In this document: positions 1 to 28,992 of the stretch, piece after piece
Position numbering within the stretch: the stretch's first letter is position 1
Layout: each line of letters starts with the position of its first letter
Origin: a virus
Virus record (IMG/VR): IMGVR_UViG_3300020020_000801
Location: 1-28,992 of that record
DNA: 28,992 nucleotides
Direction: 5' to 3' (one strand)
The notes under the pieces: model-generated
What the model saw: only the letters and a program-made list of their open reading frames with translations
Databases searched by the model: none
Told to the model about the DNA's origin: nothing
Translations under genes and position numbers: made by a program

Positions 1-70
1 TCGCTAAAGGGCGACGTCATCCGCTGCCTGAACTGCGGTTGCGACTCCTCCGCGCCTGCGTCGTGCGGGA

Positions 71-247
71 TTGACTGCGGCCTTTGCCGTCACGACCGGC
101 ACCGCCCCAGCGCCGGCCCCGGACCCATACGCCACCCACGCTCTCCGCGACGAGCTCGGGGCCGCGCATACCCGCATAGCGGAGCTGGAAGCCGAACTGG
201 GGCGCGTGGCGTTGGAGTTGCGCAGGGCGACCAGGAGGGGGAAGTGA
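71..247 (+). CDS. small hypothetical coiled-coil protein (TTG start, start uncertain)
   Basis: This frame is open from just after a TGA at 29-31 and ends in a charged amphipathic helix (RIAELEAELGRVALELRRA), a likely short coiled coil of the kind seen in small phage accessory proteins. Third codon positions are almost all G or C, as in the neighbouring real genes. The only plausible start I see is TTG at 71, which overlaps a TGA at 72-74 in another frame. The stop at 245-247 overlaps the GTG of the next small gene by 4 nt. In the first 125 bases the +1 frame also has high GC3 and a Cys-rich stretch (CLNCGCDSS ... CGIDCGLCRH) that looks like a small zinc ribbon, so the real gene could be a frame-shifted fusion of the two. 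I do not recognise a family, and the function is unknown. Confidence 0.35.
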   Translation: MTAAFAVTTGTAPAPAPDPYATHALRDELGAAHTRIAELEAELGRVALELRRATRRGK

Positions 248-318
248 GCCGCGCCCGCCTGCTCGCACTCCTGGCCCTGTCAGCGGCGTTGACCGTGGCT
301 CGCAGGGGGCTTCGATGA
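244..318 (+). CDS. 24-residue hydrophobic micro-protein
   Basis: GTG at 244 overlaps the previous stop (GTGA), and the TGA at 316-318 overlaps the next ATG (ATGA). The product is RARLLALLALSAALTVARRG-like: two Arg, a 14-residue hydrophobic core, then Arg residues, so it could sit across a membrane. It is very short and has no recognisable family. The call rests mainly on the unbroken series of 4-nt overlaps on both sides, so it may instead be a translational coupler or a chance reading frame. Confidence 0.33.
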   Translation: MSRARLLALLALSAALTVARRGLR

Positions 319-491
319 CCCCCCAGTACGTCCTCTGCAAATGCGGCGTGTTGGCCCGCGCTGACGCGCAATGCCGGTCCCGCCGGGAGATGGCTCGCAT
401 CGAGTCCGAGCCGCCCCCTAGGCCAATAGGCGAGAGCCGATACCAAGAGAGCACCGACCGCAACGTGGCGCCCAGGACGGTGAAGACATGA
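315..491 (+). CDS. small hypothetical protein, Cys-containing (58 aa)
   Basis: ATG at 315 sits in an ATGA overlap with the preceding micro-ORF, and the stop overlaps the next ATG in the same way. The N-terminus has closely spaced cysteines (YVLCKCGVLARADAQC), which resembles half of a zinc ribbon, followed by an Arg/Glu/Pro-rich tail with no predicted membrane segment. No family is recognised. It belongs to the run of tiny coupled genes upstream of the replication module, typical of phage early accessory genes. Confidence 0.45.
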   Translation: MTPQYVLCKCGVLARADAQCRSRREMARIESEPPPRPIGESRYQESTDRNVAPRTVKT

Positions 492-580
492 CCGCCCCGC
501 AGCTCGACATCACCGGCGCGCTCATCGTTGGGGCGCTGGTTTACCTCCACCTGTCTAGGTGGATCGGTAGGGAACGATGA
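488..580 (+). CDS. single-pass membrane micro-protein (30 aa)
   Basis: A 30-codon gene joined by ATGA overlaps to both neighbours. After a short polar N-terminus (MTAPQLD) it has one hydrophobic stretch, ITGALIVGALVYLHL, then a basic end (SRWIGRER), giving a probable N-out or N-in single transmembrane helix with positive residues on the C-terminal side. Function unknown. Its size is below usual gene-calling limits, and coupling plus hydrophobic pattern is the only evidence. Confidence 0.42.
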   Translation: MTAPQLDITGALIVGALVYLHLSRWIGRER

Positions 581-654
581 TCGCGCGGGTGCCTGACTGC
601 AAGGTTTCCGCCACTTGGCCGCCTTCCGAAGCCGTGGAAAAGGTGAAGCCATGA
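577..654 (+). CDS. 25-residue micro-ORF in coupled chain
   Basis: Starts in the ATGA overlap at 577 and ends in the ATGA overlap at 651. The product (MIARVPDCKVSATWPPSEAV...) has no recognisable motif or membrane segment. It is retained because it exactly fills the space between two coupled genes. It could act only to carry ribosomes to the start at 651. The sequence GAAAAGGTGAAG just before 651 also gives that next gene a Shine-Dalgarno-like site of its own. Confidence 0.3.
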   Translation: MIARVPDCKVSATWPPSEAVEKVKP

Positions 655-845
655 CCGATGTGCCGCGCGTCGCCCGTTACGCCCACGACCTCGGCCCTCT
701 CGGCCACCTACGCGCGGAGCTCCAGCGAGAGACCGCCTACGGACCCTTTGAGCGCCAGTGCGCGTTTGCGGCCCGCCTCACGGTGGTGCTGCGCGTCCTG
801 GCCAACGCACCAGCAGAAGCTAACGACAACGGGGGAGGCCTATGA
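651..845 (+). CDS. hypothetical protein (64 aa)
   Basis: I chose ATG 651 rather than the in-frame ATG at 615 because 651 lies in an ATGA overlap and follows AAAAGGTGAAG. The product (MTDVPRVARYAHDLGPLGHL...) is a mixed helical protein with a likely amphipathic helix around residues 20-55 (LRAELQRE ... AARLTVVLRVLANA) and no cysteine or membrane motif. It ends 4 nt inside the replication initiator gene, so the two are probably translated together. No family recognised. Confidence 0.55.
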   Translation: MTDVPRVARYAHDLGPLGHLRAELQRETAYGPFERQCAFAARLTVVLRVLANAPAEANDNGGGL

Positions 846-1882
846 GATTCGAAGACGAACGCTACATCCGCGTTTACACGCGTGACACGACCACGATGGT
901 GATGCTGTCGTGGGAAGCACGCGCGCTCATGTACGAGGTCTTCCGCAAGGTGGACCGGGCCGGGCTCCTGGACCTCGGGGCTGACGGCCTCGATGCGCTG
1001 GCCGCTACGGTCCGCATGCCCCTCGATGTTGTGGGGCGGGCAGTCCCCGAACTCATACGTAGGAAGGTTATTGAGCTCAGACCCGACGGCCTACTCATCT
1101 GTCCAAGGTTCGTGGAGGCTCAGGAGGCCCTCCTAAGCGACAAGGCCAGAGCTCGTGCGTCCAGGGAGCGAGCAAGAGACCTAGCCCGCGCCGTGGACGA
1201 AGGCGTCACGCCATGTGACACGCCGTCACGCCATGTGACAGACGGTCACGAGGCGAACGAAAACGTCACGTCCAGTCACACGCCGTCACGCGCCGTCACG
1301 CGCGGTCACTCTGAGCCTTCTGAGCCTTCTACGCCTTCTACGCCTTCTGAGAGAGAGAGGCCTTCGGCCCCGTCGCCGCAAGCGGCTCCTCCTACACCGC
1401 CAGTGACTGTAACCGGAGGCATCGCCGGTAACGCCGTCAACGGCAACCTGGGGCAGCCTGCCATTCCATGCCTGAGTCAGGAATCGACGAAGCCGTCCAG
1501 GAAGCCTCACGCGACTGGGCACCGAATCCCCACGGGCTGGGCCCCATCCGAGGCCACCGTCGAGTACTGCCACGGGCTTGGCGTGGACCCGATTCCCGTA
1601 GTGGCTTCGTTCGCCGACTACTGGGAGGGCGTCCCTGGGTCGAGGGGCGTCAAGGTCACGTGGGACGGGACGTTCAGGAACTGGGTCAGACGGCTAGTCG
1701 CTGACGGCAAGGCTCCGGCATGGCGCCCCCCGAAGCTGGACGAGTTCGGTCAGCCGCAGCGGTACACCGAGTGTGGGCTCCCCATTTTCCGCTCTCCCGA
1801 CCGAGACGACTTCATCCCCGACAACGAGGAAGAAGCCAGGAACCTGATTCTTTACGGGCGAAAGAAGGTCGCAAATGTCTGA
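842..1882 (+). CDS. phage replication initiator / helicase-loader-like protein
   Basis: A 346-residue protein with three parts. Residues 1-95 look like a winged-helix module (WEARALMYEVFRKVDRAG ... VVGRAVPELIRRKVIEL), as in the N-terminal DNA-binding domain of phage O-type initiators and DnaD-like loaders. Residues 115-225 are a low-complexity Ser/Thr/Pro linker. Residues 226-290 (IPTGWAPSEATVEYCHGLG ... FADYWEG ... VTWDGTFRNWVRR) match the pattern of the DnaT-like ssDNA-binding/loader domain, with the W...F.NW signature. It lies directly before a DnaB-like helicase, which is the expected position for an initiator/loader. The linker DNA carries a striking repeat array, described separately, as lambda O carries its origin. 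The family assignment comes from pattern recognition; the exact role (initiator or loader) is inferred. Confidence 0.68.
   Translation: MRFEDERYIRVYTRDTTTMVMLSWEARALMYEVFRKVDRAGLLDLGADGLDALAATVRMPLDVVGRAVPELIRRKVIELRPDGLLICPRFVEAQEALLSDKARARASRERARDLARAVDEGVTPCDTPSRHVTDGHEANENVTSSHTPSRAVTRGHSEPSEPSTPSTPSERERPSAPSPQAAPPTPPVTVTGGIAGNAVNGNLGQPAIPCLSQESTKPSRKPHATGHRIPTGWAPSEATVEYCHGLGVDPIPVVASFADYWEGVPGSRGVKVTWDGTFRNWVRRLVADGKAPAWRPPKLDEFGQPQRYTECGLPIFRSPDRDDFIPDNEEEARNLILYGRKKVANV
1205..1309 (+). repeat. iteron-like array: GTCAC/GTGAC boxes every 10 bp
   Basis: GTCAC occurs at 1205, 1225, 1245, 1265, 1275, 1285, 1295 and 1305, and its reverse complement GTGAC at 1215 and 1235. The starts are therefore spaced exactly 10 bp apart, with one degenerate position (1255, GAACG). 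The left part forms two GTCAC-5 bp-GTGAC dyads and the right part five direct copies. Ten base pairs is close to one helical turn, so all boxes face one side of the DNA. The array lies within the initiator gene. Placement and phasing suggest a replication origin bound by that protein; this is an inference. Confidence 0.6.
1315..1348 (+). repeat. 9-bp tandem repeat (GCCTTCT core) x4
   Basis: GCCTTCT recurs at 1315, 1324, 1333 and 1342, exactly 9 bp apart, and is followed by a purine run (GAGAGAGAGAGG, 1349-1360). It encodes a Ser-Glu/Thr-Pro triplet repeat in the linker of the initiator. It directly follows the 10-bp box array and may be part of the same origin (a strand-asymmetric tract) or may simply be a coding micro-repeat. 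Confidence 0.55.
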
Positions 1883-2141
1883 TCCAGAGCCGGTGCCGAG
1901 GCCATGGTGGTGGACTGCCGAGGTCGACGTGGACTCGCATCTCCAGCGCCAACGGGCCTACGGAATGGCGGATGCGGTTTTACAGACGTACCTGGACTTT
2001 TTGCCGAAGCTGGAAGCCGAGCTCGCGGAGGCGCTCAAGGACGTTCTCGACTGCCGAGAGGCGATTCAGGGCTGGAGCGACCTGGTGGAAGAGCGTGCGA
2101 GGGAACTCGCAGAATCGCGTGAACGCGAAGGGGGTTGGTAA
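1875..2141 (+). CDS. hypothetical acidic helical protein (88 aa)
   Basis: Overlaps the end of the initiator gene by 8 nt (ATGTCTGA) and ends in a TAATG joint with the helicase gene. After a Trp/Pro-rich start (PRPWWWTAEVD) residues 35-85 form a long charged helix (YLDFLPKLEAELAEALKDVL ... LVEERARELAESRERE), probably a coiled coil. No catalytic motif or membrane segment is visible and no family is recognised. Its position between initiator and helicase suggests a replication accessory role, but this is only context. Confidence 0.62.
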   Translation: MSDPEPVPRPWWWTAEVDVDSHLQRQRAYGMADAVLQTYLDFLPKLEAELAEALKDVLDCREAIQGWSDLVEERARELAESREREGGW

Positions 2142-3130
2142 TGGTGGATTCGTACGAAGAGAAGGTCCGTAAGTTCCGAGAGCAACAGGCGGCCAAGCCG
2201 AAGCCGGCGCTCCACGTCGTGGGACCCGCAGGCGCGGTGAAGCCGGAGCGGACCCTCGCCGATGCCGTGCAGAGCGGCATGGCTCACCTGGCCAAGGGGC
2301 CGCCAGTGAATCCGGTCCTCACCGGCTTCCGGGATTTCGACCTCCGAATAACCCCGCTCGAGCCGAAGCAACTCACCATCCTCGGAGCCGACCAGGGCTC
2401 AGGCAAGTCGACGGCGGCGTTGCAGATCACCCTGCGAGCCGCAGCGAAGGGGCATAGCGTTGTCTACCTAAATCTCGAGATGCCCGAGGAGTCGCTCGGC
2501 ATCCGGACCGTAGCCAACTACGCCCAAGTACCGACGGGGCGAGTCTTCCGCGGCGAGGCCGGGCAGGACGAGTGGACGCGGATAACCAACGCGGCGAAGG
2601 AGATCTGGGGGCCCTCGCATCGCATCGCGCTCGGTAACCGCTCCGACCACGCCGAAGCCGGCGCAGCGGCCCGGTTCTGCGCCCAGGCCCGGGAGACCGC
2701 GGCCAAGCGCGGCGAGCCCCTGGCCCTCATCGTCGTGGACCACGCACTCATGCTCTCCATGCCGGGTAACCACCGCGACGTCGATTCCGCAGGCAAGGCG
2801 CGCGCGGATTGGCTGAAGAACCTCGCGGAGGCAAACAACTGCCACGTGCTGGCCCTGTTGCACATCACGCGCGCCGCTGCGACGCAGGGCTCGATGCCGA
2901 GCCTCAACCAGCTCGCCTCGTCGGCGTGGTTCGCGCGACATGCGGACAACGTTTGGATTCTGCACACACCTCGCGGACCGGACCACACATTCACCGGCGC
3001 GCCGACCAAGCTCGCGTGCCAGAAAGGACGGTACGGCGACACACCCGTGGTGGAGCTCGAATACCGCTGCGGTGTGCTCTGGCCGTGGACGCTTTACGAC
3101 ACGGACGACGGCGGAGGTCGCAGGCTATGA
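2141..3130 (+). CDS. DnaB-like replicative helicase, RecA-fold domain only
   Basis: A 329-residue protein that would unwind the phage replication fork using ATP. Visible motifs: Walker A GADQGSGKST at 82-91; the DnaB-type LNLEMP motif at 110-115; Walker B LALIVVDH with Asp200; LLHITRA at 239-245, equivalent to the sensor region; and LASSAWFARHADNVWIL at 258-274, corresponding to the SG..IEQDAD.V segment of DnaB. The N-terminal primase-binding domain of full-length DnaB (about 450 residues) is missing, replaced by about 50 residues of linker, as in several phage single-domain helicases. ATG 2141 was chosen because it forms a TAATG joint with the upstream gene; a TTG at 2135 is in frame but less likely. 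It ends in an ATGA overlap with the nuclease gene. A DnaB-family annotation is secure, hexamer and loader partner are inferred. Confidence 0.85.
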   Translation: MVDSYEEKVRKFREQQAAKPKPALHVVGPAGAVKPERTLADAVQSGMAHLAKGPPVNPVLTGFRDFDLRITPLEPKQLTILGADQGSGKSTAALQITLRAAAKGHSVVYLNLEMPEESLGIRTVANYAQVPTGRVFRGEAGQDEWTRITNAAKEIWGPSHRIALGNRSDHAEAGAAARFCAQARETAAKRGEPLALIVVDHALMLSMPGNHRDVDSAGKARADWLKNLAEANNCHVLALLHITRAAATQGSMPSLNQLASSAWFARHADNVWILHTPRGPDHTFTGAPTKLACQKGRYGDTPVVELEYRCGVLWPWTLYDTDDGGGRRL

Positions 3131-3459
3131 GCGCCCCCGAAGCCACGCTAAAAACCGAGGTTCGAGCCCTGCTCAAGGCCCTGGGGTTCTGGGTGCTCAA
3201 CAACGAGCAGGGCCGACGTGGGCGCTTCGTCTTCGGCCTCGGTATCGGCTCGCCTGACCTCGTCGTCGTTGTGCGCGGCAAATTCTGCGGCCTTGAGCTC
3301 AAGGTCGGAAAGAACAAACCCACGGCGGAGCAGCTCGCGTGGGGCGCCGAGCTCGTGGCGAACGGGGGCGAGTACCACATTGTGCGCAGCCGGGCGGATG
3401 TGATGGCCCTGGTGACCCGGTGGCGGAATCGTGGCGAGGTAGCGGCGTGCATTGGGTGA
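3127..3459 (+). CDS. VRR-NUC domain nuclease
   Basis: A 110-residue stand-alone VRR-NUC protein of the PD-(D/E)XK superfamily. The core is readable: GLGIGSPDLVVVV with Asp44, GKFCGLELKVGK with Glu57 and Lys59, then TAEQLAWGAELVANGGEYHIVRS, the typical Q..W...L...G....V... tail. Length fits the family (about 100-120). Such enzymes cut DNA at branches or ends; in phages they often sit beside helicase genes, and here it overlaps the DnaB-like helicase by 4 nt (ATGA), so a role in replication or recombination intermediates is likely. All expected catalytic residues are present. It is the last gene before the intergenic gap. Confidence 0.85.
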   Translation: MSAPEATLKTEVRALLKALGFWVLNNEQGRRGRFVFGLGIGSPDLVVVVRGKFCGLELKVGKNKPTAEQLAWGAELVANGGEYHIVRSRADVMALVTRWRNRGEVAACIG

Positions 3460-3538
3460 TTGCTGCGCCTGGAAGGGCCCTAGAGCGAGCTTTCGGTCGC
3501 CGGACATCAAAAGGTACCTGGACGCGTCTACGGGCCTG

Positions 3539-3564
3539 CTAGGCGGCCATCCGTCGCCGGCTAG
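3539..3564 (+). terminator. inverted repeat, possible terminator after early operon
   Basis: CTAGGCGGC (3539-3547) pairs with GCCGGCTAG (3556-3564) with one mismatch in 9 bp and an 8-nt loop. It lies about 80 bp after the VRR-NUC stop. There is no T-run on either side, so a Rho-independent terminator is not certain; it could instead be an operator. Confidence 0.3.
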
Positions 3565-3867
3565 GGCTCCTCCAGCAGGGCGGCGATAACTTTGGCGGCG
3601 GTGTGGCGCATGGCGGGCTCCTTATCGCAACTGGATTGTAACAGCTGCCGTGAATGAGACCAGTGGTGCCGATGCGCGGAGTGTGTCATTGGTTGATCTC
3701 TGGGCGTATCGTGGACAAGTAACCCTCGCAGGAGAGTCCGCGGTTTGACCTGCCGCTATAGGCCGAAGATGGTCCGAATCGGCCCCTATGACTCAAACGG
3801 TGAAGTGATGGCTGGTGCCGGTGCCCAAAGCGAAACGCGCCAACGCAGAGTGGAATCGGTTCAGTCT

Positions 3868-3872
3868 GGAGG
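3868..3872 (+). promoter_or_regulatory. Shine-Dalgarno site deciding the start at 3883
   Basis: GGAGG lies 10 nt before ATG 3883. The frame is open further upstream (to TTG 3745 and ATG 3808), but those starts lack a comparable site, so 3883 is preferred. Confidence 0.5.
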
Positions 3873-3882
3873 AACACGACCA

Positions 3883-4257
3883 ATGACGACCATGCCCGAA
3901 GCTCTCTACCGCGCCCAAGACGGCACCCTCACCGGCTGCCCCGTGACCAAGGGCGACCAGCTCTGCACGTACGACAAGGACGACTACCGCAACTACGACG
4001 TAAAGCGTGTGGCCGAGACGTGCGAGCATATGGGCCTGGTACGATTCGTTGGCGACGAGACGTTCGTACCGTGCACGCTCGCGAATAGGTGGCGCAAGTA
4101 TCAGCCCGAGCTCGAACGTGAGCGCCCCGTCACCCCCGAGCGGCACGCGGCCACGCCAGAAGAGCATCCCGTCGTGGAGGCCAAGGCGGTCAAAAAAGAC
4201 CACGAGGACGAGCCGCACGACACGCACAAGCACGTTAAGCACGTGAAGGGGCACTGA
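3883..4257 (+). CDS. hypothetical protein with His-rich C-terminal tail
   Basis: A 124-residue protein, first gene of the packaging/structural operon. Residues 1-70 (YRAQDGTLTGCPVTKGDQLC ... RVAETCEHMGLVRFVGDETF ... PCTLANRWRKY) look like a small folded domain with four cysteines. Residues 75-124 are acidic and basic, ending in a histidine-rich tail (DEPHDTHKHVKHVKGH) that could bind metal ions. No family recognised. The stop overlaps the next start by TGATG, so it is coupled to the GNAT-like gene. Start chosen from the GGAGG site; a longer product from ATG 3808 is possible. Confidence 0.62.
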   Translation: MTTMPEALYRAQDGTLTGCPVTKGDQLCTYDKDDYRNYDVKRVAETCEHMGLVRFVGDETFVPCTLANRWRKYQPELERERPVTPERHAATPEEHPVVEAKAVKKDHEDEPHDTHKHVKHVKGH

Positions 4258-4697
4258 TGACCGCGTGGCTCCGCCGCCCATACGACCAATCCACTGATGA
4301 GGACGGGGTTGTATTCCTGTTTTTGAAGTCGTACGCAAAAGCTCGGGCGCGCGTGGAGCCTGCGGAGCCGCGGGATATCTGGGAACGTCATCACTCCGTG
4401 GTGATGTTCCTCCTCGCTCGCGCCCGCGTTGAGGTGCTTTGCGATCCTGTCTCTCCGGAGGTCATATGGGCGTTTGCTGCGACGGGCCCGGGCGTAGTTC
4501 ACTACGCGGTTATCAAGCGGCCGTGGCGCGACATGCGCGTCCAGATGCTGGCGGACCTACTGCGCGAGCACATCGGCGTGACGTCGCGGGTGACTCACGC
4601 GTGCCCCGACCTTGCCGCGTTGGATGGCGGCATGACCAAAGACTGGGTGGGCGATCCCTACCTGTTGACGCGCATGGCGTTTGGGGAGGCGGCATGA
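4257..4697 (+). CDS. GNAT-like (N-acyltransferase fold) phage protein
   Basis: A 146-residue protein whose middle, IWAFAATGPGVVHYAVIKRPWRDMRV followed by LADLLREH (residues 70-105), resembles the beta4-beta5/motif A region of small GNAT-type proteins commonly found just ahead of phage terminase genes (pattern: bury-strand, VHY.YVK..WR..G....LL). The usual R/Q-x-x-G-x-G/A acyl-CoA loop appears only as RPWRDMRVQ, so acetyl-CoA binding may be lost. It could be a modifying enzyme or a catalytically inactive structural relative. Coupled on both sides (TGATG before, ATGA after). Confidence is moderate that it is a gene, low for the activity. Confidence 0.6.
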   Translation: MTAWLRRPYDQSTDEDGVVFLFLKSYAKARARVEPAEPRDIWERHHSVVMFLLARARVEVLCDPVSPEVIWAFAATGPGVVHYAVIKRPWRDMRVQMLADLLREHIGVTSRVTHACPDLAALDGGMTKDWVGDPYLLTRMAFGEAA

Positions 4698-4951
4698 ACC
4701 TCTCCTTCCTCCGCCTCGACCCGCGCAAGGCGATCTCACATCCGTCGACACCATCACGCGAGGACACGTTTACCGCCGGGCAAGGCTGGATCATCGTGCG
4801 TGAGGGCGACACGGTATCGCTCACGCTCGCGGGTGTTACGATGCTGGTGCCGTGGATGTCCGTGTTGCAGGCGAGGCCGGCCGACGAGGATGTCATGCCG
4901 AATCTGGTGCCATTGGTAAAGACGAGCCACAACCAGCGTGGGCGCCGGTGA
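4694..4951 (+). CDS. hypothetical protein (85 aa)
   Basis: ATG 4694 sits in an ATGA overlap and the gene ends in a TGATG joint with small terminase. Residues 25-60 alternate in a beta-like way (TFTAGQGWIIVREGDTVSLT then LAGVTMLVPWMSVLQA), suggesting a small beta-sandwich or SH3-like fold. There is no signal peptide or catalytic motif. Position directly before small terminase is often occupied by small unknown genes in phages with this layout. Function not recognised. Confidence 0.6.
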   Translation: MNLSFLRLDPRKAISHPSTPSREDTFTAGQGWIIVREGDTVSLTLAGVTMLVPWMSVLQARPADEDVMPNLVPLVKTSHNQRGRR

Positions 4952-5442
4952 TGCCAGGCGGTCGCCCGACCCTCCTCACTCCAGAGTCGCAGCGGAAGAT
5001 CCTATCAGCCATCCGCAAGGGCAACTACCGCTCTGCGGCCTGTCATGCTGGAGGGATTGACTACGACACAATGCTTGGCTGGATCGAGCGAGGAAACAGG
5101 GGCATTGAGCCGTATGCCGAGTTTTCCGGTGCACTCAAAAAAGCTGAGGCTTATGCGGAGCGCAAGCTCGTCAGCGAGATCCGCCGAGGTGTGGATGCTT
5201 GGGTTAGCCGCGCTTGGATCCTCGAGAGGACCAGGCCCGCGAAGTGGAGCGGACGCGTCAAGGCGACGGTATACGACGAGATGCAGGCTCTCCTAGCCAA
5301 ACTGAAAGACCGTCTCGACCCCGAAACCTGGTTAAGGGTGATTAGTGTCATCAGCGATACTGAAGAGGCTGGCGATACAGGAGCTGCAAGCCCTCCAGTC
5401 GCAGCAAAGCGCGAGCCACCAGAACACCGCGGTACCGCGTAA
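4951..5442 (+). CDS. terS: terminase small subunit
   Basis: A 163-residue DNA-recognition subunit of the packaging motor. Residues 3-48 (GGRPTLLTPESQRKILSAIR ... SAACHAGGIDYDTMLGWIERG) form the typical N-terminal helix-turn-helix of this family, which binds the packaging site. Residues 50-75 (EFSGALKKAEAYAERKLVSE) and 85-100 (VSRAWILERTRPAKWSG) carry the conserved helical oligomerisation core with the AW.LERT.P.KW signature. The C-terminal third is variable. It starts in a TGATG joint and overlaps the large subunit gene by 98 nt, longer than other overlaps here. Order TerS-TerL confirms the call. Confidence 0.82.
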   Translation: MPGGRPTLLTPESQRKILSAIRKGNYRSAACHAGGIDYDTMLGWIERGNRGIEPYAEFSGALKKAEAYAERKLVSEIRRGVDAWVSRAWILERTRPAKWSGRVKATVYDEMQALLAKLKDRLDPETWLRVISVISDTEEAGDTGAASPPVAAKREPPEHRGTA

Positions 5443-6958
5443 GTTTGTTGCATTCTGCAACTGGCTAGGCGTCGAGCTCACTCCCGGTCAGCGCGTCATC
5501 GCGAGCGTTGCGTACGACGGGCTCGAGCCGCGCGACCTCGATGGCGAGGACAGGTCGTTCGCGCGCGAGGTGTTCGGCGACGTCGAGACGCTTCCCGCAT
5601 CGGCGCGCAACGTGGCCGTCTTCGTGTGCGGTGGCCGTGGTGGCAAGAGCTATGTCCTCGTCGCGCTCCGGCTCGTATGGGGTATGTACACGCGCGACCT
5701 GTCCACGCTCGCACCTGGGCAGCGCGCGGTGGCGCTCACCATCGCGATGAACGAGACCCTACGGCAGGAGGTTACGAACTACGCGCTCGGCGCTATCCGC
5801 TCGCATCCATGGCTTCGCACTACGTTGCGGCTGTCGCGTGGCACGCGCGAGGACGAGACACCGTCCACGTTTCGCGTTGAGCGCCCTGACGGGCAGAGTG
5901 TGACCTTCGAGGGCGGCGTTGCCAGCCGAGGCGGCTACGGCGGTCGTGGCCGTTCACTTACGGACGTGGCGCTCGACGAGGCCGCGTTCTTCCGCGATGC
6001 GAGCTACCAGGTCAACGACGAGGAGATCTTTAAGGCCGCCGCGCCCCGTGTCTTACCAGGCGGGCAAGCCATCGTAGCGTCCACGCCGTGGGCCGAGGCT
6101 GGTCTGCTTTACAACCTGTACTCCACCAACTGGGGCAAGCCCGTCGATGCCATCGTGGCCCACGCACCCACGCTCGCCATGCGCCCGGCCGCCGCGGAGC
6201 AGGTGGAGCGCGAGCGACGTCGAGACCCAGACAATGCGGAGCGCGAATTCGACGCGCGCTTTATGCGTGGCGGGACGACGCTGTTTTTCCCAACCACGCT
6301 CATCGAGCAATGCATCGACGATACGCTAGTGCTGCCAATGCTGCCGACGCCAGGCCAGCGCGTTTCGGCTGGCGGGGACTTTGGCTTCCGTGCGGACTCC
6401 TCGTCGCTAGCCATCACGCACCGTGATGGCCGCATGATCACGCTTGCAGCGCTGGTGGAGCTTCGCCCGACGGATGCCGCAGCCCTCAAGCCGAGCGAGA
6501 CCGTGCGCACGTTTGCGAGCACGCTGGTGGCTCACGGATGCTCGTACCTGATGGCCGACGGACACTACAGGGAGGCTATCGTAGAGTACCTCGCAGAGTC
6601 GGGGTTGGCCTTTGCCGATGCGCCCACGACACCAGCAGACGCGTACGTGAGAGCTCGCACGCTGATGCGTGAGGGGCGCGCGCGGTTACCTCGACAGGCC
6701 AGGCTATTGCAACAGCTGAGGGAGGTACAGGGCCGTCCAACCCCGGGCGGAGGCCTCAGCATCATCCACCCGCGATGGCGTGGCGGCGGACACGGAGACC
6801 TCGTCGCGTCTTGGGTGCTGGCCCTTTGGCAACAGGGCGACGAGGAAATAGCCGCTGCACCGCCCGAGCGAGGCACCAGCGAGTGGGAGGAGGCCGAGCG
6901 GGCCCGCAGGCGCAAAGCCCTAAAAGAGGAGCAGTCAAAGGCGTGGTGGAAGCGGTGA
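5345..6958 (+). CDS. terL: terminase large subunit
   Basis: A 537-residue packaging ATPase/nuclease. ATPase part: Walker A VCGGRGGKS (residues 94-102), Walker B LTDVALDEAAF with Asp211 and Glu212, and the coupling motif VASTPW at 244-249. RNase H-like nuclease part: GGDFGFRADSSS with Asp345, MADGHY with Asp405 and HGDLVASW with Asp485 give the expected metal-binding acidic triad. Length is normal. GTG 5345 is the only reasonable start, preceded by AAGGGTG; all other in-frame starts lie far inside the conserved part, so the long overlap with small terminase is real. Ends 42 bp before the next gene, across an AT-rich inverted repeat. Confidence 0.93.
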   Translation: MSSAILKRLAIQELQALQSQQSASHQNTAVPRKFVAFCNWLGVELTPGQRVIASVAYDGLEPRDLDGEDRSFAREVFGDVETLPASARNVAVFVCGGRGGKSYVLVALRLVWGMYTRDLSTLAPGQRAVALTIAMNETLRQEVTNYALGAIRSHPWLRTTLRLSRGTREDETPSTFRVERPDGQSVTFEGGVASRGGYGGRGRSLTDVALDEAAFFRDASYQVNDEEIFKAAAPRVLPGGQAIVASTPWAEAGLLYNLYSTNWGKPVDAIVAHAPTLAMRPAAAEQVERERRRDPDNAEREFDARFMRGGTTLFFPTTLIEQCIDDTLVLPMLPTPGQRVSAGGDFGFRADSSSLAITHRDGRMITLAALVELRPTDAAALKPSETVRTFASTLVAHGCSYLMADGHYREAIVEYLAESGLAFADAPTTPADAYVRARTLMREGRARLPRQARLLQQLREVQGRPTPGGGLSIIHPRWRGGGHGDLVASWVLALWQQGDEEIAAAPPERGTSEWEEAERARRRKALKEEQSKAWWKR

Positions 6959-6960
6959 AT

Positions 6961-6999
6961 GTTGTGCGTTCTGTAAATTCTGGTAATACAGAAAGCAAC
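6961..6999 (+). promoter_or_regulatory. AT-rich inverted repeat between terminase and portal modules
   Basis: TTCTGTA (6969-6975) and TACAGAA (6987-6993) form a perfect 7-bp inverted repeat with an 11-nt loop, extended by GC/GC and GTTG/CAAC pairs across a mismatch and a small bulge. The stretch is strongly AT-rich in a GC-rich region and fills one of the few gaps in the operon. It could be an operator, an RNA processing hairpin, or a terminator/promoter boundary. TTGTGC (6962) with AATACA (6985) is only a poor sigma-70 match. Confidence 0.45.
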
Positions 7000-7000
7000 C

Positions 7001-7249
7001 GTGGATAGCAGCTCCCGCGACGTCGAGGATTGGATGGCCAAGCTGGCGTGGATGCGCCAGCACGGAGTCCTGTCCGCATCGTGGTCGTTCGACGGTGCTC
7101 TCGCATCCGCATCGCTTGGCGATGTGCCGCCCCCTCCGCCAAGCCCGGCGGACGAAGCTGAACCGAAACCCCAGCATTACGTAATGCGACGCCGCGGTAG
7201 CGCGGTGCCTGGCCTACGTGAGGTCGAGGGTGATGCGGACGACCAGTAA
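7001..7249 (+). CDS. hypothetical protein between terminase and portal (82 aa)
   Basis: Starts at GTG 7001 right after the inverted repeat, with only a weak ribosome site; an in-frame ATG at 7034 is an alternative. The N-terminus (RDVEDWMAKLAWMRQHGVLSASW) is helical and is followed by a five-proline run (PPPPPSPADEAEP) and an acidic end. It overlaps the portal start by about 17 nt. Small genes of this kind often separate TerL from portal in podovirus-type genomes. No function is recognised. Confidence 0.55.
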   Translation: MDSSSRDVEDWMAKLAWMRQHGVLSASWSFDGALASASLGDVPPPPPSPADEAEPKPQHYVMRRRGSAVPGLREVEGDADDQ

Positions 7250-9164
7250 CATCGCTGGCGCTGGGTGCGTCGATACGCAGTGGTATCTTGATACCAAGGA
7301 CGGCCTGGGCGGCGACAAGCTGACCACGACCATGGGCCACATCCGCGAGCGCACGCGGTGGCGTAGGGACGCGGATCGCTTTCACGCGGAGCGGTACGCG
7401 GGCGGTCCTGGAGTGCTCGATATCGGCGCGATGAGTGCCACCAGCAACACGCGCTACACGCCATCGACGACGCCGCGCAACGTCTGCAAACAGGCGACAG
7501 ACACGATGGTGGCCAAGGTTGCCAAGCATCGGCCGCTGCCGCAGGTGCTCACGGCTCGCGGCTCGTGGGGCGACCAAAAGCGCGCGCGCAAGCAGACGCA
7601 GCTCCTTGACGGCGTGTTTCACAAGACGCGGTTTTTCGAGCAACACGCCCCCGATTGCGTACGCGACGCGTGCGTCTTCGGTCGCGGCATCGTTCGCGTG
7701 TACGAGGACCGCAAGCGTATCTGCGTGGAGCGCGTGGTGCCGTGGGAGCTTTACGTTGATGACTGGGACGCACGCTACGGCGAGCCGCGCAACATCTACC
7801 AGTGTCGCACGATGGACCTTGGCGTAGCCTTCGCGCGCTTTGGGGCAAAGCGTGAGGGTGAGGAGCAAGACGTAGCCGACGCGCGAAAGAAGGCGCTCTA
7901 CGACGCGTCCAGTTCATCGCCGGGTGACGATTGGGACTGGGAAGGGTCGAACGACAGCACGGTCCTAAGAGTCCGTATCATCGAGGCCTACCACCTATGC
8001 GACGACGAGAGTGCGCACGACGACGACGAGGAGCACGAGTGCACTGGCAGGCATTGCGTGTCCGTCTATGGGTCCGACGTCATGCTCGTGAGCGAGGCCT
8101 ATGAGGAGGCCATCTTTCCGTACGCGGTGATGAGCTACAGCAAGCCGCTTGCGGGCTACTTCGGGACCGGCCTCGTGGAACAATTGGAGGGCTGGCAGGC
8201 CGCCGTCGACGAGCAGTTCGAGAAGGTCCAGGATGGCCACCACATGCTCGGCGGCGGCATGTTGCTGGTGCCCATCGGCTCGGACATCGTCGATACGTCG
8301 TTGCACAACGGCGTGGTGCCCATCATCAAGCACCAGCCTGGCAAGCCGCCGCAGTGGGTCACGCCTGCGCCTGTGCATCCTGCCGTTTACCAACGCGAAA
8401 GAGACATGCCTATTGACGCACTGGCGGAGGCTGGCCTGTCGCAGACGTCGACGCAGGCGCAGCACCAGCCGGGCATCGAGTCGGGCATCGCTATCCAGAC
8501 GATGGACGATATCGAGTCCGAGCGTCACGTCATCTTCGGGCGCGCGTACGAGTCGTGGTGCCTCACGGTGGCGCGTCTGTTTATCGCCAGCGCCGCCCGC
8601 ATCGCGAAGCGCTATGGCGACATGGCCGTGAGCGTGCCCATGAAGGGCGGGCTTCTCAAGTTGTCGTGGAAGGACGTCAAGCTCAAGGACTTCCAGCTCC
8701 GCGTGTACCCGACGTCGCTGCTACCGGAGCAGTTAGCGGGCCGGCTCGATAAGCTCAAGATGCTCTTCGAGGCGCAGCTCATCGACCGCCAGACGTTCCT
8801 GCAACAGCTCGACGCGCCCGACCTCAACGCGGAGCTCGACCTCGACACGGCCGCGCGAATGAACATCGACGAGAAGCTCGAAGCCATCCGCGACGCTGAC
8901 GAAGACGAGCTCGAGGAGGTCTACCGATCGCCCAGCTCGTACCAGGACTTCCGATGGGCTCAAAAGCGCGCTCAGCAAGTCTTCAACAAGGCCGAGAGCG
9001 ATGGGTGTCCCGAAGCGAACCTCGACGCTTTGCGCGAGTTCATGGCCGAGTGTCAGACCCTCATCGACAACGATCCTGCATCCCAGCCTGCGCCCCCGAT
9101 GGGCCCTGCGATGCCCCCACCCATGGGCGACCCGATGGTCGGACCCGTACCGATGGCAGCGTGA
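7233..9164 (+). CDS. portal protein
   Basis: A 643-residue protein that would form the dodecameric ring at the packaging vertex. Position (TerL, portal, scaffold, coat), size and sequence pattern support this: an N-terminal helical part (NVCKQATDTMVAKVAKHRPL), a region with VVPWELYVDDWDARYGEPRN typical of the portal wing, EAIFPYAVMSY followed by GTGLVEQLEGWQAAVDEQFE (the conserved helix before the crown) and a Pro/Met-rich C-terminal tail (APPMGPAMPPPMGDPM). ATG 7233 was chosen because GAGG at 7220-7223 lies about 9 nt upstream; in-frame GTGs at 7218 and 7230 are alternatives. The acidic insertion DDESAHDDDEEHE near residue 255-267 is unusual and probably a surface loop. Confidence 0.85.
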   Translation: MRTTSNIAGAGCVDTQWYLDTKDGLGGDKLTTTMGHIRERTRWRRDADRFHAERYAGGPGVLDIGAMSATSNTRYTPSTTPRNVCKQATDTMVAKVAKHRPLPQVLTARGSWGDQKRARKQTQLLDGVFHKTRFFEQHAPDCVRDACVFGRGIVRVYEDRKRICVERVVPWELYVDDWDARYGEPRNIYQCRTMDLGVAFARFGAKREGEEQDVADARKKALYDASSSSPGDDWDWEGSNDSTVLRVRIIEAYHLCDDESAHDDDEEHECTGRHCVSVYGSDVMLVSEAYEEAIFPYAVMSYSKPLAGYFGTGLVEQLEGWQAAVDEQFEKVQDGHHMLGGGMLLVPIGSDIVDTSLHNGVVPIIKHQPGKPPQWVTPAPVHPAVYQRERDMPIDALAEAGLSQTSTQAQHQPGIESGIAIQTMDDIESERHVIFGRAYESWCLTVARLFIASAARIAKRYGDMAVSVPMKGGLLKLSWKDVKLKDFQLRVYPTSLLPEQLAGRLDKLKMLFEAQLIDRQTFLQQLDAPDLNAELDLDTAARMNIDEKLEAIRDADEDELEEVYRSPSSYQDFRWAQKRAQQVFNKAESDGCPEANLDALREFMAECQTLIDNDPASQPAPPMGPAMPPPMGDPMVGPVPMAA

Positions 9165-9167
9165 CCC

Positions 9168-10181
9168 ATGAGTGACCCGACCACGCAACCGACTGCCGCC
9201 GCCCCGACCGTCGTCCAGCCCGGTGCCGATAACACCGAGTCGCACGTCGCGAGCCTGGACGAGCGCACGGACGCGCTGTTCGAACGCTACGCCGCCGAGT
9301 CGCGTGAGGAGCAGGGCATCGCCGATGCTGCGGAGCCGACGGAGCCGGCCCCTACTGCGGAGACCCCGACCGACGCGCCCGCCGTCGAGGCGCCCCCCGC
9401 CAAGCCGCGCGAGTCGGACAAGGACCTGGAGCTGCGCGCTAAGGCCGAACGCGAACGCGTGGCCTGGAAGCGTGAGCAGGTAGCGAAGGAGCGGGAGGCG
9501 AAGGAGCGCGAGGCGACCTACGCCAAGCGCGAGGCCTCCCTTGCCGCCTTGGAAAAGCGCTTCGAAGACCCCACGGAGTTCCTGAGTTGGATCGAGGAGA
9601 AGGGCTGGGGCGACAAGTACGCCCAGCACATCATCGACCTGACGGCGAACCCGGCGAAGCGTGCGGAGATTGCCGCCAAGCGCATTGCGCAAGAGACCGC
9701 GGCGAAGCAGGACGAACGCATCGCCGCTATCGAGGCGCGAGAGAAAGAACTGCGTGAGACTGAGACGCGAGTGCGTGCAGAGCGGTCGCTCACCTCACGC
9801 ATCGAGCAAGTTACGGAACACGCCCCGCACGTGGCCAGATTTCTCAAGAAGAGCCCCGAGCGCGCCATCGCGCACGCACACGCTGTCGCCGCCACTCTTT
9901 CGTCCCAAGGATTGGACTTCAATCTGGACGACGTCATCATCAACATGCAACGCGAGCTCAGCGAATACGCGAGCACGCTCACCGAGACGCCAGCCCGCGT
10001 CGCGCCGACCGAGACCGTAGCCGACCCCGCCAAGCCCAGTCCCCATAGCGCCCCAGCCACGGCGACCACTGTCAGCAACCGCGCCGCCGCGTCACGGACT
10101 GGGATCGTCACGGAGGATGCTCCTCTGTCGTACCGGGACCGAATCGCTGCAGCCGAGCGGCGCGCCCGGCAACAGCGATAA
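9168..10181 (+). CDS. capsid scaffolding protein
   Basis: A 337-residue, strongly charged protein between portal and coat genes. Residues 1-85 are Pro/Ala/Thr-rich and acidic. Residues 90-130 (RAKAERERVAWKREQVAKER ...) and 165-215 (RIAAIEAREKELRETETRVR ...) form long coiled coils. The C-terminal 20 residues are basic (SYRDRIAAAERRARQQR), as in scaffolds that contact coat through a helix-turn-helix end. It would guide procapsid assembly and then leave. The segment EDPTEFLSWIEEKGWGDKYA (around 125-145) is a recurring feature of scaffold-type proteins in related podoviruses. The gene starts 3 nt after the portal stop. No protease domain is seen. Confidence 0.75.
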   Translation: MSDPTTQPTAAAPTVVQPGADNTESHVASLDERTDALFERYAAESREEQGIADAAEPTEPAPTAETPTDAPAVEAPPAKPRESDKDLELRAKAERERVAWKREQVAKEREAKEREATYAKREASLAALEKRFEDPTEFLSWIEEKGWGDKYAQHIIDLTANPAKRAEIAAKRIAQETAAKQDERIAAIEAREKELRETETRVRAERSLTSRIEQVTEHAPHVARFLKKSPERAIAHAHAVAATLSSQGLDFNLDDVIINMQRELSEYASTLTETPARVAPTETVADPAKPSPHSAPATATTVSNRAAASRTGIVTEDAPLSYRDRIAAAERRARQQR

Positions 10182-10207
10182 CCAAAAGTCGCTCGGGAAT
10201 GCGCCGG

Positions 10208-10213
10208 GGAAGG
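10208..10213 (+). promoter_or_regulatory. Shine-Dalgarno site deciding the major capsid start
   Basis: GGAAGG lies 9 nt before ATG 10223. The upstream in-frame ATG at 10199 has no such site, so the coat protein is taken to begin MATVLAAPGW. Confidence 0.6.
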
Positions 10214-10222
10214 GCCCGCGCT

Positions 10223-11482
10223 ATGGCTACCGTTCTCGCAGCACCCGGCTGGAACCTTGGAAAAGAGGTCTGGCCGCAGAATTCTATTTACGACATCGTC
10301 CTCGATGGCTCGCCGCTCATCGGCAAGCTCCGCAAGAACACCAAGTTCGGCGAAGACAAGATGCACATCGCGATGGGCTCCGGCCTGCCGCAGGGTGTCG
10401 GTCCTGTGTTCGAACTCGCCAAGGGCGGGAAGACGGCAAGCGTCGCCGACCAGATGACGCTGACAGCGAAGACGCTGTACGCGCTCTTCTCGATTCAGGG
10501 CCGCTTGATGCGGCAAGCAAAGATTGACAAGGCCGTCATCGTCAAGCCGTACGGCCGCGAGTCGCGGAACGCCATCCAACAGTGGAAGCGCGACTTCACC
10601 GCGTTCCTCTACGGCAACGGCGGTGGCGCCATCGGCAAGGTCAGCGCGGGCTCTGCGGTGACCACGGCCACCATCACGCTCAGCGACACGAGCAAGATTC
10701 GTAACTTTGCCAAGAACCAAATGCTCTGGGCGTCCACCACGGACGGCACCAGCGGCACGGTCAAAACCGGTGAGGTCACGGTCCTTTCGGTCAAGTACTA
10801 CGGGGCGAACAAGGGACAGATCACCGTCTCGAACACCTCTTGGGACACGGGCATCCCGACCATTGCGGCGGGTGACTTCCTGTTCCGACGCGGCGTGTTC
10901 GGCAACGTAATCACGGGCCTGGACGGGTACATTCCCAAGTTCGATCCGGGTACCAGCGGCGTGCCTGCGACGCTCAACGCGCTGGACCGGTCCGACTCCC
11001 CCACGGAGTACGGCGGAATCCGCATCGACGGGACGAACCTCACGGTCCTCAACGCGGGCATCGCTGCGGCGAGCGCCATCGTGGACTTCGGAGGCATGCC
11101 GGATCTTTGGGTCATGTCCACCACGGAGTGGAACACCCTACGCATCGAGCTGTCGGCCGCCGGCTCGCTGACATACGGCACATCGCCGGCGGCGGGCATC
11201 GGCAAGTATAAGCCCGGCATGTCCTACAAGAGCATGACGATCATCGGCCCGCGCGGCGACATCGAGGTCCTGGCGGATCCCGATTGCCCCGTCGGTCGCA
11301 GCTACATGTTGATGTCCGAGACGTGGGAGATCGCATCGACCGGCGAGCTCGTGTCTCTCATCGAGTCGCCGATGATGGAGGAGCTTGCAGACGCATGGGA
11401 GAGCCGATTCGTCGGTGACTCAGAGGTCGTATGCGAGGCCCCCGGGTACAACGCAACCATCCAACACACGGCGGGAGCCTGA
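10223..11482 (+). CDS. major capsid protein
   Basis: A 419-residue protein following portal and scaffold, with the expected length for a podovirus coat protein and probably the HK97 fold. Features: helical N-arm with WPQNSIYDIVLDGSPLIGKL, a spine-helix region QQWKRDFTAFLYGNGGGAIG, a Gly/Ser/Thr-rich beta-rich middle (EVTVLSVKYYGANKGQITVS), and a C-terminal part with DLWVMSTTEWNTLRIEL and a final DSEVVCEAPGYNATIQH. No protease or signal is present. It is preceded by the strongest ribosome-binding site in this stretch, in keeping with high expression. The fold is inferred from context and size, as I cannot compare structures. Confidence 0.82.
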   Translation: MATVLAAPGWNLGKEVWPQNSIYDIVLDGSPLIGKLRKNTKFGEDKMHIAMGSGLPQGVGPVFELAKGGKTASVADQMTLTAKTLYALFSIQGRLMRQAKIDKAVIVKPYGRESRNAIQQWKRDFTAFLYGNGGGAIGKVSAGSAVTTATITLSDTSKIRNFAKNQMLWASTTDGTSGTVKTGEVTVLSVKYYGANKGQITVSNTSWDTGIPTIAAGDFLFRRGVFGNVITGLDGYIPKFDPGTSGVPATLNALDRSDSPTEYGGIRIDGTNLTVLNAGIAAASAIVDFGGMPDLWVMSTTEWNTLRIELSAAGSLTYGTSPAAGIGKYKPGMSYKSMTIIGPRGDIEVLADPDCPVGRSYMLMSETWEIASTGELVSLIESPMMEELADAWESRFVGDSEVVCEAPGYNATIQHTAGA

Positions 11483-11485
11483 GTC

Positions 11486-11983
11486 ATGAGCGATACAAGC
11501 GTTTACGTTGCTGCCCTCGAAGGCGAGGCGGCATCGATGAATCTGGTGGATTTTAAGACCGCGGTGCGATTGACGGTGCGCCGCACGTACAGCATCAAGG
11601 TCCAGGATGCGGCCACGGCCGGTACGGCGGTCACGGAGTCGGTTCTGGAGCACGTTCGCAGAGCCGGCAGAGTGGTCTCCGTGACGGTGGCCGCGCCCAT
11701 CGCGGTCACTGCGGCGGCGTCCAACATCGCCACGTTCAACGTGGCGAAACGCACCGCCGCCGGGGCATCGGTGGCTGTCGCTACCGGCTCCACGGTTACC
11801 GCTGGTACACCTGGGACGCTTACGGCATTCGTGCCTGCGGCGCTCACCATTACCGCCGCGAACTCGCTCCTTGCCGCCGGCGACGTGCTTACGTTCGCTA
11901 TCGTCAAGGGCGCGTCCGGCGTCGCCGTCACCGCGGCCACGAGCTACTTCGTCGTGTCCGTGGACGTTGAGGAGTCTATCTGA
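11486..11983 (+). CDS. probable virion structural protein (165 aa)
   Basis: Begins 3 nt after the coat gene. The first 65 residues are mixed, then the protein becomes a Val/Ala/Thr-rich beta sequence (VVSVTVAAPIAVTAAASNIA and onwards), typical of a beta-sandwich decoration or head-fibre protein. No cysteines or charged clusters are present after residue 95. The location directly after the major capsid protein and a TGATG joint to the next gene suggest a capsid-decorating or stabilising role. No family recognised with confidence. Confidence 0.65.
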   Translation: MSDTSVYVAALEGEAASMNLVDFKTAVRLTVRRTYSIKVQDAATAGTAVTESVLEHVRRAGRVVSVTVAAPIAVTAAASNIATFNVAKRTAAGASVAVATGSTVTAGTPGTLTAFVPAALTITAANSLLAAGDVLTFAIVKGASGVAVTAATSYFVVSVDVEESI

Positions 11984-12357
11984 TGCCGCTCGCAGCTAGC
12001 AGCCTTGCCCGGGACCTCAACCCCGGGCAGGTGCGTGCGGACATCAGTATTCTCATCGGCGCGTCTGGCGCGGTCACGTCGTACAAAGGACAGGGGCTCA
12101 AAGTCACCCCGGTCCTAGCGACGACGGGGACGTACACCCTGACGACCGAAAAGGGATACGCGGCCCTCATCGGCGCAAAGGGCTCAGTGCGCAACGCTAC
12201 GGGTACCAACGTCCTGTTTCCTGTCGTCACGGGCGCCTACGCCAGCGGCGTGCTGACCGTGGAGACGCGCCTTGCGGCCGGCACGGTGACGAACCCGGCG
12301 TCGGGCTCATACATCGATCTCGAGCTCATCTTCGACGAGCAGGGGATCGTGAAGTGA
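11983..12357 (+). CDS. probable structural protein (124 aa)
   Basis: Starts in a TGATG joint. The product is Gly/Thr/Val-rich with alternating strands (QGLKVTPVLATTGTYTLTTE, GYAALIGAKGSVRNATGT, YASGVLTVETRLAAGTVT), suggesting a small beta-barrel head or decoration protein. A strong hairpin in the mRNA lies about 20 nt after the start codon (listed separately) and may lower its expression relative to the coat gene. Joined to the next gene by TGATG. Function is inferred from position only. Confidence 0.62.
   Translation: MPLAASSLARDLNPGQVRADISILIGASGAVTSYKGQGLKVTPVLATTGTYTLTTEKGYAALIGAKGSVRNATGTNVLFPVVTGAYASGVLTVETRLAAGTVTNPASGSYIDLELIFDEQGIVK
12004..12031 (+). promoter_or_regulatory. strong mRNA hairpin just inside the start of the post-capsid gene
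   Basis: TGCCCGGG (12006-12013) and CCCGGGCA (12022-12029) pair perfectly around an 8-nt loop, extended by a T-G wobble and a C-G pair to 10 bp. There is no T-run after it, so it is not a standard terminator; attenuation, RNA processing or slowed translation are possible. It separates the highly expressed coat region from downstream genes. Confidence 0.5.
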
Positions 12358-12593
12358 TGGCGTCGTCTCCTGGGCTAAAAGGCCTCATGTCCGCGGTCGA
12401 CGCGGGCGGAGACGAAGAGGAGGAGGCGCCCCCGGATGTTGAGTCCGGTGGTGCCGAATCCGAGATGCTCAGTCGCGCCTTCGACGCGTCCAAGTCGGGC
12501 GACAAGGCATCGTTCACGAGCAGCATGCTCTCGGCAATCCGCGCGTGCGTGCAGAAAGAGCTCGCCGCCGGCCCCGAGTCTGAGGAGGTCTGA
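12357..12593 (+). CDS. small acidic hypothetical protein (78 aa)
   Basis: ATG 12357 in a TGATG joint (a GTG three bases earlier is in frame). The product has a very acidic segment (DAGGDEEEEAPPDVESGG) and a helical C-terminal half (DKASFTSSMLSAIRACVQKE). It sits among head genes. Small acidic proteins at this position can be head-assembly accessories, but no family is recognised. A GAGGAGG site near its end serves the next gene. Confidence 0.58.
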   Translation: MASSPGLKGLMSAVDAGGDEEEEAPPDVESGGAESEMLSRAFDASKSGDKASFTSSMLSAIRACVQKELAAGPESEEV

Positions 12594-12596
12594 CCG

Positions 12597-13289
12597 ATGG
12601 CGCGCGCGGTAAGTCTAGCCACGCTACGCAGCCGCGTGCGCCGTCGTACGGATTCGGAGAGTGAGTCGTCGCGCTTCCCTGACGATGAGGTAGACGACTG
12701 CATAAACGAGGGAATCGCCCAATTTCACGGGGAGCGGCTTCGCATCCGGCCGCAGGGATACGACGACTCGTACACGACGATCGACATCTCCGCCGGGCAG
12801 AGCATCTACGGTCTGCCCGCGGAGTTTCTCCAGGTGACCAAGGTCTATGTGACCACCAACGGCGTCGAGTCGCAGGCGACCGTATACGAGGAGGCCGACA
12901 CGAACGGCATTACCGAGCCCCAATCGTGGGGCGGGCAAGCGCCGTCGTTTCGCCTGCTCGGCAACAACATCGAGTTTCGCCCGTCGCCCGCGGCCGACGG
13001 CACCGTGTCGATCAAGTACGTCTCTACGGCGGTGCGGCTGGCAGATCCAGCGGACACTATCGACGGCGTGGACGGCTACGAAGAGTACGTTGTCGGATGG
13101 GCGGCCAAGCTGCTATGCACCAAAAACGGAGACACCACCCGGGCCGCGTTGTGTGACTCGCTGATGGCGTCGGTCCTGGACCGCATGCGCTCCGTGGAGC
13201 ATGCGCGAAACGCTGTTGCTCCGCCTCGCATGCTGGACGTGCGTGGGCAGGCATGGTGGCGCCGTGGGAGGAGGCTACCGCCAGCATGA
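12597..13289 (+). CDS. head-tail adaptor (P22 gp4-like tail accessory protein)
   Basis: A 230-residue protein with an N-terminal helical stretch starting SLATLRSRVRRRTDSES, the FPDDEVDDCINEGIAQFHGE motif typical of phage adaptor proteins that bind the portal from below, then a beta-rich middle (SYTTIDISAGQSIYGLPAEF, FRLLGNNIEFRPSPAADGTV) and a C-terminal helix with YEEYVVGWAAKLLCTKNGDT. This order (helix bundle with D/N-x-x-I-N-x-A, then a beta domain) matches the gp4 and related gene families that extend the portal in short-tailed phages. Start preceded by GGAGG. Overlaps the next gene by ATGA. Confidence 0.72.
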   Translation: MARAVSLATLRSRVRRRTDSESESSRFPDDEVDDCINEGIAQFHGERLRIRPQGYDDSYTTIDISAGQSIYGLPAEFLQVTKVYVTTNGVESQATVYEEADTNGITEPQSWGGQAPSFRLLGNNIEFRPSPAADGTVSIKYVSTAVRLADPADTIDGVDGYEEYVVGWAAKLLCTKNGDTTRAALCDSLMASVLDRMRSVEHARNAVAPPRMLDVRGQAWWRRGRRLPPA

Positions 13290-13597
13290 GGACAGTCATC
13301 CCCCAGTCTACCGAGGTCACCGGCGACCGTCAGACGCAAGTCATCCAGGAGGCGTCGGACCGCACACGTCGAGCCGTCAACGCGGCCGGTGGAGTCATGC
13401 CACTCACGACGGATGTGGTCACGTTTACCGCCGGCGCTGTCGTGGCCATAAACCACGGGCTGGCTCGCGTGCCGACGGAGTGGATCCTTACAGACGTCGT
13501 GGACGGGTACCCTTCGTTCAAGCGTGTCTCGTGGGACGCCAAGACCATCACGATCCAATCCGCCAACGCGTGCAGCGCACGTTTTAGGGTGGCGTAG
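13286..13597 (+). CDS. small structural protein with C-terminal beta domain (103 aa)
   Basis: ATG 13286 lies in an ATGA overlap and follows GGGAGGAGG; an in-frame ATG at 13253 is less likely. Residues 1-35 form a helix (STEVTGDRQTQVIQEASDRT). Residues 38-103 (MPLTTDVVTFTAGAVVAINH, GLARVPTEWILTDVVDGYP) form a small beta domain with the INHGLARVP pattern seen in many podovirus structural proteins between adaptor and tail genes. The exact place in the virion is unknown. It ends directly before the large tail protein gene. Confidence 0.65.
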   Translation: MRTVIPQSTEVTGDRQTQVIQEASDRTRRAVNAAGGVMPLTTDVVTFTAGAVVAINHGLARVPTEWILTDVVDGYPSFKRVSWDAKTITIQSANACSARFRVA

Positions 13598-16500
13598 ATG
13601 GCGAGCGGCGGACCCAACACGCAGACGATTCACATCCCGCTGGACGGCGGCATCGACCAGCGGACGGCGCGGCACTGGGTGCAGTCGCCAGCCGTACTCG
13701 ACTCCGTCAACACGCGGTTTCGTCAAGTCGGCGGCGTCGAAAAGCGGCCCGGCTGCGAGCTCGTGGCGGACACCATCGGTGGCGCCGCGTTCGTTGGTGC
13801 TCGCGGACAGCTCTACGCCCTCAATGACAAGCTGGTTGCGACCGACATGCACTCGATCGGCGCTCTGCGCGGGGACGACTTCGTAGGGTCTTGGCCAGCC
13901 CCGGAGGCCTCTCCCAGCTCGATGCGGCTCACGTCCAGCATGGGCGGCCTCGGAATCAACGATGTCATTCTGAGCTCGGGTGACGTCCTGTTCACCGCGT
14001 GGACTTCGGCGGAGGCAACCTCTGAGGCTGGGCGCCTAGTCGTCCAGGCCACGGATCCGGACGACGGGACGCTACTGACAAGCGCGTGGTTTATCGACCC
14101 GGTGACGGTGGTCAACCTGCGGCTAGCGACGCTAGGGACCGACGTAATCCTGTTCTACGCAGAGTCAGGGTCTGCTCTCATTAAGTACGTTCGGTTCGAT
14201 GGTGCCACCGGCATCGCATCGAGCTCTGGCACCCTGGTCTCTGACAGCATCGTGAACGCGGGGTTCGACCTCATTGAGGTGAGCGGGTCGCTGTATCTCA
14301 TCTACGTGATCACCGGAAACAGCATGCGGGCCAGGCAGTTCAACTCGTCGCTGGTCAACACGGCGACCGTTAACCTGTCGATTGGGGCTGGACAACAGGC
14401 TCGATTCTCAGCAAGCCACTCGAGCGGGACACTTTGGGCGGCTTGCGTTCGCGACACTGGAACCGACTCCTTTGTGCGCGCAGCCGCCATCGCGGTGCCA
14501 GCGATGACGCTTACGACCGCCATGTTTACTGCGTACACGGTACCCAACACGGACGGACAGATTTCGTGTACGGCCATCACCGCGCTGTCCGCCACCACGG
14601 CCATGGTGGCGTTCACCGGATGGTCTATTTTTTCCGGGGCGGTGGTCACTGATATCACGGTGCCGATGACCATGGCGCCAGTGGTCAATACCTCCGGCAC
14701 GGTATCCCCAGCGGCGGCCGCGCGCGTGAATTGGTGGACCCAGATTTGTGGGCGACCCTTTATCCGCGACGGCAAAACGTACGGGTGGGTCTATACCGGA
14801 GGGACCCGGTTTTCCGCGCCCACTCCGCCGCTCGAGCAGCGCTGTCAGTTTACGTTGGCCCTGGTCGACTACGGTACCGGCGACACGTCGGCCGATGAGC
14901 GGGTCTTTCGGCCCGTGTGCTGGACCGAGGCGCGCTCGGCGTACTTTGGCCCGGTCGACCAGGACACTCACGCGCAGGGCTCCGCCATCTTTCGGGCCGG
15001 GCACGCGGCCAACAGCCTCGTCCGAGGCACCAAAAACTCAACGCTTGGGCGCGTGGTCGTGTCCGCTGACGGGCGCGCCGCGCTGACCTTGGTGACCGCT
15101 GATTACGGTGCGCCCAACCAGATGATCTCGTGCACGCTCGGACGCTCGCTCATGCTGTCGCCTGGGTGGTATTGGGATGGCCGCGGCATCGGCGAATTGA
15201 GCTTTTGCTACTGGCCGCAGAGCCTTTTGGTGGACACGTACACTACGGGCGGCGGGCTGGTTGCTGGCCAGTCGTATCGGTGGCGTGTCTGTTACGTGTT
15301 TATCGACGCGACGGGTGACGTGCACCGCTCGCAGCCGAGCGACTACGTGGAGGGCACGGCCTCGGACACCTCGGCGACGCTCCTCGTTCCGACGCTTTGC
15401 CTCACCGGCCGTCAGCGAATCGTGAGCAAGGGCCCACCGGGTACGGGCGGCGGCGTGCTCCCGGAGATCCTCATCGAGGTCTACAGAACGAAGGATACGG
15501 CGGTGGACCCGAATACCTACTACCTCGTCGCCGAGGGCAGCGATATGGCCATCGACGATGTCTTTTCGCCATACGCCACCATCGTGGATGTGCGGTCTGA
15601 CGACGAGATCGCCACGCACCGCCAGCTGTACACGCTGGGTGGCGTGCGGCCGAACGTGCAGCCGAGCGGGTTCACCGCGCTCACCCCATACCGCAACCGC
15701 GTATGGATCGCCTACGGGAACACCGTGGCCTACTCCAAGGCCTACGTTACGGGTGATGCGGTGTCGTTCACGGACGCGTTCACCCTGCCGCTGGAGGAGT
15801 CTGGCGACATCACCGCGCTTTGGGTGCAGGACGATACGCTGTTTATCTCGACGGACGAGCGGATCTATTACCTCCAAGGCGACGGGCCGAATGACCTCGG
15901 GAACCTGAACGACATTGGCACGCCGAACCGGGTAGCCACTGACCGAGGTGTGTCCGAGCCAAGAAGCATCGCCACCGGGCCGCTTGGCACCTACTACCAG
16001 TCGCGCGTGGGGATCCAGCTCTTGGACCGAGGCCGCAACGTATCCCCGGAGCCCGTAGGCGCCAGGGTCCAAGACACGCTAGGGGCATTCCCCACCATCA
16101 CCAGCGCGCTCGTGCACCCCACCGGGAGCTACGTCACGTTTACGTGCTCCAACGGCTCGGCAAACACGCGCTTAGTGCTGGACTACACCGCGGACAAATG
16201 GAGCCGCGACGAAGTGCTCGCCGGGACGCCAGTTATCACGAGCTCGGTCAACCTTGGAGGCGACCAATACTTCCTCGCCGGTGGTGCGGTGTACAGAGAG
16301 ACTCCTGCCGCTTGCCTCGATGCTGGCGCGTGGGTCGCCCAGTCCGTCACCGTCGCAGAGCAACACCCCGCTGGACCGCAAGGCAACGTCACGTTCCTCA
16401 AGTGGACCGTGTTGGCGGAGCGCTACACGGCGCGCGACCTCACGGCGTCATGGTATCGAGACTACGCGAGCGCCTCGTTTGAGACTCAGACGCGCGACAG

Positions 16501-16708
16501 TTCCAAGCTTACCGCGGTCGTCGAACAGGCCTCGTTCAATCCGGCGATCCACCGCGCCCAGTCGATGCGGATGCGCATCGCGGATGCTACGCCTACGGGA
16601 GGCGGAGCCGTGGGCACGGGGCAAGGCGCTACGCTGATGGCGCTGGCGATCGAGCTCGAGCCCATCGACAAGAATACGTTCAGGTTGGCGGCGTCGCAGA
16701 AAGGATAA
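13598..16708 (+). CDS. large tail hub / packaged-DNA stabilisation protein (gp10-like propeller)
   Basis: A 1036-residue beta-rich protein. The start, HIPLDGGIDQRTARHWVQSP followed by NTRFRQVGGVEKRPG (residues 12-52), is the signature of tail-hub proteins of the P22 gp10 / T7 gp12-like group: an IPL.GGID.R start and an N.RF...G.V.KRPG box. The rest alternates beta strands with aromatic and Gly/Ser loops, consistent with a beta-propeller hub (for example TPYRNRVWIAYGNTVAYSKA, LWVQDDTLFISTDERIYYLQ, DLGNLNDIGTPNRVATDRGV around residues 690-790, the most conserved part of the family). It would close the portal channel and hold the spikes. No signal peptide. The size is larger than P22 gp10 (472 residues), so extra domains are likely. 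Confidence 0.75.
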   Translation: MASGGPNTQTIHIPLDGGIDQRTARHWVQSPAVLDSVNTRFRQVGGVEKRPGCELVADTIGGAAFVGARGQLYALNDKLVATDMHSIGALRGDDFVGSWPAPEASPSSMRLTSSMGGLGINDVILSSGDVLFTAWTSAEATSEAGRLVVQATDPDDGTLLTSAWFIDPVTVVNLRLATLGTDVILFYAESGSALIKYVRFDGATGIASSSGTLVSDSIVNAGFDLIEVSGSLYLIYVITGNSMRARQFNSSLVNTATVNLSIGAGQQARFSASHSSGTLWAACVRDTGTDSFVRAAAIAVPAMTLTTAMFTAYTVPNTDGQISCTAITALSATTAMVAFTGWSIFSGAVVTDITVPMTMAPVVNTSGTVSPAAAARVNWWTQICGRPFIRDGKTYGWVYTGGTRFSAPTPPLEQRCQFTLALVDYGTGDTSADERVFRPVCWTEARSAYFGPVDQDTHAQGSAIFRAGHAANSLVRGTKNSTLGRVVVSADGRAALTLVTADYGAPNQMISCTLGRSLMLSPGWYWDGRGIGELSFCYWPQSLLVDTYTTGGGLVAGQSYRWRVCYVFIDATGDVHRSQPSDYVEGTASDTSATLLVPTLCLTGRQRIVSKGPPGTGGGVLPEILIEVYRTKDTAVDPNTYYLVAEGSDMAIDDVFSPYATIVDVRSDDEIATHRQLYTLGGVRPNVQPSGFTALTPYRNRVWIAYGNTVAYSKAYVTGDAVSFTDAFTLPLEESGDITALWVQDDTLFISTDERIYYLQGDGPNDLGNLNDIGTPNRVATDRGVSEPRSIATGPLGTYYQSRVGIQLLDRGRNVSPEPVGARVQDTLGAFPTITSALVHPTGSYVTFTCSNGSANTRLVLDYTADKWSRDEVLAGTPVITSSVNLGGDQYFLAGGAVYRETPAACLDAGAWVAQSVTVAEQHPAGPQGNVTFLKWTVLAERYTARDLTASWYRDYASASFETQTRDSSKLTAVVEQASFNPAIHRAQSMRMRIADATPTGGGAVGTGQGATLMALAIELEPIDKNTFRLAASQKG

Positions 16709-16713
16709 CGACG

Positions 16714-17886
16714 ATGACTCAGGCGAACACGATGGATTGGGCGGCGGCCAGAGCCAACCCACCAGCGCAGCAGCAGCGCACGAACAATCCAGCCGTCGGG
16801 TATAGGGATGGGTACGGGTTTGTCGACGCGGATGGGAACCCGACGACGCAAACAGACCCAACGATGACGCCGGATTACTACGGGGACATCATCACAAAAT
16901 CCCAGGCGCCTGTAGTCAATATGTCAGGTGGTGGCGCTCCTACCAACGGCACGATCGTCGACCCGGTTACCGGCAAAGTCACGACCCTGGGCGCCGACCG
17001 CGTTGCCGGCTCGCAGACGACCACCTACCGGGCCGGCGTGGACGATCGCCCGTGGACCCACGTGGCCCAACCCAGCGCTTACCTATACGGCGGCGTTCCG
17101 GGGGGCGCCGATGCTGAGGCCCAGCGTTATGCGGGGCTGTCAGCCGCGACTGATCTGCGCATGGCCCCGCAGATCGCCAGCAACGCCTACGGGCTCCAGC
17201 TGGCGGGCGATATGGCCCAGGACACGGGCTCGCGCGGCAACCAGCAATACGGACTGTCGCAGCTGCAAAACACCATCGAGGGGCGCGGCATGAGCGTCGC
17301 GCAGCAACAGCAAAACATCGGGCTCGCTCAGGCCATGCAGCAACAGGCGAGCATCGCCAACAGCGCGCGTGGCGGCGGGGCCAACCTTGCGGCGGCGCAA
17401 CAGGCGGCGGCCAACGCGGCCGGCAACATGTCCGGCAATGCGGTCCAACAGGCCGGCTTGCTGCGCGCTCAGGAGCAGACCGCGGCCATCAACGCCTATG
17501 GCCAGCAGGCGGGCGCGATGCGAGGACAGGACCAGTCGCGCGCGCAACTTACTGGGCAGCTAGCGACCAACCAGACCGGCATCGACCTGCAAAGCCGCAA
17601 CGCGAACGACTCGCGCAATCTCGCATACGAGCAGATGCGGCGCGGTGTATTCCAGGACCAGTCGCAGGCTCGCCAGGCGGGCGAGGCCATGGATCAGGGG
17701 ATCGTGCAACAAAACGCGAACAGGCAGCAGACGGCCGACCTTGCCGCCACTGCAGAACGCGACAAGATCGCCGGGACCGCCATGACCGTCGGTGGGTCGA
17801 TCGCAGGCACGCTCCTGGCGCCCGGGCCGGGTACCGTCGCTGGAGGCGCACTCGGTCAGGCCGCAGCGGCGAGCACGCGCAAATGA
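16714..17886 (+). CDS. internal virion (ejection-type) protein, Gln/Ala-rich
   Basis: A 390-residue protein. Residues 1-140 are polar and Pro/Gly-rich. Residues 165-330 are a very Gln/Ala/Asn-rich helix region (SVAQQQQNIGLAQAMQQQAS, ANLAAAQQAAANAAGNMSGN), like the ejected internal proteins of podoviruses. The C-terminus carries a Gly/Ala hydrophobic segment (AMTVGGSIAGTLLAPGPGTV) that could enter a membrane. Together with the two following genes it would form a set of three proteins ejected into the cell envelope with the DNA. It overlaps the next gene by ATGA. Family assignment is by composition and position, not by a specific motif. Confidence 0.6.
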   Translation: MTQANTMDWAAARANPPAQQQRTNNPAVGYRDGYGFVDADGNPTTQTDPTMTPDYYGDIITKSQAPVVNMSGGGAPTNGTIVDPVTGKVTTLGADRVAGSQTTTYRAGVDDRPWTHVAQPSAYLYGGVPGGADAEAQRYAGLSAATDLRMAPQIASNAYGLQLAGDMAQDTGSRGNQQYGLSQLQNTIEGRGMSVAQQQQNIGLAQAMQQQASIANSARGGGANLAAAQQAAANAAGNMSGNAVQQAGLLRAQEQTAAINAYGQQAGAMRGQDQSRAQLTGQLATNQTGIDLQSRNANDSRNLAYEQMRRGVFQDQSQARQAGEAMDQGIVQQNANRQQTADLAATAERDKIAGTAMTVGGSIAGTLLAPGPGTVAGGALGQAAAASTRK

Positions 17887-19643
17887 TTCCCAACGACGCA
17901 TTCCTCGCCAACCTCGCCGGGCCCGCCGCCGCGTATCTCGCGCCGCAAGCCACCATGCCACCGCCAGACCCGGCGCAGATGGCGAGGCTCCAGGAGTTTG
18001 CCGCCGCGCAGGCCCCCGCCGCCGTGGCGCCGCCGACCGGAGTCCACGAGACACCAGCGTGGATGGCGCCGCAGAGCGCTGACGTGACGTCTCGCCCGCT
18101 CACGCCTATCGCGGCTGCACCGCCGATGACGGCGCCGGCTCCGCCAGCCAACGCCCCCGTCCAAGGCCCCATAGCGCATGTGTCCAGCGGCGAGCATCCG
18201 GGACCGCGCTCGCCTTCGGCCGGCCCCGATTCGCCAATGCTCGGGGGATACGCGCCGCCACACTCGCCTGTCGTCGCTGTATCGAGCGGAGGCACACCCT
18301 CTCACGAGGCGCTCGTCGCTGGGCCCACGCAAACGGGGCTCTACAACCAGGCCCTCGGCGAGCGGCAGGCTGGCGTCCAGGCGGAGTCCGAAGGGCAGAA
18401 GCAGGCCTCCCTCAACGCCGCCATCGCAGCATCGGTGGCACGCGACGATGCGCTCGCTCGGGAGCACGGAGCGCAGCAGGCGAGGGCGGAGCAGCAAAAG
18501 CAGCTCGACGCCAAGCGCGCTCGGCTGGACGCTGCCGCCCAGGAGCTCGACGCGAACAAGCCGACGGACTTTTGGTCGGATCGCTCGACGGGTAACCGAG
18601 TGGGCATCGCAATCGCCACGGCCCTCGTCGCTGGCGGGCAGACGCTCGCCGGTGGCAACCCAGCGCTGGGCCATCAGATGCTGCAAAGCATGATCGACGA
18701 CGACATGCGGACCAAGCAGGCCAGGTACGGTGTGGCGCGCGACAAGAAAGACGTCGCCCAGGGGCAGTTTGACAACCTAGCTCACCAGATCGGAATGGAG
18801 CCGGCCAAGGACATGTGGCAAGCGGCCGTCAAAGACAAGATGGCGGCGGCCGCGGAGATCCAAGCCCAGTCCGCGAAGTTGCCTCTCATCCAAGCCAACG
18901 CCGAGAAGATGGCGAGCAACCTGCGCGCGGAGGCCGACGAGCACCGGGCGAACGCGTTCATCAAGTGGGTGCCAGCGCAAGGCGGCGGCACCAAGTACAT
19001 GGTGGACGGTATCCCCATCGCGGTGAGCGGGGACAAGGCCTTTGCTCACCTCGCGGCGAACCAGATGACGGACCGCAAGCAGTACGGTGATGAGCGCGTC
19101 GAGGTCATCAAGCAGGCCGGCAAGGCCGGCGAAAAGAAGGACCAGGGCACGAAGTTCATCGCCGAGAAGTTGCAGACTGCCGACATTCCCGGCGCCCTCA
19201 CCGCGCTCAACAAGGCAGACTCATTCCTTTACGACGATCCAAAATCGGGGCGCAAGGCGGTGACGGCAGGCATCGACATCGCAAGCAACAGGGCCTGGAG
19301 TGCGGAGGGACTCAAAGGCGAGGTGGCGCGAGCGGCATACCGCCGCATCCACGGAGAGGACGCCGTCAAGCGTGAGCAAGCCTGGGACGGGGCCGTCGAC
19401 CTCGCGCTCAAAGCCCTCACTGGAGCCGGCAAGAGCGAGAAGGAGGTCGCGTCAATGAAAAAGCAAGCCCTCGGCGCTGGCGACGTCGAGTCTCGACGCG
19501 AATGGGTGCGCGACATGACGCAGCGGATCTCCTCCGCGAAGGAAAACATTTACGCTGGCGCGGGCCCTGAGGCCGCCGCCGATTACGAGTCCAACAAGGC
19601 CGCGCTCAAGCCCAAGGCGATCAAAGAGGAGGCGATCAGATGA
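17883..19643 (+). CDS. internal virion (ejection-type) protein 2
   Basis: A 586-residue protein. Residues 1-140 are Pro/Ala-rich and probably disordered; 150-225 form a Gln/Glu/Ala helix (KQASLNAAIAASVARDDALA, QQARAEQQKQLDAKRARLDA); around 238-260 a short hydrophobic segment (RVGIAIATALVAGGQTLAGG); 260-400 more long helices (DMRTKQARYGVARDKKDVAQ, AQSAKLPLIQANAEKMASNL). The C-terminal third holds KSGRKAVTAGIDIASNRAWS and a GRAAYRRIHG-like segment. The pattern fits an injected core protein; no lysozyme or transglycosylase motif is seen. GAGGAGG near the end serves the 5-codon minicistron that follows. Confidence 0.6.
   Translation: MIPNDAFLANLAGPAAAYLAPQATMPPPDPAQMARLQEFAAAQAPAAVAPPTGVHETPAWMAPQSADVTSRPLTPIAAAPPMTAPAPPANAPVQGPIAHVSSGEHPGPRSPSAGPDSPMLGGYAPPHSPVVAVSSGGTPSHEALVAGPTQTGLYNQALGERQAGVQAESEGQKQASLNAAIAASVARDDALAREHGAQQARAEQQKQLDAKRARLDAAAQELDANKPTDFWSDRSTGNRVGIAIATALVAGGQTLAGGNPALGHQMLQSMIDDDMRTKQARYGVARDKKDVAQGQFDNLAHQIGMEPAKDMWQAAVKDKMAAAAEIQAQSAKLPLIQANAEKMASNLRAEADEHRANAFIKWVPAQGGGTKYMVDGIPIAVSGDKAFAHLAANQMTDRKQYGDERVEVIKQAGKAGEKKDQGTKFIAEKLQTADIPGALTALNKADSFLYDDPKSGRKAVTAGIDIASNRAWSAEGLKGEVARAAYRRIHGEDAVKREQAWDGAVDLALKALTGAGKSEKEVASMKKQALGAGDVESRREWVRDMTQRISSAKENIYAGAGPEAAADYESNKAALKPKAIKEEAIR
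19626..19632 (+). promoter_or_regulatory. Shine-Dalgarno site for the minicistron at 19640
   Basis: GAGGAGG lies 7 nt before ATG 19640, the ideal spacing, but 21 nt before the GTG of the large gene at 19654, too far to serve it directly. Confidence 0.5.
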
Positions 19644-19657
19644 TCGGGTTCAAGTGA
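19640..19657 (+). CDS. five-codon relay minicistron (MIGFK)
   Basis: ATG 19640 overlaps the previous stop (ATGA), reads MIGFK, and its TGA at 19655-19657 overlaps the GTG start of the 862-residue gene (GTGA). It sits at ideal distance from the GAGGAGG site. The likely role is to move ribosomes from that site to the distant GTG by terminating and restarting. The alternative is a one-base deletion: one extra G would fuse MIGFK in frame to the large protein. Confidence 0.4.
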   Translation: MIGFK

Positions 19658-22242
19658 CCGAGCCCGCCGCGCCGCTCGCTCCTGCCGCACCGGAAAAGAC
19701 TGCGGTCTACAATCCGGAAGGCAAGCTAGTGCGCATCGCGGCAGCGGACGTCTCTGCCGCGCTCGAGCAGGGCTACCACGCGGCCGGAGCGGCGGACCTT
19801 GCCGAGCATGCATCGGGCGATACCAAGCTCAAAACGCTCCACTACTCCGAGCTGCGAGAGAAGGGTATCGACCCACTATCAGCGGCGTTGGCGGTCACGG
19901 CGCCCGCCAACATGCACCCAGCGTTTGGGGCCTTCCAGGCGGGCGCGCTAGAGGGTGCGACCGCGGGTCTCGGCACCGTCGCGGCGGCCAAGGTCGGCGG
20001 CGCCATCGCTCCGATCATCGCGCCTGGCGTCGACGGCGAGAAGGCCGTAAAGAGCGCATTCGCAGAGCTCAAAGAGAGCTACCCCACGACGTCTGGCGCG
20101 GGCGAGCTCGCTGGCATGGTGGGCGGGGCGGCACTCGGCGGCGGGCTTGCCGCTGGGGCGCTTGGCAAGGCCGGCACGGTGGCTCGATACGCGATCCCCA
20201 CGGCTGCATTCGACGCCGCCGGCGAAGCTGTTGGCGGCGCTGCGTTGCGGGGTCTCGGAGGACGGCTCGGCGAGAGTGTGCTTAGCAAGGCCGCGACGAC
20301 GGCACTCGAATACGGGGCGCGCGCCGCCGTGGAGCAAGGCCTCTACAGCGGCGTGCATGAGATGTCCGAGGAGATGCTAGGCGACCACGAGCTGAATGCG
20401 GAAAAGATTTTCTCGGCATCGGCGGAAGGGGCGGCCCTCGGCGGCTTGGTGGGTGGAGGTCTTGGCGCAGCCGGCTCGCTGGTCAAGTCTGGAACGACGG
20501 GGCTCAAGGGGCTCATCGCGGAGACGGCCGCACGCCACGTGGACGATATCGAGGGGCTGGCGAACGAACAGAGGTGGAAGACTGTTGACCCGCTCAAGAA
20601 GTACACGCGCGAGGCCGAGGCTCGCGTGGAGGGCGGGACCAAGACGGTAGGCGACGCGATGAAGCGCTACGACATTGGCAAGGTCGGCGACGACATCGAG
20701 GCCACCGCCTCAAAAGCCGAAGCCGCCAAATCGGAGATCGGAAAGAAGATCGGCGACATCCACGCGTCCAGCCCCGCCACGGTGGAGTACGGAGAGCTCA
20801 TCGATACCATCGATGAGGTGATCGACCCGCTTCGCAAAAAGGCCGGACAGGAGCATATTGTCGACTCGCTCACCAAGTACCGCTCATCGCTCGCCGACAA
20901 GCTCGGTGTGAATGCGGAGGTCGACGCCTTCGTTCGCGCCCGCAATATGGGTGAGCCCATCAACCTGGGTGCCAAGGCGATGACGGAGCGCGAGCACCAG
21001 CTACTTACCGAGGCATGGGCTGCCGCGCGCTCCAAGCCGCTCCCAGTGCAGGACGTCATCTTCCAGCGCAAGGCTCTCGATGACCTGGTTTATGGAGAGG
21101 CCAAGGCGCTCGATCCGAACATGCGTGTGGGTTTCCTCCGAGACATCCGACGCGGCATCGAGGGCCACGTCGTCGACGCCATCGACAGCGCAGCGACGAA
21201 GGCCGGCAAGACCGAGATGCGCGCCGAGCTGATGGGTCTCAAACGCGACTACCAGGCCATGAGCATCGTCTCGGATGCCGCCGCAGACTCCACCGCGCGC
21301 GCCGCCACCAACCGTAACTTTTCGCTATCCGACTACATCAGCGGCGGCGCCGCATCCCACGCGGGCGCAGCGGTCGGTGGGGCCGTGCTTGGGGCTCCTG
21401 GCGCAATGCTCGGAGGGCTAGCGGGTGGTGCACTGGGGGCCGCCGGGAACAAGTACGCGCGCTCCCAAGGCAACGCCATCGCCGCATCCACGCTTGACAA
21501 GCTGGCGGCCTACAGCCGAGCCCAGCAGGCGATTCGCCAGACCGACAAGCAGCTCGCGGCCACCGCGAAAGCACTAGTCAACGGAGCGGAGCACTCCGGC
21601 GCGCCCGTTACCGAGCCGCTCCGTAAGCGCTACGCGGCCGCGCGCTCCGAATACGACGATATGGCTGGCAACCCCCGAGCGGTCGCCGAAAAGCTGGCCA
21701 TCCCCGAGTCACATCTACCCAAGACCTCCGCCGCAGCCGCCATGGTGGCCACGCGAGCCTTTGCGCACCTCACGTCAACGTCGCCGCCGGCGCTCGGACG
21801 CCCCACGCTCGGACGCGCCGTACCATCGAGGCCGAGCGATGCGGATATGCACCGGTACGTACAGACCCACAGAGACACGACGAGGCCCCTCGAGGCGCTC
21901 CGCAACCTGCAATACCGGCCAGCCCAGTCGACGGCTTACGCGCTCCAGACGGTCACGCCCAAGATGTACGCCGACCTACAACAGCGATGCCTCCAGCACG
22001 TCGTTGACCGCGAGGCCGCGGGCAAGCCGCTCCCCTTCGACGCGCGCCAGAGGTTGCACCTGATCCTCGGCATAATCACCGACCCGTCGCAGGACCCGAA
22101 GATGGTAAAAGCGCTGCAAGCAAACCTTGCCGGCGACGACGCAGCGGAGCAAACTGGATCTGACACGGCCCCGAGCTCAGCCCCTCGCTCGGTCGAACTC
22201 CCAACCCAGCCAGGCGGAATGGATCGACTTGAAGCGAGGTAG
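19654..22242 (+). CDS. large internal virion (ejection-type) protein 3 with glycine-zipper segments
   Basis: An 862-residue Ala/Gly-rich protein, third of the internal-protein set. Hydrophobic Gly/Ala-zipper stretches occur at about 87-126 (FQAGALEGATAGLGTVAAAK), 149-174 (GELAGMVGGAALGGGLAAGA), 258-280 (EGAALGGLVGGGLGAAGSLV) and 560-600 (AAVGGAVLGAPGAMLGGLAG); such segments can insert into membranes. Between them lie long charged helices (AEAARVEGG-like, DIEATASKAEAAKSEIGKKI, TIDEVIDPLRKKAGQEH). This is the pattern of proteins that help span the cell envelope during DNA ejection. No muralytic motif is visible. The start GTG depends on coupling to the MIGFK minicistron. Ends 5 nt before the next gene. 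Confidence 0.62.
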   Translation: MTEPAAPLAPAAPEKTAVYNPEGKLVRIAAADVSAALEQGYHAAGAADLAEHASGDTKLKTLHYSELREKGIDPLSAALAVTAPANMHPAFGAFQAGALEGATAGLGTVAAAKVGGAIAPIIAPGVDGEKAVKSAFAELKESYPTTSGAGELAGMVGGAALGGGLAAGALGKAGTVARYAIPTAAFDAAGEAVGGAALRGLGGRLGESVLSKAATTALEYGARAAVEQGLYSGVHEMSEEMLGDHELNAEKIFSASAEGAALGGLVGGGLGAAGSLVKSGTTGLKGLIAETAARHVDDIEGLANEQRWKTVDPLKKYTREAEARVEGGTKTVGDAMKRYDIGKVGDDIEATASKAEAAKSEIGKKIGDIHASSPATVEYGELIDTIDEVIDPLRKKAGQEHIVDSLTKYRSSLADKLGVNAEVDAFVRARNMGEPINLGAKAMTEREHQLLTEAWAAARSKPLPVQDVIFQRKALDDLVYGEAKALDPNMRVGFLRDIRRGIEGHVVDAIDSAATKAGKTEMRAELMGLKRDYQAMSIVSDAAADSTARAATNRNFSLSDYISGGAASHAGAAVGGAVLGAPGAMLGGLAGGALGAAGNKYARSQGNAIAASTLDKLAAYSRAQQAIRQTDKQLAATAKALVNGAEHSGAPVTEPLRKRYAAARSEYDDMAGNPRAVAEKLAIPESHLPKTSAAAAMVATRAFAHLTSTSPPALGRPTLGRAVPSRPSDADMHRYVQTHRDTTRPLEALRNLQYRPAQSTAYALQTVTPKMYADLQQRCLQHVVDREAAGKPLPFDARQRLHLILGIITDPSQDPKMVKALQANLAGDDAAEQTGSDTAPSSAPRSVELPTQPGGMDRLEAR

Positions 22243-22247
22243 GCCCA

Positions 22248-22655
22248 ATGGGTCAGTATTCCGAATTGGCAGACGACATGCGTCCGCCCGTCAACGTCTG
22301 GGCGCAAACGCTCGACGCGACATCGCGCTCCTATGACCTGAGCGTCCTGACGGCTCAGGGGCGCGCTTACGACTCGTCGCAGGCGAACGAGCTCGTGTAC
22401 CTGACCGTGCAGGCCGACGGGGCGAAGTGCTACCTCGCGTTCGATAGCGTGAGCACGCGCACGATCGCCGAAGGTACCGCGGTCGCTGCGGGCGGGACTC
22501 CGGCGTACGCCGCCGCGCACTGCTTCGTCGTGCCGGACGGGCAGGAGCGGAGTTTCGTCGTCAACCGCGTGGCGCACCGGTACATCGTGCTCAAGGGCTC
22601 CGGAGCTGGGTACGCTCGGATCGCGTTTTCGTCCAAGGCGACCACGGTCCGCTGA
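22248..22655 (+). CDS. probable virion protein (135 aa)
   Basis: Starts six bases after the previous stop region, behind AGCGAGG. The sequence is mostly beta (VNVWAQTLDATSRSYDLSVL, ELVYLTVQADGAKCYLAFDS, HCFVVPDGQERSFVVNRVAH, RYIVLKGSGAGYARIAFSSK), which looks like a compact jelly-roll or Ig-like module used in tail or capsid accessories. It is joined by TGATG to the LamG-like gene, placing it with the adsorption apparatus. No named family recognised. Confidence 0.6.
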   Translation: MGQYSELADDMRPPVNVWAQTLDATSRSYDLSVLTAQGRAYDSSQANELVYLTVQADGAKCYLAFDSVSTRTIAEGTAVAAGGTPAYAAAHCFVVPDGQERSFVVNRVAHRYIVLKGSGAGYARIAFSSKATTVR

Positions 22656-23344
22656 TGTCATCGAGGCGAGCATTCTCGCGCGGGCGCGGCCGCACCGCCA
22701 TTGCTGGTGGGGGTGGCCCACCAGGCCCCGCCTCCATCACCGGTCTCCGCGGCCTGTACCTCAGCGACACCTCGCTAGCGACGGACCAAAGCGGGACCGG
22801 TAACACGCTTACGCTTTCGGCCGTGACCGCGGGATCCGTGCAGAACGGGCACACCGCGGCCCGCTTCGACGGCACCACGTCGAGCGCGGTGCGCGCCGTA
22901 TTCGCGCTCGGCGCGGCTGGAGCAATCACCATCTTCGCGGTCGCGAAGGTCATCTCCAACGGCGTGGGCGACAAGGCTATCGCGAGCTACGGGGATGGGG
23001 CGTTCGACGCGCACGGCATGGGGCACAACGGCGGGGTCGCGCTCCTACAAAACGCGGTCGCCTCCCAGGTCGGCAGTGGGTCGCTCGCGGCATTCAGGCG
23101 CATGTGTACGACGCAGGAGGCATCCGCCGGCACCGATCGCCTCTACCTCGATGGCGTTCAAGACGCGACGCAGTCCGCGGTAGGCCCGGTGGCAAACAGT
23201 CTGGAGTTAGCCATCGGGCGGGCGGCCGGCGGAGGCCAGGCCGCCAACATCGACGTCTTGGCGGTCGCTGTTTACGCAGCGTCGCTCACCGCACCGCAAA
23301 GACTCGTTCTAGACACGTGGGCTGCGGCGAGGTACGCGCTATGA
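22655..23344 (+). CDS. LamG / concanavalin-like adhesion protein
   Basis: A 229-residue protein. After a basic, Gly-rich start with a short collagen-like GGGGPPGPAS, residues 28-229 show the jelly-roll pattern of LamG/concanavalin-A-like glucanase domains: GLYLSDTS ... GHTAARFDGTTSS, AITIFAVAKVIS, a DRLYLDGVQDATQ strand pair, LELAIGRAAGGGQAANIDVL and the closing AVAVYAASLTAPQRLVLDTW segment. Such domains bind carbohydrate. Coupled (TGATG before, ATGA after) to the tailspike gene, so it is probably a receptor-binding or spike-associated virion component. No signal peptide. Confidence 0.68.
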   Translation: MSSRRAFSRGRGRTAIAGGGGPPGPASITGLRGLYLSDTSLATDQSGTGNTLTLSAVTAGSVQNGHTAARFDGTTSSAVRAVFALGAAGAITIFAVAKVISNGVGDKAIASYGDGAFDAHGMGHNGGVALLQNAVASQVGSGSLAAFRRMCTTQEASAGTDRLYLDGVQDATQSAVGPVANSLELAIGRAAGGGQAANIDVLAVAVYAASLTAPQRLVLDTWAAARYAL

Positions 23345-26145
23345 CTGACTTCTCGTATTCCATTCTGTTCTCTGCCGGTGCCGCGGGCACGTCTGGGAAC
23401 ATCGGTCTAGGCTACGCGCTCACCGATAGTCCTGGCGGGGGCATGGTGGTCGCGACCGCCGCAAACCTCGCTGCGAGCCCGAGCGGTCGCGTACTGGCCA
23501 TCCCACGCGCCGTGGCGTCATCAGGGCTTGGGATTCCGATCCAGCAGGCCGGCGTAGTCCCTGCCTCTCTGTTGCCGTTCGTTGGCGCTGGAGCAAATGG
23601 CGAATTCGCGGTGGCTAACGCTTTGGGACAGGTTGTGCGGTCGGCCCTACCCACCGGCGCGTTCGGGAGTTGCGGGGCGGACGGCTCTGTTGTCTTGGCG
23701 CTGGCCGGCGGCCTCATCTCCGGCAACGCCTCCACCGCCACTTGCGTCTCCACGTGCGCCATCGGCGACGTCCTATGCTCGGCGAACGACGTCGATGCCA
23801 CCAAGTTGACCAAGGCCACGGATGCGGCGCTGTCCGAGGTGGGCGCCGCCAGCATCGCCATCGCGCTCACCGCGGTAGTATCAGCGCCGGCCACCGTGAC
23901 GTTCGCGAACGCTGGTGACAAGGTTGCAGCTGCGACGGTAGGTCTCGGTGCTGGCGCTGCAGCATACGGCGTGGTCTCGACGTTTCGGGTCGTGCGCAAA
24001 ACGAACCCAGACGTGGGGGACTACGTCGTCGGGTCTGTCGACGAACAGGGTAACCCAACAGTCGCGCCTGAGCGCTACACCGGGCCGTTCAACACCAAGA
24101 CATTCGGCGCCGAGAACGACGGAGGCGCGGACGCGAGCGACGCAATCATGGCCGCCGTCGTGGCGGCGCGAACCGCGTTCGTCACGGGAGACGGCGACGT
24201 CGTGCGACGGCTCGACTTCCCGCCCGGCCGCTACAACCTCACAAAGCCCATCTACATCTCCGATAGCAACGTTATGTGCTCCGGGGACCAGCGGAACGGG
24301 ACCTACCTCGTCGCGTACTACGCGGGCCCCGTGTTCTACGCCGGGCGAAACCACTCGCTCACCGTCAACGCAGCCGACTACGGAGGCCTGAACAGCGTCG
24401 AGCTCGGCGACGACCCCGCCGCGTTCACCAATCGCCTCATTCTTTCCCGCTACGGCCGATCGTGGGACGAACTGCACGGGATGAGCGCGTTCTGCATCGA
24501 CATGATCGTGCGGATCACGGATTCGCAAGCGCAGACCCGCGCCATCCTGTCGTCCTCCGGATTCGACCCTGCGGGCGATCTCACGAACGCCTTTCGAATC
24601 AGTGCTTCCGCGGCGGACTTCGGTTTTTCGTCCACCAATCTCGGGCTCACCGTCGCCCTCACCACGACCAGCGGCGCGTTTGCCGTCTCCACGGACGCGG
24701 GCGCCATATCGACGGGGGCAACTTGGTACCGCGTCCGCGTGGACTACGACGGCAGCAACGTCCGCATCTACGTCAACAATACCCTGGTCAAGACGGCGGC
24801 GTGCACCGGCTCAATCATCCAAAAGCACTGGGAGTCGGTCACGCTCGGGTGGGGCCTGAGCGGAGGCGTTGACTCCACCGTTGTCTTTGAGGGCGTGCCG
24901 GACGGCCTTAGCCTGGCGTCACTTCGGATGTCGTTCGTATCGCGACTTGCAACCGGGTTCGTTGCCGACGGAACGAAGTTCGCAGAGGACGCGGACACGA
25001 AGTTCCTGCTCAACTTTGACGTCATCGAAGGCGCGCTTCACTTCGCGCGCACGCATGCTGGCGGCGTCCTAGGCATGGCGGACGCGTGGATACCCAACGC
25101 GAACGATGAGAGCGTCAACCTCCAGCTCCCGAACCTGACGTTCGAGAATTTTCAGATCGCGGCCGGCTACGGAGGTGCGGGGTATGACCTCATGGCGTGC
25201 GTCCACGCGGTGATCAAGAACGTCTCGATTCGAGCGAAGCACGGCGTCATCCTCGGGCAAAACTCCTACTTCTCGACCATCGACGACGCGTTCCTTTCGT
25301 GCACGGGCGGACGCGGCACGGGCATCTACGGCGGCGGCGCGACCAACTACACGGCCATTCGCAACGTGCAAGTTCAGCTCTTCGCGCGGAACCTCAATCA
25401 CCTCGGGCAGTTTTGTCTCGAGGGGTTTGGCTACTGGCTCACTCCGCAGTTTGTCAACCTCTACGTCAACAACTGCTTTTACTTTCACATCTCCGGGAAT
25501 CACCTCATCAGCGACGAAGCGGCCGACGTGGTCGGGTACGCCCCCGAGCACGCCATCGTGCTCGACGCGTGCGGGACGGGGAAGATCTCCGGCTGCACCA
25601 TCGGTCACAACACGCTCACGACGTCGCGGCAGCTCACCGTCTACGGACGGCATCGTCCAATCAGCGCAGACACGAAGATGCACATCTCGGTGGACAGCGT
25701 CACCTTCTCGCACGGAGCGCTGGCTGCGAACAGCATCCTGGTCGATCAGTGCCTCGACGGAGACCAGGTCATCGTCACGAACGTGGACGATCTCTACCCG
25801 ATGTTTTCGGTCACGGGCGGCTCGTTGGCCAAAATCATCGTCCCCGAGCGCGAGATCGGCGCCGAGCACGCGGTCAATTACGCGACGGACGCCAACAAGA
25901 CGGTCGACATCAACGACTGGACATACGGTCACATCGTCGTCACCGACACGGGGCCGGTGCTGACCACTGGCCGGCAGCTCATCATCCCCGCAATCGTCGG
26001 CTACGGCCGTTGGATTCGCAACGCCACTGCGCAGACCATCACGGTGATTCGGTCCGGTGGTACTAGCGTGGCCATTGCCGCCGGCAAGACGGCCTACGTG
26101 CTGGTGGTAACCGGAGGAGCGCAAAGGATGACGGCCGATGTCTGA
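23341..26145 (+). CDS. tailspike with pectate-lyase-type beta-helix and inserted LamG-like domain
   Basis: A 934-residue receptor-binding protein. ATG 23341 lies in an ATGA overlap. Residues 1-245 form a Gly/Ala/Val-rich N-terminal part that likely attaches to the virion, including a Cys cluster (GSCGADGS ... CVSTCAIGDVLC, about 107-143). Residues 248-345 start a right-handed beta-helix of the pectate-lyase superfamily (FNTKTFGAENDGGADASDAI, DFPPGRYNL, SDSNVMCSGDQ). About 350-555 look like a LamG/ConA jelly roll (FCIDMIVRITDSQAQTRAIL, WYRVRVDYDGSNVRIYVNN). The helix resumes at about 558-790 (LTFENFQIAAGY, NVSIRAKHGVILGQNSYFST, HAIVLDACGTGKISGCTIGH), then a C-terminal beta cap. Likely binds or degrades surface polysaccharide; catalytic residues cannot be assigned. 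Confidence 0.75.
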   Translation: MTDFSYSILFSAGAAGTSGNIGLGYALTDSPGGGMVVATAANLAASPSGRVLAIPRAVASSGLGIPIQQAGVVPASLLPFVGAGANGEFAVANALGQVVRSALPTGAFGSCGADGSVVLALAGGLISGNASTATCVSTCAIGDVLCSANDVDATKLTKATDAALSEVGAASIAIALTAVVSAPATVTFANAGDKVAAATVGLGAGAAAYGVVSTFRVVRKTNPDVGDYVVGSVDEQGNPTVAPERYTGPFNTKTFGAENDGGADASDAIMAAVVAARTAFVTGDGDVVRRLDFPPGRYNLTKPIYISDSNVMCSGDQRNGTYLVAYYAGPVFYAGRNHSLTVNAADYGGLNSVELGDDPAAFTNRLILSRYGRSWDELHGMSAFCIDMIVRITDSQAQTRAILSSSGFDPAGDLTNAFRISASAADFGFSSTNLGLTVALTTTSGAFAVSTDAGAISTGATWYRVRVDYDGSNVRIYVNNTLVKTAACTGSIIQKHWESVTLGWGLSGGVDSTVVFEGVPDGLSLASLRMSFVSRLATGFVADGTKFAEDADTKFLLNFDVIEGALHFARTHAGGVLGMADAWIPNANDESVNLQLPNLTFENFQIAAGYGGAGYDLMACVHAVIKNVSIRAKHGVILGQNSYFSTIDDAFLSCTGGRGTGIYGGGATNYTAIRNVQVQLFARNLNHLGQFCLEGFGYWLTPQFVNLYVNNCFYFHISGNHLISDEAADVVGYAPEHAIVLDACGTGKISGCTIGHNTLTTSRQLTVYGRHRPISADTKMHISVDSVTFSHGALAANSILVDQCLDGDQVIVTNVDDLYPMFSVTGGSLAKIIVPEREIGAEHAVNYATDANKTVDINDWTYGHIVVTDTGPVLTTGRQLIIPAIVGYGRWIRNATAQTITVIRSGGTSVAIAAGKTAYVLVVTGGAQRMTADV

Positions 26146-26338
26146 CACGGAGCAACCCACGACCAGCGAAGAAAAGGCGCAAGCGGCGTACGAGGCGAAG
26201 GTCGCCGCCATGACCGACGAGGAGCGGGGCCTGGGCGACCGGACGCCCAAGTGGCCCGACTGGAATCGGCTGGAGTTGCACCGCCGCGCCTTGTGGGTCG
26301 AGACCATCAAGCTGCGAGATGGGGAGATCCCCACGTGA
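26138..26338 (+). CDS. small hypothetical protein (66 aa)
   Basis: Overlaps the tailspike end by 8 nt (ATGTCTGA), the same kind of overlap seen at 1875. The product is acidic and helical (SDTEQPTTSEEKAQAAYEAK ... MTDEERGLGDRTPKWPDWNR) with an amphipathic C-terminal helix (ELHRRALWVETIKLRDGEI). It could be a tail-fibre chaperone or assembly factor given its place right after the spike, but there is no recognised motif to support that. Confidence 0.58.
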   Translation: MSDTEQPTTSEEKAQAAYEAKVAAMTDEERGLGDRTPKWPDWNRLELHRRALWVETIKLRDGEIPT

Positions 26339-26484
26339 GACTCGGTTTAGGTCTCGGCCTGGGCGTAAGTCGTTCGGCGGGCGCCGTGGTCCTCCCGACG
26401 TCGAGCGCGGCGTGGGCGACAAGGGCACCCTCCAAATCCGCGACCGCTTCGGCGACCACGGCTAACCCATGCCCAAACGCATAG
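26335..26484 (+). CDS. short Gly/Leu- and Ala/Ser-rich ORF, frame uncertain
   Basis: GTG 26335 overlaps the previous stop (GTGA) and gives a 49-residue product starting RLGLGLGLGVSRSAGAVVL, which looks like a short signal or membrane segment, followed by an Ala/Ser/Thr-rich tail. It would overlap the next gene by 16 nt. A competing frame, ATG 26319 to TAA 26463-26465 (48 residues, ending TLQIRDRFGDHG), has high GC3 in its second half and ends three bases before the next start. Only one of the two is likely to be real, and I cannot decide between them. Confidence 0.33.
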   Translation: MRLGLGLGLGVSRSAGAVVLPTSSAAWATRAPSKSATASATTANPCPNA

Positions 26485-26807
26485 AGGACTCGCTTCTGCA
26501 TCGCCAGCGGTTTGGCGATCACACCATTCCGGTGCACGAGCGCGTCGACAATCTGGAGACGTTCACCTTGATCAGTCACGCCGCGAATCGCGACACGGTA
26601 GCTATCGTCGGTGGATTCAATGCCGGACTCACCAAGGTGCATGAGGAGATCGCCGCTGCGAAGTTTAGGGTGAACTGGCCGATCAACGCCTTGCTATTGT
26701 GCATCTTGGGCGCACTGCTTGGCCTTTGCTATCTGGGCCGGGAGCTCGTAATCATCGAGCGGCAACGCCTGGCCGTGGGAGTGGACGCTCGTCCCATCAG
26801 TTGGTGA
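26469..26807 (+). CDS. single-pass membrane protein (112 aa)
   Basis: Residues 1-65 are soluble (LHRQRFGDHTIPVHERVDNL, an amphipathic helix FNAGLTKVHEEIAAAKFRV). Residues 69-95 form one clear transmembrane helix (WPINALLLCILGALLGLCYL, then GRELVI), followed by a short basic tail. This topology fits a small holin or antiholin-like or membrane-anchored lysis regulator, in line with the following genes. No specific family recognised. The phrase RFGDH recurs in the competing upstream frame just before this gene, possibly a small duplication. Confidence 0.58.
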   Translation: MPKRIEDSLLHRQRFGDHTIPVHERVDNLETFTLISHAANRDTVAIVGGFNAGLTKVHEEIAAAKFRVNWPINALLLCILGALLGLCYLGRELVIIERQRLAVGVDARPISW

Positions 26808-26810
26808 TTT

Positions 26811-27263
26811 GTGGATGAGACACGATCGCGACCCGACGATCACATCGCTGCTACGCGCGGCGAATTGCGGGCGATCGAGGCTCGCATCATCGTGCTGCGG
26901 CGCGACGTCTCGAAGCTCAAGGAAGAATTCGAGGGCCAGGTCGCCGGCATAGACAGCCATATCAAAAAGGCAATGTCCGGCGCAGTCACCGACGCGCTAA
27001 AGCCGCACGTCGAAGGTCTGGGAAAGCTGGAAGCCGTCCATAGGATCCTCCTCGAGCAGGAAGTCCGGGCCAAGATGAACGCCGAGGCCAAGGCGAACGA
27101 TGATGCCGCTGCAGCGAAGGTGTCGGCGGAGCGCGAGCACCGGAACAAGGTGATCGTCATCCTGACGCCGATCCTGCTGGCGCTCATCGGACTGCTGGGC
27201 GCCGCTGTCGGTTCTCAGGTACGCGGGCCATCTCCACCAACAACGCAAACCGCGCCGAGGTAG
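26811..27263 (+). CDS. coiled-coil protein with C-terminal membrane anchor
   Basis: A 150-residue protein starting at GTG 26811, three bases after the previous stop. Residues 10-50 (TRGELRAIEARIIVLRRDVS, KLKEEFEGQ) and 70-110 (EAVHRILLEQEVRAKMNAEA) are coiled coil, and residues 115-137 (VIVILTPILLALIGLLGAAV) form a C-terminal transmembrane helix, giving a tail-anchored layout. Small XhlA-type and other lysis-associated phage proteins share this helix-then-anchor plan. The role in lysis is inferred from neighbours. No ribosome site is obvious, so coupling with the upstream gene is likely. Confidence 0.6.
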   Translation: MDETRSRPDDHIAATRGELRAIEARIIVLRRDVSKLKEEFEGQVAGIDSHIKKAMSGAVTDALKPHVEGLGKLEAVHRILLEQEVRAKMNAEAKANDDAAAAKVSAEREHRNKVIVILTPILLALIGLLGAAVGSQVRGPSPPTTQTAPR

Positions 27264-27279
27264 CGCGAGAGGAAGCACC

Positions 27280-28011
27280 ATGCTCTCTGAAGCAAAGAAA
27301 CAAGTCCTGAAGCAATGGCTGCCCATCGCGCTGGCGATCGCAGCCACCGTCTGCGCGTTGCCTCCGGAGACGCGGTGGATGCCGATCGCTTCCGCGGTGA
27401 TCTGGTCGGTGATCCGAATATTCAAAAAGGACACCTCTGTCCCCGGAGTGATCCCGGCGAGATGGCGGCCGGTCGTTGTCGCGGTGCTCGCGTCGGCGGC
27501 TTCAGTGGTCGACCAGGTCATTGCAGGCGGTGACTGGCGCAAGCTCGTGTCTCACGCTGCGGCCGTCTGCGCTGGAGCAAGCGCTGTACACATCTTCGGG
27601 GTGGACGTTTTAGGCAGCGGCAAGGACCTTCCGCTCCCGAAAGCGCTATCTCACTATCCGCCCCCCCCGCCCGGCCCGCACCTGACGTCGATGCCTCCCA
27701 TCCCGCCGTCCGCCGGCATCCCGGTGATCGACGAGGATGGCATCCCCACAAAACCGGAACTCGACAAGATGGGCACCCTTGCCGCGCGCCGCGGAATCGC
27801 GATGACGCTGGCGGCCGCTTCGCTAACGCTCGTGATGTCGGGATGCGGAGCGTCGACAGCGGAGAATACACGCACGGCGGCCCAGTATGAATCCGAGCTG
27901 GTGGCGTGTGTGGAGACCGCGAAGACGCTGGCGGAAAGCCGCGCGTGCCGATGTGAAACAAACAAGCGGTGGCAACGCCAGTGCGTTGACGATGTCGGAG
28001 GTACACCATGA
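27280..28011 (+). CDS. holin-like protein fused in frame to a lipoprotein (lysis composite)
   Basis: A 243-residue product behind GAGAGG. Residues 12-28 (QWLPIALAIAATVCALPP), 33-45, 64-84 (PVVVAVLASAASVVDQVIAG) and 90-112 (VSHAAAVCAGASAVHIFGVD) are hydrophobic, as in multi-pass holins. A Pro-rich linker with a C8 tract (27661-27668) follows. From Met164 (ATG 27769) or Met175 (27802) the protein restarts as a lipoprotein precursor: RR, hydrophobic AMTLAAASLTLVMSGC with lipobox Cys189, then a Cys-rich helix (VACVETAKTLAESRACRCET) like a small outer-membrane spanin. It may be two genes read as one, a fused product, or a dual-start gene. Loss of one C in the C8 tract would end the holin at a TGA 22 nt later. 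Ends in an ATGA overlap. Confidence 0.6.
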   Translation: MLSEAKKQVLKQWLPIALAIAATVCALPPETRWMPIASAVIWSVIRIFKKDTSVPGVIPARWRPVVVAVLASAASVVDQVIAGGDWRKLVSHAAAVCAGASAVHIFGVDVLGSGKDLPLPKALSHYPPPPPGPHLTSMPPIPPSAGIPVIDEDGIPTKPELDKMGTLAARRGIAMTLAAASLTLVMSGCGASTAENTRTAAQYESELVACVETAKTLAESRACRCETNKRWQRQCVDDVGGTP

Positions 28012-28187
28012 CGATCACTGGCGATGTAATCGACGCGGTGGAGGAAGCCATGCCCCTCCTTCACGACCTGTTCTCCCTCTGGCTCAGCCAGGGGAAAGAC
28101 CCAAAGGCGGAGCTGAAAGCCATGCTCGACGGTGCCGAGCTCGCGGCTATCAGGCTCGAGCGCGCTAAGTTTGGAAGTGGCGAATGA
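28008..28187 (+). CDS. small helical hypothetical protein (59 aa)
   Basis: Joined by ATGA overlaps to the gene before and to the ATG at 28184. The product has two amphipathic helices (TGDVIDAVEEAMPLLHDLFS, DPKAELKAMLDGAELAAIRL) and ends in a basic tail. It has no signal peptide or clear transmembrane helix. Position in the lysis region suggests a regulator or partner of the holin-like protein. No family recognised. Confidence 0.58.
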   Translation: MTITGDVIDAVEEAMPLLHDLFSLWLSQGKDPKAELKAMLDGAELAAIRLERAKFGSGE

Positions 28188-28198
28188 GCCCCAGCTGT

Positions 28199-28669
28199 TC
28201 ATCCCGCGTGCTGCCACCGCTTGCTGGCTCGAATCCTACTCACCAAGGACTGACCCACCCCGTACTCGGCAGCGATGGCGCGTTGGGGCCGAGGGTCGCC
28301 GCGGATGGCCAGCACTTGCGCCTCGGTGAGCTTGGCATTGTTGGTCCGCGTGCCCCTTGCCTGCCGCCCCTTAGCGACCTTGTCTGCGACGTTATCCGCA
28401 TGCGTTCCGATCTCCAAATGATCCGGACGTACGCACCCGGGGTTATCGCATTTATGGCGAACGACCAGGCCCTCCGCAGGCCACTCGTCGTGCCGGAAGA
28501 ACCAGGCCAGACGGTGGGCCGACACGTATCGCCTACAGACCTTAAGTTTGCCGTAGCCGTTGCCAGCTACGCAGCCGGTCCACCCCCAGCACCCAGGACC
28601 CGTCTTGCGTTTCGCAAGAAAGCGGTCCAGCACGTCGATGCCAATATTCATGGTACGGTAACTCATCAT
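28199..28669 (-). CDS. HNH homing endonuclease with C-terminal DNA-binding helix-turn-helix
   Basis: A 156-residue protein on the minus strand. Residues 27-55 (CWGWTGCVAGNGYGKLKV ... SAHRLAWFF) and 63-95 (WPAEGLVVRHKCDNPGCVRP, DHLEIGTHADN) are the HNH_3 nuclease core, with His52-Arg53, His72-Lys-Cys-Asp-Asn-Pro-x-Cys-Val and Asp83-His84 readable. Residues 111-150 (AKLTEAQVLAIRGDP, AIAAEYGVGQSLVSRIRASK) form the helix-turn-helix that follows HNH_3 in phage homing enzymes and binds DNA. The start is read from ATG 28669 with TGGAG 5-9 nt upstream on that strand (ATG 28666 is also possible). Free-standing HNH enzymes cut alleles that lack them and thereby spread. It is intact. Confidence 0.85.
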   Translation of the reverse strand: MMSYRTMNIGIDVLDRFLAKRKTGPGCWGWTGCVAGNGYGKLKVCRRYVSAHRLAWFFRHDEWPAEGLVVRHKCDNPGCVRPDHLEIGTHADNVADKVAKGRQARGTRTNNAKLTEAQVLAIRGDPRPQRAIAAEYGVGQSLVSRIRASKRWQHAG

Positions 28670-28692
28670 CGAATCTCCAGTTCGGTGGTCAA

Positions 28693-28719
28693 GCCCGGAG
28701 CGTTAGCGCGCTGCCGGGC
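28693..28719 (+). terminator. strong hairpin beside the HNH gene
   Basis: GCCCGG (28693-28698) pairs with CCGGGC (28714-28719), and inside it AGCG (28699-28702) pairs with CGCT (28709-28712) with one bulged G, a 10-bp stem with a 6-nt loop. On the + strand it is followed by ACTTCTGTTTA, moderately T-rich, so it may end + strand transcripts or insulate the HNH gene on the other strand. Confidence 0.42.
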
Positions 28720-28842
28720 ACTTCTGTTTAGCACCAAAAAGGAGCCGTATCCGTTCCGGGAGATCATATGGGGGCTCGCGGTACTCCTGCTAGTCGTCTG
28801 GTTGCTGTCTGGATTCGGGGTCGTGCACCTGCCGCGGTGGCG

Positions 28843-28947
28843 ATGATGCGCCAAGAGGCCTTCTGGACAGGCCTCGCTCTAGGACTCGTTCTCGGCGTCG
28901 CCATCACGTTCGTGGCCCTCTATTGGCTGGCGAAAAACGGTTTCTGA
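28843..28947 (+). CDS. 34-residue membrane protein
   Basis: ATG 28843 overlaps the preceding stop (ATGA); the ATG at 28846 is an equal choice. After MMRQEAFW the product is one transmembrane helix (TGLALGLVLGVAITFVALYW) and a basic end (LAKNGF). Codon third positions are GC-rich here but not in the extension back to ATG 28768, so the short form is preferred. It lies just before the likely lysin gene, a usual place for a small holin or accessory membrane protein, but no family is recognised. Confidence 0.5.
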   Translation: MMRQEAFWTGLALGLVLGVAITFVALYWLAKNGF

Positions 28948-28961
28948 AAGCGAGTGATCTG

Positions 28962-28992
28962 ATGTCTGCCGATCTCCCGTTCGTTCAAGCGC
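28962..28992 (+). CDS. start of next gene, possibly endolysin (partial)
   Basis: ATG 28962 reads MSADLPFVQA and then leaves the window. AAAGCGAG lies about 6-10 nt upstream. The LPFVQA start resembles the N-terminus of phage N-acetylmuramoyl-L-alanine amidases (PF.QA.N..P), and the gene follows membrane genes, but ten residues cannot establish the function. Confidence 0.35.
   Translation, partial: MSADLPFVQA

Follow-up and report, generated by a model that had tools for sequence, protein, structure and literature searches.

The window (the whole stretch of DNA analysed here, a linear virus record of 28,992 bases) carries within its replication initiator gene an array of short boxes spaced one helical turn apart, which, judged by sequence comparison, is very probably the initiator-binding half of a phage replication origin located in the initiator's own gene. 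The best reading of the locus is that of a lambda-like, intragenic origin composed of one-turn boxes and an adjoining low-complexity tract, because the box word, its spacing and the order of box orientations recur in the corresponding gene of other phages.

The box array and its gene

The array (1205–1309, + strand) consists of ten GTSAC boxes in eleven slots of exactly 10 bp, with starts at 1205, 1215, 1225, 1235, 1245, 1265, 1275, 1285, 1295 and 1305; the sole failing slot, at 1255, reads GAACG. This count agrees with the first-pass annotation, which had described ten boxes at exact 10-bp intervals with only the 1255 position degenerate, and had noted that the first four alternate in orientation, as two dyads, while the last five are direct repeats. 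That order is seen on the + strand, with the fifth box also in the forward direction: an alternating block (1205–1249, +) reads forward, reverse, forward, reverse, forward and includes two GTCAC-N5-GTGAC dyads; the degenerate slot, GAACGAAAAC (1255–1264, +), follows; and a direct-repeat block of five forward GTCAC boxes (1265–1309, +) completes the array. The G, T, A and C columns of the box are invariant in all ten copies, and in the five spacer columns the commonest base reaches only 4–7 of ten. As GTSAC is not enriched across the whole window (74 occurrences versus 73.7 expected), it is the clustering and phase that are special, and a window-wide scan for period 10 gives its strongest signal at the array. 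GTCAC and GTGAC are the same palindrome but for the central base, and box orientation taken alone could therefore be dismissed as trivial; the order of orientations is probably real, because it recurs in the homologues described below.

The array encodes the peptide repeat VTPCDTPSRH, VTDGHEANEN, VTSSHTPSRA, as previously stated, with VTRGH next. When the protein was held fixed and codons were drawn at the phage's own usage, none of 5000 draws reached ten of the eleven slots, the maximum being seven. The slot-by-slot product of box probabilities for the fixed protein is ~1e-8, and the per-slot probability is 0.03–0.12 for a box in codon frame 1 or 2. As no resampling exceeded 7/11 slots, the encoded peptide cannot account for the array, which upholds the earlier argument that protein selection alone is insufficient.

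Abutting the last box is a low-complexity tract (1310–1360, +), a candidate unwinding element, made up of pyrimidine-rich 9-bp repeats and then GAGAGAGAGAGG. Tandem repeat analysis with TRF assigns period 9 to 1310–1351, and the strongest period-9 signal in the window is this tract directly behind the array. It has an A+T content of 45% versus 36% across the gene, and a pyrimidine content of up to 79% over 33 nt. Tract asymmetry of at least 0.85 is found in 39% of initiators versus 4% of control ORFs (the survey is described below); a codon-shuffle test confined to the tract was weak (12 of 114 initiators), so the asymmetry is partly a product of amino-acid composition.

The gene that houses the array (842–1882, +; 346 aa) had been called a replication initiator, an assignment supported by a match of aa 18–284 to phrog_1408 (replication initiation protein; 7e-15). 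Its N-terminal domain (~aa 1–120; 842–1201, +) is predicted by AlphaFold to be a winged helix with a long C-terminal helix (mean pLDDT 80–84); the nearest solved folds are winged-helix regulators, at a weak E of ~0.007, and the domain is proposed to bind the boxes. The C-terminal DnaT-like domain (aa 229–287; 1526–1702, +), whose Pfam DnaT score of 0.0047 is under Pfam's cut-off, shares 35–45% identity with other phage initiators and is proposed to be the single-strand or helicase-loading part. Beginning 363 bp into the gene, the array sits in the linker between these two domains, so that domain searches and structure prediction bear out the lambda-ori-like, inter-domain position claimed for it. 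Downstream lie a small ORF in the initiator–helicase interval (1875–2141, +), a DnaB_C-type replicative helicase (2135–3130, +; start TTG 2135 or ATG 2141; Pfam DnaB_C 1.2e-26, phrog_19 1e-30) and a VRR-NUC/phage endonuclease-like protein (3127–3459, +; phrog_93 2e-15). The order initiator, small ORF, helicase is similar in two other loci, L022 and L105.

GC skew lends the origin reading little support. Where an inflection at about 1.2–1.4 kb had been anticipated, the window has a weak minimum at 1573, in a linear contig that starts only ~1.2 kb upstream of the array. The mean skew shift in a first family set was small (+0.030, s.e. 0.009), and GTSAC-array sets of other phages gave no consistent change across the arrays.

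Recurrence in other phages

Ten array-bearing ORFs share the N-domain of the window's initiator at 32–58% identity. They were retrieved by a box-pattern scan of viral contigs, hence the presence of an array (four boxes) in them is not evidence; at the sequence level, what counts is the order, the extra boxes, the frame shifts and the junction with the tract. A scan of viral contigs with the N-domain peptide recovered no homologue, and searches of the same contigs with the whole initiator, helicase and portal recovered almost none. The C-domains of the ten ORFs are mostly unrelated to that of the window (L282 is DnaD/O-like and L267 partly similar).

Two of the homologues (L303 and L282) have exactly the order forward, reverse, forward, reverse, then six forward boxes, and a third (L329) has three forward–reverse pairs and then five forward boxes. 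Shorter versions of this alternating-then-direct order occur in L362 and L301, three forward–reverse–forward–reverse blocks in L334, and only direct repeats in L311 and L319; L267 and L328, in which the box steps are less regular, were handled poorly by the chain finder. Where the blocks of L329 and L303 meet, the step is 11 bp, which puts later boxes in a different codon frame. The last box is read in frame 1 in L303, L328 and the window, and in frame 0 in L329, L282, L301 and L362. The junction GTCACTC is common to most of the homologues and is followed by a repeat-rich tract. DnaB is encoded directly downstream in L329, L328, L282 and L267, whereas in L334 a DnaC-like ATPase comes before it; the neighbour in L311 is DnaC-like. 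The alignment of related phages suggested in the first-pass annotation thus finds boxes and phase kept while codon frames and spacers diverge (spacer identity 36%, versus 27% expected from composition), the reverse of the refuting outcome named there, in which the peptide repeat would be conserved and the boxes lost, and its interpretation of the array as a candidate origin gains support from homologue order and phase and from the initiator gene context.

Two further features of these homologues concern individual members. L301 has the same 10-mer as the degenerate slot, GAACGAAAAC, and there too it lies between boxes, although spacer identity among the homologues is otherwise only 36%; the slot may be a functional gap separating the blocks. 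In L362, an endonuclease-like segment at 1732–3231 (T5orf172/GIY-YIG-like by PHROG and Pfam names) separates the N-domain from the array, which suggests a domain inserted into an initiator.

Four GTSAC boxes at 10-bp spacing occur in at least 120 viral contigs. Among the matches listed, 85 of these contigs have the array inside an ORF of 150 aa or more (the longest ORF covering it on either strand), giving 49 non-redundant ORFs; most carry it at 0.3–0.55 of their length, GTCAC predominates on the coding strand in 48 of the 49 and GTGAC in none, and replication initiation, primosomal and DnaD-like proteins lead the annotated families, with some families unannotated. The 45 bases past the last box fall in the gene's least complex tenth for 58% of the 10-bp arrays among these matches. 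Some of the listed 120 contigs hold plain tandem repeats outside initiator-type genes. Two initiators picked on protein alone (L070 and L122, the latter from a Lysobacter prophage) have GTCAC four times at 10 bp with a purine tract immediately after. A scan of 274 cellular genomes found one 10-bp array, one 13-bp array and no 11-bp array; the 9-bp arrays, present in nine of the genomes, resemble exact tandem repeats of coding sequence. At 11-bp spacing, four GTSAC boxes are present in at least 120 contigs (L384–L503), in initiator-like ORFs, and the box may be used at two pitches. A second GTCAC run, near 10-bp steps, lies within the N-domain codons of L122, L070, L267 and L264.

A survey of 165 loci with a common C-domain, reduced to 114 non-redundant initiators selected only by that domain, compared local self-similarity at each lag with synonymous codon shuffles. 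At z above 3, lag 11 was found in 24 initiators, lag 22 in 24 and lag 10 in 11, with lags 13, 19 and 25 near zero, versus one, two and none respectively among 205 control ORFs from the same loci; periodicity at 10, 11 or 22 bp therefore marks 43 of 114 initiators versus 3 of 205 controls (P = 8e-19). Short lags (5–8, 12 and 14) are also raised in initiators, largely from low-complexity tracts, and a period-specific score, with neighbouring lags subtracted, peaks at 11 bp (28 genes). Counted over 61 N-domain clusters, lag 11 occurs in 11, lag 22 in 15 and lag 10 in 9. A replication set of 48 genes, selected solely by a DUF1376 N-domain, gave lag 11 in 18, lag 22 in 10 and lag 10 in one. The same method recovered the lambda ori iterons (lags 23, 24 and 44) and found no one-turn signal in TP901-1 rep or the mycobacteriophage initiators. 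Lag-10 matches were further vetted by the period-specific score and inspection; L061 and some others were rejected as box arrays, being simple purine repeats. One-turn spacing, earlier called unusual, is thus not peculiar to this phage, whose array is one case of a recurrent, probable origin design; periods of 11 or 22 bp occur more often than 10 bp.

Spacing class follows N-domain type, DUF1376 with 11 bp and HTH_36-like with 22 bp, and the boxes differ between clades. Among them are GTTSAAC, placed at multiples of 11, TCAAAA, in Rhodococcus phage Jace, and CCCASTGGG, present in 14 of 84 genes versus 0.85 expected and placed in the N-domain codons of some genes and the linker of others; GTTSAAC, CCCASTGGG and GTSAC are all odd-length palindromes with a G/C centre.

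Several individual loci are worth recording. One DUF1376 gene (L188, gene positions 312–398) has an 11-bp box array and then AACCA(A/T/G) heptads in exact 7-bp steps; at least three such heptads occur in 65 of 84 DUF1376 genes, and a period of 7 passes through all codon frames. In the related linkers of L063 and L088, CTATAG/CTATCG cores 11 bp apart stay in place even as C-runs in the spacers give way to G-runs and PPY in the peptide to GGY. Initiators of elements from further bacterial groups, Actinobacteria among them (L115, L118, L147 and L005), show 11-bp periodicity with other boxes.

Alternative readings and a proposed mechanism

The boxes might be a docking site within the origin for a host protein, being read mainly by a factor common to many bacteria. 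The same GTCAC box does occur with N-domains not detectably related to that of the window, so one protein family need not be its only reader; remote homology, convergence and reading by a host factor are all conceivable. Other initiator families, however, use the same design with quite different boxes (GTTSAAC, CCCASTGGG, TCAAAA), and the tie between spacing class and N-domain type (DUF1376 at 11 bp, HTH_36-like at 22 bp) likewise points to the initiator as the reader, making a mainly host-read site unlikely. Also unlikely is an operator or silencer array through which the initiator or a host regulator controls transcription of the replication operon, with the origin elsewhere. The winged-helix N-domain resembles regulators, and bound boxes would affect transcription through the gene as well, but the array is not at a promoter, lying 363 bp into the gene; 10-bp arrays usually abut a low-complexity tract; and the arrays track initiator genes, often with DnaB or a helicase loader encoded next downstream.

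Arrays of direct repeats at one-turn spacing can also act as partition sites, as in parC of R1 and pB171, and a centromere-like site of a plasmid-like prophage (compare ParR or TubR, with 10–12-bp repeats) would look similar; among the window and locus genes scanned there is no partition gene and the neighbours are helicases, so this reading is very improbable. Least credible of all, with only a slight chance of being right, is that the array is a by-product of protein-level tandem repeats in a flexible, slippage-prone linker and has no DNA function. A 60-bp duplication signal at 1197–1309, the fact that six 10-bp units equal 20 codons, allowing arrays to grow in frame, and the variable linkers of such initiators would all suit it. 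Set against these, 10 bp is no multiple of a codon, synonymous resampling does not reproduce the boxes, the boxes are exact while spacers diverge, and control ORFs lack such periodicity (3 of 205); the 11-bp steps that move homologue boxes between codon frames largely refute it.

Taking lambda O (PMC7466680, PMC5043065) and pSK41 Rep (PMC5703833) as analogues, we infer how the array, as the initiator-binding half of an origin, would be bound, the DNA opened and the helicase loaded. The winged-helix N-domain would bind one GTSAC box per helical turn, so that protomers align on one face of the DNA, as head-to-head pairs in the alternating block and head-to-tail in the direct block. This nucleoprotein array would bend or strain the DNA and open the tract at 1310–1360 directly past the last box, and the DnaT-like C-domain would capture the exposed strand and load the DnaB-type helicase encoded next door. 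B-DNA has a pitch of 10.5 bp, from which ten 10-bp steps would drift by about half a turn, and 11-bp steps the opposite way; the complex would accordingly have to over- or underwind the DNA, or writhe.

Known origins and wider significance

In lambda ori, the initiator sites lie in the middle of gene O, in its linker, adjacent to a strand-asymmetric unwinding tract (PMC7466680, PMC5043065). The window is alike in having candidate sites in the linker of the initiator gene and a helicase gene nearby, where lambda has a helicase-loading gene; its adjoining low-complexity tract is a candidate counterpart of the lambda tract. The lambda locus (L166) has four 18–19-bp inverted-repeat iterons at 20, 24 and 23 bp; boxes one to four of the window's array, which make up two dyads 20 bp apart, resemble these. 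Unlike lambda, the window has ten boxes of 5 bp in exact 10-bp steps, of which half are direct repeats, and its initiator has a different N-domain, with no Pfam match to Phage_rep_O_N. In pSK41 of Staphylococcus, Rep boxes lie within the rep gene and are bound by a winged-helix N-domain, and the linker encoded by the origin is dispensable (PMC5703833). Boxes within the initiator gene and a winged-helix N-domain (predicted here) are common to both, but pSK41 has four Rep boxes and a C-domain that binds host DnaG primase, where that of the window is DnaT-like, and the window's initiator has no Pfam match to RepA_N (PF06970).

The iterons of Rep_3 plasmids are ~17–22 bp long. In these plasmids (P1, F, RK2, R6K), helically phased direct repeats stand beside an unwinding element (PMC5043065), as phased direct repeats here stand next to a tract that is a candidate for one. 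Rep_3 iterons differ in being long, usually outside the rep gene and bound by one monomer each; the boxes here are 5 bp at 10-bp spacing, and the window's initiator has no Pfam match to Rep_3. The closest named sequences for the C-domain are the RepA-like initiators of the mycobacteriophages Marvin, Babsiella and Xeno, which differ in having an unrelated N-domain and in which no comparable one-turn array was found. Phage primosomal or initiator proteins with DUF1376 share a DNA-binding-type N-domain, a box array in the linker, a tract and often a DnaT-like C-domain, but have an 11-bp period, other boxes and, in the 65 of 84 noted above, the heptad tract; DUF1376 gave no Pfam match in the window's initiator (E 9.9 with a local profile). 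The array is best classed as a variant of the intragenic-origin type outside the lambda O, RepA_N and Rep_3 families, from which it is excluded because their defining domains or iteron lengths were looked for and not found.

A literature search found no description of one-turn box arrays in phage initiator genes, a field in which older single-phage reports may exist. An evenly balanced proposition is that these arrays form a large, largely undescribed class of origin, in which the initiator binds at every turn as a one-faced filament, N-domain, boxes and tract swap as a cassette among unrelated helicase-loading C-domains, and DUF1376 is one such origin reader, with an 11-bp pitch. The comparisons suggest origin recognition as a function of DUF1376 and related N-domains. 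Most phage origins are unmapped, and a signature that is helix-phased, out of phase with codons and linked to the initiator would make origins readable from sequence alone in the sampled viral contigs, and probably beyond them. It also offers a natural system for relating initiator pitch (10, 11 or 22 bp) to protein assembly.
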